From positions 22,957,703 to 23,021,702 of the forward strand of contig NC_045146.1 in the NCBI RefSeq assembly GCF_008831285.2: a stretch of 64,000 nucleotides of DNA, given 5' to 3'. Made by a program: the position numbers and the translations under genes. Under the pieces are notes generated by a model. That model was not told where the DNA came from. It searched no databases and saw only the letters and a list, made by a program, of their open reading frames with translations. This stretch comes from Nymphaea colorata. Its lineage: Eukaryota > Streptophyta > Magnoliopsida > Nymphaeales > Nymphaeaceae. Positions 1-64,000 of this stretch are shown piece after piece. The number at the start of each line of letters is the position of its first letter. Positions within the stretch are counted from its first letter, which is position 1.

Positions 1-3000
1 TCTAGCTGAAATACAGTACAGAAATCAAATTTCTGAGTCGCAATCGACCTTTGTGAGATCTGCCAACGTTATATGAAATCACAGAATAGAAGGTAATGGG
101 ATCCCGACGATCTAAGCAAGAGGGAAGAAAACCTGGCTTTTAAGCTGCTTGTTTACGTCTCCAAGATGACGCTCCTATTGATCAAAACGTAGCCAAGTTA
201 AGTTGGAGAACATCAGAGCAAAGTGCACTGGTGCATGAGTTATGTCAACCACTTGCTTTATTTATTCAAGGGTGGGACCATGTTTCACATTTTAAAGGAA
301 AGTTGATAGTTGCAGTAAGAATTGAATTGTACCAACTACACAGCCTTTTAAACATTTGGGAATAATAGTTCAACAGTTCACAGCTCAAAGCCTCAAACAC
401 ATACCTTTTTCCTCAGCTCATCCATTTGCTCCATCATTATCTGTGTCTGCATTATTAGCAGGTCGAATCAGTAGAAGTTTGATTCATTATGTTCTTGAAT
501 TGCGTTGAAGAGCACTTTTCCAGAATTATGATGGAAGAATTCACTGTGAGGAATAATTGAGCGATATAAATCAGAAAACATGTAACAGTGGGAAAACAGC
601 ACTACCTTTCTTTGCCTGGCTTGAGAGAGTGCAGTTTCAAGCTGCCTCTCAAGTTGTTGCAGTTCCTTCACACTCAGTGGGCCCAGATCTTCCCCCAGCA
701 GATGCCTGCGAGGAAGCACAATACTTAATATTGAAACGACGCAAAACAGAAACAGTGATTCCAATTCCTTGATCCTTTTTTTTACCTCTGGGAACGTTGT
801 AAAGCTTCGTATCTGGCCTTCAACTTCACAACTTCTTGGTACCAGTTCTGTTATCAAGATTTATGCGGAAATTATTCAAGTTGGTCAAAATTCATTTGAA
901 GCAGGGAAAGAACGGAAAGAAATGAAACTTCAGTGGCAAAGACAATTTCTTCTTTTTTCATCCACGAACTGCAGGCAACGAACATCTACTGATCACTTTT
1001 TAGCACAGAGAATGCCAACGCAGATGCGTTACGTGCATGCATATGCATCACGCGCATGACTTACATTTTTTTGAACTTTCTCTGCAGTGATGGATTTGAA
1101 GTAATCTAAAACAAGATAGGAGCATCATTGAGTAGACTCTGAATCCATGATCAAGCTCACTTGATAAACTAAATCATACTTCCCAAAGGATATGCTTCTT
1201 GGGTCCTTCGTCTTGAGTGCGACAGACCATAGAAAATGAAAATGAAAATGGAGGTTCATGTGCATTAGTTGACTAGACTATTCTTCCTCAATTTCAGTTA
1301 CAAAAACAAGGAAAATTTACAAATTCGAAGCTTCCTGTAGTAAACTAGGAAGGCACGCTATCCTTTTTCTGACCAAGCTAGGTTTTGCGTTGACAAAAGA
1401 TTATGCCAAGAGGCATGCCCAAAAGTCATGTGAAGACAAAAACACAAATTCCGAATCCTGACAAAAATGAGTTACTTAGATAACGTCAAGTGAATAGACG
1501 TCCAAATATTAATATCTAACTCTTGCCCTTTATTAAGTTGAATTTCTTAAACCAAACCTCTTATCAGATTAATGAACCGACTGTTGTAATCTTTCAGTTG
1601 AAGTTTTATTTGTGCTGTTATTCAGTGTCAAACAAAGTTCTTCTAAAGGAATTCATCATTCAAGTGGCTTTTATACACTATAAAAGTTGCTTGACAAACA
1701 GTCTTCTCACAGCATGAAATTAATTAGATTTTGCACTTTCACCAGTCTGGAGACAGATTAAATCAGTGTGGCCCAGGCCTACCCACCTAATAAAGGGAAA
1801 AAAATTCACATTCATTTGTTCATAGGAAAATGGCAATAGATATGGGCCCCAATCTTTAGCGGAAGAAATTCAGTTAACTTAACAAACTGATTTTGATCGT
1901 TAATGTCTACTGTAACCTCAGAAGCGTATAATGATCTACATCCAGCGCTTGATGATTATCTGAAACCTGAATAAACAGCTATTATCTTAAACTGAAAAAA
2001 CTATGACAACAAGGTCGAAAATTTCAAAAAGTTTGACAACCCTATCGGGCTAGGTGAGGGACTTAGGCACTTCGCCATGCAGAATCAAACCTATTCTTTA
2101 ATACATGACATCGTACTGTGGAAACTAGAAATTACTGCAAAGATTAGTTTGCAATACTTTGGCGATACATCAATCAAGTTCTACGCCCATGAAAACAAAC
2201 AGGTCTTATGGAACTTATTTGCCTACAATTGCAGAAAATTACTCCCACAAGAAGTATTTTTACGCGATAAACAGAGTCTATAGTATGTTGGAAAGACATC
2301 CAGTGCTGAAGATGCTGGAATCCTTCGAAGAAAGGAAGTACATCAATGACAAAAACTTCAGACAGAAGCTTGTGCTTAATGTATAACTTGTCGAGTCAAT
2401 GAGTCTCTTGGGCTATAATTTCTGGAGTTCTATGGAAATTTGTTCTCTAGTTACTTTTCGCCTATAATGCATGCGAAAATGTTGGAACTTCATATTCTAT
2501 GTAGAGACAAATTAACCAACAGTTACATATGTAATCCCGATAAAAAATATACTTGTAATAGCACCTATTTGGCAATTTCACATTCTATATTACCCTTCAG
2601 GCTTCGCAGAATATACCAAAAAGCTTTGCAAATACTTCTGTGGCATCAAAATATATATCAAACCATCTAAAATAACACAGTTGCTAAACATACTTGTGTT
2701 TCGCGAGCAGCAGTAGTGTTGTCCAGTGGGTTGTAGTTGCATCTTTGGTACCTTTCAAGAGTTTTGCTCATACTGCAGCAACATTAGGAAGGGGAAAAAG
2801 AGAGAAATTTGCATTGTCAGACCCATATCTCCGCAGAGCAGAAAACTAAAACCAGCCAGAGGATTAAGAAAAAGGAAGCTTTCTTTCTCCAAAAGAATAC
2901 TAATGATTTTTGTTATTTCCTACTTACCTGTGTTTTCAATTTAAGTAATGATAAATCATGAAGAAGACTGAAAAAGAGAAACGATCTTGGCTGATAAGGC

Positions 3001-6000
3001 AGCATTTCATCAACAAGAACTGTACAAAATAGAAATGATCTTGGCGTCGTTCCTGAACATACATGATGGTTCTGAATTTCTCCATTGAACGACACCGAAA
3101 TTATACGTGGATAAGTTTAGCATTCCCATCTTCAGTACAATGATCATAAGCTTGGACAAGGTACTTCACAGCACTTTTATGCATTTTTCCTGATTTTTTT
3201 CTCCTTATAAGCTGATGCAATTATGCCATTATGACTTTGGAAACACTAGCAACTATAAGCATTGATACGGTAATAACAAATGCTTTACAAGATTTAGAAA
3301 TATTCTTAATCTCTTCTATCCATGAACTTTTCACATAAAAAGAAAAATAAATCATTAGTTCCAAAATTAATATAAAAACCACACAGTGGGGGGTTATCTA
3401 GAAGAAATTGCTGAGGGGATTGGGAGGTTTCCGCTAGTCGCCAACTACCAGGATGTCAAAATTTAAGACACCAACTATGTCCTCCAACGATGATGAATGT
3501 CTTGAATTTTATGGTGCATTTTCATAGCCATACGATGCAGCAATTAAAGAATATTATATCGTTAAAAGACTAATATGCATTTTTAATCGATCGAACATTC
3601 TTTTCTCGTAGTTCTTTCGTACTTTTGTCTTCTTTCATTAATAAAGCCGCACTGTATGCATGCACGTGTACACAAGCACATTCACACACCATATCCAATT
3701 TTTTTCTAGCTTTCATCAACGCTTTCTGTCCCAAACACGTCAAAGTCAGTGACTGACATTGACACCCATGCAGGGTTAAAAGCAACGACAACGATTGGCA
3801 AATGCAGAATGATCATCAAGTTGAAATTGGAAGTCTCTCTCTCTCTCTCTCTCTCTCTCCATAAACATAGCCACGCATACATGAATACATACAGTGGACA
3901 TATGCACGCACATACATATTTATGGTTCCTCTAGTAAGCTGCTTGGGTACTGCATGCATGTCATCAAGAATCACTAAAGCACAACACAAACGCAAGACCT
4001 TGCTTTTCTAGTGAACCAGATGGAAGGAATGTAATACGTAAGAGAAGCAGCAGCAAACTTCTACCGCCCATTCGAAAAGATCCCCAAAAAAAAAGGTAAA
4101 GAAGCTTATGTAAGTGTAGAGACAAACAGCCTCAACATACTACAAATTTTAGTGAACTTTTGATGCATTCGACAGCATGCACTCTGTACATGCAAATCAT
4201 AATCAAATATATAATGAAATCTTGTAGAGTGAATTTGAGTCGATGATTGTACATCTCGGCCTTTCTGAACTATAAGCAGCATGTTTCTCACAGACATAGG
4301 GTTGCTGAGTTTTATGGAAGATGCAGTAAGCAACAAATTTAGGGAAGTTTGCTTTGTTCCATTGGAGCTTCTATAGCATGGTCGAGTACTCCTGTAAAAA
4401 ACATACGAGTTTCTGTGTTTTATGATTTGATCGAAAGGCTTTCTGTCATTTGTCATGGACTCACCAACAAGCTACGTGTCAAGTCTCACCATCCATTCAA
4501 GCAGAAGGACAATGAGTCCTTTGCATAAACTCTTCAAGATGACCACCAGAAGATAGATCCAGCATGTCTGAAGGTGAGCTGTCGAATGTGTGTATTTCTT
4601 AAAATATTTTAACATGTATGTCTGTTCTTTCAGAGACAACCATAGCTGACAACTTTCTATGCCATCTATGAACATTTGAGTATGTGTTGTTCACCAGCCA
4701 TTTCTCCGACTTCAGTAAGAACGTTCAGATTATTCTCTTAACTTTTTCTGGTAGAAATCTGTATTTAGTACGTGGAATTATCTGCCTCTTTTTTTCCTTG
4801 AAATAAGTTATCTGAGTTGATTGCAAAAGCAAGAAGCATCAATAATATAATCAACTTTCCGGTTAATGAAAAGCTCATCCTGATCGACTGTCAAAAAATT
4901 AATAAGAAAATGTTTACAGTTTGTCAGACAACTAAAAAAATAAAAAATTTAAACAGTTGTCTTATTTAGAGGCCTAGAAAGAAAATTAGGCTGTTGCCAG
5001 GAAGCTCCTTCTCGTTTTAGTAATTTCTTGTGAGTTGAGCAGACGCTCTCAAACCCTTAATAAAAGGAAAAGATAGCCACTGGGGATGCTCCAACCACGA
5101 CTCAGTAAAGGAGGGTTCGCTCGAAGAAGACCTAAAATGCTCACTAAGCACGAAAAAGGAAGGAACATTGATCTGAACAAAGTCAGTGACCAATAAAACG
5201 TTTTCTTTCTTTAAATGAGAAGATGGAACAGGTAGTACGGGTGGAAAGAAGCAGTTGGCATCGCACTATACTGAGAAATTACATCAGATAAGCAGAAAGA
5301 TGAGATTTAAGGCCATTAAACGAGCAGAAGAAATTGGTGCCATCCTTGCAGTCTGGGAAACTAGAGTCTGGTTTAGTTCTCCGAAAACACATCAAAACAG
5401 GAAATCCTTCCACGCTTTATCTCTTTTTTGGGGGTTTCTTCTAAATTTCTCTGTAAGGCTTTCGCCATAACCCCCAACAAGAATCAACCTTCTCTCCCTC
5501 GAAACAACACACAAGCATGCAAGGAAGGCAAAGGAAATGACCAGAAGAAGAAAATATCTTACCTCTTCGATCCCATAGTCCCCCTCATGAAACGCATCAG
5601 GAACTAAGGTTAAGTTGACGGATTAAAGATTAGAAGGGTCCCTCTTGCATATTGTATTATAAGATCTTCCATTTGCAAAAAGAAGAAACTTGGACCAAAT
5701 AAAAAGAAAGTTGATCTGAAGATCACATCGGTGAACAGCAAGATGCTGATGACAGTAGTGAAAACCCTAGCCTTTCCTATCAGGAAAAATTAAAATAAAC
5801 TATGTATCAACTTTCCAAAAAAATATATATCCGTTTTGAGGTTGGGCGGTTGAGGGGTTGGGGGTTGGGTGTAGACGTGAAACCCTAGTTCTGTGTAGAA
5901 CAACAATCGAGGTGGAGTTCTGCTATGAGGGAACTCATGCAGAAGGCATGTGAGAGAGAAGACAGTACGTTATCGTGTCCAGTTGCTATTCGCTCGCAAC

Positions 6001-6754
6001 TGCATGCCTTCGGAAAAATAAACTCCAGAGGGCAGAATTCCCCACATCTGCACCTCGTCCGGCGCGTCACTTCGTAGGTTCGAAGCAATAAACGGATATA
6101 TTATCATGCAAGCAGCAGTGGCACCGGATCTTCTCTTTTCCTGTTTTCACTTCAAGGAATTCATTAAGCTTTTATCCTTTGTGTTGCCTCCATGACTTGG
6201 TTAACCATTACAGTCATTGATTCACACACACACTCTCTCTCTCTCTCTCTCTTTCTTGCTCCCTCTCTCACATACATACATGCAGACTCTCTGATCTGCT
6301 TTTTTGTTTTTCCTCTGTGTAAATGCATCAAGGTTGGTATTACCCTCATCCCCAAGGCCCCATTTCAGTTAATTATTTATTAAAAACTCTCTCTCTCCCT
6401 CTCACTGAAGGAAGTAGTAGAAAGAAGGGAAAAGATCGAAGTAACGAGAAAAGGGAGAGTCTCTCAATCACATCGAATGTAATAAAAGAGAGACGAAGAG
6501 GAAAAGGAGAAAGAAAATTAACTAAAGGGAAAGCGGAAGAATATGGAAAAGAGAAAACAAGAAAAAACTCACCCAGCACTCCCGAATTCGTAGAGCTTTC
6601 CGCGGCTGGAGAAGATGATGAGTGCAACCTCAGCATCGCACAACACAGAGAGCTCGTACGCCTTCTTCAGAAGTCCATTCCTTCTCTTAGAGAAGGTTAC
6701 CTGACGATTTATCTTGTTCTCTATCCTCTTCAACTCGACTCTCCCCCTCCCCAT
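1..6754 (-). CDS. AGL6: AGL6-like MADS-box transcription factor (3' end cut by window edge)
   Basis: MIKC-type MADS-domain transcription factor of the AGL6 subfamily, nuclear, expected to act in floral-organ and floral-meristem identity in complexes with other MADS proteins. Coding exons by GT-AG sites and phase: 6573-6754 (182 nt, MADS domain, residues 1-60), 2694-2772 (79 nt, I region, [14 protein letters not shown]), 786-847 (62 nt), 606-705 (100 nt, K box, [19 protein letters not shown]), 405-446 (42 nt, [14 protein letters not shown]), 133-174 (42 nt, [14 protein letters not shown]); an acceptor at 6-8 opens exon 7 at positions 5-1. Sizes 182/79/62/100/42/42 are the family pattern and the frame stays open. 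FGSAG at the end of the MADS exon and the K-box wording favour AGL6 over SEPALLATA. The start is the ATG before [13 protein letters not shown]; an in-frame extension upstream lacks ATG. The C-terminal AGL6 motifs lie outside the window. Confidence 0.94.
2773..6572 (-). other. Long first intron of the AGL6-like gene
   Basis: A 3.8-kb intron follows the MADS exon, with donor GTGAGT at its 5' end and acceptor CTGCAG just before exon 2. Large first introns are common in MIKC genes and often carry regulatory elements. I saw CT/GA microsatellites near 3835-3859 and 6233-6251 and no other coding sequence. The short open frames inside resemble no protein family. Confidence 0.8.
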
Positions 6755-6787
6755 TTCTTGCGATGATCTCTCAAGGCACAACCCTTT

Positions 6788-6822
6788 CTCCTCCTCCTCC
6801 TCCTCCTCCTCTTCTTCTTCCT
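6788..6822. repeat. (TCC)n/(TTC)n tract upstream of the AGL6-like start
   Basis: A run of TCC then TTC triplets lies 30-70 bp upstream of the AGL6-like ATG, so it reads as GGA/GAA repeats on the coding strand. It probably falls in the 5' untranslated leader. GA-rich leader tracts in plants can bind BPC-type GAGA factors, but that role is only inferred here. Confidence 0.7.
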
Positions 6823-7763
6823 CTTTTCTCTCAGATTTAAAAGAAAAGAAAGACGGATAGATAGCTTTATGGAGGAAAAGATTTAGTGGTAAATTCCTTC
6901 AAACTTTTTCTTTTTTACCGTAAAGAGTAGAAATGGCAGGGAATACATGGTGTCACTGATAATTCTCTCTCTGCTAAAATAAGGAAAGGAAAGCTAACAC
7001 TTCCACTAAAATAGTATCGTTTCACAGACACCCTCCTTCTCTAGTCTTAACTGGAATTGTCCATTCCGTGGCGACCACCATTTTGTTTGCTTACTTTCCT
7101 TACCCATTTGTGCCTTGCAGACAACTCCTTTTCTCCTTTCTAAATGTAAGCAAGATGTCATTTGATTTATATTCTAATTGCTGCTGTTTCATCTTTTTCC
7201 TTCTTCTTCTTTTCCTCCATTTTTTTTTTTCTCTCCGGCTGTCCCCATCGATTCGATGGCTCCTGTTACCCTCCTTTTCTAACTCCAAGTACTGTTCATT
7301 AATGAGTACGAACTGCTACGTGTCGACCATCGTACGCCCCTCAACTTGCCTAATTATGCATCTGTCCGTCCATTTCTCTTGCTTGTTTCCAATTGCAACC
7401 CCAACCAGAAACTCCCCTTCTTTTTCCCGCTTCGGAAACTCTTACTTTTACTCATGTATCCTTCTGTCTCATCTAGAATGACATTTCCCACCGCTTCTGT
7501 TTTCTTCTTTCTTTCCTTCCCTTCTTTTTTCTTTATCAGGTGAAGAAGGAGAGTAAAAAGAAGGAGAAGACCAACCCAGTGGTCTCTCACGAACCAAGAA
7601 AAAAGCATGTCACTTTTTCTCAGGTTTTCATGAAATGGGTGCTTCTTACTCCCCACGTGAAGCTGCCTATGCTTAGGCTTAATTTAGACTTTACAATGCA
7701 AAAAAGCCTTCAAATTGAGCACACCCACATTCATCATAGACGGCCACACACACATAACACCAT

Positions 7764-7773
7764 CCAAATATGG
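7764..7773. promoter_or_regulatory. Perfect CArG box upstream of the AGL6-like gene
   Basis: CCAAATATGG fits the CC(A/T)6GG consensus for MADS-domain binding exactly. It lies about 1.0 kb upstream of the AGL6-like start codon. Known family behaviour makes auto- or cross-regulation by MADS complexes plausible. A single ten-base match is weak evidence by itself. Confidence 0.4.
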
Positions 7774-7859
7774 AAACACGCCACCTATTTCAACCGAGGG
7801 CAGTCCTGTAATTCAGTGAAATGGACATGGGTAGCCATGAGATTGCATGGTGGGGAGGA

Positions 7860-8100
7860 GGAGGAGGAGGATAGCAGGTGACGTCTTACAGTTAGCTGTA
7901 GCTATATTGAGTTCTGCAAGAGCCTTGTAATGATGATGATAGTATTCTCTGCTTCTGAACAGTTACAGTCTTCACGGCGTTGTAGTTCCCATGAAAGGGA
8001 GACGGATCGCTATAAATGGGCCACGTTCCCAGTAGGGCTTGCTATTTCACATCGCCCCAAGGCACAGCTACGATGGCGATTTAAAAATAGCCTACAACAG
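7860..8100 (+). promoter_or_regulatory. Promoter-like stretch with a TATA box and no downstream gene
   Basis: A TGACGT core (bZIP-type) near 7879 and a clear TATA-like CTATAAATGG near 8010 are followed by an ATG at 8072 that meets a stop after three codons (ATG GCG ATT TAA). It looks like the start of a plus-strand transcription unit divergent from the AGL6-like gene, either non-coding or a gene remnant. Only motifs support this. Confidence 0.25.
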
Positions 8101-8639
8101 TAGCAGGTTGCAGTAAAGAGCATTCCGCTTCAAGAAATCTGAGTTTCTGATCGTGAACTTAGTAGGATATTGATCTTACGTGGGCGTACTGGATCAATAA
8201 GCAAGGTGGTTTTCTTTTTCTGTAGTTCACTTTTCGTTTTTTATATTTTTTTTTCGTGGTTTTTATTTGTATTTGCCACGGAAAGATGGGCAATTCACTA
8301 CGTACTGATTAAAACAGGAAAGCAGATGTGATTGGCACAGAAATTAAAAGTTTAAGTTGCCAATAATGTGAGGGAAATTTATTTGGGGTCCATGTTTGTG
8401 GCCGCCTTGGGGCCTGGGCTAGCTGCTCCATAGCAACACAATGGACGTCTGCTTCTGGCTTATCAACGTCGATATGGAACATCATCGATCACGAACATAT
8501 CCTCAAGATTTTGTCCTCTTCTTGCTGTATTGTTTTGGGAAGAATTCTGTGACATATCTCCGGAAGAGGAAAGGGACGAGGGAAACGATCTTGGATTGGG
8601 GATCGACACTTTTCACGGTTTACTATGCACATGATCATT

Positions 8640-8640
<1 letters not shown>

Positions 8641-8690
<50 letters not shown>
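8641..8690. repeat. (TA)n microsatellite
   Basis: About 24 uninterrupted TA units. Open frames reading through it are tyrosine/isoleucine alternations and are not genes. Confidence 0.95.
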
Positions 8691-10040
8691 CACACACAAA
8701 ACAAAGTAATTCATAGTAAATGAATTACTCTGATCATGGTTCACAATGTGCCGCATAGTTCGGGAGATACGTACTAAAGATAATGAATGAGGTTTCATAG
8801 GTTTTCTTTGCAAAATCCAGACATGTATAAGTCCAAGAATACAATGACGACACAGAGGACAGAGTAATCATCGTGAAGAACAGAAAGAATACAGCAGAAA
8901 ACGGAAATCCCATCTTTTGTTTGGGCAATTCATTTGCATTCTAGGACTAATTCCTACTTTTAGAAGGGAAGAGAAGGAAGAGAATATGAACGACCTGATC
9001 GTCGTCTTCATCACATTTCAGAAAAGCCTTCTGCCATTACTGGCTGCGGATAATGCCAGTAATCAAGGTGCCCAAAATAACACAGCATGCGTGCCTCCTG
9101 CTTCCTTCGTTTTTTCCACCAAACAGGTGGCACGACTTTTTAGGATATATACAAGTGATAGGACTCGAAACGTTAAATCTGTATCTTCCTTATTTCCTAT
9201 CCTTGCTTTCACTGCCCGAGTCGATCGAGTACCGACTAGAGAAACTAGAGAACAAACGCTCTTGACCTTAGGCAACGCAATGGACCCACGTGACTGTGTT
9301 TCATGAGAAGAGAGAAGATCAGAATGGCCGAGTATTGGAGGTGCGGTAATTGCATTGATAAGTCACATTTCTTAAAAATGTCTCCTCATTTTTTTAGTGG
9401 AAGATCTGAAATGGAATTTATATCGATCGGAAAATCAGCGTCAGTGCAGCTGCCAATTAAGACCAGTCGTGTCTCTCCATCATAAATTACGAAAGGTTTC
9501 AGTTTCAGGTTATTTTAATTTTAAATATAATGCGTAGCTAAAGCTGCCAGAAAACCAAATGCTAGCTATAAGGTGTAGCTAAAGCTGGCAAAAATATGTG
9601 AAGGCGTTAGTTTGCCATCACGCCGTGTTTAGTAATATCACAATTACTGCCTCAATTCAAAGCAGGGTTCCAGTCATGAAATCTCCCAAAACCAGACTGC
9701 TTTCAATAGTGAAAAGAATGCCCTCTCTCTCTCTCTCTCTCTCTGCATGTTTGTGGACATGCGTGCTTACTGACAAGTGACAATCAGTACAGCCAGAGTT
9801 CAGAAGTTCCAAGTTCTATGTTTTTTTACTTGAACGCTTAAAGTGTGATTTTTCCTCGATTTGTTAATCCACCGGACACAAACCTAAGTATTCCCAACTT
9901 AAGTGCGATAAATATAGTCTGACTGGAGCATGTTCACAAGGTGAATTAACAAAAAGGCACCTGCAACTATGTGTTTTGATCACGTCTCTAGGAGGCTAGA
10001 ATTGTTTTGGCATGCATGACATGGCAACACTGTTATTTTC

Positions 10041-10049
10041 TCACACACA

Positions 10050-10082
<33 letters not shown>
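10041..10082. repeat. (CA)n microsatellite
   Basis: CA units interrupted by TCACACAC near the left end, then uninterrupted to 10082. Confidence 0.95.
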
Positions 10083-10084
<2 letters not shown>

Positions 10085-10764
10085 TCCAAATTTCTATATA
10101 CCAATCCTAACTACCCCAATATACTGTAGAATAAAAAGACACAAAAATTGAATTTGATGTTTACAATCGTTACCAATAGATTTCTATGTTTAGTCCTTTC
10201 CTTGCAACAGGGATAACGATAACAGTTACTTGGTCATTCTTTTCGGAAGTTCTAATTTAATTTCTACATACATATTCACCAAGCTTTGACTACTATATAC
10301 ATAAGACTCACTAACTCCGCTGCCATTTTTCTCCATTTATCACTGAAGAAAAACAAAGAAATCAGTCGTGGATTATTATCCTTGGCAGTCGTCTATTCAT
10401 TTGCCTTTGACAACTTTGTGTATGACATGTATCGAGAGCTGTCTCGAAATGCTAAGAGGAAATTAAACAAAGGAAGACTAGTTGTTTGGATTCATGAATT
10501 TCCTACTATATAAAACAATGTTGGCTTCCTACGTAACCTTAGTGGCTTGGTCCTGCAGATATGAAGCGTGAAAAGTTGTTAAAGCTAAAACCACATGTTA
10601 AAGTATAATTGAACTAAAATTCGTGAGCTTAACAACCGTGCATTTTCTTAAGAATCAATACATATCCAGTCCCCAAAACATAGTGACCTAAGACATCCCA
10701 AGTGTCCAAATCCAAACCAACCTTCCTCTTCCTTGCATCGTATAAGGGGCGTAGCACAAATAGG

Positions 10765-10915
10765 CACGGCAAGATGGCTCACACTCAAGGGCTCCGCAAA
10801 TCAAATCTCATAGTCACTGTCACACTTCGATATGTTATTACTTTAAGTTGCACATGGTACAACCCACTTCAATATGTTATTGCTTTAAGTTGTACACGGT
10901 ATAACAAGGGAAAAA
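10765..10915 (+). repeat. SINE-like dispersed repeat, copy 1
   Basis: A segment starting GGCAAGATGGCTCACACTCA matches a second locus at about 54035-54130 along some 90 bp, including a shared TTAAGTTGCA tail motif. The GGCTCA-ACTC block is placed like a tRNA-type A box. In this copy the B-box position is degraded. The 3' part (CAATATGTTATTGCTTTAAGTTG) is also repeated once locally. Confidence 0.35.
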
Positions 10916-12679
10916 ACATAAATTTTTCATGAAGAGTCAAACTGTAGTTTCAAAATTTTAACAGGAGTTGAAATATAGCTTTTCAATTTATATAGGCCAA
11001 ATAAAAGTTTTATAAAATTACATCTTTTTTTTTTTTTGAAAATTTGAGGGAAGGCCATGACCTGCCAACTCCCTGGCTTCATCCCTAAACATGACACCCT
11101 TGTAAAAAGAGGTACCATAGGTTTACCCATACTCCAAAGCAAGTCAGAACATTGGAGATGTAGGAGTATAATCTTGAGGCTTTTATGCCGAAATGGCTGC
11201 CCTTAAATAAACATTAAAAAAAAACCTCCTGATACATTCAATCCAGTTGAAGGCTTAACTGTTTTTTGCTATTGAAGTGAATAAAACATTTTAGCGTGTC
11301 TGTGTGTACTGGAGAATTTCTTTAAGAGTAAAAAAGGTCGATTCGATCAACAATATGTCCAACCTTTTCTCCCGCCACCCTTTTCACACGGCAAGATGCC
11401 GTCACCAAGTATATAATCTACTTCCTAAATAATTGTTAATCCCGTGTGAAGAATGGCCGTTTTTAGCAAAAACGCTTTTTGGGATAATGCTGGGGTTTGA
11501 AAAACTTCAACCGAGAGATGTCGACTAATTGCCTGATAGAATTTATTGAAGTGGAGACGTTCAATGTTAATGCTATGCTTGCTAGTATGTGTCAACTGAT
11601 ATATATGGTTAATCTGCATCCGCCCCTCGATGAAAGGTGACAAGCTGATCATAGGAATGTTGTATATATATATATATACATATTCCCTTAGATAGAGTTC
11701 TTGTTAATTTCTTTCTCTGATTGGTCTGATCTATTTATATTAATATTTTTGCTTACTTCAAAAGCAATACAGCACCAATACGGACAAGAATTCCATGGGT
11801 ACTCAATCTTGCAGAGAAGTTTTCACCCACCAAAAGAAAACATCTCTTTTGCATCTAAAATAATAAACCTCAGCTGATGAAAGATATTTTTGTTTTCAAG
11901 AGGAGTGTTTTTCTCATTTTATGTCAAAGTAATGTCTCCTTTGAGTAAACAGTTCTTCGAAAATTTCCTTCAGAATCTGAGTACCTATTTATTAACTTTA
12001 AAAATAATTATACGGCCATTCATTATTTGCCATATATTGTTACGCATCTTTTTCGTAATTTTTTCAAAACATTAAATCAAGTGTAGATCCCTTACCAATT
12101 GTGTTTGAGCTACATGAAGCGTACGTCTGAAATGTATGGCGGAGACAGTAGATCTACTTCTACCGTAAGAAGGTGCAAGCAAACATCTGATTAAAATGTC
12201 AGCGAACACCCAATCACTTCCTTATGTTTTTTCTTAAAATATTAGCAATTCTTTTAAATTTTTTCTCACACTTTTAGGAGTGCAACAAAAAATTTTGAGA
12301 CAAGTAGCCAGATAGATGGAACAATCAGTCAGTCCAGACATAACTAATTGGGGAGTTGGTCAGAAAGCTCCTCTTGATTTGCCTTGGAGTCACATTTTAA
12401 ACCCAAAGAGGTTATATAAGGTCCCTTTTGACGCACATGAAGTTTTTTGCATGGTAAAATTACCAAGTTAAGAAGGAAGATTTTGTTTTGGAAAAAAGTT
12501 GGGCTTAGACATGTCTGATTAGGTCCGACTTTTTTGGGTGGGATTTTTTTTCGATTTCAATGAAAAATCCATGATAAAATTTCTTGTGTTTGATGTTGCA
12601 AGGAAAACCGTACAAACTAGAAAAAAATCTATTTTGCACAATATTTTTTTGTGTGCATCAAACGGGACCTAAGGGACCT

Positions 12680-12901
12680 AAGGCTGAACACTAGTTGAGC
12701 TATAGCTTGATCACTTCTGGATTGCTTGGCTTGAGCTTGAGTCAAGTTTGATAATGTTAATTCAAGCACGACTTGATAAACTAAGTGGAAACTCAAGCTC
12801 GACTCATTTAACAATTCAAGTTAAAATTAATGTACAAGTGAAGCTTATATACGGGTGAGTTGGAATCGAGTTCAAATTGACTAGACTCGTTGTTCAGCCT
12901 T
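12680..12901. mobile_element. MITE-like element with 11-bp terminal inverted repeats
   Basis: The segment opens with AAGGCTGAACA and closes with its exact reverse complement TGTTCAGCCTT, 222 bp end to end. The interior is rich in CAAGCTCGACTC-type repeats shared with loci near 15.1-15.5 kb and 21.2-21.6 kb. It has no coding capacity. I found no clear target-site duplication, so the superfamily (hAT-like is the best guess) is uncertain. Confidence 0.55.
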
Positions 12902-12902
12902 T

Positions 12903-12993
<91 letters not shown>
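12902..12993. repeat. (TA)n microsatellite with CATA interruptions
   Basis: About 90 bp of TA units broken by several ACA interruptions, directly abutting the MITE-like element on its left. Confidence 0.95.
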
Positions 12994-15120
12994 GAAGTCA
13001 TAAGACGAAGAGCGTACAAAATACAAATCTCTCTTGTTAATTTTCTAATGTTTACATATTTTAAATTATTTTATTCAATTTCAAATTTGAATATAAAAAA
13101 GGTAGGTCGGTTCCTGATTTTTGTGCATTACTTTGCAAAGGACTCAGCATTGAAGGAGAAGTGAAGCAACGGTCAGATTTGGAGTTAGGTTATCAAACTT
13201 TCGGAACAAATTTCATGGGCCAGAGTTCCCTGACACGAATTTGTACAAGAAGTGGGGCTTCCCGCTGCGTGCTTCATTTTGCAAGTACCTTGAAGCATAA
13301 ATGGCGGTTCATTCAATTGAGAGATTTCTGCCGGATTTGTTTAGTTTCCTATCTGATCTAACGCATGCCATCCACCGTACCTCCGGCTTATTTTATTGTT
13401 TGTCTCTTCGCACGTCCGTCTTTCAAGCTGATCAATGGCAATAAAAAGGGCGGCCATGAGCACCTTTCGGATGGATTCATCAAGCAACAGAAAATTATTA
13501 ACTAGAAACAAGAGACATGAAGAAATTGGCTAAGGAAGAATAAAGTGGCTGAGATCGGAGCACCATGCATCTAACCTTTAAAAAAGAAGAAGAAGAAGAA
13601 GAAGAAGAAGAAGAAGAAGAAGAAGAAGAAGGGGAACGAACAGGAAGAAAAAAAGAACGGCATGGAATAATCTGTCAACTTATCAAGATACGGATAAAGA
13701 AAAAACGCTTTATCTAATTCCGGTCAGAAGAAAAAAAAAAACAATGAATAGAGAACAATCGATGCTTAGTTTTGAACGTAGAAGGAAAACGAACTGCTAA
13801 GTAGGAACAGAAAACAGCAGGAATATTTTGGGCTGTACTGATCGAGATTTTGCAAAAGCATCGGGAGAGCCTTTCTTTTTTCGAATATATTTTTGCTAAA
13901 TTTAGATCACGTAATTAAACTGTAGGATGGAGAGAGGGGGCATCCAAGCATGCAAGTTGTGAACAAGGTGCAACAATTTTACTGCGAGTAAAAGGAAACG
14001 ATATTTTTCTGGTATTGTAAGACCGCCACCTGAACGTGAAGCCTCCGCCTGCTTCCTCCGCCCCAAAGGAAAGGTGGAATCACATTTGCTCAAAGCAAGA
14101 AAAGGCACATAAACTTCCTCATTTCAATGTTTCAGCTTTTCTGACAAAGAGAATACGGCTGAAGTTTTTGGGGCATCATGAGTTCGACAGGCAATGGACT
14201 TCTGTTTGGAGTACTTTTGAGAGAGAGAAAGAGAGTGGAAACACAGAAACAATTCAGAATCCAATAAGTAGAGAGAGAGAAAGAGAGAGAGATGCCACAA
14301 TAAACTTAAATCATTTATAATGGCTAAGCGGCCATGAAAGGTCAGGTTAACTGTTGCCAAAGTCATTTCTCCGTAGTCTCAGGATCTGTATGAAGTAACT
14401 GGACCGCTACAGTCTGCTCATAACCGGACCAGTGTTATGAATGGGCTTGAATGGGTAGGTTCAAATGGAATCAGCGGCCACATGTTAGCGTCTATGTATT
14501 ACTAAAACATTTTAAGACTTTTTTTTTCATCTTAATTAACTCTCATATATTTTTCATTTGTTTATGAGAATTTTTGCTGATTTGAATCAGTAAATAGGCT
14601 ATAGGTGAATTTTGGTTATTGCCGAAGGTCCAATAATAGGCAGCACTTGGTCAAGCTCTGTCCATCAGTTTCTTGAGAGAGAGTACAGATAGGCCCAGTC
14701 CAGGCCCGATGTCGCCTATGTCAGCCTGCCAAACAGAAGGCCAGCTTGGTCCTGGTTTCTTATAAGTGCGGCTTGCTTGGTACAAAAACAAGCCCACTCC
14801 CCAGCAGCCTGCTGATTAGCCTTAAATACGGCCTACATATGGGCGTCCCAGCTTGTTGTCCACCTCCATGAAAGCTAACGAGATCAGCACCAATGGCAGC
14901 AGTGAGACCCACCAGCTTTTAGACATCATCCCAACATGCTGGCACTGGCCATGAAATTCTGTATACTAGATCTACATGGTGCTTTTACTTAACAAAGAGA
15001 AAATGCTGCAATGATCCTTTTTTTTTTTTTAGGTTTCAAGACTTTGCCACCGACTTTGTGGTTCTGCGGCACAAAACTTTGCGGCTGATTTTCCACCTGG
15101 CTCTAGGACCTACGTCCGCT
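12994..15120. other. Intergenic region
   Basis: AT-rich sequence with a (GAA)n run at 13585-13630 and GAGA-rich patches near 14218-14292. No recognisable gene on either strand. Confidence 0.6.
13585..13630. repeat. (GAA)n microsatellite
   Basis: About 15 AAG/GAA triplets in an otherwise AT-rich setting. Confidence 0.95.
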
Positions 15121-15513
15121 TAGGTTAGGAATGTGCAATAAGTGAGCTGAGTTCGAGCTCAAGCTAAACTCAGTAAACCGAGTCTGAGCTCGAGCTCGAC
15201 TCCTTTAAGCTCATCGTGCAACATTTCGTGATTCCAATATTTTTTTTCTTTAAATGAAAAAAGAAAACTGCAAAAAATGGTGTTAACATCCATCAAAATT
15301 ACCATCATACCCCTAAAGATTAACAAACAAGGAAGATACCAGCCAAGTCAAGTTTAGACAAGTTGAGCTCGTGTAACTCAAACTTGACTATTTTATAACT
15401 CAAGTTTAAACTCAAGCTCGAACTCAACTTGTTTATATTAAACAAGTGAAGCTTGACTCTAGCTTACACAGATGAGTTTGAGTTCGCTCGAGTCCTTGTA
15501 CGTCCCTAACTTA
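15121..15513. mobile_element. Non-autonomous hAT-like element (putative)
   Basis: The ends TAGGTTAGGAATGTGCAA and (reverse complement of the right end) TAAGTTAGGGACGTACAA agree at about 14 of 18 positions. The interior carries many GAGCTCGAGCTCGACTC-type subrepeats in both orientations. It has no coding capacity. End sequences of this form are typical of non-autonomous hAT elements, but no target-site duplication was convincing. Confidence 0.45.
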
Positions 15514-18500
15514 AATCTTAAATAGAACTCAAACTGGTGATTGACCTTATACCATTTGCTGGACTAACGAGCTATTGTAAACCCTTTAAAGCATCATAGA
15601 TAATTCTTTTTTGTAAATGCATCATCACCAGTACATGTGGCCCGTATTGCAATTTATATGTACTGTAAAACCTGATGACCTGATTTCGATTCACTTAGTT
15701 TCAACTGTTCAAGGCTGTGTGAAACAATCGCATCCTATGGAAGCCTTGAACAACTCAATAAGTGTTTGGTGGGTCAATCTTACACGAGAGAGTCACATGC
15801 CTAAATCATGTGGCTTCCTTCTAACAAGGCTTTTGCTTGCAGTCATCAACGCAATAAAAAACGTTCATCGTACATACATAAAGATTCTCTAGCATAATTT
15901 CGAAGCAGGAAAGCGGGGCCTGAACATGCCTAGTGAACGACAAGGACGATTTGATATCGATGACTCGCAAGTGATGGTCATGTAGAGGAAGCAAGAAGAT
16001 TAAATTGAAAAGATTTCTTCTGAAAGTTGGTATCAACTGGTTTAAGATGAAACATGCATTTCAAAAGTCTGTATTTGCTTACAGATGATGGTCATGTAGA
16101 AGAAGTAAGAGGATTTGATTGAAAAGAGTTCTTCTGAAAGTTGGCATCAAATGGTTTAGGATGAAACCTACATTTCAAAAGTCTGTATTTCCTGAACGAT
16201 CGACAGCAGCCTGTGTCAACTGTTCAGGTACTTTCTGTGAACAAGCAATTATTGTACCTTGCTGCATGCATGAACAAAATTCTGGTTCATCGATTCGTCT
16301 TTTAGCCTTTTTCTTTTTCTTTAATTTCCTTTCATGTTTCGAATAAGGCTTAACTTTTTATATGGTAAATTTCCCTTAGTGCCGGCTCTTTACTCCCTTC
16401 TTTTAGCTACTTCAGACCAGTAAAAGAGGATGCCTGCCATTAAAAAGGTAAAACTGTTGTCCAGATCTTATTGGTTCCGCTGCAACCAGTGCATTTTAAT
16501 TTTTGCTTTTGGAATCTTGCATCAAAGTTGAGGAAATGAACGCCTTTAGACCTTTCGAGCTGTTGTAGAAGCAGATGAATTGCAGCCACTTTGGAGCAAC
16601 ATCCTGCGAACTTTCAACAAGCTTCGCTGCAAGTTGGGCGGCGAGATGAAGCATGATATTTCTTTCGATAATGTGGTTACATCTTAGTTGAGTAATCATT
16701 CGATGATTTGTGCATGCGGAATCACATTTTATCGGCAATTGCATCGAACTCTGTAATAAAAGGATAGATGGTCATCTCTTGCTTCCGTAATCTGTCTTTC
16801 CCTGTTCACAACCATGGTGTAGCTTAGAAAGAATAGGTCTACTGTTCAGCGGTAAACGCAGGAAGCCATGAACTTGTAAATTAGCTGTTTAAAACAACTC
16901 AACAAGAGGTTTTCAACGAGAAAGGGAATCTCGTTTTTTTCTCCATTCATTTTGTCAGTAATTTCAGAACTAAGAAGAAGAGCAGCAGTCGTTGAAGCAA
17001 ATGGTGGAGCCGAAACCTTGAAGCTATACTCATCTGGCAGGGGCAGCTAGCAACAGGATGTCATGAGTTCAACAACTTTGCACATTCTTGCCTTAAGGCT
17101 CCGATTAGGTGGACGCAGGAACCTAAAAATTCACGTCAAGGAAAACTAGGAGAAGGGGAGCGCTGCTGTTTTGCAGTATGAACTCAGTCAGGGCATTTTT
17201 TTAGTCATCAAGAAATGAAGGCCAGGAGTAGCAATTACGAGGCAGGTTGTTAGCATTATTACATGAAGAAGGAAAAAAAATTAAAACGAAAGGTGGATTC
17301 TACATTAATTAGAATTGATTATGATGCCTACGGAAACAAATGATCTGAAAAGCACAGGAATATTTTCTCCTGTGTAAGGTTCTAAATTTGTGTTCCAATA
17401 TCACAGCATTTCTTCAGATTCTGAGTCAGCCACCAAAAGAACAAATGATGCGGTCCAATTATGGGCACCATACAGAGGAATTCTCTGACATGCAAACAAC
17501 TTCAAGTCAAACAACGCTTGCACAGAAGGAGAAAGCCGAAGAGGAAGCTCGCGTTAACGTTGCTGTGCTGATGCCTGTGGGCAATTTTTTATTTTTTTAT
17601 TGTGATTATGTAGGATAGACCTCCTTAACATAGATGAATTCTTCTTTGATATAAAAAGCACAACCATCATTCCCAAGTGTGCGACATTACTACCTTCAAA
17701 TAATTTTTTTCTCAGATTCAACAGTAGAGAAATAAATAATCTATATGCATTATTTTCATCATCAAGTACCAGTTATATCTAACGATTTCATTGCCAGTGA
17801 AAGGCAGAGCTCTCATGGGATCAATTTTCTGTTCTTTGAGGTTACTTATTCTCACTGCAATCAAATTCATTTAGAAACCATTTTCATATCGCAGAAGTCC
17901 ACAAATCTAAACCTGCAAGTCTGTAATCTTAAAAATTCACAAGTCCAAATATATTAAACAGGGTTTCCAGCCTAGAAGTTCAGAATCGAACTGAATCGTT
18001 GATGACCTATGGAGAAGTTAGCTTCTGCGTTCATCTTCTCCTTTGTGAAGTGAGCCAAGAACAGATTCTCCATAGCTATTGTTTTATTCAACTTAAGTTG
18101 TAAACATGTCAGGGCAAAGTAAAATAGCAAGCCAGGGCCAAGGTAGTGAATCATGTCATTTAGTAGTTTCCAACAGTTTCATCACCTTCCAGACTCTGGG
18201 CGTTACCATTTCCACCTTAGCATCCCAACCTCTTCCGGTGAGAACATTTTGATACTCGCCAGTCACGCTTCACCTTTCAGCATAATCATTAGGAACAAGC
18301 TGCACAGATAACTACATTGTATCAGAAGTCAGCTCTGTCACCGACGATGGCCCAAAGCAATTCAATTAACAAAAAGACAGAACATCCTGCAAGGCAGCGG
18401 ACGCTAAACACCAGTCAAGTCTGTCACGGAGAACTGCATTTGTCATTGATGCTCATGTCATACGCATCTTGAACTTTAGATCTTTCACAGGGCCAAGCAA

Positions 18501-21188
18501 ATCCGCTTGACAGTGTGTTCATGCTATCATACATTGCATGGGAAGCAAAAACTCCTGTTCTCTTATCCTCACATGATGTGATGTACCATAACATTGTTGG
18601 TAGACCATGCGAAAGGTAATTTTATGGTCCAATCGAAGTATGATCATGATGTCAGCAGAAAAGAGGAGGTGCATAATATTGTTCCCATTATGAGTGGCAT
18701 AAGCACTTTTCTGGAGAATGGTTGGTAGCCTTTCCTGGTCGTGGATTGGCACACTAAGGTTTCTGGCTAGAATGCGTCCGTTGCCCCATCTCTTCAGCAC
18801 CATGGTTCACATCACCATCACTTTCTTTGATCTCCTTTTTCGCCGTCTCCAAGTAAGAAAAGAAGGATACTTGGCCTAAACCAACGAGATATGCTTGCGG
18901 ATTTTGCGGTGTGGAGAGAAGTAGTCATGTGCCATCTAGACGCACAAAAATGCAGAGTGTACCAGTGCTTTTGCTTTTGCTGTTGCCCTTTTCCCGGGAA
19001 AAAAAATTGACAGTATTCACCGGGAATGGATTTCCTAAATCACAAAGCCAAAAATGAAAAGGGCCTCTGCCTACTTGGTCAGGGCTTTGATCCAACAGAC
19101 GAAGCGGAAATTTTTAACAGAAGGGTACTAATTCTTCAAGTTTTAGACCTTAAAGGTAAGGAGGATCAATATTTAAACCAGAAAATAACTACGAGGAACC
19201 AATGTATGAATAAGTATTTTTTTGTGGGTCTGTGGGGACAATTGCCCACACAAGCACAATCTAGTAGAATCTACTTAAACCCAGTTTTTGGCAAAAGAAA
19301 AGAGTTGAGGTTGAAAATACGGTTGCCTACCTTAGTTGGCGTTCTTTGAAGCCTAGCATTCTCACCAATCAGGGTTTGTTTTTGTAGGTATCGGTAAACA
19401 AAAGTTAAGAATATGAGAAGCACTAAATGAAGATGAAGATGAAGAGAACAAGTTAATGGCCCGAAGAAAATATCACATAATATAATATTGTGGTCCACCA
19501 GATTTTGGGAAGCTGCATGGAGCAGGATGCAAATTTTGGAAAAGTAAAGCAGGCTTCCTGCTAACTATGGGCCCTCTGAAAAGGATTATTCCACAGAATC
19601 CACACTAAAAGATAGTGGAGGCGCGTCAGCAGCCAGGTCCATTAACAGATATCTGGTCCAAATTAAAGGACGGAAAAAAGAAAAAAACAATGAAAGGCTC
19701 ATACATAGGTGCTTTGGGACACTCAAGAGATAGAAGAATTGCAAATGGGTTTGGATGTGTATGAGAGTTTTGCTATTGTTTACGCTACCTGATCCACTTC
19801 TGACCCGATATCGGTTGGGTTTGGCTGTCCCAGGTCGGAATGGTTTGAATTCATATCCGGGGAGACGCGGACGCCCCAAATCTCTCTGCAAAAGCTAGCA
19901 GATCGTACCATACTTTCATGTCTAAACGCATCAACACCACTTGTTATATGTGATTCCCAGGTATTTCTGCTTGAATTGATGGGGGGGAATAATTGCATAG
20001 TAGGGCATATCTATGCTGTGAACTATCTTGATTGAGAGACCCCAAGCTATAATTTATTTCATGTCAAGATGTTACTGAAGAAGATGCTACCATCGTTCAG
20101 TTGGTCCCATATAACAACACTTACTCTTATAGTGTCAGTGGATAAAAAATAGTAAAGTACCTACAAAATATGTAAAGAGGTAAGTCTTTAGTTCCATTAT
20201 TGTAGGTGCGATATATCTTCATCTTAAGTGGTTAAATGTAGTACCTAAGTTGAAAGGTATACCCTTAAACTCCAAACGAGCTAGATCACACAGTTCCTCT
20301 TAAAGAGGCACTCAGATCAAGTGCTGTGCTGGTACTCGGAGCGTTCTGCATCCAAAATCTTGAATAGAAAAAGGGACTTTTCTCTAGAGATCTTTTCGCG
20401 GCTATATCGAATACGATGTGCTTGGTGTTCAGTGAATAAGTGCCAAATTGATCACTATCACCAATAGATAAAGTGTATTTTGTTCCAGCGATCTGATATT
20501 GGCAGATTCGTATGTATGATAGTTATGCTATCATATTATGTAAGAAAAAAAAAATGGATACAAAATTTCAAAATTCCTTACTTTTTATTATTGATGCAGA
20601 GAAATGACTCGGACGCTCCTTCCCAGGAAAATTTGAGAGGGATTTGCATGATTTATCACACTAGTTATTTGTTCATTCTTGTTTTTCAAATTTATAAATA
20701 GTTTCATTTGATTTTTCCAAAATCCCAAGTCACTTCCCTCCCCCCTTGAGAGTCTTCTGTAGTTAGAGAATTAGTTAAGGAGCTATTTGCAAAGCACATA
20801 GGGCTTCGCTTATGATGTGATATAAAGTGATTGCATAAAGCACTTGCTTTTCGGTGTTCATGACGGTCAAGTGACGTTGGGTTGAAAGAAATCAAACCCC
20901 AGCCTCGCCTGCCCAGCCCAGTGCTTATCCAATGCCTAAGGATTAGGACCTTCGTCCTCCTCCTAAAAGGGGAATGGTATAGTCTAGAGTGCTAGGCCAC
21001 GACACAAGTTATTCCAGGGCACCCGCTTGAATACTCAACAAAACTGTCAGCATCTTGAGACAAAAAAGATTCTCCAATCCATATCTGAGTCTGAGTCCCA
21101 TGACTGGGTCCCAAATGAGCTCCCTTTAAAAGAGGAAGAGAGTTCTGCAAGGGAAAAAAAGGAAGAAGGGCTGTGAGGCTTTTAATGT
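15514..21188. other. Intergenic region
   Basis: No recognisable protein family. It contains one 114-bp-period tandem duplication (15973-16190). Open frames of 60-107 codons occur on both strands, for example near 17388-17618 and 18519-18803, but none shows a conserved domain or a splice-compatible neighbour. Confidence 0.55.
15973..16190. repeat. Tandem duplication, two diverged 104-bp copies
   Basis: Copies at 15973-16076 and 16087-16190 both begin GATGGTCATGTAGA and end CAAAAGTCTGTATTT, with scattered substitutions and a 10-bp spacer. The period is 114 bp. Confidence 0.85.
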
Positions 21189-21560
21189 TAGGGCCGACAC
21201 AATGAACTGAGCTAATTCAGGCTCGACTCGAACTCGTTCGAAAAAACTCAGCTCCTTTATAAATGAGCCGAGTTCGAGCTTACAAAGATACTTGAAACTC
21301 GAACTCGACTCGTTTATACTCACGAATCGGTACTCTATATAATATTGTCAAAATTGGCTCACTGAATCATCATTCGTTTTTAACTTTTAGGGTAAAAATA
21401 AATTTTCACAAATTATTAACATTTACACGAGTTAAACGAGTTAACACTTACATGAGTTAAACGAGTTAAAACTTAAACTAATCAAGTTCAAGCTTGATTT
21501 TATGTAGTAAGTCAAGCTCGAACATGCTATAAGCAGGTCGAGCTGGCCAAGCTTCTATTG
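21189..21560. repeat. GAGCTCGA-type dispersed repeat, third copy
   Basis: The interior carries CTCGACTCGAACTCG and GAGTTAAACGAGTTAA subrepeats like those at 12.7 and 15.1-15.5 kb. The ends are degraded and I could not define terminal inverted repeats. Probably an old non-autonomous DNA transposon. Confidence 0.4.
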
Positions 21561-21839
21561 GCTCGTGTGCAGCAGTGGTCTACGTCCATTATCGGTTTCT
21601 CCCCAAACGCGATAAGATGTAATGAGAAATTGATCTCCTGAAAACTGATTCTATTCATTCTGATAGGTCAAATTGGGTGGTTGACATTTGCAGAATACTC
21701 TTATAAAAACTCATTGCTCATTATAAAACCATTTTACGAAAAGAAACACGATACCAATTTACAATTGGCGTCAAGAACGTCATTTAGACTTCTAAAGGCA
21801 AGAAAGGAGGAGTTTCAACAACGACAACGCAGAGACGGC

Positions 21840-22326
21840 CCATCAGCTGGTTTAGCAACAAGACATTCTACGCATTGTTAAATCTGCTTTGTGGTTTCAA
21901 AATATCCTCTTCTACCAGTCTCTACCAATATTCCGGCAACTGGGGTATCAATTCCGGCAAGCTTCTTCAGTAGGCCATGGAAGACCAGCTAATTGCCTCT
22001 CATATAATCCCCATTGACGAACAATGCTACTCCTCAGAACCCATCCTTGGTGAAAGTCGTGATGAAAACTTGGGTTGACGCATCGGGCCAGGAATAGATT
22101 TTAGTTGTAGCATTTATAAAGATGGGTTCTGAGGAGTAGCATTGTTCGTCAATGGGGATTATATGAGAGGCAATTAGCTGGTCTTCCATGGCCTACTGAA
22201 GAAGCTTGCCGGAATTGATACCCCAGTTGCCGGAATATTGGTAGAGACTGGTACAAGAGGATATTTTGAAACCACAAAGCAGATTTAACAATGCGTAGAA
22301 TGTCTTGTTGCTAAACCAGCTGATGG
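21840..22326. repeat. Near-perfect 206-bp inverted repeat with 75-bp loop
   Basis: Left arm 21840-22045 and right arm 22121-22326 are reverse complements over 206 bp with a single mismatch that I could find and no indels. The spacer is 22046-22120. A transcript across it would form a very long hairpin. The arms carry no recognised coding sequence and stop codons interrupt all frames I read. Possible explanations are an inverted duplication, a hairpin siRNA locus, a young foldback element, or an assembly artefact. Confidence 0.92.
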
Positions 22327-23628
22327 CTTGGAAATGGTCGAAAATTATTTTATTAAATCTATGCTTACGTGTGTGTGTGTGTGTGACTAACCCAGGATCT
22401 CAGATTTGCCATTAAATGAAACTCCCTCTCTTTCTCTCTCTCTTTATTTCTGTTTTTGGGGTTTGTTCTCTTTCCTCTCCCCTTTCTTATTACTCTAATT
22501 ACTCTAAAGAAGGTTTGATTGTTCAAACATCCTAAAAACATATGTTTTATTACTATTTTGCAAAAGTACACTTCGTCTAATGTTTTCTTCTGTCAGATAC
22601 TTGGAGATAACGTGACGCTGATGGCTATCTTGGCTGATTAACATGATAAAAAATAGAATGAGTAGACCATTTCAGGAAAGAAAGCAGTCAATGAAAATAT
22701 GCTAGTAAAAACGAGACATATGATTACTGAAAAAAATGTTGATTTACTTCCCCTTCTTAATTTGGATCATTATTGAAAGCTTTTTGGTTGGAAATTTACG
22801 GCAGGGTGAAAACTTGTCATTTCTACTCATCTATTCTTTGCCACCTAAATTAGCAAAAAAGAATAAACACCAATGTCCCTTAGTTGCCAACAAGAAAAGT
22901 TACAGGGAAAAGAAAACAAGAGCTCTGTCTAACGACTTCCCCTTGAGACCTTTTTAAGTTAGAGAATGAGAAGCTTGGATTTGGAGGATCCAACACAAAT
23001 GAGCGCACAGATAGAAATACTTCTTTGTGTGTTTGTATGAGTACATATAGTTTCTGGGTTGATTTTACCTGCTTGAGAGATTAAAGGCAGTGCATTCGGG
23101 CACGTGCACACGCATACACACATGTACATAAACGTTCAACTGGGTCTGGTGAGTTCACCTTGAAAATTTTGGTGTCAGTTGCAGTGGGTTTCCAAGAAGC
23201 GCGAGTGCCATGGATGCTTTGCACTCACCAGAAGAAGGCAAGCAAGCCATGAAACTCACAATCTAGAGCAAAGTTGGATGAGAAGGCCCTACGATATCAT
23301 TTGGTTCTTGACCCTCATGATCACATCCTCTCGCAAATTGATTGTTCACACATCTGCCTTGAAATCTCAGAACGAGGGTGGATTGGATACTCGGCAAAAA
23401 GTGCCCATATCAGACTCACCTACGCGTGGGAGACATCTATATAAATATATATATAGCTTCGTATCAAACAAGGCTCATATGAAACTGCCTCCCTCTGTCC
23501 CTCATATACTACATACACACTACAACACGATTATCTCATCTGCAACAGGAACAATTTGTGGCACCATTAAAGGCAAGTCTATATAATACACCAACTATAA
23601 TGACTGTTGACGTCGATTTAATAGATAA
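22327..23628. other. Intergenic region left of the CACTA-like element
   Basis: Contains a GT run near 22370-22384 and CT-rich sequence. A 135-codon open frame at 23179-23586 has no recognisable domain and overlaps repeat-derived sequence near its end, so I do not call it a gene. Confidence 0.5.
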
Positions 23629-25291
23629 TACTACAAAAAACAGACGGATTCGCCGATGTGGGAATAAGAAATGTCGATGAAAGGGTTACTTTTATCGACG
23701 TTGGTGAATATTATTTTTTACAGACGCCAAGAACAAAATGTCGTTGAAGGCAGCCTTCACCAACACGTTGAAGTTGAACTTTTACCGACGTCCAACTCAA
23801 ATAAACATATTACTTTTACTGACATCCGGAACAAGAAGTTTGTGCAAAGTAGCTTTCCTTGACACATGCCGCTAGGATGTCATTGAAGTTGAACTTCTAC
23901 CAACATCCAGCTTGAAAAAGTCGCTACATATGTTATTTTTACTGATGTCCAAAATAAAACGCTAGTAAAAACCTTTTATTGATGTCCACTTTGCAGATGT
24001 CAATAAAAAGAAGTTAGTTTTACAAACATGTGGTCATGCTTACGTTGCTAAAGTAATTTTCACCGACACCCATCAAATGTCAGTAAAAGTTATCGCAAAA
24101 CTTTTACATATGTAAAACATAAGTATGTCCTTTACCAACGCATCCCACGCATTGTTAAAGTCTTCCCCGACTTTATAACTCTGCCGAACCCCTCTTCTCT
24201 TTTTTTCTTCTTGCTTCTTTTCTTTTCTCCTTCCTCTTCTTCCCACCGCCGTTTACCGAAGTTGTTGGGCGATTCCAGAAGTCCTTCATCAATTTTTGAT
24301 GTCTAAATGATAAAAAGGAAGGTTGCTCGAACTTAACATTAATTTTTTTTTTGGCAAATGATTTTAGGCTATGATATTGTTTTAGGGTAATGATTTTAGG
24401 TTTTTTGCTTCAAGTTTTTTTGTTTTTGCAATCCAGTTTGTAAGTTTTTGGAAATGACAGTCGTTCTAGTTTTGAGCTTATTCAATTTATCACATTGATC
24501 TTAAAGGCCTCCTCCACTCGCTGAACCACATGAACCTGAACTACATGATTTTAGGTTTTTTGCTTCAAGTTTTTTTGCTTTCACATTTCAATTTGTAGGT
24601 TGGTTTGTTTGTGTAACCGGTGCTTGTTCTATTTTGAGCTTATGCAATTTAGCACGCGATAGATCTTGCAGACCTCCTTCACTCGTTGCTTCAAATCAAA
24701 TCACCAGAACGAGCCACGTGATTTTAGGTTTTTTGTTTTACACTATTTTCATTTTCGCTGCAGCTGGTCTCTAATATTTATGTTTGATATATTTTGAATT
24801 CAACTTGTAAAAGCTCTTTACTCAAATGCTAACTTTCCAAGTTATGGAGGCTCTTTTTTTTTTCCTTTCATTTGGGCATTGTTTTAATACTTGTAAAATC
24901 TTATATGAATTGTATCTCTAAATGCAATAAACATGGATATGGGTCGATAAATAAAGAATTAAACGAATCTTCATCGACGTGTGAAATTGCGTTGATAAAT
25001 GTATTACCGACGTCCACCTATATGTCGATAAAAAGTTTTACTAACACCTATCACATGTTGGTAAAAATATTATTATTGACGTCTATGGACGTCGATAATA
25101 AATTCATTTACCTACACACATGACCCGTCGTTGTAGCTACAGCTAAGCGTGCACTGGAATATCAGTGATAGTTTTCACCGACATTTTTTTCACCGTCGAC
25201 AACCTTGAACATTAGTAAAAGTTTTACTATGCATCGCCATGTTTTACCGATGTTTTACTAACCATTGGAGCATCCTCGGTGTTTTGTAGTG
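23629..25291. mobile_element. Non-autonomous CACTA (En/Spm-like) transposon
   Basis: The left end TACTACAAAAAACAGACGG and the reverse complement of the right end CACTACAAAACACCGAGGA pair as imperfect CACTA-type terminal inverted repeats (first base C changed to T on the left). Flanking triplets TAA and TGA are near-identical, as expected of a decayed 3-bp target duplication. Many subterminal copies of ACCGACGTC/CCGACAT-like motifs occur in both orientations, a CACTA hallmark. Inside are three copies of a unit starting GATTTTAGGTTTTTTG near 24400, 24546 and 24720. No transposase frame was seen, so it is non-autonomous. Confidence 0.65.
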
Positions 25292-25411
25292 TGAGTATTA
25301 TCACTGCTATAGGTAGCCAAAAAGTGATCAGACGTCCTCCATTTTCATATCCTCTATCAAGATTTTGTGTGCGTCCATTAATAGATGTCAACTTTCAACA
25401 AGAAAAATTTG

Positions 25412-25445
<34 letters not shown>

Positions 25446-25639
25446 CACACACACACCAACCAAAAAATCACCTACAGATGAGTATTATCGCTTGGATGGA
25501 TGGCAATAAAATCTTGAAAACTTATTGGAGATTCTCCATTTCCATCTCTTCTAATAGGGGTCAATTCATGTCAACCAACAACTACAATGTCAATGTATTG
25601 GAAATGTACTCTTAATCCTACATGTTTTTTTGGAATGTT

Positions 25640-25950
25640 TAGATATTCGGATTCGAACACAAATGATGAAAAGTCGTATCTAAATCTGAATCCAAAGCTA
25701 TATTTCACAATCCAAATCTTATCAAAATCCAATATTTGAATTCACATCCAAATCCGATTTTGAAAAAGGTCCAACTGATTATCAAAGTGTAAACTCACTG
25801 GACTTAATATATTTATTTAAAACTAAATCTGATCTGGATCTGAATCTGATTGGATGTCATTACTTAAATCTAAATCTGATGTAATTTTTGAATCAAATAT
25901 TAATTTTTTTTTTATATCCAACTTTTCCGAACGATTCCATCAGATATTTT
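25640..25950. repeat. Dispersed repeat rich in AAATCTGAATCTGATT, copy 1
   Basis: Shares with 57060-57345 a diffuse series of AAATCTGAATC/CAAATCCGATT words, the phrase GATTAGATGTCATT (here GATTGGATGTCATT), and a poly-T stretch near the right end. Similar degenerate repeats are common debris of DNA transposons in plants. Confidence 0.45.
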
Positions 25951-26168
25951 AACCAAATCAGATGTATTGACATTCTTGCCAACAATGGGAATAATTTGTG
26001 GCCCCATTCAAGGTAAATTTATTTATACCAGTTAAAAGATTGCCAATATAAAAAATATATCAAACAGATGCTTATTATCCACAAGCAGAACTAGAAATTT
26101 TGATTGGAGAGGACACTAATTCAAAAATTTTGATTTTTTAGAGGTACACACACATATGTATATACAAA

Positions 26169-26353
26169 GGGCGGAGCCAAGGGGGCCCGCATGGGCCTTG
26201 GCCCCACCTCAAATTTTTTTTTTTAAATTTGCATCTAAACTTTTACAAATTTTTACTCATCTTATATAAACATTTTGAAAAATGATATTTGAGCCGATAT
26301 CAAAATTTAGAAACTTTAATTTGGCTTTTTAATGAAAAGTTCTGGCTTCGCCC
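26169..26353. mobile_element. 185-bp MITE-like element
   Basis: Left end GGGCGGAGCCAAG and the reverse complement of the right end GGGCGAAGCCAGA form imperfect terminal inverted repeats. The element is non-coding and AT-rich inside. Similar flanks (GTATATAC before, GTATATAT after) may be a target duplication but lie in AT-repeat sequence. Confidence 0.45.
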
Positions 26354-27124
26354 GTATATATATATTATATCAAATGATTAATGAAAGAATAAATAAACTT
26401 TGTGTGGCTCCGCCAGCACTGGTAGTATCACTGGTATAGATAGCAATAAATCCTGAGTAATCATCGGAGATTCTATTTAAATATCTTGAAGCAGAATTTT
26501 GTGTGCATCAACCCAATGGATCATAGCAACATTTCCTACTCAAAATTATATTTTATTAATGACAACATATTTTGTTAAAACGAACATATATTTTATTAAC
26601 GTCGCAACAAAATCGGAGATCTCAAATTTGGTTTTAGTAACAAAAAATGTGAAGATAAATTATATGTTGCGTCATAGATGTTGGAACCGTATTTGAGAAC
26701 ACAAACGGACCCGTTATTAGAAATTAAGTCAATTTTTCAAAATGCAATTCATATACCATTTAAATTTGATTATCTGAAACACATTCTTAACTCATTTAAG
26801 TCCACGATGAATCCATCGATATGTCCAAATCGATTTTAAAATATGCAGTGAAGGGTATGAACCTGAAATAGAGATGCACCTCTCCTATCTGGACCCAATT
26901 TCGAAACTTAAGTTGTTATATGACGTCTGGTTGTTTCGTAAAGACTAATTATATATAGGTTGTGCGGCAGATGTTATATGACTACACTCTCTCTCAATCT
27001 CAATCTCTTGCTTTCGTTTTCTCTTTTTCTAGATGTGTTGATGTTAATATATACTTATCCATTCTCTTATTTTCCATAGTCATGTGAAATCATTTCTTCA
27101 CTCGAAGGAAAATGAAGTATCTAA

Positions 27125-29409
27125 ATGGTAGTCGACCAAGCCGATAAACCTGACCGTCAGCCACACTGCAACTTCTTCAGAAATGTTTGCTCGGCCAGTG
27201 CATCAGTTAATGTTCAGTTGGATGACTGGATGAAGTTTGATAAAGATTCATACCCATTTGAAATATTGGAGGAAATAAGTCGAGGAACAGATGGATATGA
27301 GAGCCCCGCTGCAGCACTTCTTGAGGATCAACAGTCCATAGCCAAATGAGATGAATACTTGTGGAGTTTCCCTTGACTAGTGATGATACAAGATGATTTT
27401 AGCTGGTTTAAATGTGCGAAACAGGTTATATGCATAGGCCTGTTCACAATGCAAAGATGCGCAATTTCTTGGGAATAACACTTGCCCTTAAGAGTGGGTC
27501 AGGAGCCCAATGAAAGAAGGTTAGCGAACAAATGTTGTGTACTAAAGGCTGTGCATGGTGCAAGTTGCGAATTAAATTAAATCCGAGCTCAACAAGGCAA
27601 GAAATCAAATATTTTCTTACTCTTTCATTCTTCTTGGGCTCTAACCTATCTGCAAAATCTTATGCAGTATACATTTTGAAACCAGATTTTGTCGATATTG
27701 AAATAAAATTTTCTTCGTGGAAATCAACTAAACGGATTCCGAATTCAGTTTGATAATCAAACAAATTCCATTTTCGTGGTGATTAACGGGTCGGATCGAG
27801 GTGAGCTCGTGGTTGAATCTTGTACCAGATCACGTTCCCGTCCGAAACTTTACCAGAAGACGTTTGTTCTCCAGCAGCAAACGCCTCGTTCGAGGAAAAG
27901 AGGAAATCATTTCGCAGGGTCACGTCAGTGGCGTAAAATCCCAAGAATTTTTCGAAATGGGGACAGAGGAAAAAGCGCGAAGGCGAGGGAAAAAGTTTTC
28001 CTGCTTTCGTCGACGTTACGGGGCAAGCAGCTGTCACGTCCTATTTCGGGATCCTGTCAAGGAAAGTTTTTCCGTGAGAAAATGTGTCTCAGCATTATGA
28101 AACGGCAGGAGGTCGATTTAAAGACCCAACACCTTGACGAATCTTTTCCCGATCTTCTTCATAATTTTTTTATTTTAAAATATATTTTGCAAAAACAGTC
28201 ATGTTCACTAATAGAGTAATATCAGCTTGTAGTTACCAGCTTTATAATTAATTTATCTGGTAAAATATGCGGCGAGAAAACCAACCAACATTCAGAGTCG
28301 ACTGACTCATGATTATGATTAGAGAGGGTGGAAAATGGAAGAATAGGTTGTTCTTGAACATAAGCAAATATATGTATATACATATAAGGTTGTTTTAAAT
28401 ACTAATGCACCTGAATTTTAAATATTGTTATATGCATGTATATATAAGATAGTTTCCGAGAAATCAACTTTCAAATCCAAGATAATTACATGAAAAATAT
28501 GCCAACTAGGTTTTTTCTTAAGTGATTTTCCAGCTATATTGAGTGAGCAAAAAGCTTCGCACATTCGGAAATTGGTTAGGCAAATCTTGCGGATGTGCAT
28601 ATAGTTAAAATGTCTCGCTATTAATGATATATACTTAAAGAGCACTAGCAAGCTATTGAACAAGTACATGTTTTCTACTAAGGATATTATTCTCTCTATT
28701 CCTTTGTTTATTATTAAGAATAAAATTCTAACTTATTGATAATGTAAAGCCTTAGTGATACAAAAATTGTTTTGGACAACTGTGCAAAACCTATGTGCTT
28801 TTGATAAGGCACAGTGCAAACAGCGGAGTTTAGGGTGCGTTAATAGCAGTTTTGGACCTTGGGGACAAAGGGAATGAGAGAGAGCTTCAACTGCTATTGC
28901 TCTAGTGGTGGGATAACCTTCATACATGCTCACCCAAAAGGTTAGGTGAATTTTTTTTATATTTTTTCTCCGTTTCTATCTACGGAATCTTTAGTTGGGA
29001 CTCATGTTGACTAAGCCCATATTAACCTTTGTTCTATTTTACATGCCGTTTTGTAATAATTATAAAATCTAATTACCCATTTATACCTACTTTTTTAATT
29101 AAGAAGTCTCCGACATAACAACATATAAGTTGTTTAATTCAATTTACCCCGTGATTCTTATGTTCCTCCATTCTTATACGGAAAGACTTGAAACTCACAT
29201 TTATTCCCAAGGTACGAACGAGCGGTCCACAGAAACTAGCCCGCGAAAAACTATTAAAATGAAGTTAATAAGATCCTTTTACCCTGCACGAAGAACTTCA
29301 ACGAAACTAAACAAATAGCGAATTTAAAGTACTGATGACTTCATTTCCCCGCCATACCTCGCTAGAAAAACTTCATGCAGTTTTAGGATGAACATGATGA
29401 TCTCTCTCT

Positions 29410-29454
<45 letters not shown>

Positions 29455-29566
29455 GTAGGAGGGAGCACTATGGGCACGCATGCTCAGGGGCAGCACGAGT
29501 TCAAAGCACAGCAAAATAAAACGCAGAGGAAGCGAACTTTAAAGATCAATCAGATGATCCAAGACA
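27125..29566. other. Intergenic region with a GC-rich patch (27.78-28.13 kb)
   Basis: 27780-28130 is clearly richer in CG than its surroundings, contains ACGT-core motifs (CACGTCAG, CACGTCC) and a TATA-like GATTTAAAGACC near 28113, and has overlapping open frames in several phases (up to 147 codons). It could be an old promoter, an LTR or a decayed exon. I recognise no protein. The rest is AT-rich without genes. Confidence 0.3.
29401..29451. repeat. (CT)n then (TA)n microsatellite
   Basis: A short CT run leads directly into about 20 TA units. Confidence 0.95.
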
Positions 29567-30420
29567 GTTCATCGAATACTTTGCCAACTTGGCTGGGTTG
29601 CCAGTAAATATGTCGTCCATCTGAAAGAGAAAAAGCAAAAAACGGTAAAAAAAAAAAAAAGGAAAAAAAGAAAGAGAAGAGCCATCACAGATACCATTTC
29701 AATCAAAGCATCTCCACATATTGGTAATGGTAACGGTATGTGCCCTTTCCTTTGCAGGTACAAAAGGCGGAGATCTAGGGCTCCTTGTCCTCATCCGACC
29801 GGCGAAGATGCTGGGTTATTTCTTCCTGTCAAGGGACCAAATAAAAAAGAAAAAAAAAAGTTGAAGAAAGAACGGAAAAATTCTGAGTAAAAAAAGTGCA
29901 CAAAACAATGGAGAAAATCTATAGAGGCAGCAACAAATTATTCACCACCATCTCTGCAGATGAATGAATAGATTCGTTCGGGGAGTGCAGACCGGGGGTT
30001 GAAAATTTGAAAACGAAGGGAAAAAAGATTTTTTTTTTTTTTTCTTTTCTTGGTGGTAATAAAGAGGAGAGTAGGGGAGTAGATGCCTACCATGTGTGTG
30101 TGAGTGTGTGGCGTGTGTAGATCACAGTGGTAGGCGTCCATGGGGGAGGGCTTGTCTCCTTGCTCCCTTTTGGTGCAGATGCCGCAGTTGATAGGCGACG
30201 TAGGTGGCTTTATTTGGGGAGAGTCGACGGTCGGCTGAATGAATCTCATGGAAATCGTCCTCTGTCAGGCATGCACGCCATTGAATGCGCAGCAGCAGAT
30301 GCAACCAGAGAATGTTAATAACTGAGCCGCTTTCGGCACCACCACCACCATCGCCACCACCATCCCGAACCAGCCGCGGCAGAAGCTCGCCAGTACAATG
30401 ATTACGCTCGAGTAATTCAT
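29567..30420 (-). other. Possible unrecognised small gene or gene remnant
   Basis: Several minus-strand segments look exon-like. One after a CAG near 29831 reads EEITQHLRRSDEDKEP then stop. One after a TTTCAG near 29622 reads in-frame to a stop near 29547. An open frame from an ATG at 30249 reads RFIQPTVDSPQIKPPTSPIN and continues to about 29938. I could not join them into a convincing gene, and no domain is recognised. The plus strand also has an open exon-like end (QQQMQPENVNN, stop near 30316). The stretch is more GC-rich than its neighbours. Treat as unresolved. Confidence 0.2.
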
Positions 30421-31053
30421 CTAATCATCCCCCTCCTTCCGTACCCCTACTGATTTTGACTTTTTGTTTTCGATCGATCGATCTCTGTCTCTTTCTCCTC
30501 TGCGTGAGTTTTTTAATGGTTTTCCTTTCTGGGTTTTCACACAGTGGTGATATGATAACCGTTTATTAGTCGCCGTTCACAGAATAGAGAATCGAATTAT
30601 TGCGCTTTTTTCGTGGTAATAATACAGAACAGTGGAAAAGAAGAGCGAAAAAGAAAAGGTCGCTTCGCAGCAAACCGCTGCAGCAGCAGCAGGCAGCTGC
30701 CTCCTGCTTCTGCCGTGAGGGGTCTCGCTCAGCCACCTTTCAGGCTTTTCCCTCCTTTTTTTCCCAGTTTATTTTTTTTTCCTTCATTCCTTCCTCCCCC
30801 TCTTTTCATCCTCTTTTGGAAGCCAACACTCCCCGGCTTCTCGTTGGCCATACGCTCCCTCTTCATGACTGGTTGCAATGCGAGGTCGTTGTTGTGCAAG
30901 ATAGACAACAATTTGTCTAGCTTGGTGGTTGAGAGTGAGACTCACTTTGTAGTTTGATAGAAATAGAAGAGAAGGAAGAGAGACATACCTCCCTTCCTCT
31001 CTCTCTGTTGCTTTTCTTTTGTTGGTTCTTTTCTCCTTTTCTTTGTTGTTAGA

Positions 31054-34000
31054 ATGATGGGAGATAAAGGAGGAGAAAGTCAGATGAAGAAGCACTCGTC
31101 ATCATCATCAAAGGACCCACCGAAAGAAACAACAGGAGAGATTGTGGTTGTATCCACAGAACAGCAAGTTTATGAAAATCCTAACCCTAATCCCAACCCT
31201 AACCCCAATCCCAATCCCAATCCGAAGAGAATCAGATACGGAACTGGGCAATGGAAGCCAGTCAACCCCCCGCCGCCGCCCCCACCACCACCACCGTCAA
31301 GCTCACCACAGTTCCAAAATCAACCTCCGGCGTCCTCATCACCGGCCACTTCCCACCACCAACCTCTGCCCGCTACGGCTGACTCTTCGTCCCCCGCAAC
31401 CTCCACTCCGTCTCATTCCCCTCGGCCTTCCTTCTCCGCCGCCTCCGACCAACACCACACGTCCAACCCGGATCACTACTTCCAGCTGCGCAAGGGGAAG
31501 TACGTGAGCCCAGTGTGGAAGCCTAATGAGATGCTGTGGCTGGCGAGAGCTTGGCGAGTACAGTACTCCGGCGTCGGCGGGGAGAGCCAGGAGGGCAGCG
31601 GCGAGATCGTGCCGTCGGGGAGGGGTAAGAGCCGGGCGGAGAAGGACAAGGAGGTGGCGGACTTCCTCAACAGCCATGGCGTGAACCGTGACGCCAAGAC
31701 GGCGGGGACCAAATGGGACAACATGCTGGGGGAGTTCAGAAAGGTGTACGAGTGGGAGAGAGGACCGGAAAGGGAGCAGGTGGGAAAGAGCTACTTCAGG
31801 CTCTCCCCTTACGAGAGAAAGATACACAGGCTGCCGGCCTCTTTCGACGAAGAGGTTTACGAAGAGCTATCGCAATTCATGGGGCTCAGGACGAGGGCGT
31901 CTCAGGCTACACGAGCTTCATCTCTCGGCCGCGGCGGTGGCGCCACCACCACTTCTACCACTGCTGAACCTTTCAGAGAACACCTTTCTTACAAACCGGA
32001 TATGGTCAGAACGAGCAGAGATGATTCATCATCAGGTGCATATTAATGGTGTATTACCTCTTTTGTTTGTTGTTGGTCGTCTATTTTATGAGAATTGACT
32101 GGTGGTTGGTGGTGAGGTAGGTGCAGTTATGCGGCAACTGGCGGGCGTGGCCGGCGGAGAGACGTCGATGGCGCCCGGAATGGGGCTTCCGAAGCTAGCG
32201 GGAGAGAGTCCAGAGCAGGGGTGCGGCGGGAGGGAGCTGAGGAGGATAGGGAAGGTAAGGATGACATGGGAGGAGTCGGTGAACCTTTGGGCGGAGGAAG
32301 GGGAGTACCAGAAGGGCAGGTTGAGGGTGGAGGGCCTCAGCTTCTTGAACGCGGAGGAGCTGACGTTCCTGGACGACTCCATGGTTGCCAGCAGCATCGA
32401 GACGTTCGAGGAAGGGCCTCTCAGAGGGTTCTCGGTGGACAGGTTCCTCTGTGGCCAGCAGATCAAGGTGTTTGGGCGACGGAGATCCTCCTCGTCCGGT
32501 TCGTCTTTCCATGCACCAACCACGCTCTCCTCTCCAAGCACTCTTACCTACACACGGCTCTTTTTATGGAGCTTTGTGATTTCTGTAATGCGTGCAACAC
32601 ACACACACATGCATGTGTTTGGTGCGATTCTGTTGTCTACTGGTTTGGTATTTCAGTTCGTGTTTGTGTTTCTTTCAGGCAGCGGCGAAAGGATACAGCA
32701 GCCATTACCGGAGCCGTTCATCAGATGTAAGTCTGAGATCTTTTATGTCATTTCATGTAATCGGCTTGACACGCACCGAGGACGGCTGCCTGCGTCCTTG
32801 CGCTGAAATATTTGGATTGTTTGTATTGGCTAATTGCAAGGTGGTGCCTGGGGAAGGTTCATCACTTGAAATAATCCACTTGGCATTTGGCAATGATAAA
32901 TGCATAAAACAGTATAGAGAGACCTGCGTATCTCTTTGGGATAATATTATTAGATTCTACTTGGAATACTGCGTCAGATTCAATTCGGGAATACTGAATG
33001 ACAAAGAATGCTCCATGTCAACTCAACTTGCGTATGCTGTCTCTTCCAGAAGCGAGACTGTATTCTTCTTCGTCGCTGTGGTTTTCAAAGAAAGCGGAGT
33101 TTCAATTCCTATGTTGACGTGACTCGGGGATCTCTCTCTCCCCCCCCCCCAACCTCTCTTTCTCTCTATAGGCCTGATATGGTGCGTCATACCGGACCAT
33201 TCAATTCGTGATAGTAATGAGACAAGGAAAAACTAGAGCTGAATCATATCTGAAACGTTTCATTTGGTCTCGCTTGAAGTGTAATTTGAAGCTCCTTTTT
33301 AAGCGTTGATATGAACCATGGGTGGTCGGCTGCCCACCATATCTGAAATAGAAAGATCAGACCCTAACATAGATAATAAGCTGTCTGTATAGATACATAT
33401 CCTGAGATATTTTCCTTGTATCATATTCTTGTAGGCTTGTGGTGCCATTTCCACGCACTTGCTAACATTTTGGCTCTCTTTCTGATGTTGGTGCAGCGAT
33501 TCCTCCATTAGAGTACCAAGATCGAACCGACTACTACGTGGGGTGCTTAAGAGTGCCAACAACATCGACTCTACCCAGCCTGCTTGAGCTATCATGGCAC
33601 TTGCAGGAGCCACCGCCCGAGGAGTTCCGCTTCCCCTTGAGACGGGAGGTGTTTCGGGACCTCCCACCAGGCAAGGAGCTCTTCTTCACCCCTTCGTCGG
33701 ACCTCGACTCTCGTTCATTCGTGTACGAGATAGTTGGCCCCCTGATCAGACCAAGCACCACGGCCACCACCATCACCAGAGATTCGTTCATCCCCCTATG
33801 GGACGACTGCGTCAACCGCATCATCTCTCGCCTCTGCATCCTCGACATTCTCCTCATCAGAAAGCCAACCACCACCACCGCCATATCCGCGCCGTCTTCT
33901 TCCTTCTCTGAGACCGTGCAGGACCAGTGGCCAAATGTAACAGGCTTCGTCAAGAACTTGTGCCTATGGCGAGGTGAGGAGACCGATCAAGTTCGAGAAG

Positions 34001-34911
34001 GTGGCCCCAATCCATCGTCAACCATACTGGACAAGCTCCTCTGGACTTTCGGCGACCTGCCCTACCTCCTGGGCTACCACGCCGTCGGCCACACCGTCAC
34101 GTTTTGCGCGCTCAGCCGTTCCCAGGACCGAACCACCCGCACCGACCTTCTCAACGTCGACCTCTCCACACCATCAGAACGGATCAAGGCGTTGGTCCCT
34201 TGCTGGCGCATCTCCAATCTCCTCCCTCTCCTTGCCGACCACTGCTGCTCCAAGCACACTGGCTCGTGTTGCTTCAGCGACTACCAGAGGCTGGAGAGAG
34301 GAAGAGGCAAGGTGGTGGAGATAATGCCGACGATAGTGAAACGGATCTTCCCCAACAGGAGAAGGTGGTCGGCGATGAAAGAGATCTACGATTTCTTAGA
34401 CCACAGGGTACCCCACGCCGAGTATCTGTGCGCAGCGTCGGAGAGTGAGCTGGCTCTGGTGTTCAAGCCCAGGGGATGCGGAGCTAAGCCGACGAGCGTG
34501 GAGCAGCTGGTGGAGGCGCTGAAGTTCGTGACGAAGGCGCTGGTGGCGCTGCACGATATGTGCTTCATGCACCGGGATTTGGGGTGGGAGAACGTGAGGA
34601 GGAGGGTGGACAGGGAGGAGTGGTTCATAGTGGACTTCGAGGACGCGATAGGGTCGCCGCAGATCTACCCTCACAGCGTCAGCGGGGTCAGCCATGCGCC
34701 GGAGATGTCGAGAGGGGTACACGGCGTGAAGGTGGACGTGTGGGGGGTGGGCCACCTCATCCGGACCAGCGGGGTGAGCGTCCCGCAGCACCACCTGCTC
34801 AAGGACCTGCAGAACCGCTGCCTCGAGCAGAATCCGGAGCAAAGGCCCACCGCCGCCGACTGCTACCACCACCTCCTCCAGCTCCAGTCCTCCCTCGGAG
34901 GGGCCTTCTGA
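31054..34911 (+). CDS. Trihelix (SANT-like) DNA-binding protein fused to a C-terminal kinase-like domain
   Basis: Four coding exons: 31054-32035, 32121-32498, 32679-32726, 33497-34911. GT-AG sites and phases (1, 1, 1) join into 940 residues without a stop. In order: Asn-Pro repeat (about 42-57), Pro-rich run (72-81), trihelix/SANT-like domain (about 150-255; W155, W162, W221), conserved middle region (about 328-600, including EYQDRTDYYVGCLRVP and FIPLWDDC), then a kinase-like domain. There I see V-F-K793 (candidate ATP lysine), H828-R829-D830 with N835, D849-F850-E851 in place of DFG, A870-P871-E872, D883-V-W-G and R919. Middle and kinase-like regions share exon 4. N-terminal halves resemble Arabidopsis homeodomain-like/trihelix proteins; the kinase part recalls HRD-type kinases also seen in fungi. 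Likely nuclear; target genes and substrates are unknown. An alternative acceptor at 32126 would delete two residues. Confidence 0.85.
31171..31230 (+). repeat. Coding hexamer repeat (CCYAAY)n, Asn-Pro dipeptides
   Basis: Within exon 1 of the trihelix-kinase gene, six-base units such as CCTAAC, CCCAAC and CCCAAT are repeated about eight times and encode Asn-Pro dipeptides. Several units equal or nearly equal the CCCTAA telomere-type hexamer, but the variation at the third and sixth positions fits slippage under coding selection. Confidence 0.8.
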
Positions 34912-37900
34912 TCTTTTCCTCCATCCCTTTACTGCTCGTTCATCTTCTTCTGGAGGTGCTGGTCTTTGGAATGCAAAGATTCTCTCTCTCACACATCTCT
35001 GACGTGTTTTGATGGTGCTCTTAGATTAGCGAGTACGGGGTGCTTGGATGGCATTCAAAGAAGAAGAGTTGGACCGATCTAGTGTTCTTCCGTTGCCTTC
35101 TTCTTGTTAACGTTCATTAATGACCGGAAACACTTGGTTGGCCTTCTCTTTATGATGGCGTTCAATTTTGTGGGAACTGGTTGGTAGTGGTGTACGATGG
35201 GGAGCAAGGATATGAACTACCACATTTTGGTGTTTGTTGTTATAGTGATCATCTATACATGATTCTAATGTATACTTTGTATTTTCATTTATCAGAAGAA
35301 AGTGGATGAAATCAATATTGGGATTTTCTTTGACATGACAGTAGGTTGTAGATACAGGACCTTTAGTTTGAGATGGATATTGAACTACTTTTTGGAACAC
35401 GTCTGTGTTCGATAGGGAACCCTTACTTCTCTGCTTTTTGTGGGATTAAGGTTCGCTGCAACTCAGCTCGCAGTGAGGGATCGAGTAACTAACTGTGAAC
35501 CATGTGAAAAATCGCGTTCTTCCGAAGAGGAAGAATATTTAATTTGCTTTTCCTGCAGGAAAGAGGGGGGAATGTAAAACGATTTTCTTATTCGAAGTGA
35601 CATTTTTCTTGCGTTTCGATATGATTTCTTATGTTTTCAAGTGCAGGAAGATTCTTCTTGATCTGAATGATCGGTTAAGTGGTTCTTAAAATTTTCTTGT
35701 GTGTCGTCCATGATTACAAATCATAAGAAACACTCTCGTCTTCTAGATATGACATTGGGGGAAACACCATTAAACTTCAATATAGGTAAAACATTCGGGT
35801 GCAACTTGAACTTCAACTTTGTTCATGTAAACTCACCAGTAGGCAGAATGAAATTGAAGATCTTTGTTAATAATTTACCGCCTCTATTTTGATGTCAGGC
35901 CAAGAGTTTGAAAGGTCTCGTTCTAAAAGTTACCCTGCATAATTGGATTGCCAAATAGTTAGAGATATAGTTTAGTGATGCTAGCTTTAGTGCTGTTGAT
36001 CCTCTTTTCAAGGTCATTATTAATTATTTGTTGTAACCATGGTTTTCAGTTTTTTAGCCGGCATTTGGGAAGTAAGATTCAACATTCCCAGCTAAATGGC
36101 CTCCTTGCACGTTAAACTACATTTACTGGTCTAAAATCAAGTGATTAACTTTGAAGTAGGAGCAATGCTAGCTAGTCGCTTTTACAAATTGTCTCTTGTT
36201 TATTTTATGTCACATCCAACTCACACGTAGTTCATATTCAAAATGAAGTTCAAATTTTAAACGACTAAAGCTGATAAGCGGAATCATCAAGGTTTACAGG
36301 ATGTATTGATCTTGCCAACTTAACAAGTGCATGTTTCTACACCAGCTGTAGTTGATTTATTTATGATGTATTTAAAAATAACTATGGTTTAAAGTAGTAC
36401 TTGTCACAGATGTCGTCGTTCTTGTTATTTAGTCTTTGTTTCAATTCCCGTTGGTATTCGGTACCCCTTAAATTAACACTAGGAAACTGATGAAATGCAC
36501 CTCTTCTGTACACTATTAAATTTCCTCCCCATGTCCTTTTATCTACACATTATTCAGAAAGGCCTGCGCGGGGGTACTTAAGCCCCCTTGTTTTATTGCA
36601 CAAAAATGGGTTACATATTTACTGCAAAAAATGAGGTCCCAGGGACCTTTTCCCACGTACAGAGGTTCAAAAAGAGGTTTCCAATTACAGTAAGCTTTGT
36701 TCCACATTTTACAAAAACTGTTGTCAGTCAGGACTCATAGACAAAAGATGCCTTTCCTGAGCCAAAGGTCCGCACAGATTTTCAGTCGGTGAAAAAAGTT
36801 TAAACAGGCGGCTTCCCTCGATTCTATTATGTTCTTGCTTCCGTTCATCACTGTTAGCTTGAAAGAGAACGCGGCCATTGTGTTCCGAAAGTGGAACTAG
36901 GAATTGCAGACATCCATCGAGTCCCAATGGACTCGACTTTGCATGTTAAGAGGGCCATACCAGAAAGCAAAACCAAACAAAAATGCTCCGTCCGTTCCTG
37001 ATAACAGCTTCACCTCCAGTTGTACACGATCTATACCGAGTAATTCATGCTGATGCTAACCTGCATGTCAACTAATGGTGATAGCTCCAACAGCGCAAAG
37101 CATATTTGAGGTTAAACAATTCCAGATTCAGACCTTGTTGCTGCTTTCAATCCTCATTGGCATGTAAGGATACCACCGATTGGCAATCATCAACCTCACA
37201 TCAGGCGCATTATCCCCATGAATGCATCATGCCATGGGGGTGATGCACAGTCGGCCGCACCAGGTTGATGCATAGTTAACATTAGTTTTTGGTAACGTTT
37301 TAACCTTCTATTGACATTTTAATTGCTCATCTCTTCGATATTGCTGCAACATCAGTAACTTGATAACATGGCATATCAGCTTATATGTATGGGTAGAATC
37401 AATATTATTTAGATTTTTAATTACAAAAGTAACTTCAATCTTTGAAATGATTGCCCAGCTTAGATCCTCAACCTGTGCCACCTAATATATTGATTCTTCC
37501 CATTAGTACATGGGAGTGACAACTATATTCTATGTTTGACATTTTTTTTTTTCGATTTTTTTTTTACTTGTGATGTTATTTGTTGCAGATATTATATACT
37601 TGACATTTTTGCATCGCTACGATACCTGCCGCTTCACAGGTTTAGCACATCAATGTACTTAAACAATGTTGATGAAGTTATCAGGAGGCTTGCACATGAT
37701 CTCACATGAAGATTTCAGGATAAAGAGGCCTTTCTTGCTGTTAACCTCCTTCCAGTGGAATGGGGAATATGATTTTCGCTGCAACTCTGCCTTCCGTTCA
37801 TGATCGACACCGACGACCTTAGCATCCTGATCGTTTCCACAGGACCCTGTCGCTCTGATGAAAGACCTCTACAGTCGTCGTATCCACACCTTTGTCACAA

Positions 37901-39368
37901 GAGAACTGTGATAGATATGTTTTGTGCTGATGTAGAGAATATCTTGCATGTCTTACCATCACATCTTGGTATCATCTAGCCAGTTCATTGAAAATTGGTC
38001 TGCGGGAAAAAGGGACAAGATCTCAAATCCGCTTAAGAATGTGATTCGTCATATTACGTATGATCAACTCAGTTGTTGAGGAAGGGCTATGTGAGAAAAG
38101 AGAATATTGGTGGGTAACTAGAAAGTACAATTAGAAAGGGATCGTAGGCTAAAAATCTTTTGTGGGCTTTGGGAAAATCTTGCTATCTACAAGTTCAAGG
38201 GCTAAAAGGACGAACAGACTGATCACCAGTCCACATCTCACCCTGGGAATTTCTTTCCTTTGTAACGTACGGCAATTAAAAGCTTTAGTTAAGCCAACGA
38301 GATGTCAACTGGATGTAGTTCTATCCCTTTCTTTGTTAGTACATGAGAAAGGGAGATTTGAGAAGTTTTATTGAAACTCTTACAAATATTTGCCTCATTT
38401 TGACTCGTGAAACAAAAGCATGTTTAACTTTTGAAAATTTCTTTCCAACCATTTCCACTTCTTGAAAATTTTATTACTCCGACCAGAACTAGCTATGTCA
38501 AATTCCTACTTCCTTAGACATTGACATTTCATGGTTCTCTTATTAATGCATTTGAAAAAAATGATTCTTTTGACCTGCCAATGCAGTTAGACGCTATTTA
38601 TGTAATTGGAATCTCAATGTACTTATCTGAACCATGTTCAGACTTAGGGTCAAAACCTTGGGATAGTAATATATAGTATAAAACCAGAGAAAGAAGATCG
38701 AAATCCCAAAATGCAAATTGGCCAAGTAGTTAATGGGTCAGAAATGGTGGGGCTTTTCAGAGTGCCTAAATAAGAAAGGGAAAAAGCAGAAAAAGGAGGG
38801 CAGGTTGTATTTGGCCTTTTGAGGACATGACAAAACTATAGTGGCAATATGTGGGCCAGAAGGGCTCATGAGAACAAAAGAACACCAGGCTTCTTCCACC
38901 CTCTGCTGCTCAAAGGGGGAACAATAAAGTGAAAAAAAGAAAGGAAAAGGAGCAAGTTGGACGGAACAATAAGCGAAAAAGTAAGCACCTAGAATTGATC
39001 AATCTAGAATAAAGACAATCAACAAGATCCATGCGTTACCTCTCTCTCTCTTAAAATCCTGGTGAAGTTACAACTCCTTTCGCTTTTAAGAGGCCATCAA
39101 GATAGTCATTCAGACAATGGTCGCGCATCTTGGGAAGAGAAATCCTCACATTTGAAAGTTTTTGGGAGAAATATCAGGATAGTATTAGCATGTATGTACG
39201 ATTAATTAGAAAAGGATGGAAAGAACAACCAACAAATTAAAGGATTTTATGGCTACAACACTGTTGTCATGAAAGATGAGATAATCAACAGGTGTTCTGT
39301 TTCCGAAAGATTTGCGTTTTTCACATTATGTCGACGTATGGAAACCTGTCATATATAGAAATTGCAAA

Positions 39369-39370
<2 letters not shown>

Positions 39371-39407
<37 letters not shown>

Positions 39408-39790
39408 ACTAACATATAATAGTGATATGAAACAAAGATTTTACTTCTTCCAACGTGAACTATCAATGATCGATGGGGACACACCACTGCATAAGTCCAT
39501 GTTCATTTGTCAGTATGTGTCTCGACGAAAATACAAGAGTACTATATACCGGCAAGACCGAATATGTTGTTGTGGTTTATGTTGCTTATATATATATATA
39601 TATATATTCTACTAACATATAATAGTGATATGATACAAAGATTTAACTTCTTCCAACGTGAACTATCAATGATCGATGGGGACACACCACTGCATAAGTC
39701 CATGTTCATTTGTCAGTATGTATCTCGACAAAAATACAAGAGTACAATATACCGGCATGACCGAATATATTGTTGTGGTTTATGTTGCTT
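39371..39790. repeat. Tandem duplication, two 182-bp copies joined by (TA)n
   Basis: Copies at 39406-39587 and 39609-39790 have equal length and differ at only a handful of positions. Both start CTACTAACATATAATAGTGA and end TTTATGTTGCTT. Copy 1 is preceded by a (TA)n run (39371-39405) and the two copies are separated by a second (TA)n run (39588-39608), so the repeated unit is effectively (TA)n plus 182 bp. Confidence 0.95.
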
Positions 39791-40799
39791 AATTATAAGC
39801 CAGTCAATGCAATCGATCCCAGCTCTGATTTTTTTTTTTTCCCCAGTTCCATAAAAATAGTGAACTTTTATACTTTATTCTCTGTTCGATAAGGGAGTAT
39901 ATGAAATCATGATGCTTTTCAATTATATATCAGAAAAAGCACGTATGTGTAATGTACGTGGTCGCCTCTTCAGCAGGTGTAACACTACTGCAAAACTAAT
40001 GATATGGCGACAGTCATTTGCATCCATGCTTTGAAGCTGGTATAACTGATAACATGGAAAGATGCATCTCACTAAGCAAAAATAGTCTTCTGAGATGGAG
40101 TTGGAGACGAGAACGAAGTTATCAACATGCTTTAAAATTTACTCTTGTTGATTAAACGGAATAACGATACTGAAATCAACGTCAACAAGATGCTGTTCAC
40201 CTACAATCATTTAACCATCCGGGTTACAGTTATACAAGAGACTATAGTTGTTCTTTTTCCGACTGATAACACTAGCAATCTGTAGGTGAGCTCCATCAAG
40301 TACTTTAGAGTCCACCAAACTTATTATAATCCCAGGAAAAACTTGATGCTGCCACCGGTTATTGGATGGATGATCGGCTCTTACAGTTCCCTCGTCAGAG
40401 CGGCGCATAGACGTGAACTTGCGGTTAATGAACTAATAACTTGAGTATATTTTTTAGAAACAAATTGACCCTTTTCAGCTTTCTTTGTTTTCTTTTTCTT
40501 TTTATTTTTTTTTAACGTTTCTTTACAAAATTATTATTCCAAGATCTCCAAACCAAACGTACTTTACTATGCAATTAATTACAGAAATTCTTTTCATAGC
40601 GCACACGGATTTTTCCATCTGCTTGGATACATGTGCAGCCCCCGGCACATCGTTTCATCTCTTTTTTGTTATTTTGCTTTTTCATGAGTTCATTCTTACG
40701 GGATTCGATAAAACGCATCAACATCAAGCACGTAAAGAGTCACATCTCACAGTGTACCAAGTTGTTGGTTTCTCACCCGCAGCTATAATGGATCCGAAA

Positions 40800-40858
<59 letters not shown>
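40800..40858. repeat. (CA)n-(GA)n compound microsatellite
   Basis: A short CA run followed by about 23 GA units. Confidence 0.95.
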
Positions 40859-40861
<3 letters not shown>

Positions 40862-41284
40862 GATCAACGTTACTAAAGAGTAGAGAAATTAAGTATCGAA
40901 GTTAAGCCGAACTAAAGTGCAAATTTCCTTAAAAGAATATTTCGATTCAAAAATCCATCCTAACATCGTGAGAACAAAAAGAGCTTCAATCAGGCGATTT
41001 GAGAACAATAGCTCGTCCGTTCAAAGCATATCGAAGAATTTAATTGTGCAAGTTGATGACAGTTCCATGTTGCAAAACATCAAAAACTGTGGTGTCAGGC
41101 AAATGAGGAGAGCAACAATTATCCAAGTTCTACACCTAACCTTGTTCTCATCCAATTAACAAAGGCTCAGACTGTGCATGTCGTCGCTAACTCAATAAAA
41201 TAAAGTCATCTCAAAGAAATTAATGAATTACAGATGCTGTCTGTTAAAGCTAACTACATGAAGAAAGTGGAAATCAAACGCATG

Positions 41285-44200
41285 TCAGCTAACTGGCGGG
41301 TTCTCCTGTGTCACAGTAGTACTACTCTTGCTCCCCCTTCTCAAGGAGACACCAAGCTGATTGGAGACTGTCTTGCTCACAAACCGCCCGGCTTTGCCCA
41401 GCCCACTTCCAACGGCGCCGATTCCGGTTTCAACCAGCCCTACACCAGCTCCCAAGCCGCTGCCAACCAAGCCCACGCCTGCACCAACCCCTGAGCCTAC
41501 CAATGAAGCAGCACCATCCAGAGCATCTATGGTGCTCCCTACAACACCAGCTTCCTTCAACTTCTCCTTTTCCTCTAGCATTTTCTTTTCCTGTTCCATG
41601 GCTACTAACTGCTCCTCTTTGTTAAATTGATGGTACGAGGCCTGTAGACGAACCATCGTTGGAGGACCATATGTCAGAAAAGCATCAATTGCTATTTTTC
41701 TAATGATGACTACCGATGGTACAATAGAATCAATCTTTTTTCTCTTGCTACTATTTTGTTAATACAAAAGCATGAAATGCCAACCTTGATGGTAAGAGTT
41801 CCTCTATCCTTCTTATCTTTGATTTTAAGCATATCAAATGCAGGAAGCAATCTCAACTCTAGCACATTGAGCTCTTCAATATCCAAATCAATTAGAGGAA
41901 TTTTCACCACACCCAATCTCTTATCGTGTCCGATATCTTTGTCAAGGACCTGCAATCATATCAAGTGAAAAGTTCAGTCGCCTGATTTCTATGTTCTCTT
42001 CAACAGGCATATGCACAACGCAGACATGCTGGGAGATGTATTTTATTTGTGTGTGAGAGGGAGAGGGAGGCAGAACACTGGAACCAAGGTTTCACTTACC
42101 TGGTCTACTACAAGCGAGAAACAGGATCATCTCTTATAAAGCAGTGAGTTTTCAGGTTTCTCATTTTCTACAGTTTATAGTTCTTAGTGGTCCTGGTAGA
42201 CTAAGCAACGGCGTTTCAGTTCTATGTTATGTCCAAAGCATAAATATAGCGTGTTAGTGTGGAAAGGATAGGCATGTTGCTTACAATACACAAAATAGAA
42301 AACAAAAACAAAAATAAATGCTAACAACGAGTAAAGTGCGTCGCAAGACCTCAAAGAAAACTGCCTGAGTTTCCTTGTCCTCCACAATTAGCTTGAAAGT
42401 TTCATTCCACACCGGATTTAGGTTGTTGTCGATCACTTTAGTTTTAACCTTGAATAGGGGACGGACGTGCACAAGAACATAAGGATCAGAACTCCCGATC
42501 ATCTCCATGTTTTTCAGACCATTTGCTTTCACGACAGTTACGGTGAGTTCACCCTGTGGTCTAAGCTCCAATTCACTGCAGAACAGAGCAAAACCCACAA
42601 ATCTCGTCATAGAACAAAAAGAACTTTAGTATCTTTTATCAGTGTAGATTAAGTGTGCTATTCAATTTAAATTCAAGTGGTATCCCGTAATCCTGCAACC
42701 ATTATATGGACCAGATTGACACGTATAAAAAATTCATGGGTATGTAATGTTTATGCTAGAAGTACAATGCATCAAAAATCCTTCACCATGCGCTGATATA
42801 TGTCCAAGGCCAACCAAAAACCTGTTACGGTACTTTACATCAAGACAATAAAAAACATATTGCAGAATTGTGCATGTGATGTTCACAAAAAGCAAAGTTA
42901 AACAGCTTAAATTTTAAAGTTACTTTGACCTGGGAAGGTTCACGTTAATGAACATATAAAAGTAAATCTTCGTTTGCTTCTTCTATCCTACACCAAAGCA
43001 GATTTAAGTAGTTTTTCAATGGCTCAGCTTATAAACTCGTTTTCAAGCACCATTTCTTCACAGATATTTACTTAAAAAGAAGAGGAAAGGCTAAAAGCCT
43101 AAAACTACATAAGCTTGTCAGTCCTTACTATGTCTAATGTATACAGGAGTAGAAACAGACAACGTGTTTGCCTCCGTTGACACATTACAGTAAGGACAAA
43201 AGGAAGAATTCATAACAAAAATAGACAAAAAATTCAGGAAAGTACCTGGTATCCACAGACACACCTCCAATTGGGACAACAATCCTATGAGGCCATTGCA
43301 GCATATCGGCAACAATGTTTTGTACAGTATCCTATCACATGGAAAGTCGGAATAAAGATATTGTCGTTTATGTTTTGATCACGTAAAAAATTAGCATATA
43401 AGTAGATATTGTCAAATTTATTTATTTTTTTATTTGACATACATCAATCATGTCTGAAAGTCCTGGAACTGCAGTCAAGCTACCTCCAACAGCCTTCAGT
43501 TTGTAATCAATTCTAGGCTCTGGCTGCAATCAAACATCGTTAATTAAATCCATTTTCAAATGCAACCAACGAAGGCAATATTAAATATGCTATAACAAAC
43601 TCGTAAGCATCATCCATCTTGTCATATAGGCAGTGAACAGCAAGCAAGCTAGTCCATAATCCTTCTAAGAACATACAACTATTATAAATGTGTAAGGGAC
43701 AACAGAGAAGACAACATTTGGAGGGCTTCCTTCTAATTACAGGCATAAATGGTTGATGTTGAATAAGTGTTTGGTCAGGTTCTCAATGCTTTTAGTCCGA
43801 ATTCATTAGACAGACGTTGGTTGAATTGGCTTTTGCAAGAAACAACAACACATCTGAACTAGTGATTGGTTGGGTTCTTAGGTCTCAACGAACACACTGA
43901 GAATTCTTTTTGCTATTGGTTGTGTGATGCTTTTCTTTTCAGTATCAATGTATTGAAAGCAGCTATATAAGCTAATAGCACCTGCTCTGTCAACATACAA
44001 GTGCGTTAGCGTTGGCTGACCCTCCTCACTGTTTTAATTACGAGAAGTTCTGTAATCTAAATTGCTTACACTTGTTTCATTAGCAAACCATAGTGTCCAC
44101 AAAATATGAATCGGCCTTTTTCAGATGAAAATCATTAGGGATAAGCAAGCAGTGCTGAAACATACCTCAGCAAGAAGTGCTGCAACAACTGCAGAAATGC

Positions 44201-47000
44201 AAGGGATTTCTTCCGTAAGTTGGAAAATGACACGCACAACAGTGAAAACTTGAAGGTCCTTCAGCTGCAACCAATTGATCAAAAGCTAAGGGAATCTCAG
44301 AGTTACAAAATTTGTTTATGAATAAGCCCAGAAGAAATCGATACTGCAGGGTTCACGGCTGGCATGTCAATGGGACAAAACAACTGCGGCAGAATGGCAA
44401 AACACGGGGCAATTGTGTGGATAACAGGGCAGGTAGTATCTACAATATAACATCGTGGCCACGTGCCCAGACAGAGGTAAAGTCATTGCATCATTTCATT
44501 TCCGTCAACAGCAACTGATGACTAATATGAACGCAGGATATGTAATGATAAAACGAGAATGTAGTGCCGTCATTCAAGGTATAGCACTAGAGGCACAGGA
44601 ATTTCAAGTCACTCTCCTCTAAGGAAGCTACAAGTGAAGGTGGCTCAGGCAGGCCCATACACACTTCAAAAATGGCAGTGCACCTGAATTGGCAGGGAAG
44701 CAACTACCGCGTCCACGGCGAGAGTAATGTTTGGGTCACCACCCCACCGGAAATCTAAGTCCATCGTAATTTGGCCCTTCTTGAGAGATTGCACACGAAT
44801 ACCTGTATCAAATAATTTGGTGCATAATAAGTGGAATCTAGTGTAACAGCAATAAACATGCTAGATGTCAATTACATGGCACTTATAGTATTCATATGCA
44901 TCAATACATGTATAGTACTTCACTACTATTTCCGAGGCATGAGATAGAACAACATTGTACATCAGCCATGACATATATAATTGTTTCTATGTTATAACAT
45001 ATATAATAGTTTACTCCCAAAAGGGTCACTGACAAGATCCTGTTTAGCATTCACAACGAAGTTTCTTAAGTCCATTTCAAATAATTATTTCCGACATTTT
45101 CGAGTGCAACTTACCCTGTTGATTCTTCGAAACTACTTCTCCCATGACTTTTTCCAATTGAAAGAAAATCGGAGGGAAAAGAAAAATTAGCAAAAAGATC
45201 TGCAGTCACCAATTTCAAGTACTGATGGGCTTCCGGGAAAAGAAAAGATCCTAACCAGTCCAGGTGAAGGCGTGCCGTTTTACGCTTAACATAAGGTGGT
45301 CAGGCTTGTGATGCATTTCTTAGAAGAATTTATGAATGAATTATATCTCAAAAGGAAAATAGGGAGAGTCTAATTCATTCCCAAAAAGGAACAGTCAGCA
45401 ATCTGAATCTTACCAGGAAAATTAATATAATAAGATGATAATTAGGGTAAAAGTAAATTGAAAAGGGTTAGGTGTAACCTTCAATTTTGGGGGGAACATT
45501 TCCAAGGAAAAGCTTGCTAAACTTCAATGACGATATCCCCGGAGGCCGATATTGTTCCAATATAGGTTCAACGGATTCCTTGATCACCGCACTTGCAGCC
45601 TGAAACCAAGTAGGGGAGAGAATGTTATATATATATATATATATATAATAACATGCTATTGTAAGCAAACTTGAGGAGCTAAAAGCGCGTTTGGCAATAG
45701 GAACACTAGCAACTCTTCCATCATTAGAGCAGATTAGTGGATGCCAAACGATCCCTAAGAACCTCACAATCACTTTGACGGTTATGCTGAAGTGTCCTTT
45801 TTCTCAATTGTCCTGAAGCTAAAATGAACGGTAGGTACTCACATCTCCTATATCTAGCCTTTGGTTCAATAACAATTAGAGACGGGCAACAGAGTTCCGA
45901 TTGAAATCGTAGAGCAGATAGTTAAAGAACTGATCTCTGCATTGGTTGGTGTTTTTGGTGTGATGCCTGTACAATTGAACTACCAATGAGAGGAAAGAAA
46001 GCTTCAGACAAGCTTGTTTCATGCGTTTAAAATCTGATGCACTCAGAGTCCACCCTTTTGAATATTGATCTCTACATTTTTTTATCCGAAAAGTTTGCAG
46101 CAAACATACTACTGTAGTTGCTCATACGGACGGTTTTAGACCCCCTGAAGTTATCCGAGGAGTGTCTAAACAATATTACTTATATCCCAAGATATGGAGA
46201 CGTTCTATTAAAAAAAAATCCCAAGATATGAAGATGTTCTATTACTGTCAGTTGAATTGCTGGTAAGACAAGATTTGCTTTCTCACCAGCTATCTCAAGA
46301 ACAGTAAATCGAATAAATTGATTCGTATGCGTCCTGATATTAGCAACGAAAATAATTAATGACTGAAAGATTCAGCTTGCTACTTGGATGTTGACGTGAA
46401 AACTACAAAATGAAAGAATGATGTAGTAAATTGAATAGAAGACACTGAAATAAGTGAAACAGAACGCTAATATCACCTCTCAAAAAAGAGCACCCTACTA
46501 CCTGCCTGTTGGTACACCAAGTAAGTACAATCTACAGGAATCGTCGTGAAGGAGGTTTACAACTTACTTCAGCAACAAAAGGCCACAGTTTGTTGATTTG
46601 CCTGTTCAGCCACCTCACCTGCAGTTCCCCGTAGGAATATAGTTCAGGCTTGGAAAAATATCAAGAAACCATGGAACTTACTTTTCTCATAAAAATATCA
46701 TAGAACGAAGACAGACGAGGAAAATTACCTTTAATCATATATCCAAAACGAAAAGCTTTCACACATGAACACAACGCACACACACACATCTGCAATATTT
46801 TGAAAATGGCTAAAGAAAATAACATCCCGAATATGTTGCAACATGTTCAAAATATCAGAAAAACTATCGCGGTCTTAACATGATGACGTCACGATTTTTT
46901 CCTGCTTTCCAAAAAAGATCCCTGTTCACACATATTTCAAGTGTTTGTTTGTGTGTATGTTGGCATGTGTGCGCCCCCCTCTCTGGCTCTCTCCCTCTCT

Positions 47001-47075
<75 letters not shown>

Positions 47076-48242
47076 TAACAACAGTTACGTACTCATCGAA
47101 ATAATAACATATTCTTATTTAGAACATAGTAGAGTTTTTTTTTTCCTCATGACTAAGGACGTTAATGTCTCAAACATGCGTTTCACATAATATCAGAAGA
47201 CATTATAAACGACAAATAAACTATTGCGTCACGATGGTGCCAAAAAGAAAAAGTTATCACGTAGTCACAAACGGAATCCTGACCTGTTCAAATGCTGGGA
47301 AACTAATCCACTCGGGAACGTTATCATGACAAATTTTCTTCAAATCATCCCTGCTTAAGGATCCTAAGAGCGTCACATCACCTGCCTGTATCAGCAAGAA
47401 GAATTTGAAAATGGTTCAGTTAAGTATACAAGTAAGAAAAATTCCTTTCTCGACGTATAGATGCACATGCTCTGGCGGACCAAGCTTTTTCTCTTCTTTT
47501 TTTTTTTTTTTTTCCCTGGTGACAGTAATATGTGACAAGATCGGCCGACAAGAAAGAACCCCTCAACTCTTTGTTCAGGCAACAACATAACAGAGTGAAA
47601 TGAGCTACTTCTTGCAAAGTTGTAGCAAGCTGCTGCCTCTGGAAACGATGACACTTGCATGTAAACCCACGAGGCCAGGGTTTGTGATCGCGGCAAGAGG
47701 AAAACCACCTCATCATCACGAAGCCTTGTTCCAAGTACATGGATCAACTTATCGGTCTTTATTTCCCTTACATAAAGAACGAAGGAACCTGTTACGTTGT
47801 CATCGCCCACCTCTTCAAACGTACGTAACTCCGATCAGTATGATCCATGTCTCTCCTTCCTAAGTAAAATCACATAAAACTAACAACGACACCAATCGAC
47901 CAAGGACAAAAGGCTAACCCTCTCAATCACCAACTCAAGGCGGCCTTGGATCATGTTAAGCGATGAAGGCAAGGAAAAAATAAGAAACGGCAGGGCACCG
48001 TAACACGGATGAAACAGAGATGAAAATTGCTTCCCTTGAAGGGAAACCGGGAACCAAGAAGAAGAAAGATTGAGAAGATACGTGGACATAGAGAGAGATC
48101 GTTATTCGCAGAGGGAAACAACACGGTTAAAGGATACCTTGGTCACTCGTTTGTTGCTACGGTAGCTCATCATTTGCTTCCAGCCAGCCATCAACATTAT
48201 TCCAACCAAAATTCCGATCGCCAAGCCGGAAATCAACCCCAT
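41285..48242 (-). CDS. NTMC2T4: NTMC2 type 4 / CLB-like synaptotagmin (TM + SMP + single C2)
   Basis: Membrane-anchored lipid-binding protein of the plant extended-synaptotagmin group, closest in layout to Arabidopsis At3g61050 (about 510 residues), expected at ER contact sites for lipid transfer or tethering. Eleven exons: 48138-48242, 47284-47385, 46568-46618, 45479-45599, 44684-44802, 44166-44264, 43443-43523, 43246-43331, 42350-42575, 41785-41949, 41285-41641; phases join to 503 residues. TM about 3-21 (GLAIGILVGIMLMAGW); SMP domain about 66-250 (VRWLNRQINKLWPF, GGDPNITLAVDAVV, VPIGGVSVD); C2 domain about 256-380 with SDPYV (D285) and D333/D335/D339; the first calcium-ligand position is E279 rather than Asp, as I recall for the Arabidopsis relative. 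The tail has a charged helix (KEEQLVAMEQEKKMLEEKEK) and a Gly/Val repeat (about 434-475). Confidence 0.94.
47004..47073. repeat. (TA)n microsatellite in intron 2 of the NTMC2-type gene
   Basis: About 35 TA units, the longest simple repeat in the window, lying between coding exons 2 and 3 of the minus-strand gene. Confidence 0.95.
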
Positions 48243-49925
48243 TTTTCCGGTAGCTCGATCCTCGAACGTGACAGAGACGGAACCTTCCTAAAAAATCGTC
48301 AAACCCAAGAAATCTTGCATCGTCTCTGTATGTTCGTCTCTATCTATCTGAAATACAGATTGGAGTTTTTTGGGTACCAAGAATCCCGAAAAGGAAACAG
48401 AGAGAGAGAGAGACAGAGACGATTGTTGTTCTGCACTCGTGATGAGAGTCGCAACTCGCAACGCCTTGCTCTACCGGGATGGCAGATTCAAAAAAACCGC
48501 TATTTGCTCCACGTCATTCTCATTACTCGCTGCCGCCCTTTTCTCCCGTTCTCCCCGCAGTTTCTTGATGTTACGAATTCAAGATGTTATGGTTCTTATT
48601 GCTAGTTTGACTTCATGTTGAGTGTAAACATCAAGCCACGAGTAACAATTTTGTTGGCGGCAACGATCGCGGTTTACAGAAAATCATTAATTATTATGAC
48701 GTCCAAATCCTTTCATGGCGTATCATAGTGCAATTAGTGGATTCATTCCCACGTAATTTTATTTTTAACAGAATTTTAATGTCTTGTTATCAATACTATG
48801 TTTGCAATATTTATTTTTGGGTCAGTAAGCAGATATACTGCCTGACTTTTCAAGCCCCTCATTTTCCTTAAAATTCAACCACTTATAAAGATCTTTATAA
48901 AATTAGTTTATTACTTTCTCAAAATCACTTTTCTTGAAATTCCATCAATTGAAAGAAAAAATTAAAGTTTTTTTACTACATATTTAGTAGATCATCCCCC
49001 TTTAACAAAGTGTAAGAAAAGTCAGGAGGGAGCTTAACTCTTGCATGCACCTAAAAATCAAGGGCAGCTGTAGAATTTGAATACAGTTGGATGGGTAGAA
49101 TCGTATTTATCGTAGACGGGTGGCCGGATTTATTTTCTTGAAACGGTCTCAGATTAATTAGCGTCCGTTGAACATATAGTAGATGACGCTAATGCCCATA
49201 ATTCCGTTTTTCTTTTTTTTTTTTGGTTTCATATAGACAAATCATTTGCCTAAGTTGTTTGAGGACGTTAACTCACCATTTAAAGAAAAAGAAAGCCGAA
49301 GCTTTCACTTAACTCTTGGATCTTTAAAAAAAAAATCGGGTCAACCATGGATCGGTCGAGCCCTGATCCACTGCACATTGGATCGAATTATGATGCCAAT
49401 GATTTCACAAAGTTGGATATAATGGATCAAATCTGCTGCTCTATTTCAATACATGTATCTGTACAAGACTCAGACTACAAACGGGTCGGATTCGGTACGA
49501 GTAAGCATGATATTGGATGGTGTCACAATCCAATCTAATGCATCAAAAGACGGCAAAGACTCCGCTCTGAATCCAACCCTGTTGCAACTACAAAAAGGGA
49601 AAAGAGAAAAGCGTTTCCTAGCTATTGGCATCTACAGTTTTACCAGCTTCTTTTACCAATAGTAAAACTACCTTTTCTGGACAAGACCAGAAGCTACCGT
49701 CACTATGCTAAGCTATCACTATGAATCGTTCGCGGCCCAGCTCCACCCTCGTCATTTTTCGAGAGTCTCTAGGATTACGTATATTTTCTCAGATTGCAGA
49801 TGAGTTTTGCCTTTTGCTGTGCACTTTTCTGCTTAGCTCGAGATTTTACCAAGTGGGGATCAGTTCTTGGACCCATATATGGTCAGACTGTGCACTCTCA
49901 GGATCCATTATTAGAGCAGACCTGA
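48243..49925. other. Intergenic region between the NTMC2-type and CCT genes
   Basis: The left part should contain the promoter and 5' leader of the NTMC2-type gene; a GAGA patch at about 48402-48420 lies 160 bp upstream of its start codon. The right end should hold the 3' UTR of the CCT gene. No further gene is seen. An open frame at 48027-48605 is antisense to exon 1 and its leader and is rejected. Confidence 0.6.
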
Positions 49926-50871
49926 TCAACGCAGAAATGCTTCAGATTCCCAGCCATAACTTGAACTAACAGGAACATGGTTGAACGTCATCGGAGTGAC
50001 GGGACCGCCAGTTGCAATTTGTTTCGCGAACTTGGCTTCGTCTTCCTGAAGCAGCTCTACCTAAATTGACACAGACAACAGTTTAGTCAGATGGTTTTCT
50101 GTTCTACCATACTGTAGACGGTGAAGAAGATATTTTCAGGCAAGAACATGCCACATGGGTCCTGAAAGATGAGTTCACTAAGAAACATAAAAGGGATTGG
50201 GATGGGGCCTCTGGATGTTGTACACCAAGGCGGCAAGGACCATACAATAACTGAACAAGGTAAACCCATGAGAAGAAAAACAAGGAAAACCCATGTTGTT
50301 GTTTTACCACAGACATGACTTGTAAGCGTTCCAAAGGGAGAGTGCTTTTGTTAATCAGGTTTTTCTAATAGTTGGAAAGTGTTGGAATGTGAGGATAGAC
50401 CAGGAGCTTACCCACATCTCATCTTCATCCTTTTGGGCTTTTGTTGCCGCTTGATTCTTCTCAGCTCCCTCACTTCTTGCAAACCTGCCGCGGATCCGGC
50501 GCCTACCATCAGCCAGCACTTTCCGGCATTCGTACTGGTAGAAACTAAATCAACCTTAGTTAGACATCAATCGGGAGAAGTGATTGGCAAGAGGTCACGT
50601 TTTGAGAAACCACGACGGATGCTACCCACGGAAAAAAATCAAGTTTAAGTTTGAATCTGATCTTATTACCTCAACTTTTCTATTGAAGTTCCTCTTCGCA
50701 CGCTTGCTTTGGTACCTACGGATTCTCTCCCTGCGTTCTTCTGCACTGTAACGTACAACAGGAGCTGGTCCTTGCTCTGCACTTGAATTCTCTGAACCTG
50801 AATCAATCTGAACTGACTTCGAATTTAGTCGAGTTCTAATCCAAAACAACTAGCAATATACATACAGACAG

Positions 50872-50924
<53 letters not shown>

Positions 50925-51324
50925 TTCTCACATGCAGATCCCCTGCACTAGAGGCCTTCTTCATGGCTCTGGCATCATATCTGTGAGGAAGATAGTAATG
51001 GTTTTGCTGATCATACAACTCATTAGTTAGCAGGCACCCCTTATTGCCAGGCCAAGAAGAGAAAAGAATATGATCGAGTGACAGGTTTCTGAGGCTTATT
51101 TGCGTCGACGCTTCTCTGTCACTCTCAGTGTTACTACCAAGAGAAGCAGAGTCCCCATATACAGCAGGCTCTGCTCTAGCAGCACCAACAGAACAGGACC
51201 CTTCTTGAATCGACATCTCCGGCGACGACACCACATCAAAAGGTTCAAAATTGCTGTTAGGCAAGAAGGCGTCCAAATCAAGGAGGGAAGAACCCCACAA
51301 GCAGGGGATCTCTTTTGCTGACAT
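49926..51324 (-). CDS. CCT-motif protein (CMF-type transcriptional regulator)
   Basis: Four exons, 50932-51324, 50670-50807, 50412-50534 and 49926-50060, all phase 0, giving 262 residues. The CCT motif spans about 155-198, split by the intron after E177: ERRERIRRYQSKRAKRNF and RKVE, then YECRKVLADGRRRIRGRFA. This matches the CONSTANS/CO-like/TOC1 motif, a nuclear module that binds NF-YB/NF-YC or DNA. No B-box zinc fingers or receiver domain are present, so it belongs to the single-CCT family. The N-terminal 150 residues are acidic and Ser-rich, with LLDLDAFLPNSNFEPF resembling an activation-type hydrophobic/acidic segment. The start is the first ATG (MSAKEIPCLWG). CCT family members commonly act in flowering time, sugar or light responses, but the specific role here is not shown. 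Confidence 0.92.
50875..50924. repeat. (CA)n-(GA)n microsatellite in intron 1 of the CCT gene
   Basis: CA units followed by GA units a few bases downstream of the exon 1 donor (on the coding strand GT/TC repeats). Length changes here could affect splicing of the first intron. Confidence 0.95.
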
Positions 51325-51397
51325 GAAGGAGCTCAAAACTCACTCACTCTCTCGCTCTGTCTCTCTCTCCCTTTGAACATACGAGCAGACACCACAC

Positions 51398-51406
51398 ATA
51401 TATAAA
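51398..51406 (-). promoter_or_regulatory. TATA box candidate for the CCT gene
   Basis: On the minus strand the sequence reads TTTATATAT about 75 bp upstream of the start codon at 51324, followed by a GA-rich leader. The spacing would give a short 5' UTR of about 45 nt. Confidence 0.45.
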
Positions 51407-54034
51407 ATGCCGAAGGAAGTCGCCTGAAAGATTAAGTGATGTTGAAAGGGCGGCCGAGGATGTGACGTTAGTGTGCTTTCAATCAATCCTTTTGCCCAAC
51501 CCTGACTGGATTCTTCTTTGGCTGCTGCTGGTGGAGTGACACTATTTTTCTATCGCCTCTTTCTTCTTTGTGCTGGGAGGCTCCTATTGGTGCCTTCATC
51601 TTCAGCAGTTTTCTTCACCTTCTCAACTCCTTACAGTCCTGCTGTTGATTTGATGTTCCATCTTGTTTCACAACTACAGGATGTTCTGGCAAGTTGCAGG
51701 GCGTCGCAGAGACCAGCTACCTGCTAGCAGTTATAGTTTAGTCTGCTATGGCTCAGATTCATGGCTAAGTCGACACTGGTTGAGCTAGTAGTTCCTGGTC
51801 TACTTTCACGTTTGGGGAAAAAGAAAAGGGTTCCGCTTTAAGGATTCAAATGAATAAATTCTAAAAGTAAGCGCTGGGGAGACAGAGACATAAAAGTTGG
51901 AAAAGGAATTTCTTTAGAAAAGTTTATGATGGAAAAGTTTTATGGAAATGAAGATCCTCTTGATACACATATTGGAAAGTGAGATACCGAGGAACCTTCG
52001 AGGAATGAGAATCGTGAATTTCGAACTATTGTGTGTCGTGTCACATGAAGGGACAGCCTTTTCTAGTTTCTAGATTGCTTGGACTATTGTCTTGCTTTAA
52101 GGGGACTGAAATGGCCGATTATAATAAGAGCAATTACTTTCATTGAGAGCCAATATAATACTTCCAGCTTTTTGGGTGGCATGATGGTTCTGGAAACATT
52201 TACAGAGGTGCAATTGGCTGCAGTTTGACAGCTGAGGAAAATCACCTAACCAAAGCCGCCAACATATGAAAATCCACTTTTCATTACTTTTTTATTTTTT
52301 TTTATTAGAGTTTACAAGAAACACTGTCTTAAGAATGAAGCCATCTTTCTCTCTCACTCATTAGATCAAACAGAAGAAGAAGAAGAAGAAGAAACGAACA
52401 CTGAGATCTTACCTGGTTAGAAAACCAAAGTTCTCTTATGTTTATGACCGCACAAAGTTTTTCATATAACTCAAAATCAAGAATACAAGAGATAACCAAC
52501 CTTCTTAAACATGGGGATTAGGGTAATATGGTAAAATTACTATAATGCCCTTACAAAAATAAGGGGTTTCATGAAAATTAGGAAGACCTATTGAGTTGGG
52601 ATCAAACTCAAACTCTAACATAGTGCAAGCTGGGGAAAGCATATTTCAAGCCAACTGGTTCAAGGTTTTTATGGGGACGAACATGTGTCGTGGAGCAGCA
52701 AGAAAATGTTTTTGATCAAACCCATTAAAAAAATTCAATGACTAAATGGCACCAATATGTAAATAAGTGGATAGCTAAGCAAATGAATATGGAGCACTGA
52801 TATGTAAATAAATAGTTTGCAGGTCTAAGTTGGCAATTGCTCCCACACGCCCACAGGTTCCTCTGCCTTATATATTAAAATCGATCTGACTTCAAATGGT
52901 TGGATATGATATGGAGATCCTCCCATATCGATTGTATATTATAACATGGTTAACATAGTTAGTGATCGATCAAATTTACACAGACATATGTTTCGGATGG
53001 TGGCATATTACCGCAATTGACATCGGAGGTACATTTAATGCGGGGATATACAGCACTTCATGTATGTGAAGCAAGTTTTAGAATAGTCAAACACCAAAGA
53101 AAATGGCAAAACTTAAAAAAGTTTATTAGTTGTGTGAATCTATATGTGAAATGCGAGCAGTTGCCTATACAGGCCCATAGAATTTCTTTATTTTTGTGTT
53201 GGTGTCTTCAAATATTTGCTCATTCACATATATTGATGTTTTTAAATGTATTAAACATTTTTAATTATTGCCCCTCGTCACAAAATTTACGACTCTACTA
53301 TGGCTTAAGAGCTATTTTTCAAAGTGGGAGCTACTTGGCTTGCAATATATATATATATATTCAAATGACATCCGAGAGGAGTGTCAAAGTACAACTCTTG
53401 ACTCATTGGACATGGCGAAGAAATTCCATGGTGGCTTCTCCCTTGGGATGGGTGGTGGAAAGAAACAAGCAAATAAGACAAACTTTAGCTCAACATGCGA
53501 AGATTCGCTCTTGATATTTAGATTATTCATTTTCTAATGGGTGGTCCGCCTCATTACGAGTTGAAAACTGGCACGTTGTGGAAGCAGAAAACAGATCCAA
53601 GAAAGTCATGTAATTCGAAAATGAAGTCCATAGTTTTCAAAAAATTTGAGTGCTCAAACTTTACTCTGTTGGCTGCATTTAGTAGTCAGGTGGGTTCAGC
53701 TCGAGTTCAATCCTATAGAAGGTTCAACAGATAAACATATGTTAGTGACTTAATATTGTCATTGAAACTAGTTTTAACTTGATGCCGAAAGCAGCAGGTC
53801 TTTAATGTGGTTTTAGAGTAATTCAAAGCCAGCCCCATAAAGAGTGGAAGTCCAAAATTTATCACCATACCTTAGTGTGCATCTTTTATTGTAAAATAAA
53901 AGCCATGGAACCTTATAAGTGAACATGGGAGGGGTACTTGGGAGTTTTATATATAAGGAACTACTAGGAGACATGTATTGGCTAGAGATGTACTTTGTAG
54001 TATATGAAGGCTAATTAGTTATATAGTTTAGAGT

Positions 54035-54130
54035 ATGGCAAGGCGGCTCATACTCAAGGAGCTTGATGTTTGAATCCTGTGGTTGCTGTCACATTCCGGT
54101 GTGTTATTCTTTTAAGTTGCAAATGATGGA
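54035..54130 (+). repeat. SINE-like dispersed repeat, copy 2
   Basis: GGCAAGGCGGCTCATACTCA here parallels copy 1 near 10765. This copy has a better tRNA-type B-box candidate, GTTTGAATCC, about 30 bp after the A-box-like GGCTCATACTC. The two copies also share GCTGTCAC and TTTTAAGTTGCA. No poly-A tail or target duplication was identified. Confidence 0.4.
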
Positions 54131-57059
54131 AAAAGCAACGCTTGACACCTGAGTTGGATGATATACCATTAGTTTATACAAAACTTCGAAGCAAGGTAAA
54201 ACCTTGAAGGTATAAAGGTATGGTGTTGTACTCATTTTTTTTTTACGGCAAAATAGAAGGCATTCATGAACAGAAAAGGTCTATATTTAATACCTCTACT
54301 TTTATGGTGCTATGAAGTGTGACCCCTTTGGAGTCAAGCTGGGAGGTAGGGCAATGAGCATCCCAATAAATTCATGTAACGAAGTAGGCCCGACCTCTCC
54401 CATAAGTAGGAATATCGTAAACGAATCGGTATTTTCGATTATCAAGCCAATTTTGAATCCTATCATATTTGAATTTGGTATGCAGGTTGGTAACCAAATC
54501 TGAGTTTCAACTGGCCGGAATGATAATAACAAGATCTACCTCTTGGAACGGTTTGGATTCAGGTAAAACCGAGCAGTTACGAAATTCAACTTAATCAAAC
54601 TATGCGTAATTGGATTCAGATTCAAACACGAATTCAACCTTATTTCTAAAACTAAATTTGAGTATATATATTGGATGTCGATTAACATAAGATGCAAGAT
54701 TTATCTGTATTGGGTCAGATTTTATCATTAAGTTTGGGAATCGGGTCGAATACCATCCAGGTACCCGGTACAATCTGTCGATCTTCGAGTGAAATTTGAT
54801 TTCGAATTTTGAACTCAACTGCCCTTTATAATTACTTGCCCACCTACCAACTGCTCCTCCCACGCCTTGTCATGAATTTTAGGTCCTCAAATTAGTTTAG
54901 TAGGTCGAAAGATCTCTGTTTCATAGTTTGATCTCTCGTTGTCTTGTGTGTGTAAAATATAAAGGTGGTTGACTCTCGTGGATGAGGATTGAGAATGAGT
55001 GTCTTTCAAATTCTATGGACCAACATATTTCAATACATAATTCGTTCAAGACTGGCTCCTGCCGGCTCTGCACCATGAGAAAGGGCTTTCTTTCTCCTTG
55101 TATCAGAAGTCATGGAGGTCAGAGCTCCTGAACAATAGGTTAATTGAGTGGTCTGGTCCGCGGGCGATCGATCTCTGAGAAAAAGAAAAAAACAATTGCT
55201 GGAGGAAGAAGGCTCCACCTCGAGACTTAACTCCAGGCTGGTGATTCTCATATCATATATTCCTGTCAAGGTGGTGGAATTTAAGGGAATGCAAAATTCC
55301 TTGGTAACAAATCTGCTGCAATCCATGTGAGTGGTTGAAGGTCATGTTCTTTAACCAATGGTTACAGAATAAAAATATGGTGAAAGCTACACACCTAAGA
55401 AGTTGTGTCATTTCAAGTTATGTGACTGTTGAAAACTTGAATTCCTTGGAGCAGATTAATTAAAGACTTATTGGGTGAACAGGAAGAGTATTTGATCATT
55501 CAAACTGCTAAGGGCCGAAGCTCCTAGCCCTTCCCCATCTTTGGTATCTCAATAAGGCGACTTCAACTTGGATATTGTTGCCCCTCTTTTGAAGCAAGTT
55601 GGCACTTCCAAGATTCAAAACCAAGACATGTCGTTATCTTTTTCTTGATAACGTGGAGAAGGGATAAACCCTTACAAGACTATACCAAAAAACTTGAAAT
55701 TCTCTAGAAGAATAAATTTATAGAATTTTTCCCTTAGAATTGTGAGGGAATTGTAAGAATGTAGCTTGTGCGACAAGGAATTGCAGTGGAAAGCGAGCCA
55801 TGACTGCTATATCTAAAGTCAGTTCAATTTCAAAGACTTTTGCGAAGGCATACCTTCTCGTCCAAGCATGGCTTCATTTGAAAACTGTGTTAAAGTATTA
55901 GTAAGAGTGCAATTTTTGTAAGCACTTGGTCGACGTCCCTTTCTGCCGTGGCTGCGTACGAAAAATTTTGACCTTGTATATGTGAACATACGTCCTCTTG
56001 GTAGGGCCGCCTGTGTGAGTAATGACTTAACTTCACTGAGCACATAACCAAGGGAATTAAATCCACCGGCTCCATCTGCCCATGGCGGGGCACCATGTCG
56101 CGCAGGGGAGGTCCTTGTCGATCTAAACCCACTGACTTGACCGGGCACTGGATGCGCGATAACTTTGGACTACAAAGGGGCAGTGGCGGTGTCAGAAATT
56201 TTTAGTTCAGAGATACTCGTACGTAAAAAAAAAAAAAATTAAAAATTAATGAAGTTTTTATATATAAATAATGTAAATTAAATGGTCTGATGTGGGCAAT
56301 TGCCCACTCTAGCTACAACGTGGCTACAAAGGAGGGCGTTTGGATGACACCACAATTTAACTCAGTTTTATGAAAACTTTTTAATGCGTTTTGAAAACTG
56401 AATATTTTATTTGTTTGTGACAAATAAGTCAGGTTTTTTCATTTCATTTTACAAAACTATGCTCTTTGTGTGAATTGGGTTTTGCTCCAAACCAACTTTG
56501 GTGGCACCCATCAATCGAAAACCTGGTTTTGAAGGCATATCCACTAAAACCTACTTTTGAGTTGTTACATAAACATTCTTAAAAACTTTTACCAACCAAA
56601 CGCCAATGAGGTGCCATCCATATCATTAATTTATCTCTCATTTCAACTATTTTAAAAGCACCTTTTTAGTTAAAATAAACGTATAAATAACAAAAGCGCC
56701 CCTTTAAAAAACTAAAAACTGAAGAACAGCTTTCCCATTGCCACATGGCGAGGGGCCACGGTGAGCTGGACTTGCTGGACGGTGGCTAGGATGGTCCATC
56801 TCTCCTTACTTACTTTTGTATAATACATAAAAAAAAAAAAAAACGCCACAAAAGGAGGAAATGGAAGTCACTTTTTCTCGTTTTATGTTGGGGTGTCAAA
56901 CACATCACGGTACTCCAAATACCTTTCCTAGCCTTGCAATGGACCCATTTTTTTCCTAGCCTTGCAATGGACCCATTAAAAAAAAATGGAGTATATATAT
57001 ATATATATATTATATATATAATGACAATGGATTGGATGTACCCTTAACCATATTGGCAT

Positions 57060-57345
57060 TTTTGGATGTTCACCTATTTTGATTCAAACTCGGATTCAAA
57101 TATGAATAAAAAAAGTTATATCTGATTTTAAATTTGAAATACAATTTTGCAATCTGAACTCGATCCGAATCTGAATATGAATTTTAAACCAAATTTATGA
57201 GATATTTGTTTAAAAACAAATCTCATCTGAATCTGATTAGATATTTATGTATCCAAATTCAAATCCGATTAGATGTCATTTTTTAAATCTGAATCCAATC
57301 TAATTTTTTAATCGGATATTCAATTTTTTTTTCGATTTTTTGGAT
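57060..57345. repeat. Dispersed repeat rich in AAATCTGAATC, copy 2
   Basis: Counterpart of 25640-25950: runs of CAAATCCGATT and AATCTGAATCC words and a poly-T stretch before the right boundary. Non-coding. Confidence 0.45.
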
Positions 57346-57498
57346 TGATATATATATATATATATATATGGTTTAAGTTCTCGTTGAAACTCTTGATAAT
57401 GCTCGGGAAAGAACGACGGCGTATAAGTAGATTAATACCCGCCTTGAACTAACTGTGAACCATAATTAAAGTAATGAAAGGGTCATGAATTTGGCTTA

Positions 57499-58060
57499 TG
57501 GTTTTTAATGTTAGTACCGAATTTATTTGATCACTATGAGACAAGATTCGATTTGTCTATTGTTACGTGTGAGGAATGATATGCAAATTAATTCCAAATC
57601 ACAGCTAACCATGTTTCTTAAGCTGCCAACCGTGATTAAAATATTAAAAAGGTGAATTGGTCCACAATTACGCAGGTGGATCTGTCAAATGTATTATATA
57701 CGAGGGATGATTCGGAAGATTCCAATTGCTGCAACTTGGTTCATCTATCACCTTTTTATTGTTCACCATGATCCATAAACATTACTCTTGGGAACGGGTG
57801 ACCGACGAACTGAAGTAAATCTATTATGAAAGTGAACTTGGATAAACTTAACCTAATCATATTTACATTAAAATTACATAACTTATATACTAACTTTTCA
57901 TTAAAGAAGTTTGTAATGCATATGGATGAAGTTAGAAGGAAAAAAAAATATCATTTGTGAAAAGTAAACTTATGAAAGACTAAGCTTTTAAATGTATAGC
58001 ATTTACTATGCAGGTATGCTAGATATGGTCCTTGTCTGCTGCCAGCCTTGCGTTTAATGA
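57499..58060. repeat. Left direct repeat flanking the LINE fragment
   Basis: This unit starts TGGTTTTTAATGTTAG and ends CAGCCTTGCGTTTAATG. It aligns with 58941-59531 over its whole length with many substitutions and small indels (for example both contain CACAATTACGCAGGTGGATCTGTCAA). Confidence 0.85.
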
Positions 58061-58690
58061 ATGCCACCAGATGCTATTGTTGTGCGACAGAGATTGAATC
58101 TACCACTCGTTCGATGTTAGAACGTCATGTGACAGTAGTAGTATGGAGACTTTTAGCGTCGAAATTTATGGTCGAGTTAAGAAGGTGGAGTTCAGTTAAA
58201 TATATGATTTTGTGGTGGTGGGGATGCAAGTTTAAAGGAAACTGGCTTCTAAGGAGTTGGAGGTTAAGCCTGGCAGTGGCTGCATGGAAGATATGGAAAT
58301 ATAAAAATGAGATTGGGAATGACATTATCCCATCAACCAATAAAGATCTTGTTTGGAAGGTGTGAAGTGATGTTAAAGACTCAATCATTGGTGCTAAGTG
58401 GAGTAACAAGGTTAAAGAAGAAATTTTTTCTGCTGGTGGCATACTGGAACCAGTCCTGATCATGGCCATCTTACAGAGAATTGGTTTCAATAGTAAAGGT
58501 GATTTTCTAATGGGACAAACGAGGTCAGAAAATAGCATATGCGATGGGAAAGGTAAAGTTAGTTCAGAAAATGGTGGATCTTAGATTCTTACTTGCATTG
58601 ATAGAAGCAAAGAACGGGAAGTTTACGACGTCGTTCTCCTGATCTTAAAACTTCTTGCATGTTCCCAAGGAGGGGCTGGAGTGATTCTTG
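58061..58690 (+). pseudogene. LINE (non-LTR retrotransposon) 3' fragment: zf-RVT-like and RNase H-like remnants
   Basis: A plus-strand frame from about 58066 to 58362 resembles the zinc-binding reverse-transcriptase-associated region of plant LINEs: a Cys-rich start (CYCCATEIEST), then VWRLLASKF and later AAWKIWKYKNEIGN, the usual order in such proteins. A stop follows at 58363-58365. Further downstream, GGAGVILGPR near 58670 recalls the start of the RNase H-like domain of the same elements, in a shifted frame. The rest of the element is absent, so this is a decayed 3' piece. Confidence 0.55.
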
Positions 58691-58940
58691 GTCCAAGAAA
58701 TTTGGAGGAGATCTGCTGTTCGAATTTTCGAAAAGCTGAGAGGGGGAGATTATTGATATCTCTCTCGAAACTTCCTTTCCTCTTACGGATCTTCATATTC
58801 TTCAATGGAGACCTTCAAAGGAGGTCATTGGTGTTCTTCATCGACTTATCCCACTCAACTCTTCTGATGAGAAGTTGATATAACCACTGAGCCAGGCAGT
58901 GTACCTCTCTTCCGTCAGCGATTCCTTCGGAAAGGGATTG

Positions 58941-59531
58941 AGGTTTTTAATGTTAGTAGTCAATTTATTTTATCACTATGAGACAAGAGTTGATCCGTCT
59001 ACTGTTATGTGTGGGGGATGATCTGCAAAATTCCAAATCACAGCTAACCACGTTTCTCGAGCTGCCAACTATGATTAGAGTATTAAAAAGGTGAATTTGG
59101 CCACAATTACGCAGGTGGATCTGTCAAGTTGTTATATATGAAGGATGATTTGGAAGATTCCAACAACTGCAGCTTACTTGATCTGTGACTTTTTTATGCT
59201 TCACGGTCATCCATAAACGTTACTTAGGGGAACGGGTGAGTGACGAACCGAAGGAACCTGATTACGAAAGTGTTCTTGGAGTACGATATATATCCACACT
59301 AAGATTGTAAGTTATTAACTTTTCAATATATAAGGTATTCATATTTACATTAAAATCACATAATATATAGACATATATACTAACTTTTTATTAAAGAAGT
59401 TCGTAAAGCATACGGATAAAGTTGGATGAAAAGTAAACTTATAAAAGGATGAGCGCTTATGCGTATGGCATTTATTATGCTGGTATGCTGCGTATGGTCC
59501 TCATCTGCTGGACAGCCTTGCATTTAATGTG
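58941..59531. repeat. Right direct repeat flanking the LINE fragment
   Basis: Diverged copy of 57499-58060 in the same orientation, starting AGGTTTTTAATGTTAG and ending CAGCCTTGCATTTAATG. The pair encloses about 880 bp of LINE-derived sequence. Confidence 0.85.
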
Positions 59532-60800
59532 TGGTGAGACCAGGGTGGCGCAGATCCCCGTAAGTTCGTGGAAGGTCATTTTTTCTAAAGTTTTTGTTTT
59601 GTTGGCAAAGTCTCAAAAATTCAAAATCAGAGCAGTCGACAGAATGAACAAAAACAAAGAAGTAGGAAATCGAGAGTTCTTTTAAGGATGCATCTGATTC
59701 GAATACGATGAGTTGACATTCTTCACCACTTGACCTTAGTTTAGCTCATTAAATATATCATATGATGCACTTTGCATCAATCTTCTCCCAGGCCTTCCAC
59801 TTTTGACCAAGCAATTCAAGTGGTAAATCCTTTTAGGTTTGGTCCTCTTGAACTGATTGAACACAGCATGCAAACAACCCACCTCGGCAGATTCTAGCAA
59901 CTGATGTGAAAAAAGAGAGCTAGAAATGAAAGAACAACAAAAGATCCAAGATCAGAAGGCTATGGTGCATGAGGTGCCAGCCTACTTGAGGCCAAACCCC
60001 AGCCTGGCTTGGCTAAAAGAGCCAAAAAGTGCACATGAAGATAATGATAAAAACCCACTTAAATGCACTAATAAAGAACTGTTTCCTAAAGTTTATGCAA
60101 TGTTGAGAAGAATCTCCCGCAGGATTATTACTTATTTTATAATCTAGAGTGCCATTAACAAAGACAAGGGAAAATAAAAGTGGGTCATTTGCATGTGCTT
60201 GAGGATTTGAGAGCTCGCTCCTTGATGCCATGGCCCATGTTCAGAACGTGATTCATGAAATTATTTCACTGCTTCGGACAGAACGGGTGCAAGGTTGGCA
60301 AGGATGATCACTTCTTTTTTTTAATACAACTTTAAGTTGGTACCACCTTTTGGCTTTGGGAATTTGCATTTCTCACTTTATTGAATTCAATCTGCATCCG
60401 ATTCTTTGAGTAAAAAGCATCCGAATGTTAACTATTTCCATCCCCAACCTTCAATTTACAGAGAGGGTTAGATCATATACTTCTTTTGATAAACTTGGGC
60501 ATAGAAAATTTGGCTGAAATGGTTGAGGAAAGGAGGTGGCCACTTGATGGATAACACTGAAACTGTTTAAAAAAATAGTTTGGTTGATTAATTTAGGTCA
60601 AGCAGAGTTTGGTCGGTTCATACGGGAGGAACAACGAATGATCTCACCGCTACCTACTACTACTGTCCCACGTTTTGTTTAATCTATATATTTACCGTTT
60701 CTATGATATGTTAGATCACCCCTTTTGTGGCTCAGCTAGAGTTCTCATCATGTATATATATATGTAAGATATTCACATAAGGAGAGAGACATATATATAT

Positions 60801-60896
60801 ATATTTGAAAAATTTTTCCACAAGAATGAAGGATATTTGAAAAAATTTTCCACAAGAATGAAGGATATTTGAAAAATTTTTCCACAAGAATGAAGG
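60801..60896. repeat. Three tandem copies of a 32-bp unit
   Basis: Units begin at 60801, 60833 and 60865, each ATATTTGAAAAA followed by a T-rich stretch and CCACAAGAATGAAGG, nearly identical. The block sits directly after a short (TA)n run. Confidence 0.95.
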
Positions 60897-61506
60897 ATTT
60901 TTACATGAGGTTTTTCCTCGTTTGAATAAAGAGCGAGAAGAAAACGCGTATAATGTTCCGGCACCATCTTTGCCAATCATTTTGGCAATTAAAGTCATAT
61001 AGGCGTCAGCAGTTTGAATAATTCTTTTTCCCTTGGGAGTTATGACTCGGATCCTGCATTAGATGCGTATTAACGTATGAGTCCAAAACCGTAAGTGGTT
61101 TCCAATGGCCGCGCCAATTTAGCCAAGAATATCTCTTTCTCTTTCTGCTTAGCAAAGAAGGAACCTTTCACGCCTCCGTTTGACTCCGCTCCAAACCCAA
61201 CACCCAAATCCATCAGAAGGAAGATGCACTTCACACCCGGTCTATCTTTCTCTTTTCTTTTTTTTTTAAAAGGTTTTCTATAAAACATATTTCCTGATAT
61301 TAAATGCACCCAATTATTAAAAAGTAACTCCTAATAATCAAACCACACAATTATTAAAGTAAAATTTTCCAGAATAAATAAAGAAGGAAAATCCAACTAT
61401 AAAGATTTTAGAAGATAGGAAAAAACAAAAAAGAAAAAGGGGAGTGGATCCAACTGGCAGCCTTTCTCATTCAGTCAGCCCCAAATCCAAAAGCATCCCC
61501 ACACAC

Positions 61507-61510
<4 letters not shown>

Positions 61511-61537
<27 letters not shown>

Positions 61538-61538
61538 A
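61511..61538. repeat. (TC)n tract upstream of the DUF1191 gene
   Basis: Fourteen TC units after a short CA run, about 315 bp upstream of the start codon. Pyrimidine tracts of this kind are common near plant transcription start sites. Confidence 0.85.
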
Positions 61539-61689
61539 CACCCAACAGTGAGGGGAAAAACAGAACTTCCCTACCCAGCACAGCACTCTCACTCCTCAGA
61601 ACAACCAACCAATCCATTCCAACCTTACTAAATTTTTCATCTCAAATCATTTACAGTCAATTCTCCTCAAAATCTACAGAGAGGGAGAG

Positions 61690-61746
61690 ATGGGCAAGAA
61701 AGCTGCCCAAAAAGATAACAGCGCCGCCCTCTTCTCCACTCTCTGA
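61690..61746 (+). other. Upstream ORF of 18 codons before the DUF1191 gene
   Basis: An ATG at 61690 opens MGKKAAQKDNSAALFSTL and stops at 61744-61746, 105 bp before the main start codon. If transcription begins in or near the CT-rich stretch at 61.5 kb, it lies in the 5' leader and could limit translation of the main frame. Conservation is not known. Confidence 0.4.
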
Positions 61747-61851
61747 AACCGACGCTCGTCTTCCCTCCCTCCCTCCCTCAATTACAGCAAAAGAAGAAGG
61801 AAGGAGTCTTTTGGGGAAGGGAAATAACCCATTTTCCGTCTTGCTTCTTCG

Positions 61852-62781
61852 ATGGCCTTTCTCCTTCTCACATCACTTCTGCTCCTCTTCATCCCCTCAC
61901 CGACCCCCGCCAAAGCAGACTTCGCCACCGCCCGCTCCCTGGACGCTCTCCTCCAGACGTATACATTCGATTTGTTTCGCCAGCGGGCGAAAACCGGCGT
62001 CGTCTACACTGCCGATCTCCCGGGGAACTTATCCGGAGTCGAGGCCCATGGCATCCGATTCCGCAGCGGCAGCCTCCGGAGGCGCGGGGCGAGCCCGATG
62101 GAATTCGATTTCCCGGTGGGAACTGTCGTTCAGCCGTACGTCACGCGCCTGATCGTGGTTCTGCAGAATCTGGGCAATCGATCGGCGGATTACTACGATT
62201 ATTATCCGGCCGGGTTCCGGCTGGTGACACCCGTTCTGGGCTTCCTTGCCTACGACGCCGCCGGTTCCAGCAATCCGGCCTCCCAGAAGGAGCTGGACAT
62301 GGTGGCTACCGGGTCGGCCATAACAATCAATTTCACGAGTACCATCCGGTCCGGGGACGACGGCAATGCATTGTGCGTGTTCTTTGACGTAAATGGTACC
62401 GTGGCTCTCGGGAATCAGACGGCCAGGAACGTGTGCAAGAGTTCCCGTCAGGGGCATTTCGCTCTGGTGACGAAGGAGAGTCCTTCACCGCCGCCGCCAT
62501 CGCAGCCGCCTGGCGCTGCTCCTGGAAGAGGGAAAAAGTCGGGAAAGTGGAAGGTGGTGGTAGGGGCGTTGGTGGGAGGCGTGGTAGGAGCGGTGCTTCT
62601 GGTCTTGTTGGTGGCGGCGATCATCAGGATGCAAAAGAAATCGAAGATAGCGCGGATGGAGCGGCGCGCCGGGGAGGAGGAGGCCTTCGGGACGGCGACG
62701 GTGGGGCAAGCTAGGATGCCCATCGCCTCCGCCATGAGAACGGCGCCCGCCATTGAGAACGATTACCGCCCTGGAGATTGA
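61852..62781 (+). CDS. DUF1191 family type I membrane protein
   Basis: Single-exon frame of 309 residues. An N-terminal signal peptide (about 1-22, MAFLLLTSLLLLFIPSPTPA) precedes the DUF1191 region (about 23-205), recognisable from ALLQTYTFDLFRQRAKTGVV, RFRSGSLRRRG, PVGTVVQPYVTRLIVVLQNL and the late ALCVFFDVNGTVALG and QGHFALVTK blocks. A Pro/Ser spacer (about 208-225) leads to one transmembrane helix (about 235-258, VVVGALVGGVVGAVLLVLLV) and a basic then acidic cytosolic tail of about 50 residues. Several N-glycosylation sequons (NLS, NRS, NFT, NGT, NQT) support an extracellular main domain. The family is plant-specific and its function is unknown. High GC at third codon positions contrasts with the flanks. 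The start is the first ATG that yields the signal peptide. Confidence 0.94.
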   Translation: MAFLLLTSLLLLFIPSPTPAKADFATARSLDALLQTYTFDLFRQRAKTGVVYTADLPGNLSGVEAHGIRFRSGSLRRRGASPMEFDFPVGTVVQPYVTRLIVVLQNLGNRSADYYDYYPAGFRLVTPVLGFLAYDAAGSSNPASQKELDMVATGSAITINFTSTIRSGDDGNALCVFFDVNGTVALGNQTARNVCKSSRQGHFALVTKESPSPPPPSQPPGAAPGRGKKSGKWKVVVGALVGGVVGAVLLVLLVAAIIRMQKKSKIARMERRAGEEEAFGTATVGQARMPIASAMRTAPAIENDYRPGD

Positions 62782-64000
62782 TTGGTGAAAAAACAAAGAG
62801 ATAACCAACAAGGTGATTCTTTGGTTTCACTTTCACCAAAAACGGTGTTACTTTCTTCTTCCCAAGTATTTTTTTTTTTTTCCTCGTCAATTTTGTGGAG
62901 TTCCATTTTTTCTTTCGATGGGGATCTTTTCCCCCCATGTACCATATATCTCAGCGATTATTCTATCTTGTATAGAATTGCAGGGGAATAAGGCTTTTTT
63001 ACTTTGACCGGCCTTGCACACATTATGAAGCCATCACCCTCTCTCTCTCTCTCTCTCTCTCTCTAGTGCCCTGTGTAGTTTGGTCTGAACTCCGATTGAA
63101 ATATTTGTCAAACGTGAAGTCTCTCGCTGTTTCTCTCTGTTGCCTAGTTTGGACTCTAGCTTCTGTAAATCAAAATTCATAGAAGACGGTGATGCGAGAG
63201 AGTTTACTCTGCTGCCAATGGTCCCTTCGTGTTTGTGTTCACTCTGCCAACGCCTTCTCTTTTTTTTTTTTTCGTATGTAAAGAATGTGAAAGCGACGCC
63301 ATGTCGATCTTCCACCATATCTCCTCTTCTCTGTGGGGAATGTCCACCCAAAACCACCCCTACCGACACCTCCTGTTTGGGCAAATGTTGGCTTCCATTC
63401 TTGGGGGGCAGCCTACCACCCAACCCATAAAAAAAGAAACAAGAAAAAGAAGAATGTTAGTTATATATATATCACAGACCTTGTGATGGCACAAACTTAG
63501 AATATCTTCTTCTGTTGATCCAAATTATAATATATTATATTGTGGTGAATGCCATGGAAAAGAGAATGTGAAGTGCAGGGGTTTTCACAATAGATAGACT
63601 GCGGCTCATTATTTTATCAGGAAGTGGGCAGCGAGGCGAGGACAGAGGGAAAAACATAAAATTGGCCGTCGGTCACGAGCTGCCATCCTTTTCCATGGTT
63701 AACCCTTTTTCATATATGACAAGCCGATTTTTTTTTTTTTCTTTTTTTCTACGGTTTAAAAAAATGCGGATGCTTTCTATCGATCATGGCGGCCGGAGCT
63801 GAGAGATTAGGGACACTGAATTTTATTGTTAATTACGTTTGACTGTCTCCTTTTTATTATTTTTACTTCAAGGACGCACTTGGTTTTTTAGGTGGGGCAG
63901 TTTGGCCTTTGGAATGGCTATTGCATCCTCGCTCTTTGTTTTGTTTTCCAAAAAGAGCTAATGTGGACAAAGAAAAGAACGAGTTGTCGAACGCATCACC
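62782..64000. other. 3' region of the DUF1191 gene and intergenic sequence
   Basis: Presumed 3' UTR followed by a (CT)n run at 63039-63064 and AT-rich sequence up to the window end. Open frames here overlap simple repeats and show no domain. Confidence 0.6.

Follow-up and report, generated by a model that had tools for sequence, protein, structure and literature searches.

A probable AGLF/SlGT11-type gene of Nymphaea colorata is predicted to combine a trihelix-type and a kinase-like domain in one protein

We found, in a window of 64,000 nucleotides of the Nymphaea colorata genome (contig NC_045146.1, positions 22,957,703 to 23,021,702; coordinates below are those of the window), a gene that couples a trihelix-type domain to a kinase-like domain. 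We consider it highly probable that this is an AGLF/SlGT11-type gene, whose single protein carries both domains and acts in the nucleus in the manner outlined below. The combination itself is already known from flower-development genes of Medicago and tomato.

The gene is composed of four coding exons:

31054..32035, + strand: coding part of exon 1 (residues 1-327), with the Pro/Asn-rich N-terminus and the trihelix-type domain; in-phase splice
32121..32498, + strand: exon 2 (residues 328-453), without Pfam match
32679..32726, + strand: exon 3, 48 nt, phase-symmetric and skippable
33497..34911, + strand: exon 4, with the middle region and the kinase-like domain; stop codon at 34909-34911

Splicing these exons gives 940 residues and a stop without any internal stop, the three introns run from GT to AG and every junction is in phase 1, which reproduces the four-exon model with agreeing splice phases of the original prediction. 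The middle and kinase-like regions had also been predicted to share one uninterrupted exon, and both indeed lie within exon 4, which has 470 open codons. In 1000 first-order Markov simulations of matching length and composition, the longest open run in any of the six frames averaged 164 codons and never exceeded 362.

Within exon 4 we distinguish the following features:

33499..34209, + strand: middle region, spanning residues 471-707 and without any Pfam match
34339..34383, + strand: candidate β3 lysine K751 (IVKRIF) and candidate αC glutamate E765 (MKEIYDF), placed by spacing only
34495..34761, + strand: best stretch of the protein kinase C-lobe match (residues 803-891), PF00069

A kinase fold had been predicted at residues 780-935, and the profile search bears this out. 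PF00069, with a cut-off of 31.7 bits, matches the whole protein at E 1e-7 (32.1 bits) and residues 724-940 at E 1.5e-9 (38.1 bits); the score lies above the cut-off for the whole protein and for exon 4, so that a C-terminal PKc domain, as described for the AGLF/SlGT11 group, is found in the same protein. A search of the PDB with exon 4 (E up to 1) returned 121 distinct sequences, of which the best 60 are without exception protein kinases (lowest E 0.013), and a phmmer search with residues 708-940 (E up to 0.01) returned 88 matches, the best 60 again all being protein kinases (best E 0.0011). Weak unrelated Pfam matches were to APH, HEAT_Maestro and Docking (E 0.07-0.5). A FunK1-type kinase was considered and rejected, as Pkinase_fungal matched at E 0.15 with the whole protein only and was absent from the pieces. 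The middle region gave chance-level PDB matches only, 34 of the 35 being to prion protein and one to a phosphoglycerate mutase, at E 0.38 and above.

By sequence, the recognisable kinase part is the C-lobe only. The best Pkinase stretch covers about positions 95-187 of the 263 positions of the profile, beyond the N-lobe, and a PDB search with the N-lobe piece alone returned no kinase, its three matches, at chance level (E 1.2-1.6), being to neryl- or related diphosphate synthases. Alignments to DYRK2 extend across the N-lobe piece at E 0.0013, without a clear motif. An AlphaFold model built without relatives had a mean pLDDT of 34.1, with 458 of the 470 residues under 50. The landmarks HRDLGWEN (residue 828), VDFED (848; DFE at 849), APEM (870) and VDVWG (882) align with the matching segments of Aurora A and PAK, in agreement with the predicted HRD...N, D-F-E, APE and D-x-W-G. 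The predicted K is not exact. The lysine within residues 780-935 that fits it best, K793 (VFKP), precedes the histidine of HRD by no more than 35 residues, a distance that places it in the hinge, and a β3 lysine is expected further upstream; moreover, the PF07714 stretch that starts at residue 783 enters the profile at position 95, beyond the N-lobe. K751 and E765 are candidates guessed from their spacing, and no profile or model backs them.

It is possible, in our view doubtful, that the same gene encodes a catalytically active kinase-like domain that phosphorylates proteins at bound promoters, a reading compatible with the explanation we prefer. The domain retains the HRD aspartate and the catalytic-loop asparagine (HRDLGWEN) as well as the aspartate of DFx (VDFED), and its Pkinase score is above the curated cut-off. 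However, G replaces the catalytic-loop lysine in HRDLGWEN, DFE replaces DFG, the N-lobe was not found by sequence, and the available descriptions of the relatives mention no kinase activity. The prediction that one protein may both bind DNA and phosphorylate is thus upheld by the profile searches as regards the pairing of domains, whereas its phosphorylation part finds no support in a C-lobe with these two replacements. An extended version is improbable: in it, a DNA-anchored, catalytically competent atypical kinase, joined to the trihelix-type domain before the living flowering plants diverged, would phosphorylate its partners on the promoters of floral homeotic genes.

The trihelix-type domain lies in the N-terminal half of the protein, within exon 1:

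31513..31773, + strand: trihelix-type (Myb_DNA-bind_4) domain (residues 154-240), Pfam PF13837

Measured against a cut-off of 27 bits, PF13837 scores 21.6 bits with the whole protein (E 2.9e-4) and 25.7 bits with the isolated region (E 1.5e-5). When this region was searched against the PDB at E up to 10, there were two matches in all, and both are GT-1 trihelix structures (2jmw, E 0.62; 2ebi, E 0.65). The assignment to trihelix therefore appears as a sub-threshold but consistent signal, in line with the trihelix-type N-terminus that had been predicted, and provides the N-terminal-half Myb/SANT-like or GT1 domain of the AGLF/SlGT11 group at a score slightly below the cut-off. Across the genome searched (407,766,735 bases, 783 contigs), PF13837 gave 56 matches at E 0.001, and the trihelix-kinase gene was not among them; this, the sub-threshold score and a helix 2 lacking tryptophan speak against the AGLF/SlGT11 reading. 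The best likeness of the trihelix region to other genomic places is 29-33% identity, at six places among 53 matches. Searched against the genome, exon 4 found its own locus as the one identical match, and beyond that two kinase-like sequences that matched weakly (E about 0.0015); exon 4 has no full paralogue in the genome and is single copy.

The family definition calls for some care. In the strict sense, trihelix proteins have a conserved tryptophan in each of three repeats (PMC4195496). Here W155 and W221 are present and helix 2 has none; a weak alignment (E 0.62) puts a D opposite the helix 2 tryptophan of GT-1, so that a tryptophan is not found in each repeat as the strict definition asks. 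One tryptophan is replaced in other trihelix subfamilies too (PMC4195496). Because the helix 2 tryptophan is missing, we speak of a trihelix-type domain and assign the gene to the AGLF/SlGT11 group alone.

Next to the splice phases, coding potential was assessed by base composition and codon usage. At third codon positions, GC reaches 0.71-0.85 in exon 2, in each half of exon 4 and, from residue 136 onwards, in exon 1, compared with an intron GC of 0.39-0.45; the first 135 codons are without this signal (0.51). In a small codon-usage test (training set of 317 codons), the kinase part obtained its top score, 0.157, in the frame of the gene, with negative values in all others; counting against the model, the middle region reached -0.124 in the frame of the gene and was outscored by one reverse frame (0.008). 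Omitting exon 3, and thereby joining exon 2 to exon 4, keeps the frame and gives a product of 924 residues, and intron 2 (180 nt) is open in the frame of exon 2. As exon 3 is phase-symmetric and intron 2 is open, these two are the least certain parts of the gene model.

It is very unlikely that the locus holds two adjacent genes or separate transcripts, that is, a trihelix gene made of exons 1-3, followed by a kinase-like gene whose start lies in exon 4. Such a split would suit the tiny, skippable exon 3, the 770 nt of intron 3 and a gene model known from DNA alone, but the spliced frame is open throughout, and a two-domain protein is described in Medicago and tomato. Scarcely credible is membership of another group of chimeras, the trihelix/amino-acid-kinase type of AT3G10030: that group is described as likewise coupling a trihelix domain to a 'kinase', and rice Os4g33300 as a chimera with a C-terminal kinase domain of unstated kind that has lost its trihelix domain, but the above-cut-off matches of the C-terminal half are to Pkinase only, and no Pfam family of amino-acid kinases appeared at E up to 5 or 10. 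AT3G10030 is thus alike in having a trihelix domain and a kinase-named enzyme domain, and differs in that the latter is an amino-acid kinase and not a protein kinase. Our literature search on rice Os04g33300 returned orthologue tables alone, in bamboo and wheat papers.

Two parts of the gene also occur elsewhere in the genome:

30699..31461, + strand: promoter, 5′ UTR and first ~135 codons, a stretch present in dispersed hAT-like copies; at least 39 other places, 69-97% identity
32160..32326, + strand: exon 2 segment, a separate capture; two places (L041, L042), 94-96% identity

The 5′ stretch matched 58 pieces at 69-97% identity in at least 40 places including the gene itself, where same-strand pieces less than 1,500 bases apart were joined into one place; the 39 other places are a lower bound because 40 of the 70 candidates were scored. 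We retrieved 22 of the 39 (L021-L039, L014, L017 and L018) and found that the copies have flanking sequence in common that is missing from the gene. Element ends were sought in seven copies (L021-L027). In two of them (L024, L025) the 8-bp target-site duplication is perfect and the 25-bp terminal inverted repeats, starting TAAGGCTGGGCA or TAAGCCTGGGCA, are imperfect, the duplication of a third is alike at 7 of 8 bases (L021), only the right end was found in three (L022, L023, L026), and L027 had no clear target-site duplication. Elements of the hAT superfamily have 8-base duplications and ends of this kind, and by this fit several copies are clearly hAT-like transposons. Twelve copies (L028-L039) lie in a much longer repeat, about 88-99% alike over up to 3.3 kb, that contains part of the 5′ stretch. 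At the protein level, stops interrupt some of the matches to the copies, with three of them in the best copy, and some of the short matches are free of stops.

Since the copies carry element sequence and ends that are missing from the gene, we prefer to explain the 5′ stretch in the copies as a gene fragment captured by hAT-like elements. The opposite direction, from transposon to gene, is disfavoured, the gene in the window being without the element sequence and ends common to the copies. Of the two places with the exon 2 segment, L042 is a 771-bp element with a perfect 8-bp duplication (TACCATGC) and similar ends, and the segment was captured separately and, to judge from its 94-96% identity, more recently. 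It therefore appears that one type of element picked up parts of the gene on at least two occasions. The dispersed copies of the promoter and 5′ end also deserve attention in their own right, for example with regard to small-RNA cross-talk. We also observed that the Asn-Pro repeat of the N-terminus (window 31180-31230) is encoded by telomere-like CCCTAA/CCCAAT repeats, which probably account for some of the weak protein-level matches in the genome.

Other genes were noted in the window. A MADS-box gene occupies about positions 1-6755 on the minus strand, with a K-box at 471-860 (E 7.7e-13) that we take to be SEP/AGL6-like from its sequence, and, near 6755-6570, a MADS domain that can be recognised by eye; some 24 kb separate its start from the AGLF-type gene. 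Two further domain matches were obtained, and 7 of the 10 open frames searched in the window had no domain match at E 0.01:

42284-42625, - strand: piece of a C2 domain gene (E 6e-19)
61828-62778, + strand: DUF1191 protein (E 4.6e-59)

From its architecture, domain order and size, we infer that the trihelix-kinase gene is a member of the AGLF/SlGT11 group. AGLF of Medicago truncatula is described as an activator of MtAGa and MtAGb that measures 1,008 aa and contains both SANT/MYB and protein kinase domains, and the pea orthologue PsAGLF carries the annotation 'Protein Kinase domain' (PMC13122891). AGLF, also called AGTFL, is further described as nuclear, with Myb/SANT-like and PKc domains, and mutants are stated to show its floral C-function in Medicago. 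For tomato SlGT11 (Solyc03g006900), the account gives an N-terminal GT1 and a C-terminal PKc domain, a nuclear GFP fusion, and a mutant with carpelloid stamens, a phenotype unlike that of Medicago. Cucumber CsaTri9 (CsaV4_3G001721) is listed as a predicted nuclear protein of 960 aa in the SH4 trihelix subfamily with a PKc_like superfamily domain; in the part of that source available to us, the kinase-like domain alone is named in its domain description, expression rises in four infections, no genetics is given, and only DNA-binding domains are given for the GT-1, GT-2, GT-gamma and SIP1 members (PMC12750867).

As the relatives in Medicago, tomato, pea and cucumber are described as carrying the kinase domain, the extension belongs to the group. 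The original prediction had asked whether it was general or restricted, and for several eudicots published work answers in favour of the former; a restriction to the N. colorata genome is ruled out by these published relatives. The architecture, which the original prediction took to be rare, is a stable one that is present in published relatives. Four scans for relatives in GTDB contigs and IMG/VR gave 11, 3, 70 and 17 pattern-matching stretches, none of which was confirmed.

Members of the trihelix family are known for recognising GT-type sites. Under the AGLF/SlGT11-type reading, the water lily protein would enter the nucleus, its trihelix-type domain would bind sites in target promoters, probably of the GT type, and the protein would switch on the target genes, described for Medicago as the inner-whorl orthologues of AGAMOUS. 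The kinase-like domain would most likely be an interaction or regulatory module of the complex, with atypical catalysis as a possibility. By analogy, the nuclear and floral role of the relatives may be common to the N. colorata gene. For At5g51800, the Arabidopsis homologue of SlGT11, a knockout without floral identity defect is described, and the floral role is therefore not universal.

An AGLF-type gene in Nymphaea colorata would make the fusion older than the split between the water lily line and the eudicot line, and so date it before water lilies separated from most other flowering plants. The water lily gene makes it testable whether the C-function role is ancestral, as in Medicago and tomato, or was lost or gained, as Arabidopsis without a floral phenotype would suggest; its likely near-basal position among flowering plants lends it modest interest.

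Taken together, the gene compares with the known systems as follows. AGLF has the same pair of domains in 1,008 aa as against 940 aa, a likeness by description and not by sequence. In SlGT11, both the pair and the order of domains are alike, again as described in the literature and not by sequence comparison. CsaTri9, with 960 aa compared with 940 aa, has the kinase-like domain in common with the water lily protein, whose length is close to 960 and 1,008 aa by a loose measure that we set ourselves.
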